From positions 6,515,730 through 6,579,729 of the forward strand of contig CAIIXF020000007.1 in NCBI GenBank assembly GCA_903813345.2: a DNA stretch of 64,000 nt, in the 5' to 3' direction. Below the pieces are notes generated by a model. That model searched no databases. It had not been told where the DNA came from and saw only the letters and a program-made list of their open reading frames with translations. Made by a program: the position numbers and the translations under genes. Source of the DNA: Owenia fusiformis (taxonomy: Eukaryota > Annelida > Polychaeta > Sabellida > Oweniidae). Below are positions 1 to 64,000 of this stretch, one piece after another. Positions within the stretch are counted from its first letter, which is position 1, and every line of letters starts with the position of its first letter.

Positions 1-488
1 AATGCTACCTAGGGACATTTAAACAGTCTTATGTATGGTATCACCCTGTAGGGAATCGCTAATCTCGCTATACATCCATTCTTATACTCATAGCATCTTT
101 CTGTTTCACCAGAAACACCTCAGGGCTGAGAAGAAATAAGATGTCATGGTTTATCATGATGCTATACAGCGTATTTTCCGATATATAAAATCTAGTCTAG
201 GTGATCGAAATGTTTTGCTATTGACACCAGCTTACGAGGGAATTATAGGCACCATTGTGGTTTTCTGCATGTAAGTGTTCCTTGGCTTATAATATCTCAT
301 CCCCTTCACAATAGATTATGTTTCGCATTCGTAAAACTTCATAATATGCATATATCGCATAAACACATATATACAGCATATTTAGTCCAGAGCATTTCCG
401 GTTATACATACATAATATAAATACTCGTACAGTTCAAGAAAACTACAATACGAAAATGTGAAAAATGAGATTCAAATATAAGTTGTAT
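1..488. other. 3' flank / 3' UTR of calexcitin
   Basis: No gene is seen. It should contain the calexcitin 3' UTR. A ~45-bp stretch at about 86-130 (core atagcatctttctgttt) resembles one at about 50172-50215 and may be a dispersed repeat. Confidence 0.4.
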
Positions 489-602
489 TTAAAAGTCCAG
501 TGGACCAAACAAAAAGTTTCCTTTGGCTGATCTGTCATCAGAGAGGAAGTACTCAGCCCAAAGTTTTCCAAACTCAGTTCGCGTTATCTTCACCTTCCCG
601 TT
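489..602 (-). CDS. Calexcitin coding exon 6 (stop TAA at 491-489)
   Basis: The exon holds 37 codons and the stop: NGKVKITRTEFGKLWAEYF followed by LSDDRSAKGNFLFGPLDF. Acceptor atttacag. This is the strongest family match in the gene. No convincing AATAAA was seen on the minus strand between 488 and 1. Confidence 0.94.
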   Translation of the reverse strand, partial: NGKVKITRTEFGKLWAEYFLSDDRSAKGNFLFGPLDF

Positions 603-3600
603 CTGTAAATACACAAAACAACGTATTTGAAAGAATATTTTGCACCGCTCTCTAACATGTAATAATATCCAATATTTTCACATTAGTCTAATTATTTTTT
701 ACAATGTTGAAGAGCGGCTTATCTGCAAAACAAAATCATAAAATCAACACAACACATTCAGGTACCAATCAACAAGACTAACATATAGCAAAAAGATCCA
801 TGTAACAATACTAAATAAAAAAATAACATGAAAACAAGTTAATCTTAATATACGCATTATACATAAAGACAAATAAAGAGTTCACGATTGTATCAAAAAG
901 CGTCTAATTTTGTAATTCTTCTCTCTGTCTTTGAATGGGTTGTAAAATCAATACATGGTATGTATACATACCATGCAAATTTTGTTTAACAAGTATTTGG
1001 GGAATACAAACTACTATAAGGTAATTTATTTTTGGGCTTACCCCAAAGATTTTAACATGATTTCATGTTTGAGAGGTGGCGTTTATTGTATTTTACTTAC
1101 TCCTTATATTGTTTATAAGGTATCCTTATAGTTTATATAGTTCTCCTTATATTATATATAAGTTCTCATTATAGTGTATATAAGTTCTGGAGTATACGTT
1201 AAGCTATATGATTCATTATATCATATCCATGACATATAACTTAGAGTATACTTTAGCCTTATCATGAGGAGAAATTATATCGTCTTCACCTCGCAAACGG
1301 GTTCGTCTGTAGCTAATACCCTGGTGGATGTATTCCCTTTGCCAAACATGTTTATTTGTAGGTTATTTGTGTGTTTTTGAATACAGTATGTTATAAATTG
1401 TAATATTGTAAACGTTCTGTTGTGTAGTTCTTTGCAGATACTGTATAAACAAGTATTTTAAATTTGTTGGAAAAAATAAAAAATGATGCAGTATAGTCAC
1501 AACCCATTAGCACCGGAAGTTTACGACGTTATACCGAGTATTTTCCGCGGGAGCTTTGTAAATAATCATTTATTTCGACGTTTTGACAGAATATGGTCCT
1601 TTCCCTTATGTAGAGACATTGACCATACCATGCAGATATACCTCTAGTATCACTACGTCTCGACATTTCGTCTGGACACGGTATATTAACTTCTTAAACC
1701 TTCTAGAAAGCACGACAATTTCTTGAAAGAACAATGATAATTTTTCACGAAAATCATCATAGTTTCTACAATTTTAGCCCTATCATCGTGAACTATTGAT
1801 AAGATTAACAATACAATTTTTACATATCATCCAGGCACTCAGTTTCCCAAATCAATAAAAGAATTCCGGGGAAATAAATTTTTCTTTGAAAGTGTACGAA
1901 AAGAAAGAAAAATTACTTTTTCTTTGAAAGTGTACGAAAAGAAAGAAAAATTAATTTCTCGGAATTCTTTCATTGATTTTGGGAAACTGAAGTGTTTTGA
2001 ACAGTTAGAATTATAGAAACTGTAAAGATTTTTGTGAACAATGATCATTTTTTCAAAAAGATTGTGCTTTCTAGAAGGTTTGAGAGATTTTATACCGTGT
2101 TCGGACGAAATGATGAGACGTAGTGATACTAGAGGTATATCTGCATGGTATGGTCAATGTTTTTGCGAAAGGGAAAGAACCATATTCTCAAAACGTCGAA
2201 ACAAATGAGAACTTACAAATCTCCCGCCGAAAATACTTGTATAACGTCGTAAACTTCCGGTGCTACGACGTATAAAAGAATGGGTTGTGATAGTGTGTAT
2301 CAAATTGTAATGAAAAATGTTGAAATAAAAGTGTATGTAATCATTGAAATTTAACATGTAAAATAACATACTGACTATTCTGAAATTACTTCTGTATAAA
2401 ATACAAAAGTGATTCTTTGACGTCTATAAAACACTTAACCGTGACTATTGTATGGCCATGCAGTAATCCCTTTGAGACATCCATTTCGGAAAGCAATTAC
2501 TGGATTGTGATGTCAGAATCGTTATCTGAAGCTCGCAATGGAGTTTCTGTAATAATATATCTCCCCGGTCCGTTTACATACAGTCATAATGTAGCTGGAA
2601 TCTATTTAGGATCACATTCTCCGACCAGCCATTGACGCTCTGTTACGCGGTATATGGCATACATTCATGGTTGCGCGGTATTTGTGATACAGGTGAATAT
2701 GCCATACTCACCTGTGGTATATGGCATATTCCGCAGGTGAGTATGCGATATTCCGCAGTGAATATGCGATACATTGATTTCAGTGAATATCCGATACTCA
2801 TGATCACCTGCGGAATACTCACTTGCGGAATGTGCCATATACCGCAGGTGAATATGACATATACCACAGGTGAAAACGTGATACAGAAAGCCTTGATTTG
2901 ATTGGTTGCGAGAATCGACTCTAAATGCAAAACTACGCTGGATTACCAATATAGTTAGTGCGTCGAGTATTAATATATGAATCCTGGATTGATTGAGTAA
3001 GTTTATGACGCGAGATTGGTGACTGATACTTCTGCTAAGTTAATATATTCGATACACAGTACTGTTGATTCAGTAATCATTATAATAATTTTTACTTGTT
3101 CGTTCAATTGATGCAATTGACAATTGTGTACTTCCGTATCACGTTCTCATCGCTAAGTGTGTATGCCATATACCGCAGGTGAATCTTGTCATACACCGCA
3201 AGTGAATATGCCATATTCGTTGCGGAATATGACATATTTTTGTATCGTGTTTACCGCGTAACACGCTCAACGCTCAGGAATACATCAGATAGAGTCGTAA
3301 TAGATTATAATTTCTCGTGGCTCATTTCACGGATTTTCAATATTCATATTCCAGGCCTCCTTGACTTCCAACAACGCGAACATCAGTTCTGAGCTCGCGA
3401 ACTACGTTCCTTACGCTCGAACAACGATTCTCATGTCGCGAACGAGAAATCTTTAGTCGCGCACTGCCATTTCCTTGGTCCCGAACAAATTTCTCCACTT
3501 GCAAACAGAGATCCGTGCTCGCGAACCACACACCTGATCGAAAAGTCAGTAATTGTTTCGTATTATTACGCATAACTAAAATTACAACGAAGTGTTTTTA

Positions 3601-6600
3601 TTTGGAATTCGTAAGAAATATTTTCCCAGTTTTCATGCATGTTACCCTTCATGAACACGGGGTACCATCGAATAATTTTGGCAACGTACCGAAGAACGAC
3701 ATTTTACTAAGAAATGGCAATAATTTAGCACAATATATTTTTTAACTAGAGTTCTATTTTGATTTTGACAAAAGTTAGTATTCCATGCAATAACTATTTC
3801 ATTCATGAGTTTGTAGGAATTCTGTTGGAACCCAGTTCTGATCAAGTACGAAGTTATTGAAATCGGCGCAGACGGACTTTACTCCGAAAGATGGTTTTTC
3901 GATTATAACTTTTTACAACATTTAAGTATAGACCTTTGAAAAAAGTACAGAATAGTCCTTATACTATTGAATAATTCTGTTATTTCTGATTCACACGACT
4001 CTGATTTGTTCAATTAAAAAAAAGTTTTAAAAATATTACTTAGGAACGTAACCGGAGCTGGGAACGTAACCGGAGCAGATCAGTTGAATTATATAATTTA
4101 AAAAATAAAGTTTTGTGCTAAATTATTGCCATTTTTAGTAAAATGTCGTTCTCCGGTACGTTGCCAAAATTATTCGATGGTACCCCGTGATGAAAGGGCT
4201 GGGTAATAAAACAAAAACATGCCTTTTCATTGGCTGCGAGACTTTATGACTCTATTGAAATACATGTGTACATGTATGAGGGTCAATGTAAACTGCAACC
4301 AGTCTCCTGTTGTTGCTTGCAATTGGAATCCCAAATACCCGAATGCACTATGTACAAATTGTTCGCGGGCACGGATCTCTGTTCGCGAGTGGAGAAATAC
4401 GTTTAGGAGCGGGGAAATAGTGGTGCGTGACTAAAGACTTCACGTTCGAGACGTGAGAATCGTGGTTCGAGCGCAAGGAACGTAGTTCACGAGCTCAGAA
4501 CCGGGTAGCGTAGGGGTAGCGTAGAACTTTAAACCGTAAGACGTGACCTATTGAATAGTGCATATTACATTGATCTAATGGTGAAAACAGTTATCAAACA
4601 AACAGAAATGTAAAAACTCTAAATGTAAATCTATATGTAACCATATGTACAAATGTAAATAATCTGTTAATGTGAATTGTCTGTAATTATATGTAATGTT
4701 TAAATCTTCACCTATGTGGAGGAAATAAAGACACTGAACTGAACTGAACTGAACTGAACTAACTTACATCTGAAAATGTGTTGAATGCTTCTACACATTG
4801 CTCCTTGGGGATCCCATAGTCCGTATACACTGTAGTATATTCATTCACGTCAATCAGATCATCACCTGCAAAGTGTGAAACAGACATCGTGAGGTATTGT
4901 GGATGTTATACACTGCTTCTCTGTACGTTAGCTGTGTGCTTTACTTGTAATAGAGGTTTTGTACCGCGGGTTATAGCCAAAACATATACGCAACCGCATC
5001 TCGGTTTCATTGTACGACTACGCATAAATCTGGTGAATGCATTACCAATTTTAGCTATGTTGAGCTAAAAAAAAGTTGTGCGAAACCTCTCTAACATGTT
5101 TTTGTCTTTACTCTTGTTAGGCTATTCTGTTTACATTTGAGCATGCACACCGTTATGGATCATGGTCATGAGGTCATTGTTCAAAATGAAGTGGACAAAA
5201 AATTGAAGCAAACAATAAGGATGCTAAAGTTGAAGCAAACAACAAGGATGCTTCTGGATATTAGTTTCATATATGCATCGTCGAACGTGATTGAGCAAAA
5301 GATTGCATATCTATGTCTGTCGCTTTGGAAAAGTATGATTTAAAGGCTTTAAAGTGTATTAGTAACTCGCTTCCTAAAAGGATGGGAATACCTTCCTTTT
5401 GTTTAATTGTAAACCGATAATCAAAATAGGAACCTATATATAAAATGTCTGTGCAGTGTGCATGGCATATTACCTTGCTTGTGGAGTGATACTACCTAAC
5501 TCTAGAGTTGCTGCGTTCATCTTAACATCCAAAGTCAGTATCATAATTGAGAATTTGTGATAGCTCCTTTTCAGATTCATTACAAAAACGTTTAGCAAAT
5601 GAGTGAACGTTCGTACATACAAGCCACCTTCATTTACGTGTCCCTTCATCTAAATTCAAATATTCACTATACCCCTTTATTCTTTATCTTACGTACCTGA
5701 AGTATCATTGACATCGAACATAAAGTTCATGTATTTCACCTGCCATGGAGGTAGATCACTCATCTCCTTTGAGGCCTTGAGACATTCAGTCCACATCTTG
5801 AACCATTCTTCAACAGTCACCTTGTCATCCTAAAGTCCAGTAAAGTGAATATTTAAGGGACTTGATGCCAATGGAGGTAATCTCGATTCCAAAGAATTGA
5901 TTTACTAGAAAATTATCTTATTTTACCACTTTGAACATATGTATGAATACACTAAACTAGTCTGTTAACCTGCTTCATAATAACCATCGAACCAAATAAA
6001 TAAGAAATATTGTGAATAAGAATATTGTGCAATAATACATGTATATATACATATAATATATATAAAACGACTGATATTTGTATATTTCACATTATTTAGT
6101 TTTTAGGGTAATACGCTTGTGCCCTTTTGTAATTTTAGGTCTATCAGCCATGTATTTTTCAGAATTAACACTAGCAGAGAAGCATCAAAATGTTTGTGGT
6201 TGCAGACTTTATAAGCCAATTCACAAGCAAACCAAGATGACAAGTGTCATGCGTGTGCAATATAAATATATTTTCCAAAATACCATTGTACAACAGTCTT
6301 TAGATTTCATATTTTTTAGGTTCAACTGAGTATCATGAAGCAGATTAACAGACTGTATTAAAATAATTTCTGAGAGAGAGAGAACAATTGAATAGATAAG
6401 GTTGAAAATGCATACATCGTGTTGCAGTGTTAATAAGTTATAAATGATGGGCTGAACTCAATATGAAATATCATTTTGAAAAGGTGCCTGTGTGGTGTTC
6501 TTATCCATGAAGTATTTCTAATTCAAATTGAAATGTTTACTACTTTTGATTATATGCATCACAGTATGACAGTCACTTTCACTTTCGATAACTTTCAAAT

Positions 6601-9600
6601 TGCTTTCTTGCCAATAATCTGGACAAAAGTATTATCTTATATAGTACATTTTGTAACTGTCATTGTTGACAAAGGGATGAGCTTCGACCCATGAGCGTGC
6701 TCATGTAGTATCAGACCCAAATAACAATGTAAAGAAGAAAATGATAGTTTTGGTTCGAAGCTAAATTGTCCTGAACTTGCCTGATTGTCGTCGGCGTATT
6801 TCTTGAGACCTTCCCAGATGAGCTTGAGTGTTTGCATGGCGTTTTCTTGTTGTGCCCCGCCCTTTGGCCATTCGTGGATATCACTTATTTTCTTGAAATA
6901 AATATTATATTGAAACGATCATCTTCGTTTAAGCTACGTTCACACCAACGGCGCTTTGATGGCGCTTTAATGCTTAAGCGGTGTGCAAAGCGGCTTTGCA
7001 CGGCGCTTTAAAGCGCCGTTGGTGTGAATTTAGCTTAAAGTGGCACAGAAAGTCATATCATCACTGTAAGTTGACTGACGGCTTCATCATTATTTCAACT
7101 TCAAAATGACCAGAATTAAATTATGCAGATTACCTATGACATGGAGGTCAAGCCGTCAGTCGGCAGTTGTATTCACAAATGTTTCCTTAGAGTGGCATCA
7201 CAATTACCGATATGTGATGATAACCGGATTGGTCTATTTATGTACTGTTCGTATTAAACATAATATTCATACTAAGAGTTAATTAAAGTGGACTTACCTT
7301 GATTGCCATAGTGAAGTCTTTCCATTCAATTATCTTATCATTGCTGATATCTGTAAATAGTAAAGACAAATGCATGATCAATGGTCACATACCATTCACA
7401 CATCAACTGCCTACCCAACTTGTATTTTTGCAAGGACTCGGATGGATGGATCTTCTGTCACATGACTTGCGGCAAACCTACCATTTCCCATTGGTTAACA
7501 TGGGAATGTCGATTTTCAAAAATTCATCAAATTTATCGTTAATTTTCGACCTATTGTAATTCAGGAAAAAATTGAGAACATTTGGAGGTATTGGAAATAA
7601 GGTCAAATTACGTTTCCATCAATAGTATACGTATTTTCATCGCAGGTTAAGTTAATAAAAATTCAAAGGTAAAGAGGCGTTAACACGTAGTTCAATGGGG
7701 GAGAAAAGGTTGCCAAACTTATGGAGGGGAGTGTATGTGCTTCTTTTCCTTAATATGTTTATGTATCTTTTATTCCAAGATAAATGATGAGTACAATATT
7801 ACATAGTTATTTAAGATATAATATTACATAAAGTTATTTAGGATTATCTCCTTGTTTAAGGATATTTACAATGGTTGCATTAAAACCTTGACCATGGTAA
7901 TTCATAACTCTAATATACTCTAAAAAGGGGACCCTTTCTTGTGCTAGGCTTTCACAAGAGAAAAGAAAGTGAACTACAGTTTCATCTGCATCATTGCATA
8001 AGGAACATAATCTAGATTTAGCAACATGGTCATACGGATTAAGGGGATACATGTCCCAGTCAGTATTCTTATCATAAAAGTACAGGGTTTAATACAGCCC
8101 TAGCCTGTACCCACAATATTGATGGTTTCACTATATTAATTACTTGTCTAAAACTAACAAGAGATCCAAAAAACAATTACAAAACATAGCGAGAAGAAGA
8201 ATCATTTAGAGCACATAAAGAAAATAAACCCCCAACTAGAATATTAACTTCTTATCAGCAAAACGACAAGGCAATTTGTGGTACTTATGGCTATTTTATT
8301 GCTGGCCTCTAGATTTCAACGTATTTGCTTTTGAGTGATTAACAAACATTATTATACTGTTTTAGTACTGAATCAAATTCCCGGTATCGAATTGCAATAT
8401 TGCTGCCGTCCGTCACAGTATGTCGATATGACATGGGTTTATGATTTGATTTATGTAGATAATATATAAAGAACGGGGCCTATCGAAAATATGTTACAAA
8501 TACAAGATACAATACAATTACTTTACCTTCTTCTAAGGCCACTGTATCGTGGCCTTCCATTAAAGATAAATTCCTGCATGAACAACTGATCATGTCGTAA
8601 TCATAATCATACGTCCGCCATTTTTCCACATCACAATTTGAATTGTGAGTTTTGGTCTTATTACCTCACCAAAAATTCCAAAACACAAATAAAGTGATCA
8701 GTGTATTAGTTCACATCTTGTCAAATCATGTGATATCTCATCAAGGAGCCGAGCCGGTTCCGTTTTAATTAATGATTTATTTATCTGACGATTTTTAAAA
8801 TATTCAATAAATTTATGACACGGCAGCCAGATTTTTTCAAACGGAGTTCACAGTATTCCAGATGAAATTACCTCGAGCCAAGTATTGGCTAGAGACTCGA
8901 GTAACAATTACTAAACATTGATTGACGTAATCAAAGAATACTAGAGGGCGCCATGATATGCGTTCATTTTAAATGGCTTGGGCATATTATGCCTGGGTCA
9001 CATTTGCTCCGATCCATCGGCGGCCGGCGCCCGGCCGATTGAGTGCTTTGCTCAATATTGTATTCAATTTTGAACAAAACACTCAATCGGCCGGGCGCCG
9101 TAGTGAAAATCGGAGCAAATGTGACCAAGGCATTATGCAGTGGGTTACTTTCTGCGAAAGCTATTCGGATTTTGATATAATAGCTTTCCCACGGCGCACT
9201 TGGACAGCTGAATAATAGTGACCTTTAAAACATGAATGAAGATTTCCGCGGCTTACTTTTGGTCTCTAACTGTGTCTTACATCAGAATCATCAATTCGTG
9301 CAAGTATTGTAGCGCTGAAATACTTATTTTTCTATCAAGACTTGTGAATTGTTCATCGAGTGAATGTTTTTTCGACCCATTTCCAACATGGCGGTTTGCT
9401 AGGAGCGAGACACGCAACGAACGAAATGAATTTTGAGAATGAGTTAGGTTCGGACAACATCTGGAGATTTATGAAAATGTCCGAGCAGAAAACGCCATAT
9501 TGGAATTGGCAGTAAAAACATTCACTCGACTAACAATTACAAGTCTTGATCGAAAAGGAAGTACTTCAGCGCTCCAATACTTGCACGGAAGGATGATAAT

Positions 9601-11355
9601 GATGCATGACATAGTTAGAGAACAAAAGTAATCCGCGGATCGACGTTTCAAAGGTCACTATTATTCAGCTGTGTGATTTCCCCGTTGGAGACCCATAAGT
9701 TTCAAAATCTAACATGGCTCTCGAAGTGAGTAAGAAGTGGTACGTAGTACCAGCGTACTATTAGATGTATCCATCACCATATTATGTTATATAATTAGAT
9801 ATCGATAATATATCGTTGAAAATAACTATATACATTATGAGCAAATTGCTGATTGTACCAAGAAAAAGTATGATTTCTCGTATAGCAAACATATACCCTA
9901 TTATTTTAAGGCAATTATTTTGCATTATTTAAAGCAATTCAAAATGTGCAGACATATAATAATTTACTATACCCTTGTATCGACTAGGTATGTTATACTG
10001 AACCCAAATCATTTCGACGAACTTGTCATGGCTTTACTGAATAATTCTCTTGAAAGCTGTAATCGCCTAATCCTATAAAGGATATCATTCTTTGAATGCA
10101 GAGCTATAACTTGTGTTTTTGTTTTGACATATTACCGTGTTAATCCTAGCTGCCTAGTGTTTTGTTCCGCTTATGACTTTTTCATGAGCTCATTTCAACT
10201 ACACCGATCCCTCTTGATTATAATATATCTCTTTAATCAAAGCCCATGGAAGCCCTGCCCTATATACAATTTGAATTAAATGCAACCAACTCTTGCGTTA
10301 CTAGCGAGCATGCAAATATCTCCATTTTCCAATTTATTTGTAAAAATAAGACGAAACGTCAGTCGTGCAACTTACCCCATTTTATGTAAATATAACATTC
10401 CCTAGAAATACGGTATTGTCTATTTATTTTTCAAAGCCATTGTTCTATATTTGATATAAACATTATTATTCTCGCAATGAATTTGAATGAAACAACGTAA
10501 ATAACAATAATTCGAACATGACTGTATTCACGCCTTCTATAAACTGTAAACAAAGTCAACAGTTCACCCGGGGTATATTCGCGAACATTACCACTGGTAA
10601 TACGTGTAATGTGTGACGTCATAACGGCGGACCGTAATAATGACGGACCATAATGAATATTCGAAACATTTTAATTGGTGAGTTTTCATGTTCGAATCGT
10701 AATATAGACCTCAGAGGAGGTGTAATATCGCCGAATACACCCCTTACGACTAGGCATTAAAGCTTTTGATCCCCTCCCTCCCTTCGGTCGTTCAGGGTAC
10801 AGAAAACATTTGTGCCTAGCCCTGCGGGTGTATTCGACAATATTACTCTATATTTCTTAAATAATGTAATAATAATGGTCCCCGATCATGTATTAAATAA
10901 TGACGAACTCTAGAAATCACAATCCATCTTAAAACTATTGTGTGGTTGTGTCCCTCATTCCACTTATTTATGTTTCATTTATGCGTTTTGATTATAACAT
11001 GAATTGAAATCTGAATGGACAACTAATCAGTAACGTGATAGTTTCGATGAAACACATAATAACTTTTATTATGATTATCAGAAGAAAATTAAGGAATACC
11101 AAGCCAAAGAATGAAGCTATTGTGAACAATGATTAAAATCTATTCAAGTAATACAAATACAACGTACAATAAATTATTGTGTTGTAAAATGTACGTTTAC
11201 CATGTAACTGTATTGTAATTGTTTTTGCAATTGTTGTTCTTCTCTGAAATAAAATATTAAATAAAAAAAAATCATAAAAAAGTCTTACCATAAAACATAT
11301 CGAAAACCCTCATGATTTTTTTCTTCTGGAACTCAGAGAGAGTAAAGTTAGCCAT
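489..11355 (-). CDS. Calexcitin-type EF-hand calcium-binding protein, complete coding region (6 coding exons)
   Basis: Calexcitin is a small cytosolic calcium sensor of the sarcoplasmic calcium-binding protein superfamily, best known from squid and insect neurons. The coding order is 11355-11289, 7350-7298, 6891-6781, 5829-5697, 4865-4768 and 602-489. The joined phases stay in frame and give 191 codons plus a TAA stop, the size I recall for squid calexcitin. EF loop 1 (D-I-S-N-D-K-I-I-E-W-K-D) spans exons 1 and 2 and ends in Asp rather than Glu. Loop 2 (DDNQDDKVTVEE) spans exons 3 and 4, and loop 3 (DTSGDDLIDVNE) spans exons 4 and 5; both look functional. The fourth loop, around DNGKVKITRTEF, is degenerate. 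The C-terminus (LWAEYFLSDDRSAKGN then LFGPLDF) is the family signature. It is the only gene seen 3' of Wnt1. Alternative: another sarcoplasmic calcium-binding protein, less likely given the matching ends and length. Confidence 0.93.
1498..2289. mobile_element. Foldback DNA element with long inverted arms, ATAGT duplication
   Basis: Inverted arms of roughly 350 bp begin CACAACCCATT at the left and end AATGGGTTGTG at the right. The arms share a clear inner block (CATGCAGATATACCTCTAG). The 5-bp direct repeat ATAGT flanks both ends (1493-1497 and 2290-2294). The centre holds two tandem copies of a ~40-bp unit (core tttgaaagtgtacgaaaag). There is no transposase. Short ORFs here arise from the arms. 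It sits in calexcitin's last intron. Confidence 0.8.
2640..3245. repeat. Degenerate short-unit minisatellite in two clusters
   Basis: A ~20-25-bp unit (core ccgcaggtgaatatgccat, with reversed variants such as cacctgcggaat) recurs at about 2640-2880 and again at 3160-3240. The ~280 bp between has no clear unit. The unit occurs in both orientations, so overlapping ORFs on both strands are artefacts. Confidence 0.7.
3386..4501. mobile_element. Foldback element, ~1.1 kb, long inverted arms
   Basis: The left arm starts GTTCTGAGCTCGCGAAC and the right arm ends GTTCACGAGCTCAGAAC. Arms of ~370-400 bp include a near-identical inner block (gtaccatcgaataattttgg). A 20-bp direct duplication (ggaacgtaaccggagc) lies near 4045-4077. 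No convincing target duplication or transposase was found. Confidence 0.75.
4733..4760. repeat. (TGAAC)n microsatellite
   Basis: About six copies of a pentamer. On the minus strand it reads (GTTCA)n immediately after the donor hexamer of calexcitin intron 5. Confidence 0.9.
4768..4865 (-). CDS. Calexcitin coding exon 5
   Basis: The 98-nt exon encodes GDDLIDVNEYTTVYTDYGIP and then KEQCVEAFNTFSD. Acceptor ctttgcag, donor GAT|gtaagtt. A (GTTCA)n microsatellite begins six bases inside the following intron. Confidence 0.92.
4866..6780. other. Calexcitin introns 4 and 3, no other gene
   Basis: Outside exon 4 (5697-5829) I see only AT-rich intron. A ~27-bp tandem duplication (core gaagcaaacaa.aaggatgct) lies near 5202-5252. 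Short ORFs at 5137, 6078 and 6476 have no recognisable content. Confidence 0.6.
5697..5829 (-). CDS. Calexcitin coding exon 4
   Basis: The 133-nt exon carries the end of EF loop 2 (DDKVTVEEW), the linker FKMWTECLKASKEMSD and the start of loop 3 (FMFDVNDTS). It ends in phase 1 at CAG|gtacgt; acceptor ggactttag. Confidence 0.92.
6781..6891 (-). CDS. Calexcitin coding exon 3, with a GC 5' splice site
   Basis: The 111-nt exon is 37 codons, starting KISDIHEWPKGG and ending LKLIWEGLKKYADDNQ. The acceptor is atttcaag. The donor reads CAATCAG|GCAAGT, a GC-AG intron with otherwise perfect consensus. The nearest GT, four bases on, would break the frame to the next exon. Confidence 0.9.
6933..7034. mobile_element. 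Short palindromic MITE with TTAA target duplication
   Basis: A ~102-bp near-perfect palindrome begins GCTACGTTCACACCAACGGC and ends with its complement. It is bounded on both sides by TTAA (6929-6932, 7035-7038). TTAA duplication is typical of piggyBac and Kolobok-type transposases. It lies in calexcitin intron 2. Confidence 0.8.
7298..7350 (-). CDS. Calexcitin coding exon 2
   Basis: This 53-nt exon completes EF loop 1: ISNDKIIEWKDFTMAIK, with the loop's first Asp formed across the junction. Acceptor tttacag, donor AAG|gtaagt. It is too short to see without splice logic. Confidence 0.9.
7834..8088 (-). pseudogene. Remnant of a LINE reverse-transcriptase C-terminus (zinc-knuckle region)
   Basis: The minus-strand peptide contains C-S-L-C-N-D-A-D-E-T-V-V-H-F-L-F-S-C, i.e. 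CX2CX8HX4C. This is the C-terminal zinc-binding pattern found after the reverse-transcriptase domain of many non-LTR retrotransposons. An upstream stop near 8090 and the absence of the RT core show that only a 3' fragment remains. It is a retrotransposon relic in calexcitin intron 1. Confidence 0.6.
8725..8904. repeat. Dispersed repeat, copy 1 (partner at 52801-52977)
   Basis: About 180 bp shared in the same orientation with 52801-52977, including ctcatcaaggagccgag and ccaagtattggctagagact. It has no inverted ends or coding capacity, so the family is unknown. Confidence 0.8.
8991..9131. mobile_element. Hairpin MITE, 141 bp, ATTAT duplication
   Basis: Inverted ends of ~50 bp (left GCCTGGGTCACATTTGCTCC; right end is its near-complement) surround a short loop. 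ATTAT flanks both ends (8986-8990, 9132-9136). The stem is GC-rich (cggccgggcgcc) in otherwise AT-rich DNA. Confidence 0.75.
9204..9672. mobile_element. Foldback element with ~210-bp arms
   Basis: The left end is ACAGCTGAATAATAGTGACC and the right end is its complement. Arms are diverged (roughly 75-80% by eye). Two similar ORFs of 66 and 60 residues simply come from the two arms. No target duplication was identified. Confidence 0.7.
10722..10846. mobile_element. Short inverted-repeat element (MITE-like)
   Basis: The left arm (gtaatatcgccgaatacacc, then actaggca) pairs with the right arm (tgcctag ... gggtgtattcgacaatattac). Length is ~125 bp. No clear target duplication. Confidence 0.6.
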
Positions 11356-11408
11356 TGTGTAGTTGTATGAGGCTGAAAGGCGTCCGAACTTGTTGTCACT
11401 TTTGTAGT
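11289..11408 (-). CDS. Calexcitin coding exon 1 (start codon at 11355-11353)
   Basis: The coding part reads MANFTLSEFQ..RVFDMFY and ends in phase 1 (G before gtaaga). A clear acceptor (tttcactttcag) lies just right of 11408, so at least one non-coding exon lies further upstream. The 53 bases between acceptor and ATG are open in frame, so a slightly longer N-terminus cannot be excluded, but the chosen Met fits the family's start. Confidence 0.88.
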
Positions 11409-12519
11409 CTGAAAGTGAAATGAAGTATTATTATAATCGAGTAATGCATAAATGCAGAAACACTTATAAATTGATGCGAGATAATCCAATTGTAAGTGTC
11501 TATGTGTTGCCCTACTTGTAAATCCGAGGGAATAAGGACTGTTTATTTGAGCAATTTGTTATATTTGATAGACTCCTTTGTTGTAAATTCATTTGCAAAT
11601 GGCTTTTATATCACACGAATCAGGATACTTCGCCAGAGAATTACATGACATTTATCAAAAAATACATTCTGTAGATTTAACCTCCGTGACAAGCTTATAT
11701 AATCACTATGACATTTTGGGTATTTTTTCACGAACTTAAATCCAACATGCGGCATAAAGACACTTGGAAAACCCTAATTAAAATATTGTAACATTGTCTT
11801 GTCCTGTTAATAAGTATGAATACAAAATGGCTTACGATCGAACATTGCACTCCCTATACTAAATTATTTTGAAGAAATCCGTTCCTTTATATCAATATTA
11901 ATTTGTTCTTCCTAACTTCTACCTTTTTCCTCTTAAATATACAAACTCAGTAGTTTGCCATATAATGACTGAAATTGGACCCTAAAAGTGTAAGTGATGA
12001 AAACAATTGCCTTATTTCACTGGATAATTATTCATTCCACCAAACCCCCTGATAATTTCAATGTAGTGCATCATAATTAATTGTTTTGAGTACCCGATTA
12101 CTTGCAATTTGTTGCAGCTATATTGTTGCATTTACTCGAACATCAGGGGGTAGAGAAATGTATCGACTGATGAACTTAATGTATTATCTCTGAGAACAAT
12201 ACACAAAGCATGAATAAATTCAACGTTTACAACACGATATTTCATCTAAAATGACGATGAGCTTTGCAACATCAAGGACGTCCTTGGCTACATCAAAGGG
12301 GTACTTGACACAGCTTGGGCTGCATATGCAGATACCAATAGTTAAATTATTAAGGGAATATGGGATTTCAGCAAGCTTGTTCTAGCTGTTATTCAAGCTT
12401 TGTTCCTCAAGGGGTTCTTGTAGAGTTTCCGTCGGAGTACGTTCATGAAATGGGTTTATGTTCTGTCATCAAAAGCAAAGAGATCTCTGAAGGGCTGTCT
12501 AGAATTCACAATGTACTTG
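11409..12519. other. Gene-free stretch upstream of calexcitin coding exon 1
   Basis: It probably belongs to the intron between a non-coding first exon and coding exon 1 of calexcitin. At 12245-12520 the plus strand has two modest open stretches (including 12360-12545) interrupted by the next element; the peptides are not recognisable. Confidence 0.4.
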
Positions 12520-12521
12520 TA

Positions 12522-13561
12522 CAAGGGGCGATCCATATATTCTGATAAAAATGCTCTCATTTCATGATTTTTTCACATATTCCTCTCATTTTTTCAGAAA
12601 ATGTAGAATATGTAATAACACATACAATGCTAGAATATTTTTGTATATCCTAAATTAATTAAGAGATATGGTTGTCATGGTAACCTGTATTAAGGGTAGG
12701 CAGGTCAATTCAATTATAACACATGAAATATCATACTAACTTGTTATTTTGATTATTTTAAAGCATGCGGAAATCATATATTTTTTTCTAAACAAGTTTG
12801 GTATTTCTGCTAGTTGTTGTTTGTTGCTAAACTAATGTTTATTTGTGCTCACTATAACATCACAACAACTCACAATAGCAATATTGGCATTACATGTCAT
12901 GAGACACACAAAAAATCAAAATTAAAATATCAGATCAAGTTAGTGTGGCTGATGCAGAGTGTTACATTAACAGATACATTAGGAGTACCATTAGATTTTA
13001 TGTACTATCAAGAATAGGACACCGTCAGAGACAAACATGGATTTGTAGAGTGTATCAGCAACGTGTTATATCTGCTCCAAGAATCTTTAAATAGTATTGT
13101 AAATTTGAGGAAGGCATGGTCACTGTTGACAATCATCCACAATCTGGTTGCAAGAGGAGCTTGCGGACAGAGAATAACACTAAAATAATTCGAGATGCAA
13201 TTTATGAAGAGAGAACTATCAGACTGGAAATATGCAAACAAGGGCAACAGGGGTATGGAACAGAACAACGAATAGTTGGCAATGACCTGAGGATGCCTTT
13301 GATCTGCTTAAAATAGGTACCAAGGAATGATTAAATTAACAAATTTATCTATTTTATAAATGTTATAATTTAACTGACCTGCCTACCCTAAATACAGGTT
13401 ACCATGGCAACCATATCTCAAAATTAATTTCAGGTATAGCTATAATATTTTAACATTGTATGTGTAATTACATAATCTACAAGTTCTGAAAAAATGAAAG
13501 GGATATGTGAAAAAATCACAAAATTAGAGCATTTTTATCAGAATATATGGGTCGCCCCTTG
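12522..13561 (+). mobile_element. Mariner-type element with TA duplication and transposase N-terminal remnant
   Basis: Inverted repeats of ~200-240 bp begin CAAGGGGCGATCCATATATT at the left and end with the complement, ...GGGTCGCCCCTTG. TA lies at both ends (12520-12521, 13562-13563). The plus frame at 13116-13316 (TVDNHPQSGCKRSLRTEN .. IVGNDLRMP) matches the second half of the N-terminal helix-turn-helix region of mariner transposases (DDPRSGRP...ILTEDLGM). The catalytic DDE/D region is absent, so this is an internally deleted, non-autonomous copy. Shares a subterminal motif (caaggttaccatggcaacc type) with the element at 57623. Confidence 0.78.
13116..13316 (+). pseudogene. Mariner transposase N-terminal fragment
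   Basis: Its 66 residues align by eye with the DNA-binding linker of mariner transposases: HPQSGCKR corresponds to DPRSGRPS and GTEQRIVGNDLRMP to GSVQRILTEDLGM. The frame stops before any catalytic motif. Confidence 0.6.
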
Positions 13562-13563
13562 TA

Positions 13564-15377
13564 TATATGCAAAGTTTCTGTGACGATACATTTGTTTAGA
13601 ACGTTCTGGTGAGGTTATCCCGTTATGCAAGCCCCCAAACAAATTGCTGAAAGCCTTCTGTTACTAACAAAATACAACACGTCCATATAAGGGGATTCTT
13701 TCTAACTTTCTATTGCCAAAGCCAATGGAATAAGGGATATCTGTCGTTCTAGCTATTACTTTATATATAGTGTTCTGGAACTCAAAGTATGACAGAATTT
13801 CTAATTAATTATTAAAAAAAAAAACTTACATATGTACGTACGAACGTATGTAAATATTAGGTCAAATACTGTACAGGCAAATCTATAGACTATGTACAAC
13901 AGGTTGTTCTAATTACCCAGATAAGGGTAGGTGGTTACCAGTTCCACCACCAGGTGGCTGATTCGGGTTAATTAACATTGCAGGTATGTAAGAAAGTTCC
14001 CTTAAACATTATCAATTTTCAATGATCAATTTTCATATAAACTTATATTATGTGTCTGATACAAACAAAAATATGTCCAGTAAAAGAAAATATTATTTCT
14101 ACTCTACTAATTCCAACATTCATATTTGAGGCATGTCCACATGCCATGAGACATTTATCATCGGTGGTTCACATTGTAAATGTTTTATAGCAGCTTTGAG
14201 CGCCAAAGACATTATTTCCAACAAATCAACCTGAGAAGCTGAGAAGAACAATGTTCTTGTCGGACGTATAGACTAGAATCATATGATGATAAAAGCCTCT
14301 AGAAAGTGAAAGTACTTATATTTTAACGAGCAGGCAAGAGACCTATATCAAAATACTCCCTTATATATAACAAAAGATTTGTGAGATTTAACATGGTGAA
14401 CGAGGTGTCAAAAGGCACTAATTAGACAATTAATTAAAATAATATTCTCAATCCCTTAACTAGTTCAAACAATACAATCAGTGTTGATCACCACATAAAT
14501 AGTTGTGGTCAACTTGTCATTGTGCCAGGTTGGAGCTCTGCCAGCCAATCTAGTGTTAGGATAATTGTACTTTTTATGGTTTGATTGACTTTATTGAACT
14601 AGTATGGTCTAGAACCAATAATCACCACTCACAATCATCTCCCTATCAAAATAGACTTGGTAGTCAATGGTTCAGACAGTGGGGTCTATCACACAGAAAA
14701 CAGTATGCAGTTTCTGTACTAAATCCAGATGGACAAACGTTATAAAAAGTTTAAAAGAAACAGTTGAACACAATACAAAGAACCTTGAAAATACAATTGA
14801 GGCATAACATCCAAACAGGACCTCTACGGATAATTGATAAATCATATGATATATTTTCAACAATGGGGAAGGTACAACGCCACAAAAGTTAAAATGGCAC
14901 AATACATTTCTGACATACCAGTATAGTGTACAACAACCAGTATAATATAATTCTCGATAGTACCAACAATATCCATCATGCATGGAATTGTGTGGAACAA
15001 TGAAACTTGTAAAAACGACCTGGTACACCCCAATGTTCAAAATGGCTGATGACAGCCTGTGGTGATGATACTGAAAATTGAAAATATGTTTCCATATAAC
15101 ATTGTATGTATCAACGTCAATTTTAAAGTGTTATTTAGTAAACTGGTCATTGTGTTTGCAAAGGTTTTGAATATATTAAAGTATGCTTTTTGGTATGATT
15201 TTCTTTACTTTTATGAATATGTGAATAATATAACTGAAGGAATATGACAGAATGTAGTACGGAATAAAATTGAATTAGAATATATTGTTTTCTTGGTGAA
15301 ATGCTAATTTGAATGAGTAGTAAACCATTATTAAATATTGTCTCTATTAGTAATGCAAAAGAATTGGTAATTGACTA
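13564..15377. other. Intergenic, no gene recognised
   Basis: It holds a short palindrome (ttacatatgtacgtacgaacgtatgtaa, 13826-13854 region) and the 13920-13985 repeat. Near 14268-14340 there is a reversed partial match to the tandem unit at 15378-16765. A 122-residue minus-strand frame at 14672-15040 has no recognisable domain. Confidence 0.4.
13920..13985. repeat. Dispersed repeat, inverted partner near 26875-26945
   Basis: The core caccaccaggtggct with flanking ggtaggtggttaccag is found in reverse complement at about 26880-26945, where it forms the right end of the 26518 repeat. Confidence 0.65.
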
Positions 15378-16765
15378 TTTATTCCACTACACATATTATA
15401 CCAACCACAAGAGAAATCTCTAAAAGCTTCCCAGAATCGATCAAAAATGGTTTATTTTCACTTTTTATACTCTGTAGCCAGATTGTATTTACTAAAATAA
15501 AATTTCTAAAAAACATTTAATGTTTAATTTTTTTCTGCAAAAAACACATTTTTACCCCAAAACACATTATGACACCTATTTCTTCTTGTTAAGGATGCAG
15601 TACCAGGTCAGCGTAGAATAAGTTCCAGACATTAGATTTTGCTCATATTTTTTACAATGTATCACTATGATGTTATCATCATCCAAGTGCAATATGGAGA
15701 GGATTGACCGTCTGGTAATTACAAAATAAAAAAGTTATTTTACCCACCCAAAATGAATCTTTTTACTTTTTTTGAGTTTTCAATAGAGCTGGCACCTTTC
15801 GAACCCTGGTTTTCGTATCCACTAATTGCGACTCAAGAACAAGTTTTCCCACAAAAGTGAAAGGGAAACATCATTATCGAAATTAACTATAATTTTTGAA
15901 TAAGACTAAATGCGAAAATGACGTTCTTGGGAGCTAGCTTTCTCAAACCGGAAGTCAAACCTGCGCAAACAGACGTGAAAACCGACCCGGTACTGCATCC
16001 TTAAATCTCAGTATCAATTAAGAAACCATTTACCTTTCAATAAGTTAACATGACTTGCCTGCTCGTCAAAAAGAGGTCATTATATTTTCAATGCACTGAT
16101 TCTAGTCTACATTCATTTCACTATATGCCAACCACAAGAGAAATCTCTTAAACCTCCCCAAAATCACCAAAATCGATCAAAACTGATTTATTTTCATGTT
16201 TCCATAGTCAACCAGACTATAGTACTATTTACTGAAATAAAATTTCAAATTTTTTTTTAATTTAAAAAGAAAATTCTCTGAAAAACACATTTTTAACCCA
16301 AACACATTTTGACACCTATTTTTCCTTGTTAAATCTCAGTATCAATTGAGAAATCATTTACCTTTCAATTAGTTAACATAACTTGCCTGCTCGTCAAAAA
16401 GAGGTCATTATAAATTCAATGCACTGATTCTAGTTTACATTCATTTCACTATGACAACCACAAGATAAATCTTTAAAACCTCCCCAAAATCACCAAATTC
16501 GATCAAAACAGATTTATTTTCACTTTTCCATAGTCAACCAGACTGTATTTACTGAAATAAAACTTCTAAAAAAATGTTTTAATTTTTCAAAAAAAATTCA
16601 GCAAAAAACACATTTTTTACCCAAAAACACATTTTGACACCTATTTCGTTTTGTTAAATCTCAGTATCAATTTAGGAACCCTTTTCCTTTCAATTAGTGA
16701 ACATGACTTGCCTGCTCGTCAAAATATAAGATGTCATTATATTTTCAACCCCCTGATTCTAGTCT
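15378..16765. repeat. Tandem array of ~320-bp units, three copies
   Basis: Copies begin near 15378, 16118 and 16442, each with the motifs accacaagagaaatct, aacacattttgacacctatt, cttgcctgctcgtcaaaa and tgattctagtcta. Copy 1 is split by the MITE at 15593-16000. No coding capacity. Confidence 0.85.
15593..16000. mobile_element. TTAA-flanked MITE inserted in a tandem repeat unit
   Basis: Inverted ends GGATGCAGTACC.GGT at left and ACCCGGTACTGCATCC at right, 408 bp. TTAA sits on each side (15589-15592, 16001-16004). Sister repeat units have the empty site cttgTTAAatctc, which proves the target duplication. No transposase frame. Confidence 0.9.
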
Positions 16766-17118
16766 AGTACTTTTATCAAATTATATAAGATATGGATATG
16801 CGTGCATATAGAAATATAAGAAAATATATTTTTGCGCTGGGCATGGAATGGCCAATTTGAAGCCATTTCGTAAGAATATGTTATTTATTTTTAAATTTGA
16901 ATTTTAATTAAATACAATATTTAATTTAATTTTAATCTTATACAAATGATCTCCATTGTTTGAATATGTACCATTAGAATAAAGATTAATGTTTCGGGTT
17001 TTTTGCTGAATTCAAAACAGACTAAATCACGCCCGGTGATCGGAAGAAATGAACGGAAGGGTGGATTAGCTGATTTTTGCAAGAAAATTCATCAAATCTG
17101 GAAGATTTATTTTTATCG

Positions 17119-17908
17119 CACCCTCAGGTGCTATACTGTAATCAGTTTGCCGGGCGGTTGGGTGGGCGGACGGGCGTCCCGAATAATCTTGTCTACAGGT
17201 TTCCAGCCAAACCGTTTGAGGGATTCATTTGAAATTCTCATGGATGTTTCTACCTATGAAGGTTTAGAACTGATTAGTTTTTCGACATTCTGGATAAATG
17301 TTAAGACGGCCATTTTGGATTTTCCGTCCTAAAATCTTGTCTGTCAAGGCTTGTCTACAGGTTTCCAGCCAAACCGTTTGAGGGATTCATTTGAAATTCT
17401 CAGGGATGTTTTTACATATAAAAGTTTTGAAATGATTAGTTTTTCGGCATTCTTGGTAAATGTTAAGGAGGCCATTTTGGATTTTCCGTCCTAAAATCAT
17501 GTCTGTGAAGGCTTGTTTTAAAAAATAAAAAAGAATTTCCCATTGAGAGCAATGTTAAATTAAAACATTTTTTTAGAAATAACTAAAAGGTCAATCTTTC
17601 CAATATTCACATATTTTGTAAAACATTAGTATATCTTTTACCAGGATTTTTTTCAGGAAAATCTGAATTGCAGAAAAAAAGCTGATACACTGTGAAATAA
17701 TACCTTAAAACGTGTCTCGTGAGGGTTGTTTACAGGTTTCATGGATTCATCCTAAAATTTAGACATGTTTCTATGGAAAGTTTAGAACTGATTAGTTTTT
17801 AGGTAGTCTGGGTAAATGTTAAGGTGCCCATTATGAATTTTCCATCCCGAAAAGTGTATTCTGTTCAAGGGTGCGATTCTGTTCACCCTGTGGTTTGTTT
17901 TATTTTTT
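17119..17908. repeat. Insertion in the left arm carrying a 162-bp tandem repeat
   Basis: Relative to the right arm, ~790 bp is extra here. Its edges carry CGCACCCT at left and AGGGTGCG near the right. Inside are two good copies of a 162-bp unit (from about 17191 and 17353; core tctacaggtttccagccaaa) and a degraded third near 17711-17860. The 109-residue frame at 17003-17332 runs across arm and repeat and is not a gene. Confidence 0.65.
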
Positions 17909-18518
17909 AAGAGAAAGTTTACAATTGAATCGCTTCTTGAATAGGCTTGCGACGTGGGGAAGGAAATATGTTAGGTCTTCTGGGATCCCTAGCATCCCTA
18001 AATACTTTCAATTGACATTATTATCACAAAATTAATGCCATTGTTGGTTTTAAAAAATAATTTCCCATACGTTTGATAAAAAATAATTGAAAATTATTAA
18101 AATTGAACGGAGGGAGGAGTCATATATTTAATGTCTTTAAGATGGAAGAAATTTCCGCGAATTCGTGAATTGAAAAAATGAACTCAGTAACTCAGTTGTA
18201 TCTGGATGTTACAAGTCTGAAGAGTGAAAAATAGGGACATTTGGAGTTATTGGAAATAAAGTGAAGTTACATCTCTTATCATATATCTTATAGACACATT
18301 ACACCCACCCCCCTCCCATTCACTCCCCATTAGTTCAATTTTAATTATTTTCGATTAGTTTTTATTAATCGTATTTTACAAAACCAACAATGACAATAAT
18401 GTTGTCATAATAACGTCACTTACATGTTGTTAACATGTTGTGATAATAACGTCACTTACAAGTATTTATAACAGATCGTGTATACCCCTGAATTAAATTG
18501 ATTTAAAGCAAACACATT

Positions 18519-19426
18519 GACGTGTCGCAAAAAGGTGGCGCATTTGTTTTTAAGGGTATCGCGTGAATGTAACTTTGATTCCCCGGATTATAAGATAATA
18601 TTCTAATTAAAGTTATATATCATTTTAAAGCTGTTTCGATGAAGATTTTAGATCAACTAAACTCCGTTCACATTTTTTGCGCGTTCGTTTTTAAAAAAGA
18701 GTTTTTTATCAAAACATCTTGCAAATATCCCATGTTGACACGTTACATTTTGAATTATTTTTCGTCTTCAAACGCTTATAACTCAAACAATATATGACTA
18801 TTATACTTATTTTTCGTCTTGGTAAAGGTAGATGGAAGTTTTATTTCAAAGGATGAATTTTAGTAAGCGTCCCATATTGTGACGTCATAGAGTCTGAAAA
18901 ATAGAATCTGTTGACAGCGACCTTTTTTGCTCATTTTTTGGTACCTTCAACTTTTCAGGTGTACATTAAACAAAAATACGAGATCAATTTTTGATAAATC
19001 ATACATGATTATTTTGCTCCTAAACTCTAGTTTATTAATAAATAGTTGATTTTGTTCACAAAAGTATGTGTTTTCTGTTGTATGTGGAAAAGTGGAGGAC
19101 GAAAGGTTTTCAAAATTCATTAAAATAGGGCTAATTTACGCCATTCGCCTATTTTCAAGCACAGCAACACGTATATTTATTTCACCTAAAATATCAATTG
19201 ATTCGTGTTTTATGATGCTCCTAGCCCATTAACAATATATATATGATATCAGAGTTATTCGTCTAAAATGTTTTGAGATATAGAGGTAAATGTGGAGGAC
19301 GAAAGGATTTTCATGTGTGTACATTTTTCTCAAAAACGTCACATTCTATCATGTTAAAAGCGAGGATCCTCTGGATTACGCCACAAAATGTGTAACAATG
19401 CGTGCGCGAGCTTTTTGCGACACGTC
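18519..19426. mobile_element. Inner inverted-repeat element, ~0.9 kb
   Basis: Ends are GACGTGTCGCAAAAAGGTGG at left and CTTTTTGCGACACGTC at right. The motif gtggaggacgaaagg occurs twice inside (near 19091 and 19291). Only ATT is shared at the borders, so the target duplication is uncertain. Confidence 0.65.
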
Positions 19427-19681
19427 ATTGGCATTTGCACGTTGGTGACGCTGCGCCTTTTTCAATAGATCGTGTATCTTAGAAGCCCATCAGTTCAATA
19501 ATCCTAGAAGACCTAACATATTTCCTTGTGTCGTGTGGCTATTCAACTAGCGATTCAATTGTAAACTTTCACTTGAAAAAATAAATCCTCCAGATTAGTT
19601 GAATTTCCTAGCGAAAATCGGCTACTCCCTCCCCCTCCGTTCATTTCTTCCGATCACCAGGCGTGTAAATAGTCCTAAACT

Positions 19682-22600
19682 TGTTTCATGTTGGTATTGT
19701 AATCTAAAACAGTTTTCCTTGATTCACAACCTGTTTATTTATCTACATTCGAGTGCATTTCTAATTCTTCTAGAACCTTTATGAACAATATTATAAAAAT
19801 ATTTTTAGTCACGTGTAGGAAATTGACCAATTAGAGAGTGAGGAATATGACAGTCGTATAATAGTGCGTAATATTGTTTTTATATTGCTTATAGTTTAGT
19901 TTAAAAATAGTTGAAGAATTCGAAACGTACGAATAGAAATAAATAAAGGCTGTGAATTGAAGAAAACAAATTTGATTAAATAGTACTTTCATGATTAGGG
20001 TGCAAAATCACGTGGCAATTTTCATATCCATCCATGGGCTACCTACAAATTGGAAAAATGAAAATCTAATTGAATACCCAGCCACACGATATGAATGTTA
20101 GAATATTGTAACCCAAAATACTTACAAAATAATATTATTATGTCGTGACCAAATAATGAATACTATGTACAATTGACATATACAAAATGTTTACAAATGG
20201 CAAATCTTTTCAATCTTTTCAGTGAACGAAGAAGTAAAAATACAAGTGCTTTAGTCAAACGTGTATGAAAAGTATTTGCTACTCATAGCCTCTATTAGAT
20301 TATGTTAGCTTATCCTGTATTGTAGTTTTAAATAATATTAATGTATAGTACAGATTCTCGTTATTCGCCTAATTCGAAAGAATTGCAACATATCACGAAT
20401 GTGCTGCCATTGCCCTTACAAAATGACAGCATGTAATTAATATCAAGACTCTCTATTCACTAATTGAGCCCTCTTTTTGTTCATTGTTTGAAGGGGTTTT
20501 GTACTGTGGCCGATTTGAATTACATAATGTCGTGTTCAACTAGCATTACATTAAAATAAATCCCATGCAAATATTGGCGACATCGGAAAATTTGTTTGAA
20601 GAAAAATTTTGATATTTCCTAATGGATTGGCCTGGATAAAAGCAGCTGTTCTCACATAAGTCATGCACACTTTGTAATAAAATGCATCGAACATAATTAT
20701 ATCAATATTCCCGGATATGTTCCACATGTAATGTTACAATCAGCTCGCTAGAGTCAGATATAGCATATTCGACATCAGGGAAAGCTCTGTCGAGTACTGC
20801 ACTTGTATTAAACAATTCTTGCTGCTTTTAGCACGATACAGCTATCCATTATCAAAAAAATGAAGGCACATATGATATACTTGATATGGGATTTAATTGG
20901 AGTTGTACTGTAGTAGTAGTATTTCAAATTGTTTACGATTGAATTGTCCCCATTTCCTACAACTTATATGTTAAGACTAAAAAGTATTTTACGATACAAA
21001 ATGCAGAAAACAAAGAGCGTCGCCGCCAAATAAAAAAAAACCAATATCCAAAGTATGATATAGTAACGAAATAGCGACTACCCTGATGCACTTCGTCCAC
21101 AATAATTACAATTGAGAAACCGAGACAACATCAAAGCCTGGAAAGTCGACTTTTGACTGATAATAAACGACGCATTAGCTGATCAAACATTGCCCTCCCT
21201 GATAGATTTGACATAATAGCGTAATAAAAGATACTGTTCCAAATATGCTGTTAATCTTCATTTACAAACGAATAAATACCTTAATCTAGGTGCTCACTCT
21301 CCGAAATTACATTTTGTATGTAACGTAATTTTTCCTAATACACTGTAGCAATAGTGTCCCACTTTTTTTGTTTCCATCATTTTCAATTTGAATAATTCTC
21401 AAGGGATAAACTTCGAAGCATTCTCATTTAAAATGTTTTTAAACAATGATAATATTTTATTATGATAAGATACAGCACTTCGTCACTCTTGCCACTTTTG
21501 TCTAACATATATGAGGGGATCTATGCATGCTTGCATTGATTTTATTTCTTTAGAATTCATTTTAGACAACGTAACCAATTTAGTATTACATTATACTCAC
21601 GTTCAGATACTTATGTGGCAATAATCATTGCAATTTCGCTGTTAGACATATTCCCTGTGTTGTGCCCCTTTATGAATATTTTGTTAAGCTCAGTACCATC
21701 TGTATTGCCCCAACAAAGACATTTTGACTCGAAATGGAAAACTATTGCAAAAGAGGTGAGGGGCAGAGACATTGGATTACAAAACAAACCACTTACATGC
21801 TTCAAACTCCATATAATAATGTTAAAAATGAAATAACATGACTACTATCAATGACTAAGATTATAACAATATAACATGGAATTATCTTCCACCGTTATTT
21901 AACAGAAATAAACAAATGACTCTTTACCAAAATTTGACCTCCAAATTCGAACAACTATATAATTAGATAAGATAAAAATAAAAATCAGGGTTTAACAAAA
22001 CATTTTGTGGGAGACCATTTCTATAACTAATAAGGAACAGACGGACAGACAGTAGTATGGTTTCTGTCAGTAGGTCTCACTGCCATGTGAGTTTATAGCC
22101 ATTAGTCGCAATATAATGAATTCATTGATGATACGAAAAATAAGTCAAACTCATTTTCGGAAGCTGTGATACTCGCATGGATAGAAGGCTAAAGTAATGT
22201 ATATTTATTGCGTGGAAATCTATTTTGTATACATAAATCACAAGAAGAGGAGACAATAAACACACCATTTGTTTGCACTATTTGAATTACCACCTTTTAT
22301 GGCAACCTAGGTATTAAAGGTACATTATTCGTCAAACTCATTGCGTCACTTGACACGGCAATCTTGCACACTGGTCAATATAGCCCATAAAACGAGAGTT
22401 GTCTTGATTCAGGCCTTCGTGACTTTCCCCCGTCAACACACATTACACTCTTCAATATCATGATTAATGTAGAGCGGACGGGAAGCTCACTGACTTAAGG
22501 CAACACTATACTAAAGCAAAATGACCGAATCATCAATTCATAAACTGAGTATAGAAGTGACAATAAAAGACATCAAGTTTCGAATTACTTCCGGTGATTT

Positions 22601-24020
22601 TGGCGAACTTTAATGAAGGGCTTTCATCCTAGAAACGAATGAGGAAACTAAGGATCTATTCTGCCTATTCAAATCATTGTACCGATGCTCATCTAACTAT
22701 TTCAATATCTCCACTTGAATCCGACCGATGTAAAATTAATACTATCCCATGTTAGTCTATAGCCCAATGCTGATCGTCATTCACGGGAAGATTGAACATA
22801 ATTACCAGGGACAATCCCTTCTTGAGCCCTTTGGGCACGCCCTGTCGCTGTAAACGTGTTTCACAATCTCTTTGGGGGATTCTAGAGCTGGATTAAGTGG
22901 GTTTGGTGAAAATTATGAGGCGGATATCGTTTTACATGACAAACAGCTCTCGTTACATGAGCCTGAAAGCTTCCATGACACTAAAAAACAATAAAAATGG
23001 CTTCATTGCACCACCCTTGATAGTATATTACACAACATTATACTTTTATTTGTCAAGTAGGTGCGGATCCTCGGTTGATCCTCAATTAGCTGCAATTATC
23101 CTAAATAAATAATTTGACATTCTTGTGAATGTTATCCACCTGTACTGCTACGTTTACAGTAGATCATGTCCAAGCCTCTGGTTTATTGTACAGAAACGGG
23201 ATCTTTCTAAAACGGTATAAGCTAGTTATTAGAATACAAGGCCTAAATATAGGAACTCCCAGTTGCATTGTTCCAAGTAATTATAATTACTGTCCATCGA
23301 AAGTCACATTACTAAATGAAATTCTATTTGTGTGGCAGAACAAAACCCGATTTTAGTATGAGAATTCCAAGCATGGTTTTGAGAAGTTCCTAAAGACAAA
23401 TAGGAACCACGCCATCACCTACTTTACCACTAACCACCTTACTTTAAATCTAAATGGAAAGTGCCATTGTGGGATCCACAGCCTTTACTATCCTTTTGGA
23501 ATAGTTCTCAAAAACGTTAGGTAAAGAGGGACTCTGATAAATCAGAATGGGAAAGTGCTAATTGTCAACAAAAATATTGATCTAATTGAAAAATGCCGAT
23601 TGCCAATAAAAAAAGATTTACAAATGTATTAATAATCTTTTCTTTAAACGGATTTTCAAATTTTCCTACACTGAACGAACCAGTAATAAATTGGTAATTC
23701 AGTTGCGATACTTTCCCCTACTCATGCATGGGAACTCTGTATTGATATTAAAACCTAAGTGGGAGAAAATATTCCCTCGTGGCCCGCACTTACTTGTGAT
23801 ATTGCAAAACATATTTTATTACACTGTACAAGCCACAAAAGGGATAATTTAAATTAATACTTAGCGTCGCTGACATTGTTGATCTTTTAAGCAGTTGTGA
23901 AGAATATATTTCTCGTAACTCTACTTGGCATGAGAACAGATATGTAACCAACTGCGATCAAGATACTTGGCAACACTTTACTTAAATGTGTAGTAGAATT
24001 AAGTATTATGATGTTTAACT
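19682..24020. other. Intergenic, 4.3 kb without recognised gene or clear repeat
   Basis: AT-rich sequence. Short ORFs at 21611-21836 overlap on both strands, and those at 22897 and 23129 show no domain. No splice-flanked conserved exon was found. Confidence 0.5.
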
Positions 24021-24029
24021 CCAATACTA

Positions 24030-24292
24030 ACAAATACAATAAAATGCAATCCAATACAGTACAGTAGAATACAAAATAAATTATCGCAATAAAATGCAAT
24101 TGCAACGCAATAAAATACAATATGTTTGCAATACAATACAGTATGATACAATGCAATACAATACAATGCAATACAATTACAATGGCATACACTACAATAC
24201 AATACAAAAGAATACAACGTATTATAATACAATGGAATACAATACAATATACAGTAATACAATACAATAAAATACAATACAATACAATCATG
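24030..24292. repeat. (AATAC)n-type microsatellite, degenerate
   Basis: Repeats of aatacaatac and related pentamers (caatacaatg, caaaagaat) run for ~260 bp. The 136-residue Cys/Ile/Tyr-rich minus frame here is a low-complexity translation. Confidence 0.9.
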
Positions 24293-24961
24293 GGCATGGG
24301 TTGTTGCTAACAATCGTATACTATCCAAAATTGTTTTTTGAATACCTTTATCATAGTACTATGTATTAGTACTTCATGGGACTCTTTTCCTGCACTGTGC
24401 TAATTGCGTGATAACATATTGCTTGAAATGTTATCACATTGAGCAGGATGAGGGTGATTTAGATATAAATTACGCATGTATTCCTTCGTCTCGTATCAGG
24501 TGTTGAAGTGATGTACAATACGTTGATAGAGAAAAACTGCTTTACCAGCGCATTTAATTCCTTTTATCAAAATGAAATCCCTTGATGGATCACGATGTTT
24601 TTGATCAATATAACTGAACCTTGTTGTCAGGTACCGAAGTTAATGGCTTTTGACTAACAGGTTTACGGCGGTATAATGTATTATATATTTTTATTCATCG
24701 AACGAGTGCACGAGTTTATCTATATTTTGGGATTGGATGTTGGTGGATTTGTATTATTTACCCTAATAGAAATAGATCAAAAATTTCAAAGAGGTTCCCT
24801 TATCGAAAAATATCGAAATTCGAAAAAATATTTTATATTTACTTTATGACATTTTAAGTATACGGTAAACATGTATGATATATATTTTATGCATTTTTCG
24901 TCAAAAATAATTTTTATTACTACTGAAAAGATACAAACAAGGTTACTTGCAAATTGCAATT

Positions 24962-25760
24962 TAGACAAATTATGCTCATAAAAGCTGCGTCAAAGGGTCA
25001 AGGTCGCTATGGGATCCAACATGTGAGTTGAAACGGAGGCTACCCTGCGACGTAGCTCTCTTTTAAGAAGTGAAGTCAAACGAATGCAAAGGGTAAACGG
25101 AGGCTCGATATCACTGATACTGCACTGATTACGCTGTTTCTGTTTCGCGAGCAAAATGGCTGCGGTTCAAGTTGGAAATTTCGGCAAGATTTTTCTTTTT
25201 CATTGATTTCTCGAGATATATCAAAAATCATCCCAATCTTTTCGGCAAAAAAAATATAGACGCATCATATATTTCTGGAAATCCAAGTAATTTCGCAAGA
25301 AATAGTTCGTGGGGTCCTGGGCGTGGGGTATTAAATACAAGGTATTAAATCGACGATGCTGTTGTCTTCTGAACTATTTGTTTGCAAACGTGTAGACTTT
25401 CTTACTTATCATACTGACACACGTTTGTGATAAAACTGTCGTGGAAATTCTGCCTACAACTCGTGAAATAAGGAAAAAGAAAATTCGCACATTCGAGGTT
25501 CCGACATTTTGCCACCGAAACGGATCGGTTTCAGTAACTAGTTTAAAGAGTGCAGTGTTGGTAAATATGAATTCTGACTTTTAGATTTTAAAGCATATTG
25601 GAGTACGGACTTGCATTAATGACAAATTACGCTCATAAAAACAGCGTCAAAGGGTCAAGGTCGCTATGGGATCAAACATGTTAGTTGAAACGGAGGCTCA
25701 ATATGAATTATGACTTTTAGCTTTTAGAGCATTGGAGAACTGACTTGGATTAATGACTCA
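24962..25760. repeat. Direct repeat pair plus shorter tandem copies
   Basis: About 90 bp (core cgtcaaagggtcaaggtcgc) occurs at 24962-25052 and 25617-25708. Next to the second copy, atgaattctgacttttag and its variant recur ~145 bp apart. A piece at 25055-25100 resembles, in reverse, stretches near 29462 and 63111, suggesting a larger dispersed family. Confidence 0.7.
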
Positions 25761-26517
25761 TAGCTCTCATCACTCCTGTAATATCTACTGCAAAATCACA
25801 TTGTTCCCCGATGACATGTCAAGTATACATTACACTTCCAAACCAGATATATGGCTCACCGGTTATGCAGTGAATGTTAAAATGTGTTTGATTTACTGCT
25901 TTCTAATCCATATTTCAGCAGAATAAATAATTACATTATTCAAAATTACGTCCCAAGAGATTATCTTCATTTGTTCAAAAATGGAAACCCTTAAAACAAG
26001 CATCAAGAAATGCGTTACCAAATTAGTAATATGCTGAACCCATGTCGCAATTTATTTGATAAATTCAATTAGTGTAAGAGGGTTTAAGCGAAATCTGATG
26101 GAGGAAATAATATAATGTTTGCTTCCATCCGTAATATATTATCTTCACTTTACGTCCCGTGTGTAATTTTGATTTCGCTTACAGTGATTGTCAATTCAAA
26201 CAATAGTTTGCTAGCACATGCAGAATCATTCTAGGTTGATATTAAGTATTTGCGTGATCCCACATCGTATTATATGCCACTGAAATTACAATTGCAAGTG
26301 GTATTCTTCGCCCGAGGTTGGTCGCCTGAAATGTTGATCTGCTTATTAGATTTATTGGACCATGTACACTTGACCTTACGATGTATTCCTTACGATCTGA
26401 AATATGATATCTCTTAAAATATCTGCAAAATATTGTTATGTTTAAAAATAGTTGCACTATCGTGATAGTTAGGCAAATCCATATGTTAAGAAAACTAGTT
26501 TGTCTTCTTTTATCAAT

Positions 26518-26945
26518 AGACTAGATGCGAGTAGAAATAATCTTGATTTACGTCATTAAATATTCAAAATTCATTCAAAGTGATCTGATATTTGAAATCT
26601 GCCTGTAAAAGTACATCTAGAAATGTGGTTTCGAAAATTGTCCAAAATTTTATTTTTTTGAAAATGTGACTTCTTGTTCGGGTTGATTCCCCATAGACCC
26701 CATGTTAAAAAAATCACAAAAAGTGAATTATCTTCTCTTGTATTGGACAGATAACATTTTCTTTTACTGGACATATTTCAATTTGCATAACTATAGGATA
26801 CATAAGAGTTATATGAAAACTGAACCACGCAAATAGATGTAATTTATGTTAAATGGAACTTTCTACCATACCCGCCATGCTATCTGACCCGAACGAGCCA
26901 CCTGGTGGTAAATCTGGTAACTACCTACTCGCATCTGCGTTATTG
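26518..26945. repeat. Dispersed repeat, copy 1 (partner 49551-49795)
   Basis: About 240 bp at the left part matches 49551-49795 in the same orientation, including gtagaaataatcttgattta. The ends carry a short inverted pair, gatgcgagtag and ctactcgcatc, suggesting a ~430-bp non-autonomous transposon. The 49.5 kb copy is the left part only. Confidence 0.7.
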
Positions 26946-27145
26946 GTGAAGCTATTTCGATTTAAAGTGTAATATGGGGCCAGAATGTTTACGTTCTCCC
27001 AAATAAGAAATGAACACGTTAACATTATTGTCACATGTGACAGTGACACTGTCATAAAATATTTTAAAACTAAATTGTAAATATCTTTAGTTTTTCTCAA
27101 ATTAAGTATATGTAGCTTACATAAGATGAAGATTTTTAGAAAATA

Positions 27146-27289
27146 CAGGGTTTCTCGAAAAAGGAAACCTAGATTTTTGCTAATTTGACATCATGACCTA
27201 TCAGATGGTAGCTAGGAAACATTCGTATTATTATTCATATTTGAGTAATAAGCAGTTCAATCACGGTTTCTTTTTTTTGAGACACCCTG
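27146..27289. mobile_element. Mariner-type MITE, 144 bp, TA duplication
   Basis: Left end CAGGGTTTCTCGAAAAAGGA, right end TTTTGAGACACCCTG, TA on both sides (27144-27145, 27290-27291). Too short to code. Confidence 0.75.
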
Positions 27290-27636
27290 TAGATATATGA
27301 CAAGGAAATGATTGTTTTTATTTTACTGACTTTTTCGTCATTGTGCACTTGACTGGTATTCGGTGTGGCTATATATGGGTATACATTTTCCTTGGGGATT
27401 CAAAATTTATTTTACAACTTAATGTTTTTATTCATTGTTTTCAGCTTCACATTGGTCACGAAATCGAGATTTCACCTTGGTGAATTTCTAATGTGCTATT
27501 GTTTTGTTCAAATTACATTGGTCAGTCTCGTTCCATATGGTTAAGAACTGCTTCTAAGATGGAGTTTTGTAGTCAGAATTGGACAATTGTAAAAACACTT
27601 TTACTGTACACTTAATTTGCTCGAGGTCATTTCAAA

Positions 27637-27763
27637 AAAATGTTGAGATTTGCGAATTTTCGATGTATTCATATATCTTCCTCAGGTAAACACTTTTACA
27701 CTTAATTTGCTTACCTGATGAAGATGTATGAATACATCGAAAATGCGTAAATCTCAACATTTT
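27637..27763. repeat. Hairpin inverted repeat, ~127 bp
   Basis: Left arm aaaatgttgagatttgcga pairs with right arm, ending cgtaaatctcaacatttt, over ~53 bp each. The phrase cacttaatttgct occurs twice just left of and inside the loop. Confidence 0.7.
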
Positions 27764-28031
27764 GCTTTGTTTTTAACACTTAACATATTAAACATATTAC
27801 GTAAAAATAGCCAAATCAGAAATCCAATGTTGAAGTTGTATGGTCATGAGAAATGGATCTAATACTATCGTTTCCATTCCAAGTAATACGAGAATAAACC
27901 AGCAACTCATCAAGTTCGTGAGTACTGTCGACCCCATAAATGGCATTTGAAAGTTGGCTGAGGTAAAAGCAGATGTTATTCAGTTTTTACAGTCTTTTAA
28001 CTTAATGAAAGTTCTTAATTGAAATTGATGA

Positions 28032-28572
28032 TCGGGTGAGCCCAAAAAGGTAACCCAAACAAATCTTAATAACTCAGTCATCCAGTATCGGTTTTAAGTC
28101 ATATTTGGCACAGTTGAACCTTGTTCAATACTCTTTCAATCAAGTAAGTCACATTGGTATATTACCAATGGTCACGATTTAATGACCATGCCAAAACATA
28201 CCAAAATCACCCAATATGAACCCCAAGAATTTTATCCTTGGGGCTATTTGAAAGATAATGTGTACATTTACAACCTTAGAAGCATCGGGGAATTGAAACA
28301 AGAGAATATAAGGAAGATGATAGCCATTACACAAGCTATCTGTGAGCATGTGGGCAGAAAACTTCACTGATGCGCTCACGTTTGCCATGAAGACAAGACC
28401 GCCATTTTCGTTAAATTAACATAAAATCTTGACGATTTGGAAAAGATCAATGAAACTTTGTGAAATAAAAGAAACGTTAAAATTAATTGAACAAGGTTCA
28501 ATTATGCCAAATAGGACTTAAAACACAAACTGGATGACTGAGGTGTTTGGGTTACCTTTTTGGCTCACCCTG
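28032..28572 (+). mobile_element. Mariner-type element with transposase C-terminal remnant
   Basis: Inverted ends read (CA)GGGTGAGCC.AAAAGGTAACCCA over ~90 bp. The right end is followed by TA; the left flank has decayed. The plus frame 28182-28370 (FYPWGYLKDNVYIYN...ENIRK) matches the C-terminus of mariner transposases, where the DFFLWG-LKD-VY pattern follows the catalytic domain. The N-terminal and catalytic parts are absent. Confidence 0.75.
28182..28370 (+). pseudogene. Mariner transposase C-terminal fragment
   Basis: Its 62 residues include WGYLKDNVYIYNLRSIGELK and end in VGRKLH, the typical tail of the family. No catalytic residues are present; the fragment lies between the inverted repeats. 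Confidence 0.65.
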
Positions 28573-30542
28573 TAAAATCACTATTTACATTCAAAATATA
28601 TGAGCAATAATTGAATATTCGGTCTTGCTAGATACATACATAAATAAATGGAATCAAGCTCTGATTTGTTGGCTTTATACGTTTGATTTTTTGTGAAACC
28701 AATTTGAACTATGGAGTTCAGTTCGTCATCATGATGTCATCACCTTGTGTGTATATGCACTTTGAGATACGAAAATGGTAGTAAGTACATGGCAAGTCAA
28801 ACAAGAGATCATTTTAAAAAATGAAGGCTCGTGAATGAGATGTTTGCAGTGTTGTAATGAATTGTACTGATAAATAGGGATGCTTACTTTTAGCTTTTAA
28901 CGCGGTTGTAATTTACCGAACGGCAAAAGTAGAAAAAATCCGAACATTTTGAACTGATTAAGATCTTTAAATTGTGAAGGTCTGAGTACCTCTTAGAAAA
29001 CATCCAAACATATCAAAAAGTGAAGATGGGTCAATTTGATTCTCGTTCTCCGAAGATATTAATAAATAGGAAGGGAGGAATTAACTCATTTTCATCAATA
29101 AATATTAACCCATCAGGTTTTCTACTAGTAAACTAACGTTTAAACCTCAGTCCATTGTCGTTATCACTTACTACTAAAACCAAGTGAGATATGGCTCTGA
29201 TCTTGCCTCAGCACGAGCCAATAACTTTGGTACCCTGTCTTGGTCTTGTGCAAATAATGTTTCTTGATAATTCAAGATACATTTTTCCATATGCCTATTA
29301 ATCGCCTTTCACAAACTTGTAAGAAAGGATACTTATTTTTGGCTTCTCTTCATTAATAAAGATATGCATATTGCACGGTTGACTCGAATTGAGAATCTAC
29401 ATGTGGTGTGTCTTTTATCGACTTTCTGCAATATTCAATGAATTTGACAACAACAATAAAACCACCCTTTGCATTCGTTCGACTTTGCTTCTCATTTAAG
29501 AGAGCTTCGTCTTATAACTATAGACTCTGCGCGCATGGTACATTAAAACCAATGTGAAATTTAAATGGATCAATACAAGCTATAAAGTGAATAATGGAAA
29601 AATAATCAAAATGTAAACTCGAAGGGAAATATGAACAGTTTAAGACGCCATTAATTCATTAAGATATCTGTCAAGCCAGAAATCAACAAGTGTTATAAAG
29701 AAACTGGGTGCCAAATATTTATCAATAGAATGTGAGTACAATGAAAAGATTGGGAATTATTCCAAGATTTAGTCTACAATTAGATGCATTATACTTTTCA
29801 TTCCATTTGTAAGAAAAAAGATCCAATGTCCTCAAAATGCCAGAAGAGGAATGACGGGTAAAAAGGAGGTAAACCCACAGAATCCCCCCAAAAATATCTC
29901 ATCCTCTTAACCATTCAAAAACCATTGGAACAAATGTAAAAGTCTACAATTAATGGCTAACCTGAAGCATTGGGTCACAAAATATAATTTAGGTGAAAAT
30001 GATATCTCAAATAATTCATTTACCTTTTTAGAGCTTACAAAAACGGCTTAATTGATGTGCTTAGTTACACTAATAATGCAATGTAATAATCATAAAAATA
30101 TACACACCTTCGACCAGAATTGAACAAAATATTTACAATTCCTTGAAGAAGGTATAAAAATTATAAAAATAAAATGTTTAGTTAACGAGCGTAACAAGTA
30201 AATATGCAAGACCACACATGTATTCCAAACTCAGTCCTGAAATATACTAAAACTGTGCTCCATCTATTACTTAAATAAAGTAAAGAGCCATCGTCCTAAT
30301 GACACAATATGAAACTGCATTTAATAACATAATAGATAATGAATGGTATGAATAAAAGTATGATATCCATTTATTGTTTAAAAATACCTAATATTATTAC
30401 ACATGATATCGGTACCTACAGAAACGTGAAAATGTTTGAAAGAAAACTATCGTCAGCGCTCGAGCTAAATGATTTGTTGAATTGTTTTTACAGGAATCAA
30501 TAATGCAGCTGACAAATTCCCGTATAAATAAAAACATCTTAC

Positions 30543-30582
30543 CTCCGTGCAAACTGCTTCATTAAATGATACGCGCATGCGC
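30543..30582 (-). promoter_or_regulatory. Possible promoter/first-exon edge with an NRF-1-like palindrome
   Basis: GCGCATGCGC at 30573-30582 is a perfect NRF-1-type palindrome, rare in this AT-rich DNA. On the minus strand it is followed within ~30 bases by GCACGGAG|GTAAGATG, a strong 5' splice site. It could be the non-coding first exon of calexcitin, 19 kb upstream of its coding start. This is inference only. Confidence 0.2.
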
Positions 30583-31074
30583 ATACTGACAATGTACATC
30601 AAATTCTATATCAATCAACTATCAGCTTGGGAATAAGAACATATTAGTTGCAACAACGGAATGATATTTTATTTGATTATGATTACATTCTAGATTCATA
30701 TAACAGACACAATCCTATACAGTCATACAAAATTTGCATATAGATTTACTAAAATAATATGATAAATTACGATTGCTATAGCCATAAACTCGAATGTGTC
30801 GATATGTACCTTTGTATTATGTAACGAGTCCCTTTTTCGCAATTTTCGTAATTCTTGAAAAGGGGAGAATGAAGCATTGGTGCTCTGGGGAACTAATACC
30901 TATTCGTAGTCTCATTTATCTAAGTCGTTTTATGATTAAAGGGGCTCGGTCTACAACTCCGATCTTTAATTACCTTCAAATTGTAATCATACGGGCAGTT
31001 TCAGTAATAATCTAATTTATCGTATGATCTGTAAAATGAAGCCTTCTGATTGGTCAGTTCTTGTGCTGTACCAA

Positions 31075-31167
31075 TCTGTATTGCTACTGAGATTGTCCCC
31101 ATTGATCATCTCCGTCGCAATGCAGAAAATATTGGTACGGAGGGGACATTCTCAGTTGCAATACAGA
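31075..31167. repeat. Short hairpin repeat
   Basis: tctgtattgctactgagatt pairs with the right arm, ending tctcagttgcaatacaga. Next to it (about 31206-31256) agtgccaatacag and ctgtattgcact form a second, related stem. Confidence 0.6.
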
Positions 31168-32744
31168 GGATCATACAATAAAAACGTAATAGAATGATTT
31201 CGTCGAGTGCCAATACAGAATATCAAGACAGAATATATCCTGTATTGCACTTCAAATCATTCAATAACTTATAATACCTTATTTGTGTTTTAAGGCGATA
31301 AACAAGTTACAAATATACATTTTCCCAGTTGAATATGGAGTATCCACATTTTCTACTTGAAATTTTCAATTATAATCTCTTTATCTCGTTAAACTGACAT
31401 TTAGAACGCAAAGCGTAGCAGGCTCCGTGAAAATATTCAAAATATAAGCAACGATATTCTTAAGCTTGAAAACACGCGAATAAGTATACGTGCTCCTTTT
31501 GCTCCTTTTTAATCTACCTTCTACAGTACATGAAAATTTATACTGTAATCCTTTCAGAAAATATTTTTTGTATCGATGATGGAAGTATTTTCATAGGTAG
31601 CGACTGAGTCACTTTAATAGTTGATCGACTACTTTTGCTCATGGGTGGACAGAACATAACCGTGTTTTATGTCTGAATAGTTCAGTTGTGTATTCCGCTG
31701 CTTACGTAAAATTGTCACGCCATATTCTTGCAATATGCGCTTTGTCAAAGCCTGCTGAACTTAATTATCAAAGTTGTATTACGACCTCATCATTTGCAGC
31801 ATTGGCTTCATTTGTATTGCACAAAGCAAGTTAACTAGCAAATGTGTTACATAGACAGTGAAAATCGGAATTCCAAGGTGGCTTTTAATTAAATTAAATA
31901 AGTCAGAGAATAGAACAATGGTAACAATTTTGTGACTAATATGTCATTGTAATGACATCAGAGAGTCAATAAAAGATATATATATATATACGATTATATT
32001 CTGTAATCGCAGTCTCAATTTTTCGCCGTTTTATTTCTACTCGTTCGTTTCTTAATTGATAAGGGGAGGCTAGGAGATAAAAAATTGAAAATAGAAAAAT
32101 GTTAATGATTTCTAAATGATTGGTTGTCACAGAGTTAACGGAAATTGGTATGTGTAGATTTAGTACGAAACGTTTGAGACAACTTCTAATTATTAATTTT
32201 ATTCTTTCTGTGGCCATAAAACTCCAAGTAATAAAGATCAAAATGGGCTTGTTTTTAATAATTTAGAGATTCATTCCTCATTACCGTCATTTTTAGGTAT
32301 GAACGTGAGGTCGATATTTGAGAGAAAACACATATAGAGGCGAACAATAATGAGAAACAGGCTGGGGTAACCTTGTCTTTGCACTTTTTTGCCTGTCAAA
32401 TTCCATGCTATGCAACAGTTAAAACTTAGTTTCATAATAATCTCATTTATAAGTTAACTGGTAATGATTTAAATAGTTGACATCTCCATTTCATTTCACT
32501 TGTAAATCGATTGTTTTTATTACGACGGGCAGTTGTTCCATGATAAGCGGCCATAAAATGTAAAGGTATTTAGCGTATTCAAGTAAAGATGTCTCAGTCG
32601 CATAAACATTGCCTAGCTACTTTAAATATACTAGAAATGGTCTATCAATAGATGTCTCTCTATGACACGAGTAAGTCGCAGTTGAATTCAAGTACAAATA
32701 GCATAATCGCTCGCATATTTGGCCCATCTGAGAGGATGTATGCA

Positions 32745-34766
32745 CACGCGGTAGTATCTCTTCGGGACGTATCGAAACCACTCCGTCCCGAAAAACCGTT
32801 AATTTGAATTTAAAACCTACCCCGGTGTTTGAAAATCAAGGATTGTGAGTCTCACACTTCACCGTTTTTCTTCAAACTTGTTCCGTACAAAGCTTCACAG
32901 AAATACCTTTCAGTCGATACATTGTTTTCGTGTACAAAGTACCTCGTTTTAGCGGCGTTTTGGTCCCCAGCTGCGAGGTAAAGCAAATTTTCATAACTTT
33001 CAACTGTAAGTCACGTTATCTCGCCAGTCTTTTACCCATTCTCGCTCATAATTTCAGAATGGACTCCCATTACAACCTTCCATCGCTACGTTTTGATTTT
33101 TGGGCATCAAAAGCAGCAGTTTCTAAATCATCCACACATCTCTTAAAATTTGACTAATACGTCCCGTCACCTTCCACTACGCCCCGCCGAGTCTATAACT
33201 ACAAACGTGGAGTTGTATTCTAAAACAATTTGTTCATCGTTGTGTAATTTTACATTAGGTTTGGCTTGGTCGATTCTTAACACCAGTCTTAAGTTTAGCG
33301 CACATACGGAGTATAACTATAACTGATTGCATGAAATTGATAAATGTTTGTGAAGATGTTGCTTTTTAACTTTAATTATATGTAATTGTCCTGTATTTGA
33401 TTTTGTGAGGAAACCAAGTGTCTGGTTTGAAACACAATAAAATCTGGAATCTTGTTTTGCTAATGTTCAACATAAATAATTTATAAATTATCGGCCGAGG
33501 GCAGATTAGAGCGGATCAATCAATGATGTACAAAAAGTAACATGTAAAAGAAAAAACGCTATACTATTGTGATGACTATTGCTCTCGACAGAAAGCTTCA
33601 ATTTTCATTGCATCATTTTTGACAAATATGCCGTTTTCATAAATGGTTTATAACTCAAAATTAAACTGTTGTATTTCAGGAATATGTATTTTTTCTTCAT
33701 CATGTATGATTTTCAATAACCCTACAGGCACCACTTTTTTTAGCTAAATCCATCGGGAAACTTTGCCACGCTTAATTTCAAAATAACGGAGATGTTGAGC
33801 AATATTGGCACAAAAACGTTTCTAGATTCATATAAAGAATGCATCATCATACAACACTAATTGGTATATAAACAACATCTACTGACTTGGTCTGATAATA
33901 TTTATAAAGATTTTAACTGTTGTGTGTCAACCTTTCTTCTGTATGATTCCATTGGATTACATTATGAAACGTGTACCATATAAAATGATACATGTTTCTA
34001 ACGTTATGCTGAAAATAATATAATTGACATCACCCATCCTTTCGCATTTAACATTTTTTCAAGGATAGGGCACTTTAAACGTTTCTTAAAAATATTTTCA
34101 ATTGTTCAGTAATTAAAATCTTTATATTGCAATATCGGGAAATCTAATTTTTAGGGAGATTTTGGACCACCCTATTATAGGTATATTGAAAATGGACAAG
34201 AATGGGTAAATCTTAAAACACAATCCGATTGGTATTTAGAATCGACAATGGCAACCTACAAACGGACACATCGATGGACAAATTGTTTTAGAATGCAACT
34301 CTACGTGTATAGTGATAGACTCGGCGGGGCGTAGTGGAAGATGACGGGACGTATTGGTCAAATTTGAAGAGATGTGTGGATGATTTAGAAACTGTTGCGT
34401 TTGATGCCCAAAAATCAAGACGTAGCGATGGAAGGTTGTAATGGGAGTCCATTCTGAAATAATGGGCGAGAATGGGTAAAAGACTGGCGAGATAACTTGA
34501 CTTACAGTTGAAAGTTATGAAAATTTGCTTTATCTCACAGCTGGGGACCAAAACGCCGCTAAAAAGAGGTACTTTGTACACGAAAACAATGTATCGACTG
34601 AAAGGTATTTCTGTGAAGCTTTGTACGGAACAAGTTTGAAGAAAAACGGTGAAGTGTGAGACTCACAATCCTTGATTTTCAAACACTGGGGTAGGTTTTA
34701 AATTCAAATTAACGGTTTTTCGGGACGGAGTGGTTTCGATACGTCCCGAAGAGATACTACCGCGTG
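32745..34766. mobile_element. Young foldback element, 2.0 kb, ~490-bp arms, ATGCA duplication
   Basis: Arms 32745-33235 and about 34275-34766 begin CACGCGGTAGTATCTCTTCG and differ at only a few percent of positions by eye. ATGCA flanks both ends (32740-32744, 34767-34771). The ~1-kb centre has no recognised gene. Matching ORFs in the two arms (start MYKVP.FSGVLVPSCE) differ mostly by amino-acid changes, arguing against coding constraint. Confidence 0.88.
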
Positions 34767-34771
34767 ATGCA

Positions 34772-36950
34772 ACCATGGGTGATCAGGAATACCTTCTCGA
34801 GAATTTTTTTTGAGGATAGGTTTTCTGGCCATATACAGTATCTGATCATCTAGTATTTGTTTTATTATACCTTGATCAATCATTTTTAGAACTTTTGATT
34901 TTCCTAAATTTCGGACTTCTATACACCGAACGAAAAGGCATTTACCGGGAAATTTTCATTCAATTATAGCGTTTCTGTTGTATTGCACATAGTTCTGACT
35001 AATAAAGTTTTAAATGATTAGATACACATTTTCTTTTGGTTGACACATCAGTAATACGTGTATATATGTATCTATTTCAAATAATACTCAAGTTATAGTG
35101 AAATGAAATTCTTAGTGGGATTCTTTAAAAAGTTACTCCAAAGCGTATTTTGATGGGCTGCGTGTATGGTTAATGCTATAACATAAAAAATGATAACCAT
35201 GAACTCTGAGTATTCGCAGAATGTAGCTTAACATGGATATCACTCTCCAAAAGGGAGTATCTGGACAAGTTAATCGATTCATCAATTTTGACCCCTTGGT
35301 AACAAAGCAAACTTGAATTTGTTTTTGGGTTAGCTACACAGAAATTGTATGCCAAACGTTCAGAAACCTCCGACAGAATTAGTTTCTGTTCGGTGCAAAA
35401 ATAGTGCAAGTCCAAGTGCAAGATATTGATTAACTTCTAGAATAAACCAACAATTTACTTAACATGACATTAGTAATCAAATATGTATTTACATTTAGAC
35501 TGGTACAAATAATAAATATCTAAATATTGTATAATGAATATGTACAAATATACAGTAAATTTGCAGAATTAACAATTGCAAAACAACTAATGCATTTGAT
35601 AAACAAAATACAACTACAATGCGTAGAGCATGGTTTTGTGCTACAAACGATTATCAATAATGCCTATTTGGGTACACGTTCGATCGAGCGTGAAACAACA
35701 TGATCGTGTACCCAAAAAGGTACAAAATATATTCATTACGTTTGATAACATTACTTGAGAGAGAGATTACATGATATAGGCGCCTCATAACACATGTTCA
35801 TATCTTAAGATTACGGCTCAATCATAACTGTTGGCTAGTATGAAGCCTTTTTCGCCTATACTGTGTTTAAAAAAATTTCATAGTACAGCTTCGTTGTCTG
35901 TGCTGGCTGATTTAAGTAAAAAAAAGTACGCTATCGTCCAATTCCCAATCGAAGTGATGATGAAACACATAGAAATGGGCAACAACTTGAGGTAATGGTT
36001 CGAGATCCAATTTACATCATAAACACATATGATTGGCGTTCAGAGAATCGCCCTGATGCAGCCTTTACAATCGTGCCGTTCACTTCGCACTATCGTTAAC
36101 ATTTAATTATAGTAAACATTTAGTTTTCTATAAAAAAGCATCAAAGAGAGACATTTTCAACTAGTAATATGAAATGAGAGACAATGATTAATTGGGAGAG
36201 GTAAACTGAAACAAATCTGATAGAAGAATGTTTCAAATGAAAAGATTTGACATTGTCGATTCAATTTTAACGTCACTGGACCTGACATCTCGTTTGTCAA
36301 TGTCAAAGCGGCAGACCACAATTTAGAATGCTCGGTGTTTAAAATTAAGAGTGGCTATTGTCCGATATTTTTTGTTTTTCATATTTCTAACTTGTTTTTA
36401 AGAAATTAAAGGATCGGCGAAAGTTTCTCTGGACTTCAAAGTCAAGCGGACGGTCCATTTGGCATTAATCATGAAGAGAAGCTGTCCATCGCTCTATTAA
36501 ATTAACGAACCATGAACGGTTTAATGTAACTTTATCGTTCAGGTTTGAAAACCTCAGTTTTAGACTGAAAATAAATAGATTTAATTTCTTGTTTAACTAT
36601 GTACATGATTATGATTCTCTGTCCATCTTTCAGTATTGATATATTGTGCTAAATGCCTTTGTACTGTCGACATGGCTTCATACCAATGTGATTTAAATCA
36701 GGTCAATATATTGTTCAATAGATAATTCTATTTTCTAAGCTCTTAAATGTGATCGTTTATAAGATCACTTTTGTTGAATGCTGAATGAGTTGCGACACTT
36801 GGGTATCCACGGACAAATTCGTGTCTATCGACGGGTATTTTGAGTCCCCACTTAAATTATGTCCCGTTAAATGTTCGGTTTCATTTATCTGACGGTACAC
36901 TTCCGGTTCTAAAATCTTCGTCGGTTGCTTAAGTCACGTGACATATTGTT
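34772..36950. other. 3' flank of Wnt1
   Basis: It should include the Wnt1 3' UTR just left of 36951. A small stem (tttgggtacacg 35667-35678 with cgtgtacccaaa 35705-35716) is present. The 81-residue minus frame at 35176-35421 has no recognised domain. Confidence 0.45.
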
Positions 36951-37294
36951 TCACAAACACGTGTTCCTGATCCGTGATCTCGTGCAGATATCGCAGTTTA
37001 CAGTACAACACCAGTGAAAGGTACAATTGCATCTCTCCCGAACTAAATAAGTCTCACTTGTGTGACCACGTCCACAGCACATTAGATCACACCCATCTAC
37101 ACCTATAGATGTGGCATTGCACTCTCTCCCTCGAGTCCCCCTCGAGTTCAAATAATTGTCAGCCTCGCAGAATGTAGGCGACTTCTCGTAATAAACTAAG
37201 TCTACCACTCCTGGTACCTTATGGTCCATATTCACGGGCACGAGATTATAACGAGAACTGCGTGACCTTGAACCCCGTCTGCTTCCAGAGTTAC
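36951..37294 (-). CDS. Wnt1: Wnt1 coding exon 5 (C-terminal cysteine-rich domain)
   Basis: 344 nt to TGA at 36953-36951; acceptor gcatttttcag. It encodes the linker, [27 protein letters not shown] and [12 protein letters not shown], ending NTCL. All domain-closing cysteines are present. Confidence 0.98.
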
Positions 37295-40200
37295 CTGAAA
37301 AATGCAATCAAATATATAAACACGAATCAAAAATGTTTTTCATTTCGGGTAATTTTAGATTCACGATCAAACAATTGCTAATTCCTCGGGCATTTTTTGA
37401 AGATCATATCTGTCGTGTTTTAATCCGTCATGGGATCGGTACTTTTGAATGTGACTATACACGCAACACGACATAATCATGAACGTGCATCCTGATTGAT
37501 GAAACATATAGATAATGGAATGAAAACATGCATTTTGAACAATATATAACCAAGCAGTGTGGGATGTACGAAATAACTTGTATGAAAAAACGTAGGATCA
37601 CGATGCATGGGTGTTTTAATAGAAATGATTGTGTTGCGCTACTTCGAGATGGCCCAACCCCGGGGGCCCAACTATTATTTTAGTCACTCACCTTGAAAAA
37701 CTCTGGATGCTCCATCGAATCTGTCCTTCAGTTTGTGACTGACTACCCTGAATGGAGCCAATTTCTTCCAACACGTCTTCATCGTGCAACTCCCTGACAT
37801 CCCGTGGCATTTGCATTCTTGTCTTAGTTCCTGGATGACCGTCTACAAAACATATATAAGCAAACGTAATTAATGGACGCAATTTTGTATAGTACATTAT
37901 GGTTAATCTGAATCATAGGATTAAATGCTATGCTAAGAACCGATGTGAAAAAGTCATTCCCACCCCGATGGGAATCGAACCCACAACCTCCCGATTGCAT
38001 GTCAGAAGAAGAACTGGTAAGAGAACATCAGTTTAATGAAATATTTGCTGTTTATCAAATAATTATTATACAATTGTTATATATTGTATGTTATGTACTC
38101 TTCAGCAGCAAACTAAATTGTTTTGAAGCATAGTATGATTTAAAATAACTCAAATATGAATTTGGGAAAATATGGTGCATATCTAAGGAAAGAAATCTTA
38201 AAGCAATTTATCAAAAAAGTTCAAAAGATGTTAATGTTCGATTCCTCTCAACTTGATCAATCAGTTTGATAATCGCATAGATCTGCTTGACAAAAATGAT
38301 TAGAGAAATATCGCGTGGAAAATATTGATATAAGAAAATAATAATACAGACAGTTAAACAGTATCTCTTACGCGTCAAAGGCAAGATGAAAGTGAGAGGT
38401 TCCAGCGTGAGTTAAGATAAATTGAAAATGTTCAAACTAATAGCTTCAGTTTAAGGATCCTGTCTGGTATGAGAATAACTATATTGGCGTAAGAAAATAA
38501 TAGTCTTATGAGTCATGGAAATATTACTTTATTCAGTTGAGGCGTACTTAAGTTAAAAATAAGATAAATGCAGTTAACTATAACCCATAAGAAATGAATG
38601 AAAGAATTAAAAGCCAAAAATAAATTGATGTAAACGCAGGGGTCGTATCAAAGTTTCGCATTTTAAACCTCAGTTTGTGAAACGGGCTTTTTGGAAGTGC
38701 AATTTTTTGTTAAAAGACCTATAAAAGAAATCCGTATATTTCTACTTTTTTTATTCAGGGAAATTGACTTTAATCATCCAGCCACACTCGCTATCGTTAA
38801 CATATAGAACTGTAAAGCGAAATACTAGTATATGAGACGGCGCCTTAGTATTGTATCATACAGTACTTGTCTTTTTATATTTGTATTTCTTTTTCAACAG
38901 ACTACAAAAGAAGCCTTTATAAGTTTAACTTAAGTTAGCCACCCAGGGAGGTAGGGTAAGCTGTTTGAAGCAACTTAGAGTCATGTCTCACTGTCACATG
39001 TAAAACATAATCCACTAGATAAAGTGTTAAATCAGCTCTCGTTCTGGAGTAACAGTAGAGCATAACTGACACTCAGTTCAACAGGTATAAAACCATTAAA
39101 AATATATTTATTCGTTTGTGACAAGAAATAAATATATTTAGTGAAAAGGATATACAGTTTGGCCTTAACCACACATAACTTTAAAATCATTATTTCGAGT
39201 GCTAATGTCGACAGTTATCCCTGTGTTTTATGGGCGCACTACAATAACGATGACTTAGGAATGAAAAATTGCGCAGGTAGCTACAATATTCACTATTTGA
39301 CACTTGTTTACTTAGCTGTTGATGATAAAACATAAGGGGCGACCCTCAAAAATTTCCTGATGTTGTATATGTTCTAGTGAGCATTTCCATCCTGTTTTTG
39401 TCCAGAATTGAAGTCTAATATTGACCTAATATGCATTTTTTAAACTATAGAGATAAATAGATAAACATTCAGAAAACAATGGTGTTTTAGATTTCATGTA
39501 AGAAATGCTTAACCGGATCGTTTTTTGTAATAAGTGTCCACGTTTCACATTTAAAATCAAATTAGTCAATAGGAGGTGTATGACGTATTTATTTTAACTT
39601 TAAATACCTTCAAAAGTAGGAAAAGAGAAAGTTTGCGTCACTGAACCAATGCTGAATAGTAACAGGTTTATAACACGGAAATCTGCACTTTAACTCCTAT
39701 TGGTTTCGAACTATTGTGTTTGGAGTGCCTATATGCATGAATCAAACAATTAAAGCATTCCTTAGCTCCATATGAGCCATATCGCATTTGGAGCCTTATT
39801 ACGACCGTTCCTTTATAATCGGACATTAGTATTGTTGTCGATGAGCTCGTTAACAGTCTTTTTATTTCAGAGATAATGTGCCATCAATTAGTAAATGGTT
39901 TCTCGAGTACATGTGAAAAGTTTCGGTAAATCACCAAAAAGTAGTTCCATATGAATTATCGTGTGTGCCTTATTGGGTGTATATACCACCCATAGTCTGG
40001 GTGGTGAGTTACTGGAAACATATCTTAATTATAGTCTTTTATACGCCATGCGACAATACCACCCGCCCCTGAAATCCTAAACGTCGCCAGGTATGATAAA
40101 ATGTGAAAATACTAAAAAAAGATACGACGAATATATCACAAACTAAATTGTAATAACATGTTTAAATAAGGTTCTGTCAAGTAGTCTGTTTTTCTTAGCT

Positions 40201-43200
40201 CTTAACCTCTGGCTCCTGTTGATTATATGAGTCTAGCACCTCACGAGTTGAATATATAACAGATTATAATATTTGTAGGATAGATTTAACAACTTAACTT
40301 ATTTTCAATGAATTAAGAACAATTTTAAGAAAACTGAGAAATCAAAACGCCCCTTGGTATTTTCCGGGGGTATTTTACGCTGTTCCAAGGAGTGATGATA
40401 ACTTTTTTAATTGATCACATTATTTTGGCTATATATCACATAGGTTGTCTTTGATGCATTCTATTAAAATTTGAACAAGGACAAGAGAAATACATTTAAC
40501 ATTCCATAAATCTCTTAAGAAAACTTTGGACGATGGTGAATAAAGTGAAATTCAATTTAATGAACAATTACTGCCTATGCCTAAGGGAATACAGGAGTGG
40601 TATCAAAGGATCCTCATAACACCCGTTAATTATCTATTGATATTAATTGTGATTTATATGTTTGGGGGTCGAGCTAAAATGTCTCATTTCGTACTTCAGT
40701 ACTTGCAGATCAAAGAACCTAAACAATATCTTTACAAATTTTGTTTTGTATTATTTTCTTTTTCAAACATTTTTTATTAAGATTGTAGTCGTTCAATAAT
40801 CACTGATGTTAGTGAAAACTATGATTTATTTATTATTTTCCCATTGCACTGTTCTAGCGGTGCCCAAAGTCAACTATTTCGACATTAACTGTATGCAAAT
40901 TATTTTGAGTGGGTCATTCTGGATGGAGTGATGGTAATTCAGTTTTTATGCAACAGATGTCAAGAGATATTGAAATTCGTATTCTGCAAATTCATAGCTT
41001 TTTATATCTGAAACGCTGTTTTTATATTCCCATAACTCCAAATATACAGTATCTCTGGATAGAACGAATACTGACGGTGGTCCAAATCTGCCCTAGGCAA
41101 GTCATAAGCGACAATGACCAAGAACGGTAAATTCCTTTGAAATGACCACGCCCCGAACACCAAACATCTCCTCAAAGGATAAGCAAATTAGATATTAGAA
41201 TATCAACATAAAACTCAAATAAATTATTCCCAACTTCTAATTGTTTCACACGCGCCAACGAATAATAGAGCACTAACTGGTAATTATTTCAAAATGCCCA
41301 TCGGCACTTTATTAATAGAATATTCTCTTTAGTAGGAAGTGTTGGTAATCGTAACTATGGACACACTGAATGAATGTATAAATTATAGAGGTATAACTCC
41401 GAAGAATTTTCGATTGAGCGGACTATAGGCCAACCATGTTCACTCCGTAAATTTGATATTATCGAAGAGTTTCGGGCAAGATTGTATTTTGTACTATTCT
41501 TACAGTATTTGAACATTTACTTACCGTTCTTCCTGCCTCGTTGTTATGGAGATTCATCATACACCTTAAATCTCGCCCTTTCTCGACAACATCGATAAAA
41601 TCTTGCGAGAAATCATAGCCAAAGTCTGCGTTGTCGCTACAGCCTCCCCATTCCCAGTTTTGGCCTCCTATGGTGTTTTGAGGGGTGTAATCACAGCTGC
41701 AGGTGTATACGCTGCCGTCGCTGCAAGACTGTGCTACTGTATGCGATATAGCTGCACTGGTGATGGCATAGATAAACGCTGTCTCTCGGCATCCTGGAAG
41801 GTCAAGGTCAAATTTAAAACAAATTAAAAAAACAGTTGTCATAAATGGAAACTTACCTATTTTGACTTGTGATTAAGGCCAAGTCTAACAGTGAATATTA
41901 GGCCTCTTGAATAATACCTTGTGTATGTATTGGGCCTCAATTGTCATTAGGCCATGTTAATATTCGGCATATATATTTGGCACATATAGTGGAGGTTAGC
42001 ATATGAATCGTTTAGCAAATATTACCCGGCCTAGTTAGTTTTGTATTTGACTTAAATTGGGCCAAGTCGGTACTGGGCCAAGTAAATGGTTGGTATTGTA
42101 AATTAAGGACCTAGTTTATCCGTGGCCTCGAAATTGTTGCAATACCATGTTTGGCCTTATCGTAAATGAAACCCCCCACACTTAGCTATACATGATCTCA
42201 CGGGAAGTCCTTGGCAACACACAATTAACCTAAGTCTGTAAGTGTTATTTTAGTGAATTTAAAAAACATTTTTCCTTTGTGCATGTATTTACGAGTTAAC
42301 TTGGTTACTGCTTTTATTGGGATTTTACTAGATGTCATATTGTGGTTTATCCCGATTTTAAATATTGCGTGGCGTGGATTAACTTTGAAATTTCTCACGC
42401 TATATTTGAAAAAGACACCGACATCCAAACCAACCATTGACAAAAAAATATTGCTAAAATACTAGGTACCGCAACCCTATGTGAATAACCCTGCGAGCTT
42501 AGGAGTATAATCACGGCATTATAGTTGAAAATAATGAGAAAAATACAAACTGTTTGGATAATAACATATCATCAGATGTAAAGAAATATCTGTTTTATAA
42601 GAATATTCGTATGTTTAGCCCTCGGGTGTTGAGGATACTGAAAGTGGTAGTGAAATCAATTAGTAGATTTTCACTTGTTTATGACTTTTCACCTCAATTG
42701 CAAAACTCTTCCAAATAAATACCCAAATAGTTGTAAATATCATCGTTTTCTCTCTGATACGGATAGGCGCATTAGTTATTATAACATTTTTACCATGCTT
42801 GGTGTGTACTTCACGCGTCGATCTGCAATGTTTTTATATGTAATATCAGGTTTGGAGAGGAAAGTGACAGAGGATAATGACAATGTTTGAACGGGGATGC
42901 GTTGCGACTTGACTAAGATAAATAGAATCTTTTATAGTGCACCGGGGTGTAAACTCTCCAAACTATGCGACTCAACTTGTCGTTATACTACCAACTGTTT
43001 AATCTTTTACTTTCTCTCTCTAATGCTTAAATGATGATATATCATGACCAAACGGTGGCTTTTCATTCAGCATGCATGTTAGAATAAAGCAACCTTTTGT
43101 GAAAGAATCACATCCATCAAAGAGGTAGCTCTATGTTAAATTGTTTTGTAAAAATAAGAGAAAAACATTAAATAAAAAGGTGTAATGAAACGGAGTCTAT

Positions 43201-46200
43201 AGTTTGTAAAGTTTATCAAATCGTAACGAGCAGGTTATCGGGCACTTGACTCAAACCGACACATTAAAAAGAACTCCCCTGGAAACGTTAAGGTCAATAG
43301 TGGCCATTTCAAAGACAGAGATAGATTTTTAATGTGAAGAATAAAAGGGAAATGATGAAGTCACATTAAAATGAAAAGGGAACTGGAAAAGTGATGTCAA
43401 AGTGACAAACGACCATCTCCAATAGAATATTCATCTCGATTCCCGGACCTCTTGCATAAATGATGCTTTATAAAAGCATGTTGGCCATTGAATGTTGTGC
43501 AACTTTGTACGTTTTCTGGTACACACATAATCTTGCTTTGGTGATTCTTCGGTCCCCACGCCTTAAATCTATTTCCCTATCGAGATATCTAAAAAACTAG
43601 GGGTTGTCTACTCTAGAGTGACCAGGTAAAAATGATTAACATTTCGAGGCTTCACCATTTATTCTTCTACAAGTAGCGTTCCTACAAGTGCCGTGCCGTT
43701 TGTGCCTCTTTGCTTTCAGGTTTTCTGTATCTATAAAGTGCTAAAATAAGGAGCTTCCAGGAAAACTTACCATCATATAATATTTTGCCAAAAACGTTAT
43801 CTTCTTTGTCATCGGTTGGACAATTCCAGCGACGATTTTTGAACTGGTAAGCGCATTCATCGATGGCGACTTTGGCTCCCTTTGCCACTGCTAAAATGGT
43901 TCCCGGGTTCTTGGTGACTAGTCTGCGCTGCTTGCGCGTGAGGGGCTGAAGACTGGGGTTTATGTACATGGGTGCGGACGGGTTGAGAACACTATTAGTG
44001 TGGACCTTTGCTGGTAGGAGACCTGTAAGACCCAAGCTCCTGAAAACAGAATGGAATATAACATTAATTCAAAGATTTTACAAATAATAAAGAATTTGCC
44101 CGTGTCTTTGAACATTTAGAGATGTATTTTTATTTCTTCCTGCTATACGGAATATAATTATCAATTCAAAGATTTTACAAATAATAAAGAATTTGCTTGT
44201 GGCTTTGAAGATTTAGAGATTTATTTTTACTTCTTCCTGCTTTACGGAATATTAATATTAATTCAAAGATTTTACAAATAATATATGGAAATACACTTCG
44301 AGCAATTTGACTTCTAGAGTTGTCTTTTAAAATACCTAATATGCCGATGTATCTCAATAATGTGTCGGATTTCAATTCATAAGCTTGAATTGCATTTTGA
44401 TCGGACAAATCTAATATTTAACGTTTCATCATGTGTGTGTTCTTAATGATTTATTTATTCAATTAATGATTGGTTAAATTATTGTTTCATTTATTAATTT
44501 GGTATATTATTTGATGAAATATCTTTATATATACATGACATTATGGTAGTTGTACATTTAATGTCCTGTTTTTCGTATCAAATGTTATTGCTCTCAACTG
44601 TTGCTCATTGCGTTTTCTTTAACAATTTGAATAAATGAAATAATTTTTCATAATACAAAAGATATGTCATAATTAGAATAATGATTTCCTTATTTTTGAA
44701 AAATCTGCGTAGGAGACAACAAAAGAGTTTGACTTTGTTCTTCCTCCTATTTAGACCATTGAGAGATGCAATGACATCGTACACATTCCAAGAATCATGT
44801 TGGTTAATAATCGGAAATACAGCAATAATTATGTGGAGCTGATTTTGGTTTTCTCGTAACCTTTCTATCAATTTGTCTTGATGACACTACGTACGTTAAA
44901 ATTCATATCCCCAGAAATGCAAGAATTCTGAAGTGATCCCTTTTGACAGTTGCTTATATGGGTATAGTTAAATGGGATTATATGTACGTTTGATTGTCAC
45001 TGATTCACCATCCTTGGGCCATCTTCGACTTCCTAAAATATTCCAAGCCAGGAAAACTTTGGATAGATGTGACAAGGATGAATCATGAGTTTTAAAAAGT
45101 TACTGAATGCCCCCCCCCCCCCCCGTCCTCTTAACAAATACTGCCCCACTAGAAAGCTGAGAATTTGTATCTGACCAATGTCTGACCAAATAGCTATCTA
45201 TCATGGACCATTGTTCCGTATGGCCCTTCAATTAGCATATGGCACATAACGACGAGTGGACAATCGTTTTGCCCATTATGATCCTTAATCGATCTGCTGT
45301 TACCACTTGGGTAATGACCACTTGATTCGACACTGTCTGGAAACACTATGGGAATTGTTCTTGACATGTCAATCCAGCGCCGGGGTACCAATAGGCTGAC
45401 ATTGAGTACACTGACCCTGTTCAAAGCGCATTGGGAATCGGTCCATGATCCAAGTGCCATTCCTTCTTTAATATCATAATTTCGATATTCCCCATGAGAT
45501 TTGATTTTTCGAATGAATATACGAAAATGTATATATAATGCTAATTATAACGTATTATAATGCTCGAAAATAAAAGATTTAAAAAGATCTTGAAGCGAAA
45601 TCTCTCATACTAAATTGGGATATCTATTGATTTGTATTGATGTTGTCTTAATGGACTATTTGTCTGTCGTGGTTTGAATATTTGTTTAATACATATTAAT
45701 TAGATATGTTTTAAATACGTTATATTAAATTGTGAGCATAAATCTTTTATAACCTGAAATGAACTGAACTAAATCCGTATCGACCACTCTTTCCAAGAAA
45801 ATAATATTTGAAAAGTATCTATCCTTGCCTACGGGTCAAGATAGAACTTGTTCTTATCTGAAGCAATCTGAGATAAGCCAAATAATCTCTGAATATTGGT
45901 ACACTCCCCTCAAAAAGTTTGGCAAACCAACATCTCTTTTAGACCATATTAATGCCTGTTTATGTTTGGCAATTTTAGAAAATACATTTAGTTATTTTTG
46001 AGATGAGAAAAGTATGAAAACATAAACAGTTTTTTTACATTATATCTATCCATGGACCATATGGCCACACTTTTGAGGTGCGTGTAACATGTTTACCTTC
46101 AATTTAAAGCTACATTCTTGTGTTCGAGTCCTACACATTATAAACCAATTCAGTTATCAAAAGTATGTTCACTGAATTATTTTCAATTGTTGAAATATTG

Positions 46201-47641
46201 TGTTATTTAAACGCAGGTATTGATTGTTTGTTGAACTGTTTGTTTACTTGTTATAATTCAGGATTATCTTAAGATTAAAGAAATCATTTGAAAACAAATG
46301 TCTAAATCAGGTAAACAAGGAAAATATTTATATCACGTATCAGACAAAATGTGAACAATTGATAATCAGAATGGGAAGTGACTGAACCGCTTCCCTTCGA
46401 TTTTCGGGGTGGAAAGCTCGAACTAATTGTTCGGTAATATTGAAAAATGTTATATTTCTTCCAAGTTCTTAATATTAATACCGACTTACTATGGCAAAGG
46501 CAAAGGGTTTCGACTCTCTTCATATAGACTCGCATAACTTGAAATAGGTCGACATGCAAAGCACCCACTCCAAAGATAATTGATCAACAATTTGCGCAGT
46601 TTGCATCTGCATAGACAGAGGAACATTTTATTCAATATTCTTTGAAAAGTTATTAAAAAATATAAATGTTGATGCATACGTTTTACACCAACGTCAATGA
46701 AAAATTCAAACGCCTCGTATTTCAAAGACTTTCAGGTAAGTTTACTTAACAACTTCTCGATGATATTTGAAGTAATATGTTAATAAAAAGAAAAAAAATT
46801 GACTCATTTTTATATTTTTCAACAAGTTTAGGAGTTGCTATTTTTATCGATACGATAGTTCCTGTCGGCAACTAAGGTATATTGTCCAACATTCAGCACA
46901 ACGTACAAAAGATAGGCAAGAGTTTAGGGAAAACATCTGGCAACTCATCGGAATAATCCAAATCAAAGAAATAGCGAACATATTGGTCGGACGATGACAA
47001 AGCTTGGATTGAAATAAGATTTCAAGTTGTGTTTGTTGAACATCACAAGAGGAGTGAAGTTACAGACTTAAGATAGATGATTGAGAGCTAGATCTATGGC
47101 AAACATGCTGTTTGGTCTCAGAAATGTTTATGTATGGTTTACAAAATGTTTAGATCCTCGCAGCCATATTGGTAAATGTTCAAAGACTACAAAAGGCCCT
47201 GAAGTATCCAACACCATTTTTCTTGAGATATTAGTAGAAACTAAGATTTTGAGATTACAAATTTAGTCGACCTCCCAAACTGATATTTTTTTAAAAAACA
47301 GGCCTTAATTGTAAAATCGATTCTGGATTAGTATATAATAACGTATATGATTACATACATAGACAGGTGAAAATGTAAATTGAGCAGTATCGTAATCATA
47401 AAAGATTTCGAACTGTTGAAATGATATCATAAAAATTTCAACTTAAAATAAAACCTCAGTGAATGACTAAACTTACTATTATTAATATTTCTATTAATTT
47501 AAATTTCATTTATATAAATTTTAAAAGTTTTACTTACCACCATTTGATACCTCGTACACGATTTTTCTTGCCTTGTTGACTGTTAAAAGGTTGTGATAAC
47601 AGTAAAAGAGCTATTAGTACAAAGTTAGTGATAAAGTTCAT
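36951..47641 (-). CDS. Wnt1: Wnt1 (wingless) secreted signalling protein, complete, 5 coding exons
   Basis: Wnt1 is a lipid-modified secreted ligand that acts through Frizzled/LRP6 and beta-catenin. The coding order is 47641-47538, 44039-43771, 41793-41525, 37842-37692 and 37294-36951, in frame throughout: 378 codons plus TGA, close to the usual ~370. Residues 1-21 are a signal peptide ([17 protein letters not shown]). Diagnostic motifs follow: [51 protein letters not shown], then [10 protein letters not shown]. In the last, Ser at about residue 230 is the expected Porcupine acylation site. The C-terminal domain has [11 protein letters not shown] and [10 protein letters not shown], with an NCT glycosylation sequon. 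The arginine/serine-rich linker (about 266-278) is variable in the family. The orthology call rests on WGGCSDN, NNEAGRT and the CNCTFHWCC ending. It lies directly downstream of Wnt9 on the same strand. Confidence 0.97.
37692..37842 (-). CDS. Wnt1: Wnt1 coding exon 4 (acylation-site hairpin)
   Basis: 151 nt, acceptor tatgttttgtag, donor CAAG|gtgagt. It encodes [19 protein letters not shown] followed by [13 protein letters not shown], the palmitoleoylated loop of the N-terminal domain. Confidence 0.97.
37843..41524. other. Wnt1: Wnt1 intron 3
   Basis: 3.7 kb with no nested gene seen. It contains the tRNA-like fragment at 37957-38005 and a small stem, accaccca/tgggtggt, at about 39986-40004. 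Confidence 0.6.
37957..38005 (-). repeat. tRNA-like (SINE) fragment
   Basis: On the minus strand, GTGGGTTCGATTCCCATC forms a T-arm (GGGTTCGATTCCC at 37982-37970) preceded by gcatgcaatcgggaggtt-like sequence. There is no full cloverleaf, so it is read as a fragment of a tRNA-derived SINE, not a tRNA gene. Confidence 0.5.
41525..41793 (-). CDS. Wnt1: Wnt1 coding exon 3
   Basis: 269 nt, acceptor gaccttccag, donor ACG|gtaagt (phase 0). It encodes [18 protein letters not shown], the [13 protein letters not shown] pair, WEWGGCSDN and [10 protein letters not shown] cysteine at LRCMMN replaces the aromatic residue usual in Wnt1. Confidence 0.97.
41794..43770. other. Wnt1: Wnt1 intron 2
   Basis: 2.0 kb. 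From about 41876 to 42130, ggcc-containing short motifs (ttaggcc, tgggccaag) recur irregularly every 20-40 bp, like a decayed minisatellite. A tataaaagc within a small palindrome lies near 43468. No other gene. Confidence 0.55.
43771..44039 (-). CDS. Wnt1: Wnt1 coding exon 2
   Basis: 269 nt, acceptor ctgttttcag, donor GATG|gtaagt. It encodes the LTRKQRRLV helix, [19 protein letters not shown] and RRWNCP, then FGKILYD. Two conserved cysteines. Confidence 0.96.
44040..47537. other. Wnt1: Wnt1 intron 1
   Basis: 3.5 kb. Includes the tandem repeat at 44062-44290 and a 15-C run at 45110-45124. Minus ORFs at 44605, 45194, 46302 and 46489 have no recognised domain. Confidence 0.55.
44062..44290. repeat. 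~97-bp tandem duplication next to the exon 2 acceptor
   Basis: Copies begin near 44064, 44161 and 44258 (partial) with ttcaaagattttacaaataa. It starts about 24 bases upstream of the Wnt1 exon 2 acceptor on the transcribed strand, so it borders the branch-point region. Confidence 0.85.
47538..47641 (-). CDS. Wnt1: Wnt1 coding exon 1 (signal peptide)
   Basis: ATG at 47641-47639; 34 codons, [20 protein letters not shown] then [14 protein letters not shown], ending in phase 2 at TG|gtaagt. The hydrophobic N-terminus and the basic GIKWW that follows fit Wnt1 (vertebrate GRWWGI). No in-frame upstream ATG was seen nearby. Confidence 0.88.
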
Positions 47642-49407
47642 GTTAGGTTTTTTGTATAAAAAAATATATCATACAATATGAATATACTGAATCTACATAT
47701 ATGTATGTAGTTGTTTGTGTATTTTATTCACATGAAGTGCCTCTCGTCTCCTAGCCAGTGCATCCAACTGAATTTCATTTTATAATCCATCTCCATTTGT
47801 TTTTATATATCCATTTGTAGTCATTAATGATTCGAAATGTTTCACAAAGTCGTTAAATCACTAAATGTGGTGCAAACCCTGAAGAACGTTTTCATTTGGA
47901 TGTTGCTGGATGTTGTTGAGCCCATTCGAGTGTGGAAAGTAAATTGTCAATTGCCCTTTCCGGTACCGGGGACCGATCATTTTGAGCACGGCGGGGATTT
48001 GGAAGTGTTGATATAATAGACTTAGTTGATTTTAATCTGTTAGAATATGTTAGACAGAGAGAATCCTGTTGAAAAATTAATCTTTTATTGAGTATCAGAC
48101 TTAATAATACATCCAAAAGACAAATATTTTTAAATAGCGATTGTTTCTCATTCACGTTTCTAGAGTTTTGAGCTAGATCTATAGAATTCGCAAGAGGCTT
48201 TATTCATAATGGTAGGTCATAATTTAGATAGATCCCGGGGATGTACAGGGGGAATTTGACAGGTCCCCCTTCGGATGACCACCGTCGGTGATTCGCCATT
48301 CACACGGCATTGGTCATTGATGTGAATGTGGGATTGGAGTTATTTCAATTGTCCGAACCCCTGGGCTAGTAAACATACCGGTAAACAGGCTTTCAACACA
48401 TGTAAACTCTAATTTAATTCGACAGGCCAAAATTAGTGAAAAACTGAAGAAGAATGGTGATTCTATTGAAACGTGGCGACAAAATATCTGGACGATAATA
48501 CAATGATAGTTCAATGATTATGCAATGGTGAATGAATACCCAGTGAAGCTTGTAGATTGGTCAGCTATTTGCGCATCTGCAATCATATCAATTGTACGGT
48601 ATATTTGATGACACATAAGATATGCAATGATCATGTTTGTTACCAGTTGTGAAAATAAAAAATATCTTAAACGAAATCAAGCGATTTGTTTCGATGGTAA
48701 TCGTTCTTTCTTTTGAAGTTTAACTGTCATTATATGACCCTAGGCAGTAAAATGGTACTTTGGAATGCTTCCTTCAGAAATCTAGTGAACGCAAAATTGA
48801 AATGAATTTGTCCATTTTGGCCAATTGAGTCAATTTATGGAGATTTTATGTCAATCATTCATCTATTATAGACTGGCCACCTTTAAGTTATAAAATAATT
48901 ATTTCTACTTATCCTTTGTAAATGAAGTCACAATATGTCAGTGTGAGTATCAGTAAGTGAAGCATTAATGTAATGACAATGAACTATGTCACTCAACCCT
49001 CATTTTGATGTTTGTATCATTCACGACACAGGCCATTACTATTGTCAGCATTTGTAAAATATCGTACATAAATGTATATAGGAATACAATAAACAATCCA
49101 ATACAATTTTCCAGATTATTAAGAATCATGACATTTGTCATCTTTGGAATGTGATGTTGATGACATCACATTTTAAACACCTTTAAAATAAAATACATAT
49201 ATATTTGTGCTCTGAGGCTAAAATGAATTCTATGGACATTGTTGATTGAAAAGTTCAGTTATTCCAACCCAATACACTCCCCTTAAAAAGCTTGGTAACT
49301 CATATTCCTCATTTGATAGCATGTTAAAATCATGTTAAGTACCATTTGATTTTTTCCTCAATGACAATGCTTGGACCAATTATGAATTTTTGAAAATCGC
49401 CAAACAG

Positions 49408-49550
49408 GGACACATGGTACAATTGGGCAATCGGGTGAGAGTGTATCTCGAAAAGTCGACATCGAAGTAGATTTAACACATGGTCCATTTGGGCAATCGG
49501 GTGGGAGTGTATCTTGTAAAGTCGACACTGAAGTACACATGGTCCAATGG
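49408..49550. repeat. Two-copy tandem repeat, ~70 bp
   Basis: The unit has ttgggcaatcgggtg followed by gagtgtatct and aaagtcgaca, and is present twice in tandem, abutting the left edge of the 49551 dispersed repeat. Confidence 0.8.
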
Positions 49551-49795
49551 ACAAGATGCAAGTAGAAATAATCTTGATTTACGTCATCGAAAATTCAAAA
49601 TTCAAGCAAAGTGATGTCATATTTGGAATCTACATGTAAAATTACATCTAGAAATGTGGTTTTGAAAAGAGTTCATCAACTTTGAAAATTTGATTTTCTT
49701 TGGAAATGTGATTTCTAAGTCGGGAGATTACCCATTAACATGTTGGAAAATTACAAAAAGTGAAATATATTTTCTTGTGTTGGGCAGATAATCTA
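49551..49795. repeat. Dispersed repeat, copy 2 (partner 26518-26760)
   Basis: Same orientation as copy 1, clear base-by-base similarity over ~240 bp (gtagaaataatcttgattta; acatctagaaatgtggttt). Confidence 0.75.
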
Positions 49796-52700
49796 TGTTA
49801 AGTTTTGTAGAGTTGAGATCTAAGAAGTAAACAGAGCCTTGATTTTTGCCATAAACATACGGGAAAAGAAAACTTGACGACGTACATGTTGTTTTGTACC
49901 TGGAACTAAGCATTTTCCTCTTTCAAATAAATGCAGAATAACATGTAGCGAACTATGTTTACCAAATATTGTCTCAATGTTTAGAAAATTTAAACCTGGC
50001 TCAAATGGATCATTGTCATTACAATGTTCTAAAATCCTATAGATTTATAGTTTATTCAGGACATACTAATTTTCATATTAATGTATTGTTTTTTCTAGAA
50101 ATGAGGAAACTTACGTACCCAAATTCTCAGAGGCATTCTACACAATTCTACAATATAATATTAGTACATTCTGATACTGATAGCATCTTTCTGTTTTACC
50201 TGAAACATGCTCTGATATTATGAGGCATATTCTGTGATCTGAGCACATCAGATGGGAAGAGTTATAACTGTCAATAAGTGTGATAGAGGAATTTTAATAG
50301 AATTTGATATTTTGAAGGGACAAAATGTAATTTAGGGCTTTGGACCATATTTCAGATGTCTCAGTGTCAAAGGATTCCTCTCGCATTATTCAAATTCTGC
50401 TCATTTAATTAATGTTGTATTGAGTACATTTCTATAAGTTATCAACTTCCGCCTTCTTTCCCTCCTTTCCAATTACTTTGGGTTTTAGAAGTTAAAATAA
50501 AAAACAGATCGTCAATTGATTTGATGATTCAAAATTGAATGGGGTTCTATGGTGGTACCAAACACGCTGTCAATTTGGCACTTTTGGTTAAACGCAACAT
50601 GATCCATGGCTAAAAAGTCAATCAGTTTGGCTTAACAAGTATAAAATATCGCTTTATTTAATTAAATTAATCAATTAACTTGTCGTAGTGGTAAAGCTAT
50701 GATTAAAATGGTCAAATGGGGAGGCTCGGGGCGAAACGTGGCCCGCTTTGTGGCCAGAAGGCAACCGTTACACCCCATACCCCCGAATAAAAGGACTCAT
50801 CAATAACCCAACTCCGGTTCAGGGACTTACAAATTGATCAACTCTAATGTTTGTTAATTTAGGATACCGGCTTCTTTTAATTAGAGGTGTGGGTATGATC
50901 GAGATAAAGAACTCGAATAATAAAAATGATATCCTATTGAAACGATGCAGTTTAAAACCGAGTGGTGGTCCCGAATGGCTCTCAAAACCACGTCATGGAA
51001 GAGAAAGTCGACGGGATTCGGAACTATTTGTGAAAAATTCGTATTTCTTTTTATGTGTCTTAATTGCTGGTGGTAGTCCTTTCATTTGTGACCTTTTACT
51101 CGAAACATACTCTGAGCCCACGACGAGAGTGAAATTAAAGTGATACGTCTTCTACACACAATACAATAGTCCTTCAAAGCTCACCGTATAGAACCACTTA
51201 TCTTTGATCAAATGCTGTTATTTTTTCGGTGACTTCTTTAAAAAGTGATAATGAGATATAATTATCCACCTATATAAACATTAATCATTTACTTATGTCT
51301 CAATAAAAGTAAGTTGGAGGGTATAAGTGGCTGTATCAGGTTCTCGAATCGGACCAAATTGTTTTGTAAATATGCAAGCATGTATGGGGGCATTTTGCAT
51401 ACTGTTATATGAGTTTCTATTCATTCAGTCATACGAAGTACCTTTTGATAAATATATTATTTATTTATTTATCTATTTATTCATTTAAGAAAGAATGCTT
51501 GATAGCTGTACAGGTTTTGATGAAAGAACAATAGATTAAAAAATCTAAATTCTTTGGAATACCTTGGCGGATCAAGATTGGCATTTTGGAAATGTAGAAT
51601 AAATTTTAATTATTAAGCCGAACGATTTTGGATGCGCTTTTGGTATATTAGATATGTTATAATTGCTGATTCAGCTTTTTCAAATCCTGTATCCATCATC
51701 ATGTATCTCCATCAGTACAAGAAGTATCATACTCCATCTTGGATTACCGAGGTATGAAATTTTGATTGAAAATCAAACTAGTAAGCGAATATGATTATAA
51801 AGAGTGGTTGCTCCATATCAAATTATTTTGTTAATAAGCTAGCATTAAAAAGCACTGGGACTTTATTTTCCGAAAGATCCTATTCCTAAACTTCAACAAG
51901 AAATTATTAAAATTATTAAATCTCAACAAAAACTGAAGTGAAATCTTTCAACGTATCTCATCCAGGTTGTTACGCGAGTGGTTCCTTGGCCCGGGTAACT
52001 GGATGGGTCCATCATACCCTTATTGATGGTAAGAATAACGTTTTTGGTCTCTTGAACACATTTAAGGTACATCGAGATATAAGTCAAATAAAGCAAATAA
52101 CAAATAAAACATTCGTGTACATGCACGGTAAAACAAAATAATTAACAATCGAATTTTTACAATCACCAAGCACTAAGTAGCATAAAATGATTTCACATCA
52201 ATTTTGTTTAACAACTCTTTGGTAATATTATGAACTTTTGTCAAATAATCACCAATTGTTTCATTAATTGTATCATCGTGCGCTAACAAGGAGTACAAAA
52301 ATAGACCTCTTGTATTGAGATGATGAGAAAAACTATTGTTTATAGTATTTATTTTACTAAGATTGATATAAATATTTCACACCTCGGCAAAAAATACAAA
52401 TGAAGAATATATGCTTTTATAGATGTCGGGATAGTTACAAACATTTACTCTTTTGCAAATACTTTGAGCGACATCTATCTATAAAACCGAATGCTAAATA
52501 TATTTGATAATGGTATTTCCTACGAAACACTATTCTTATAAGAATGGTCATTTAAGTAACAAAATGGATGACTTAGCTATCCTGAATGGAGAGTTTTCCC
52601 ATTCAATTAACGATCGATCCTTGAAAAATTCACATTTTACAGCGTTTAACAGACTGTACAGTTCACATCTTCTGGATCGCTAATTTAGAATTTACAGCCA

Positions 52701-52800
52701 GTTACTAATGTCAGACGTTAACAACATTTCGTCCAGTTTTCGAACATCGCCATTTTTCTTGGAGCCATTTTGTTTTAATTTTAGACGAAATCCTGATGAA

Positions 52801-52977
52801 ATCATGTCATATCTCATCAAGGAGCCGAGCTGGGTCGGGTTTGATTTATGATTTATTTATCTGGCGATTTTTAAAATATTCAATAAAATGACACAACGGC
52901 TAGCTTTTTTCAAATAGAGTTCACAGTATTTCAGATGAAATCCCCTCTAGCCAAGTATTGGCTAGAGACTCGAGTAA
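52801..52977. repeat. Dispersed repeat, copy 2 (partner 8725-8904)
   Basis: Shares ctcatcaaggagccgag, cgatttttaaaatattcaat and gctagagactcgagtaa with copy 1. Confidence 0.8.
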
Positions 52978-53677
52978 ACTTTTATAATACTTAGTAACAA
53001 CAGTAAAATGAAATTGTATTCGTGAAATATAAATATTTATTTCTGAAAAACACAATGTGTCTACAAGCATTAACATACACGCGTACGTTAATTAAAATAC
53101 ATGTTTATAAATACAAATATCGGAGTATTTACAAGTATGTACAGAACGAAATATCCAAAATTCATCTTTGAATTATATTTTAATGGGAAATATAGTTTTA
53201 TCTTCAGATAGATTTAATTTATCAAATGATTTACTGCCAACATTTGTACAAACTTTAAAACGATATATATTTTTATATATTAACACGTTTTCTACATTTC
53301 TACGTTTACGTGACTAAATGCATTGGTCAATCGCAAAATCCATTTGCGTTCTATAAATTGAACGTTTTTAGCTACGTTTTACGTACGTCTACGTTTAAAT
53401 ATATATATAAGTTAACGTCAGAAGCCATTTTAGGATTTGTACGTATCGGCATTCCCCATCTCGTTCTGGGCCCCATTCTATCAGCATACAGCTTTAATTA
53501 TGTATATTAGAATACGATCATGAATATTCATCAGACGCATTCCTGCAAATATTTAATTTCATAATGTAATTCTTAACTCCACTCCGTATTCTGTCCAATC
53601 GGATGACGTCGGTCTTGTATCAAACAGGTGCCCTCCCCCAGCATGTCATCTCCATGAGGGGGTTATGGTTTATCTGT

Positions 53678-53683
53678 TTATTT
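53678..53683 (-). terminator. Wnt9: Possible Wnt9 polyadenylation signal
   Basis: Minus-strand AATAAA about 170 bases beyond the Wnt9 stop codon. AT-rich sequence yields such hexamers by chance, so this is a candidate only. Confidence 0.3.
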
Positions 53684-53855
53684 CAATGGTAATGGCTTTC
53701 TGCACGATTAGAATGGAATATAACCAATTGAACTTGATTATATGGAATTAATACAATGGGTTGTTATATTCTCATCTAGTTCTACTCCATTTATACGATT
53801 GTACGGTTCAGCATGTGACAGCAATGATAACTTTGCGGGGGTGGTTCGGCCGTTA

Positions 53856-54323
53856 TTATTTACACATATAAACCTCTTCAGTTGTTGTACATTGGTTACA
53901 TTTAACGTGACAACACCATATGACGCGGCACTGACACGGTCTAGTGACTACCTTACTCTGTACATTATAGCCACGCCCACAACACATGACGTCACAATTG
54001 GTGCTTTTATTACACACTCGGGCTGAAGTTCCGGGGGAGTATTTAGTCCGTTTACAAAAACTAGGGGAGTTATCAACGAACACTAGATCAGAGTTTTTCT
54101 TCGCCGGGTTCGTGACAGGACTTTTTTTCCTTTTTCTAACGAGTTGCGTCTTTCCTGTAGCTTGATTCGTACTTGATAAAACTTTGTAAGCATTTTCGTA
54201 TTTGTCTTTTAGAACGTTCCCTATCTCATGAAAAGGTGCGAGTTGACGCCAGCACGTCTTCACCGTGCATGTTGCTGACACACCGTGACATTTGCAAGTC
54301 GTTTTCATACGGTCTCTCACAAT
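53856..54323 (-). CDS. Wnt9: Wnt9 terminal coding exon
   Basis: 468 nt (155 codons plus TAA); acceptor tctgttttcag. It holds the acylation hairpin and the whole C-terminal domain, without the intron that splits this part of Wnt1. The hairpin tip reads CHGVSATC rather than the usual CHG-SGSC; the acylated Ser is retained. One N-glycosylation sequon (NKS). Confidence 0.96.
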   Translation of the reverse strand: MVRDRMKTTCKCHGVSATCTVKTCWRQLAPFHEIGNVLKDKYENAYKVLSSTNQATGKTQLVRKRKKSPVTNPAKKNSDLVFVDNSPSFCKRTKYSPGTSARVCNKSTNCDVMCCGRGYNVQSKVVTRPCQCRVIWCCHVKCNQCTTTEEVYMCK

Positions 54324-57300
54324 CTGAAAACAGATGGAAAGCAAACATTAGTGAATCATATATTACCAGTTCCTCAATGCTAATACTCGATAACGATTGG
54401 TCAAATGGTGGTCAATAGTTTTGACTGTAAGCTAGTCTATATCTTATCATATTATTTTGATATGTAGGTTATATAATCGTCACTATAATTATAGACACTG
54501 TCTCATTCGAGGTAGTAAATATGCAAGCAAAAGGTCAATTGACTCAATTTGACGAACAAACTGCCATAAACATGCCATGGTGTCGAGGTACACGTCACCT
54601 TCTAATTGAAATCAAAGGAACTTTCTCGAATAGTAACAGTTTGACTCTGAATCCAGTGCCCTCGTCCGGAGTCCAAATTGACAATACAAGTCCCAATCTA
54701 ATTATTTTCGCATTTTTCAAAAAATTTGAACAACCCTACGATTAGAAATATAACTAGAAAAGCAAACAAGTTATGATTTTCTCTTTTAGAACTATTGAAA
54801 TGTGACAATTATCTAAAACTCGAGTGACAAATATTGGGCTGTCGTAAAAATTCTGGAGTTGGTCTAGTGTTATCTCGATCTCTAAGTTCATATGCTAACA
54901 GTACACATCATTCTTAGTTCCCATAGTCAATAGTTCCTCTATTTAAGAATTTTAAGCATAGCAGAAATATTTCTCATTTTGACGTCCAGTTCCCTCTAAA
55001 ATTTAATATCGGTTGTATGTCTCCCACCCATGAAGAACATTGACATTTGACAATGTGTTGTATTCCAATCTAGGCACAAATAAAATCAACTTCTAGGGAA
55101 TGAGTGGTTATGTTTTAATATCTAAATATTAGGCAAAGAATAACACCTTGGATAACCAATGCATGATTGAAAACCTTTGTAGGCTAGTAAATGAAGAACT
55201 ATGAACGTTTATTGCATTACTTTCGTTTGTGCTATACGTCACACAGTTTCTATGGGTCTTTAAATACGTGCATACGCATGGAAATGATATGTTCTTATTT
55301 CCCAAACATTTGTACCACGATCAAAAGGATAACCTGAGAATTTTATTAGCTCCAAATTAACAATTAAAGGTACTGTCCTCATATCTATTCGAAAACATGT
55401 TCTTTGATTTTGGGCACAAATCGAACATGCCACGAACGCTAATTATTCTCACTTTCCTTTTGAAGAAGTCTGCCCATCATGTTGTCTCGTGATCCTCTTA
55501 TCATTCCAACAATATGACCACTAGCTCATCAAAGATCGCAATGACCGCTTAAACTGTTTTGAAATGTTTTCGAAATCTGTTTGCCATTTTGAATCTGTTT
55601 ATTTTCAAATAATTTCGTGATATATTGGATGCATTCTCACACTATCAACAAATTGTATTCACGGCAAAATAATAGAAATTCAGATATAGGTAAATTGTTA
55701 TGTAATACATAATTATAAATATACATGTATATACGTTGGCCTCCATTTATCTCTATCAATCAGGCGCAATAAAGAACTCAAGAGTCAGGTGTGGCTATCA
55801 TGTTGCCACCCACCTTCAAACTTGTCTAGAACAGCATCAAAGTATCCCTGATAAGGCAACTGACTCAACCATCGTAGAATTAATTTACACTTCCGACTTC
55901 TTTATCGGATCCTAAACAAGGAATTCGAACGGCATTGGGTTAATGCTTGGGGTAATCACTGTGGGAAAGGCTTTGGAATCAGGGGTTCGTTTTTGGTATG
56001 ATCGTAACTTACGATTCCGAGAAAACCGTATGTCTCTGTTTTGATGAACAATGACTTGCAACCAAATCGTAAGTTACGACGGTTTCAAAAACGGACCCCA
56101 GTGGCGTATCCAGGACTGATTTGTCAGGGGGTTCTAATATTTTCCTCCAACATTTTTTCGGAAACACCGAATTACTGTGAATTTGATGAAAACGCTGCAA
56201 AGCTAAATCTCTGCCAAATATGCCTAAATATTATATATTAGGGGAAAAGGCTTCGGAATATAGATCTTGCACGAGGGTTTTTTCAGTGTAAAGACATTTC
56301 TGAACTAACTTTCTTTCAAACCTAATTATTGTTGTATTTTAAAGTAGTCTGGTCAGGTTGGAATTGTTTTCACCACTAATTATTAAATTCAATTATGATT
56401 TAATTGTTATTACAACTGGAACCAGTATGATGCTCAAAGTATCACGCTTTTCCTACCCTATTATTAAGTGATCCATCGATTGAATCGATTAGTCTATACG
56501 ATTTAAGGATTAACAATTTGTAAAACAAACTCATAAATACTGTTTAATGTGTGACTTCGTAACATTTAATTAGAAGTATATAACACAATCTGTACATACG
56601 CGTGGGGGGAATGTGTAGAACAGTGGCATTTGGATAGTCCGCAAAGTCAACATTGACAATTCGTCACCCAATTTCCGAACTTATACATAATCTAATTAAT
56701 TGCTATGAATTTAAATGCAGAAACCCAGAAACAAAGATTAGCAGGAGGATTACAAATGTGAAACGGCATTCTCCAAGGCATGTGTGGTGTATTCTTGGGC
56801 CGGGGAAGAATGTCCTTGTGGACTACTGTCAAAACTATGGCAAGGAGAGTGAATGATAGGGACTACTTCTTGATCTTGGCTTGAAATGGAAAGCAGCCCA
56901 TTGTCAGGAATCGTGCCTAGTGACCAATATTTTCACCACAACATCCTAGTTTTGTATGCTTGATCACCTGCGGATGAAGTTTACTCGACAAATCTAAATA
57001 TTGAAGCATTGGTGAATCAATAGCCGTTTTAGTATACCTATTAGTTTATCCGTTTGACTTATTTAATTCATTATAAATGTGCTGAAAGTTTTGCACCAAC
57101 ACGATCTTAACGTCAAGTTTGTTGTTTGAAAATGTTCACTTTTTGAGGTAAGCCGTATCTGAATAAATTTAGCCTCAGATTCAGTGTTGATTTGACAAAC
57201 AAATTCGATAAAAACCTTCACCGATAAATAGTTTTTAATATAAAAACAAATTTGACCAGATTGTTCTTAAAAATGTGGTTGCTAAATCTGTAATTTTTTA

Positions 57301-59989
57301 ATGTTAACAATAATTTCGTTTATCAACAAATAGAAGTCAAAGTCAATCCCCGTAGATCCATTTGTAAATAATTTCACACAGGGGACCAGGTGTGCGTTTC
57401 GAAATTTCACATCATTCAGAATTTTTCAACTATTTGCTGAAATCATTTATGTACTTTTTAAACCGTTTATTGCAATTCTATCTTGTTATTTTGAAGATAA
57501 GTGCTATTTTATGTGAGGTAAAGTGAAAGAACTCTTTTTCGAATTGTTTTTAATTCACTAATGTTTCCAGTTGTTTGGGTCATAAACCGACGCGTGAGGG
57601 TATTGCGTTTTAACGGCATATACGAGGGTTGTCCCAGAAGTAATGCACTATATGCTCTAACTTTCTTTAATATTCTTCAATTCTGCTGAAATTTTGTGTA
57701 TATAACAATTGAAGTTTTATCTATTATATCCTGAAGTTGCAGCATCCAACATTAATCTTAAGTCTTAATATGGTTGCTATAACAACATGGGGGTAGGGGT
57801 GGGCGGGGCAGGTACCAATTTTTCTAATTATGAAAAGATCTAAAGTGTTATTTTATTAATATTTCTTTCCTTTAAATGGTCAAAATGTTTGGGAAATTGT
57901 CAAATTTATTCAGCATGATGTTAACCAAGTACGAATAATGACATTTAGCACTGTGATGTCATAATACCACATTTCAATAGTCACAAATTCAAATACAGTC
58001 ACAGTCAAGAAATTGCAAAAATGGCTGCAATTCTCACCTGATAACAGAAGGCCTTGCGTTTGGTGGCCTAATTTCATACTTCACTTGGACTCACAGCCAC
58101 GCAAAACAATGCTACCATGAAGAAAGTATATAAGGAGTATATACCAGATAGAACTACAATTATGGGGTGGCAGAAGAGATTTAAAAGAGACGATTTGACC
58201 CTGTATGACAACTTCAAACATGGGAGGCAAAAACTCCACAAGTCACAGTGGAAGAAATTGCCGAGAGTGTTTAACCTGACAGGCATCAAAAGTACATAAC
58301 ATGCAAAGGACAATATTTTGAGAAATGTGAAATGGGACATTGTGCAATATACATCCATTAAATCTAGGATGTGCTCAAAGTGATTTAGTATCTTAAAATG
58401 TATTATTGAGCATACTTCTTATAGCTACACCAAATGGTATTTGTTGATTAATTATTTCATATTTTCAATTTTTTATTCCTTTTGATGTGACTGTATAACC
58501 TGCCCCGCCCTACCCAGACTCACCAACTTGATTTTATTATAACATCAATATAGTTTTATCAGTCAACATGAAAATTTCTAGAATAATCAAAATGTCTCTA
58601 AGGAACATTTACTGAAACTTTTATGGAAAAATATCAATTATTGATAAAGTTAGAGCATATAGTGCATTACTTCTGGGACAACCCTCGTATAGGCCAATAT
58701 TAAATGAAAAGCTGAATGGCTAAATGAAAACAAAACCGATTAAAGTCAGAAGTAGAGCATTAGAGGAAATTACTTTATTTAAACTCCATGTAATATATGA
58801 ATATGCCTTATTAAACAGCATTTTGATATGAAATAAATTCATTGTTTCGGTTGTTTCAAACATAAATCATGGGTTTTCCTAGGATTTCATCGTTCGACCT
58901 TAAGACTACTCATTGGCAGAGTACCTCCCCGTATTAAGCCACCCATTAACAGTAAAGCCACTCATTGACAGTGTATCTTCCCGTATTAAGCAGCCCATTG
59001 GCAAGAGTACCTACCCTATTAAGCCACGCATTGACAGTTAAGTTGCCCATTGGCAAGAGTATCTACCCATATAAGCTAACCATTTACAGTTAAGTTACCC
59101 ATTGGCTAGGTTAACTACCCTATTAAGCCACCCATTGACAGTAAAGCCCCTCATTGGAAATTGGTTAGAGTACCTTCTCGTATTAAGTCACCCATTGGCT
59201 TAATTGAGTACCTATCCGTATTAAGCCATCAATTGATAGCCAAGCCACCCATTGGCTAGATATAATAAAGTACTTACCCTATTTAGCCATGCAAGGCAAC
59301 AGTAGAGCACCTCATTGTTTAGAGTACCTACTCGTATTAAGCCACCCATTGGCTAAAGTACCCTCCCTATTAAGCCACCCATTAACAGTAAAGCCACCCA
59401 TTGACAGTTAAGTTACCCATTGGCTAGAGTACCTCCCCTATTAAGCCATCCATTGGCAGTAAAGCCCCTCATTGGACATTGGTTAGAGAATATACGTATT
59501 CGTATTTAAATAACCATGGGCTGGAGTATTTACCCTATTAAGCCACACATTAACAGTAAATCACCTCATTGGTTATATATATAAAGCCCCTCATTGACTA
59601 GCTATTAAGTACCCATCCGAATTAAGCCATCCATTGACAGTAACGCCACTCGTTGACTTGGGTCAAGTATTAAGCTTCTCATTGACAGTTAAGCTACCCA
59701 TTGACTATAGTACCTACCCGTATTCCAACATTGCTGTTGTGCCTGTCAACCTTCGCCTTCAGATCTTGGCCAGATCGCTTACTGGCTTTTAGAAAATGTC
59801 TACTGAATTTCTGTCCAAATTTTATATTATCACCGCATCCGCCCCATCGCCATGTTTCCTTATTTTTCTTTTCGTTGAAACTCTCATCACACGTGCACCG
59901 GTCTATCCTGCCCCGGCTACACGCCCGAGCGAACGCGTGTACTAACCCTGCTGATGTCACCCCATGCAGAAACGAGGTCTCCTTGAATC
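53856..59989 (-). CDS. Wnt9: Wnt9 secreted signalling protein, 3' part (last two coding exons)
   Basis: Wnt9 (Drosophila Wnt4 class) is a secreted Wnt ligand. The exons seen are 59989-59718 and 54323-53856, joined in phase 0, about 245 codons to TAA. The first carries GFKETSFLHGVTSAGLVHA, CSRGRIDRCTCDE, WRWGGCGDN and HNSNVGIR. The second carries CKCHGVSATC, CWRQLAPFHEIG, a lysine-rich linker (RKRKKSP), DLVFVDNSPSFC, KYSPGTSARVC, CDVMCCGRGYN and the ending VYMCK. FKETSF, RWGGCGDN, SPSFC..KYSPGT and QLAPFHEIG are Wnt9 hallmarks rather than Wnt1 or Wnt6. The exon with the WNC motif and the signal peptide are not in the window, so the gene continues past 64000. It lies upstream of Wnt1 on the same strand, as in the ancestral cluster. 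Confidence 0.95.
54324..57620. other. Wnt9: Left part of the Wnt9 last intron
   Basis: No gene seen. Apart from the 55980-56101 MITE, plain AT-rich sequence. ORFs at 54521, 56041 and 56653 have no domain. Confidence 0.55.
55980..56101. mobile_element. Short inverted-repeat MITE, ~120 bp
   Basis: Left CAGGGGTTCGTTTTTGG and inner atcgtaacttacgatt pair with right aatcgtaagttacgac and CAAAAACGGACCCCAG. No coding capacity. Confidence 0.65.
57623..58687 (+). mobile_element. Mariner-type element, TA duplication, transposase N-terminal remnant
   Basis: Perfect or near-perfect ~42-bp inverted ends start CGAGGGTTGTCCCAGAAGTA; TA lies at 57621-57622 and 58688-58689. A second inner stem (gggtaggggtgggcgg with ccgccctaccc) mirrors the subterminal layout of the 12522 element. 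The plus frame 58117-58299 resembles the first helix-turn-helix of mariner transposases. No catalytic region. It sits inside the Wnt9 last intron, opposite to the gene. Confidence 0.82.
58117..58299 (+). pseudogene. Mariner transposase N-terminal fragment
   Basis: MKKVYKEYIPDRTTIMGWQK followed by RFKRDDLTLYD fits the HTH pattern (VYGEDALSRATVYRWFKRF..GRESLED) of mariner transposases. It decays after ~40 residues. Confidence 0.6.
58899..59724. repeat. Degenerate minisatellite that includes the Wnt9 exon's 5' splice site
   Basis: About 13-14 diverged copies of a 50-60-bp unit built of two halves: ttaagccacccattgacag, then taaagccacccattggc followed by tagagtacctacccgta. The right-most copy ends tatagtacctacccgtatt, where cctac is the complement of the GTAGG donor and ccgtatt lies inside the exon. 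Units also vary in length, with half-units lost or gained. Confidence 0.85.
59718..59989 (-). CDS. Wnt9: Wnt9 penultimate coding exon
   Basis: 272 nt; acceptor tatatttcag, entry completing a Gly codon (phase 1), donor ATACGG|GTAGGT in phase 0. The last 7 bases of the exon and the donor belong to the minisatellite at 58899-59724. Confidence 0.95.
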
Positions 59990-62900
59990 CTGAAATATAT
60001 GTGAGAATTTTTACACATCGTTTCATATTTATTAAACTATTAGAGGATGCATTACAAATATCATGCATATAAATGATCAATCATAAAGTTTGACATTGTT
60101 TAAAAATCTCGTGACAAGAGAATCAACATCATTGACACTCCATTTCACCATGTCGGAAGATGATTTCAAAAAGTGGTCTCATTCAGTTTCGAAACACTGT
60201 AATAATATGATGTAATTTTATTGCTAGAAATTTTCATTGAAAGTCTCATTGAATAGTGGCAATCGGAAGTTTTATTTTTAGATACTAAGTCTATGCATAG
60301 ATTAAGACAATTGGTTGTGTGTCTCCTCTTATAAGACCATGGTCCAATGCTTGAACATTGTACCTTCAGTGAGGTATACTTTTAAAAGGCGAAATGAATG
60401 TAACGCTTGGGTCAAAGCAAGGGGGGCAAAATAGTACACAATAAGACTCGGGTCCTAATCTAAGGTTCTAATTTTAGATATTTTTGATGATTAAAAAGAC
60501 TTAAAACAAGAGAAGCCTATGCCAGGCTTGCAACTGACTTGACTAAGCTGACCCGAAATGGCCCTACGTTTTCTGTGTGCATGTCGGTCTGTTTTTCTGT
60601 TTACATCTGTAAGAATTCATTTCTTAAAATCTTGAATGGGCGAGTAAACACACAACTTTCGTTCGTTTATTGTTTATTTTACTCTTGTCTTTTAGTGTAA
60701 TTACATTTATTTCATATTCCAACAATTACAACTGTTTTTAAAAAAGTTTATTGTCATTTGCCATTGTAAAAATGAGATAAATAAATTCGATAAGTGCGTC
60801 AAAAGTGCCAACATTGCTTGCGCATTCTTTCGTTTCTAGGTGCATCTCAGAAGTGAAAGTTTGACGTGCTGCAAAATGATCTTATAAGAGCGTCAGAGTG
60901 CCCACTCCAGATGTTAAGGGTTCCTAAGTAGTATAACATCGAAATAATGATATCTTGACCCCGGCGCTTCAGAAAGAGATATTATAATATAGGTAATTTA
61001 CAACGTTGAATTGATTATTGACTATTGGTTTCATGTTTAGAATGATGTAGATCAAGCTCCTTTTACGATGAAAAACAACAACGGATTGATCATGCGCGTT
61101 TATGTTCAAGGCAATCGGCGAAGTGATCTCGACTAAATTCAAAGATGACAAATTCAAAATTTAGAGCAGTCGTCAAAATATTACTAAGTGTAACAGTGCT
61201 CATAAAGAACACGTGTAACCTTAAATTAAATAAATACAAATGAACAAATACGTATCCAAATTATAGAAACCGGTACAATATGTGTATCTTTGAAATAGAC
61301 TAGCTACAATCCTGTTGCCCCCCCCCCCCCCCCTGCACAACTGAGAACTGAGATGTCTTCATACCCGTGTCGTCAAGTAGTGGGAGGGGTGGGTTACAAG
61401 GGCTTGTAGCTAGATCTTTAAAATAACAATTGCACATTCCTACAAAATACAGTCCAGAATCTAATTGATTCACCTGTAGTTATCAGTCTTCCGGTATTTA
61501 CTCTTAACAGAGTCGAACCCACACCTCTTGAAGTTAAAACAATGCCCTGGAGACATATACAAAGATAATGTGTTCTAATCTAGAACAGATTCCTCCAGTT
61601 TAAGGAAGGAAAAATATTTATGTGTCTTGTTGTATTGTTTACATTCTCCTGAGCGGAAAACGTTGTATCTCTACCTATAGGGTTGTGTTTTGATGTCCAA
61701 TGTTTTCATTTGGCACCGATTTGATTAGGAAAATATTTTCTTGGAATCAAATTAGAATTAAAGTAAATGCCAATTTCCAAACATTTCTAATGTACAGATA
61801 TAAAGGTGTTGAATTGATAACTCATTATTTATTATGTTTATGTTATACTCTTTCAAAACAGTAGTTTAGGGAGCATTCGACTTTTTTTATCTGTTTGAAA
61901 TGAGAAGTGAATAGTATCAATGAGCATAAAGAAAACGTCAGAAACATCAAATTATTGTGAACGTCGATCAGAAATAGCTAAAACCTGTTGATTCAGGAAG
62001 TTGATCATAAAACGCTGAATCATGAATATCGAAACAACGATCCGATTTTTTGCCGAAAGCCCTAATCGTAAAGGATGCGTGGTTATCAATAAAAACTGAT
62101 ACCAGAATCGAAAACACATTTTTGCTATCCAAAAGCAATCATTTTAGTTTCCATGGTAATAACCAAACAGAGATTCATTCATAGTTTCACCAGAATGCTG
62201 CGTTTGATACGTCAATAATGTTGTTTTTATGACGATCTGTTAATTAACATCGTGGAGTTTATATCTTCTTTTCAAAAACATCTAGTACTATTTCACATAA
62301 TAGTACATCTTGAATCGATTTGAATAAATGAGAGGCTGTTCCAAAAAAATGGTGATGATGGACCCATATTATCTAATTGCGTCGTAATTAATGCATTAAT
62401 GGGAAATAGTTCCGACCCTGCCGCTATTCATGGATAGATATTTAAGTTTGAGTTTTTGCTGAACTGAATTGCGAAAGATTCTTTGGCAAATTCAAACAGA
62501 ATGCGCAATGTCCTGGATAAAAATCTTCAAAAATTCCTGGTTGGCAAGGTGATTGTAAGTGTGTGAATAAACAGAAAAGAAAGTATCCCAATTCAAAATT
62601 AAGAAAACATTGTAATTGAGAAAAAATAGGATGCGTATATATATGATTATCTATCCTATCCAAAAGTAAATGGTCTGGTAAGGGCCTGGCCAGGCGTAAC
62701 TTTGCAAGCGCAGGAGGTATACGTATGACTGTTTTTCTGTACGTTCAACACTCTTGTTCACAAGGCTATGGATTTCGGATTATCTAGCACTATCAAACAT
62801 CTGAGTTTTGTCTGCATCTTACTAATTAAAATCGTTGACGTACTTCTTTTTCATCGAGATAGCCCAAGTAAAAAATATACGCCAGAAAAATGATTAAAAA

Positions 62901-64000
62901 ACAGGCACGGATATTTTGAAAAAATATAGAATACGATACTGTTCTCTGTTAGGTCAAACAAAGAAAGCATATGTAAATAAAGTGGGAACAAACCAAGGTT
63001 TCATATGGAGCAAGATTTCCTTCTTGTGGCGAGTTACCCATAAGAGAATCGACGGTTCAAACGCAATTCAACTGTTTTAGAAAGTGACAACGTGAATAGA
63101 AGTAACAATACCATTTGCATTCGTTTGGCTTTGCTTTTTAAAAGATTGCTTCATCTGTTAGTTAGAAACTTAACTCTGCGTGGTTGATTAATAGGCAATT
63201 CGTTTGTTCGGATGTTTGTGACTTATATTTATGCTTATTTGAACACGTTAAAAAGTGTTTTAAAAGGTTTTTTAAGCATTATTAACAAACACGAAGAGGT
63301 CAGAAATTTTTAAATCACATTATCTTAAAGGAATCTGTGATTTTACCGAACATCTTATTTAAAAAAATGTCATGGAAATTAATTTGGTTTGCTCTGTCTA
63401 AAATTAATAGAACAATATAAAGGCTTGCAATGTCATAATAGTCAATTTAAACCCTCCTCTGAAAGTAGAAATTGTCCCCATGGAAGTTAGTTTGAAGTAT
63501 ATATTTGGAGAAAGTCGAACGCTGCAAACTTATAAATAAATTAAATATTCATTGAATAAATAATATACTATTTGATATAATGTGGAACATTGCGTAGTCC
63601 TAAGAAAACACCATGTACAGTACTCCCATTGGAAAACGTACAAAAGTTTGCCGATATTTTCACAATAATTTCAAGGCTAGTTTACGACACTTAAGATAGT
63701 TGACGAAAATGAATAACAATGGTAATTATGATTCTTTTATAGTTCATTGGAAATTCTTGGGTGTGCCTTAAGGTAGAGTGAGTAGAATCATTTTCCAAAT
63801 AAGCTTGCATACAGGTGTAGTCGTCCAACGAGACCCACCTTAAGAAGAGACTAATTGAGGCAGATTTTTCAAAATTTTTTACAATTTTACAATATTTTTC
63901 ACTCACAGTGTCCATTGTTATTCTTAATTTCTGAAATAAACACAAGGGTTCTGTTTTTATGTTATTAAAATGTTTTGTTTTTAAGTTTTTACCTCTGATA
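59990..64000. other. Wnt9: Wnt9 intron upstream of the penultimate exon (to window edge)
   Basis: 4 kb with no Wnt exon: the WNCP-encoding exon was looked for on the minus strand and not seen. A 16-C run lies at 61318-61333. A stretch near 63111-63160 resembles those at 29462 and, reversed, 25055-25100. ORFs at 62442 and 63691 are unrecognised. Confidence 0.5.

Follow-up and report, generated by a model that had tools for sequence, protein, structure and literature searches.

How a minisatellite came to occupy the very start of an intron in a Wnt gene, and what an array built from splice-site-like blocks means for the splicing of that gene, are the questions raised by this locus. A first-pass annotation of the window (the whole stretch of 64,000 nucleotides that was analysed) had described an array that was either seeded from, or had grown into, the 5' splice site of a Wnt9 gene.

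The two coding exons on either side of the intron and the donor between them lie on the minus strand:

53859..54323, minus strand: last coding exon of the Wnt9-like gene (Pfam wnt, E 1.8e-48, profile positions 151-305)
59716..59717, minus strand: 5' splice site assigned as authentic, CGG/GTAGGTAC (PWM 5.72, U1 duplex -12.5 kcal/mol)
59718..59989, minus strand: penultimate coding exon of the same gene (Pfam wnt PF00110, E 7.5e-29, profile positions 59-149)

The penultimate exon follows a TTTCAG acceptor identified by eye, encodes ...HNSNVGIR at its end in phase 0, and closes with ATACGG at 59718; the intron begins GTAGGTACTATAG at 59717 (minus strand), just as the first-pass annotation had placed it. 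The last exon starts with IVRDRMKTTCKCHG behind a TTTTCAG acceptor, also identified by eye, and runs to a TAA stop at 53858-53856. Pfam wnt PF00110 matched on both sides of the splice join, and the joined exons (59718 to 54323) matched Wnt-7a with an E value of 8.9e-58. Because the alignment is gapless across the join against the two solved Wnts compared there, Wnt-7a and Wnt-5a, the assignment of 59717 as the real donor of the penultimate exon appears sound. The name Wnt9 is our working assumption, taken over from the first-pass annotation and based further on presumed subfamily residues and on the Wnt1-like neighbour, whose own name is equally provisional; the ending VGI(K/R) is presumably typical of Wnt9.

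A worn tandem array makes up the first 0.8 kb of the intron following donor 59717, and a copy of its unit is found at the border itself:

58897..59703, minus strand: intronic minisatellite of 31 segments (parsing by hand, alignment, distal-profile matches, TRF)
59391..59506, minus strand: block repeated at 59073-59184, including its 7-bp interruption (99 identities, 13 mismatches, 4 gap positions)
59704..59733, minus strand: putative copy of the unit at the border, with 16 exonic and 14 intronic bases, CAATGTTGGAATACGG/GTAGGTACTATAGT (profile match, anchored alignment tests)

Cutting the intronic segments by hand at CAATG-like starts gave 14 A units, 13 B units and four others of 29, 25, 7 and 7 bp. 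The A units are of a 33-bp type with the donor-like block (consensus CAATGGGTGGCTTAATACGGGTAGGTACTCTAGC, copies of 33 to 44 bp), one of them, at 59519, being very degenerate. The B units are 19 bp long (for example CAATGGGTAACTTAACTGT and CAATGAGGGGCTTTACTGT); they have their first half in common with the A units and lack the donor block. The count of 14 A units rests on the hand parsing, since 17 segments stayed outside their alignment, namely the 13 B units, the two 7-bp pieces and the pieces of 29 bp (59684) and 25 bp (59596). Examples of the block that the first-pass annotation had cited were present at all six places, with 0 to 3 mismatches against GGGTAGGTACTC (59618-59607, 59438-59427, 59333-59322, 59217-59206, 59016-59005 and 58930-58919); its statement that every unit carries the block does not hold for the 19-bp units.

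The tandem-repeat search proposed there was run with TRF, which called periods of 19, 33, 52, 71 and 85, all within 58911-59474, and made no call in the 243 bp adjoining the donor, even at a score of 30. A profile trained on distal copies only (at or below 59474) matched the proximal part at 59571-59520 (E 9e-13), 59655-59607 (E 1.4e-10) and 59703-59668 (E 3.1e-7), and we therefore extend the array up to the donor, with copies to 59703. The exon-side end is less regular than the remainder. Since the 116-base block at 59506-59391 recurs at 59184-59073, duplication also appears to have involved several units at a time. Outside the donor columns, the A copies have decayed by about 14% per site from the consensus. 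When relics of the array were sought elsewhere in the window with blastn-short, two matches came up beyond the locus, each of 13 bases and with an E value of 0.66.

Several other features were noted in the window. A lone look-alike of the unit, CAATCGATGGATCACTTAATAATAGGGTAGG at 56479-56452 (minus strand), lies deeper in the same intron; its E values of 0.47 to 2.3 fall inside shuffle noise. The same intron contains, just past the array, a weak Mos1-transposase HTH match at 58072-58299 (plus strand, E 0.012, below Pfam's cut-off) and, at about 58690, what we take to be a mariner-like terminal motif. Tandem arrays with long units of 328 and 162 bp were found at 16001-16766 and 17188-17516, respectively.

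At the border, seven exonic bases, AATACGG, are exactly in common with several array copies, and a gapped extension (one 1-base and one 3-base gap) adds most of CAATGTTGG, giving a match of up to 16 exonic bases. The 16-base extension was preferred under one of four scoring schemes, and the preferred alignment stops at CAATG, which is likewise the beginning of A and B units. After masking of the intronic array, a profile built from its 14 A units matched the border at 59724-59709 with 12.5 bits (E 0.0073), over 7 bases of the exon and 9 of the intron; this was the sole match with an E value below 1, and a profile from the 11 distal units gave the border an E value of 0.0055. The best profile scores in 20 order-2 Markov shuffles of the window ranged from 2.9 to 10.6, all below that of the border, and the best score in the real window with array and border masked was 5.1, inside the shuffle range.

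Extension anchored at the donor and running upstream scored 9, which was reached by 3/4000 random 28-mers from the window, 11/3000 of those ending in G and 16/3000 synonymous recodings; among donor-like sites of the window it was reached at 1/227 with a PWM score of at least 2 and at 0/84 with a score of at least 4. The anchored nulls for the exonic match thus lay between about 0.0008 and 0.014, the upper value applying if the CGG end is granted (8/556). Under stricter gap costs, the 7-base match alone remained, with nulls of 0/4000 and 2/4000 in two schemes; in one of these, the conditional nulls were 5/3000, 13/3000 and 4/556 for G, GG and CGG ends and 29/3000 for synonymous recodings. In the alignment check, the repeat consensus runs in phase through GTAGGTAC into the exon, as the first-pass annotation had supposed. 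By this short match the unit spans the exon-intron boundary, as in the border minisatellites called mirages, and we judge its exonic homology to be quite likely, short of certain.

Two other origins have to be weighed against seeding from the border. The array may be an ordinary intronic minisatellite that arose from the first intron bases, GTAGGTACT..., with the likeness to the exonic AATACGG and CAATG being due to chance in a G-rich exon end. This would suit an exact exonic match of just 7 bases, the frequency with which 28-mers ending in GG (17/3000) or CGG reach the observed score, and the E value of only 4.5 that a compound B+A profile gave the border; on the other side, the border match outscored all 20 shuffles, no strong donor-like site elsewhere in the window reached the score, and the preferred alignment terminates exactly where A and B units begin. 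We consider a purely intronic origin unlikely. Alternatively, an array that began within the intron could have spread outward and converted the exon end, which would give identical anatomy. The exonic bases encode HNSNVGIR, however, which aligns without gaps to Wnt-7a and Wnt-5a, and the border copy is 3-4 bases shorter ahead of its GT than most units, full-length versions of which would change the phase or the codons there, so that outward conversion is scarcely credible.

The direction of copying can be approached through the neighbouring Wnt gene, which we presume to belong to the Wnt1 subfamily:

36951-44068, minus strand: Wnt1-like gene, adjacent neighbour of the Wnt9-like gene on the same strand

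Its donor, ACG/GTAAGTAA at 41524, follows HNNEAGRT, and by eye (HNSNVGIR/HNNEAGRT) its intron agrees with the array-bearing intron in both residue and phase. Because position and phase are shared, the intron looks older than the array, unless it was gained twice. TRF, which overlooked the exon-side part of the Wnt9-like array and can overlook decayed arrays, found none in the Wnt1-like intron before the last exon. The exonic bases of the border copy encode a conserved Wnt stretch, and this copy has 16 bases ahead of the GT, compared with 19 or 20 in most units. With a 20-base unit at the border the exon would end in another phase, and with one of 19 bases its codons would differ. Taken together, the shared old intron, the Wnt-coding exonic bases and the shorter border copy make copying from the border into the array the most likely direction. 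Of the two origins offered by the first-pass annotation, seeding from the splice site is thus favoured, by the Wnt1-like intron and the Wnt codons, and growth into it is disfavoured.

Linkage of Wnt9 and Wnt1 is found in many protostomes. It also occurs in amphioxus and lamprey (PMC6060547). An ortholog scan of viral contigs with the last exon gave no match. The penultimate exon, scanned against genome contigs, had 111 pattern matches, of which none could be confirmed; these collections were viral and prokaryotic, without animals, and the outcome says little.

Potential donors were scored with a PWM of human frequencies and against the U1 5' end, from which the organism's own donors may differ. 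Between 59740 and 58890 this gave scores for 58 GTs, of which 56 belong to the intronic array, and the reading frame was followed from the exon into the intron:

59013..59014, minus strand: second strong decoy donor, AGG/GTAGGTAC (PWM 4.6, U1 -11.1)
59276..59277, minus strand: strongest decoy donor, AGG/GTAAGTAC (PWM 6.21, U1 -11.4)
59694..59696, minus strand: first in-frame stop, TAG, on read-through of the intron, after VGTIVNG (open frame, translation)

The real donor formed the strongest U1 duplex among the 58 GTs (-12.5 kcal/mol), and decoy 59277 exceeded it by PWM (6.2 vs 5.7). The third-best decoy, 59564, lies inside a B unit (PWM 3.5, U1 -6.8). A PWM score of at least 4 was reached by 2/56 GTs in the intronic array and a score of at least 2 by 3 sites; when the array was Markov-shuffled 300 times, the means were 2.3 and 5.4. 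Per kb, donors scoring at least 4 numbered 2.4 in the array, compared with 1.1 elsewhere in the intron and 0.7 on both strands of the window; because Markov shuffles give as many, this surplus is attributable to composition. The copies carry splice signals, not all of them intact: the aligned GT was kept in 6/14 A copies, a donor scoring at least 4 was present in 2/14, and the other 12 had no strong donor. The "about a dozen decoy donors" of the first-pass annotation therefore shrink to two, no more than shuffling yields. The second decoy that it had called nearly perfect, CGA/GTAGGTAC at 59331, scored 1.4 compared with 5.7 for the real donor, and the best decoy, 59277, lies near none of the positions that it listed.

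Drift of the other columns would leave about 10 GTs (binomial P 0.012) and about 6 strong donors (simulated P 0.019), more than the 6 and 2 seen among the 14 copies. The donor columns were no more variable overall (20/112 vs 48/347 for others, Fisher P 0.29), the copies are non-independent, and one non-splice column pair was retained as rarely as the GT; for these reasons we set aside selection against decoys as an explanation, and their purging is only weakly hinted at. Concealment of the donor by RNA structure was also considered: its 9-base site had an accessibility of 0.0082, somewhat above the median of 0.0032 for the region; seven other sites ranged from 0.00013 (59014) up to 0.0105.

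The in-frame stop at 59696-59694 lies upstream of all 14 A-unit copies. Both strong decoys lie past it, so use of 59277 or 59014 would cost the last coding exon, and the resulting mRNA would be truncated and probably decayed. The GTs ahead of the stop (59713, 59705 and 59697) are weak, with PWM scores of -0.9 or less.

These results bear on what the array might do. If its copies were functional, decoys would yield alternative Wnt9 exon ends and repeat number would tune output. The minisatellite of human 6-16/IFI6, which would be the model for this, reportedly sits at an exon border. The precedent of its repeat units serving as donors, cited in PMC4526556, and two decoys whose PWM scores approach or exceed that of the real donor speak for the idea, but every donor downstream of 59694 meets the stop after VGTIVNG, 12 of the 14 copies are without a strong donor, and the GTs ahead of the stop are weak. 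With the shared stop preceding both strong decoys, mainly decay-prone output would be expected; we give functional copies very little chance, and the alternative 3' exon ends raised by the first-pass annotation are unlikely as functional isoforms. The array could also act as a splicing enhancer, its dense G-runs and weak U1 sites past the donor aiding exon definition. Runs of at least three G on the transcript strand occur at 31.7 per kb in the array and at 5.0 per kb elsewhere in the intron, and U1 binding in the intron downstream of the donor aids a PAH exon (PMC5933811). The G-runs follow automatically from the unit sequence, however, and the donor is hundreds of bases away from most of the array. 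Enhancement of splicing is conceivable, and as an account of the array we regard it as quite improbable.

A further reading would make the array the fossil left by a splice site that could slide and was under selection, with an in-frame founding duplication followed by the purging of decoys, recorded in their lost GTs, once 19-base units had broken the frame. Three tandem 30-base border units read open (...NVGIRVGTIVNVGIRVGTI...), as do tandem 33-base consensus copies, whereas 34-base consensus copies hit stops; after an in-frame founding duplication, the exon could have ended at any copy. We hold out little hope for this reading. If true, it would place mirages in developmental genes, possibly outside lancelets, and would have selection act against decoys copy by copy.

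The array is probably a mirage, that is, a minisatellite that grew from the 5' splice border of the Wnt9-like gene and then decayed. It would have started with a tandem duplication of about 30-33 bp across the old 5' splice site, taking in about 16 exonic and 14-17 intronic bases. Duplication of single units and of several units together would have expanded it, and deletions may have produced the 19-bp units. The spliceosome would have stayed on the outermost copy, at 59717, held there constitutively by the strongest U1 pairing in the array, by coding constraint and by exon definition, while the intronic copies drifted and lost their donors. The observation behind the first-pass annotation thus stands and its interpretation survives in part, with border seeding favoured and the dozen decoys gone. 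Its concern that variation in repeat number would disturb the splice site would apply to exchange involving the border copy, and hardly to changes in the number of intronic units.

Minisatellites that cross an exon border offer natural experiments on how the cell selects one splice site among near-identical adjacent donors. With its copies at varied stages of decay, an example in a patterning gene raises the questions of whether decoys are purged or just drift and whether an essential gene is put at risk by unequal exchange at the border.

Within the window, a comparison is offered by a 97-bp tandem array at 44053-44283 (minus strand), which adjoins the 3' splice site (by eye) of a Wnt1-like exon and, like the array studied here, is a tandem array next to a splice site of a Wnt gene. 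Unlike in the Wnt9-like array, its homology ends ahead of the exon: the last copy stops 13 bases short and extension towards the exon scored 0, which ruled it out as a second border-derived case.

Among known systems, the mirages of amphioxus are the nearest. Their description in PMC3087553 is of minisatellite-like tandem duplications across exon-intron borders in the globin genes BflGb6 and BflGb9; the units of the Adh3 mirage measure 10-72 bp, AG/GT signals are present in many of the copies though not in all, and Adh3 data and RT-PCR suggest that regular splicing is apparently undisturbed. Imperfect mirages are reported for PGBD5, with TnC cited, in PMC3902484. The Wnt9-like array likewise crosses an exon-intron border and has splice signals in part of its copies, which are imperfect like those of PGBD5. 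It differs from the amphioxus mirages in its gene, in lying in a window of 34% GC, in its compound 33+19 bp units, and in its decay (about 14% per site), which has left just two strong donors. A search of the open-licence literature for "mirage" as a term for border minisatellites, in which Wnt and minisatellite were not queried jointly, gave amphioxus (PMC3087553 and PMC3902484). If the animal is not a lancelet, mirages would extend beyond the group described in those papers.

Tandem genomic duplication can also create introns, by duplicating an exonic AGGT (review PMC3443670). Splice-like signals were copied by tandem duplication in both situations, whereas the Wnt9-like intron looks older and had its border multiplied. 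Intronic minisatellites and splicing in C. elegans (PMC4039745) were considered and set aside as a less close comparison. In the human 6-16/IFI6 minisatellite (Turri et al. 1995, as cited in PMC4526556 and PMC3618361), two downstream repeat units reportedly serve as donors (PMC4526556), unlike the Wnt9-like decoys, whose use is unlikely given the early stop and the weak copies. By analogy, the Wnt9-like array fits the amphioxus mirages and recalls human 6-16/IFI6.
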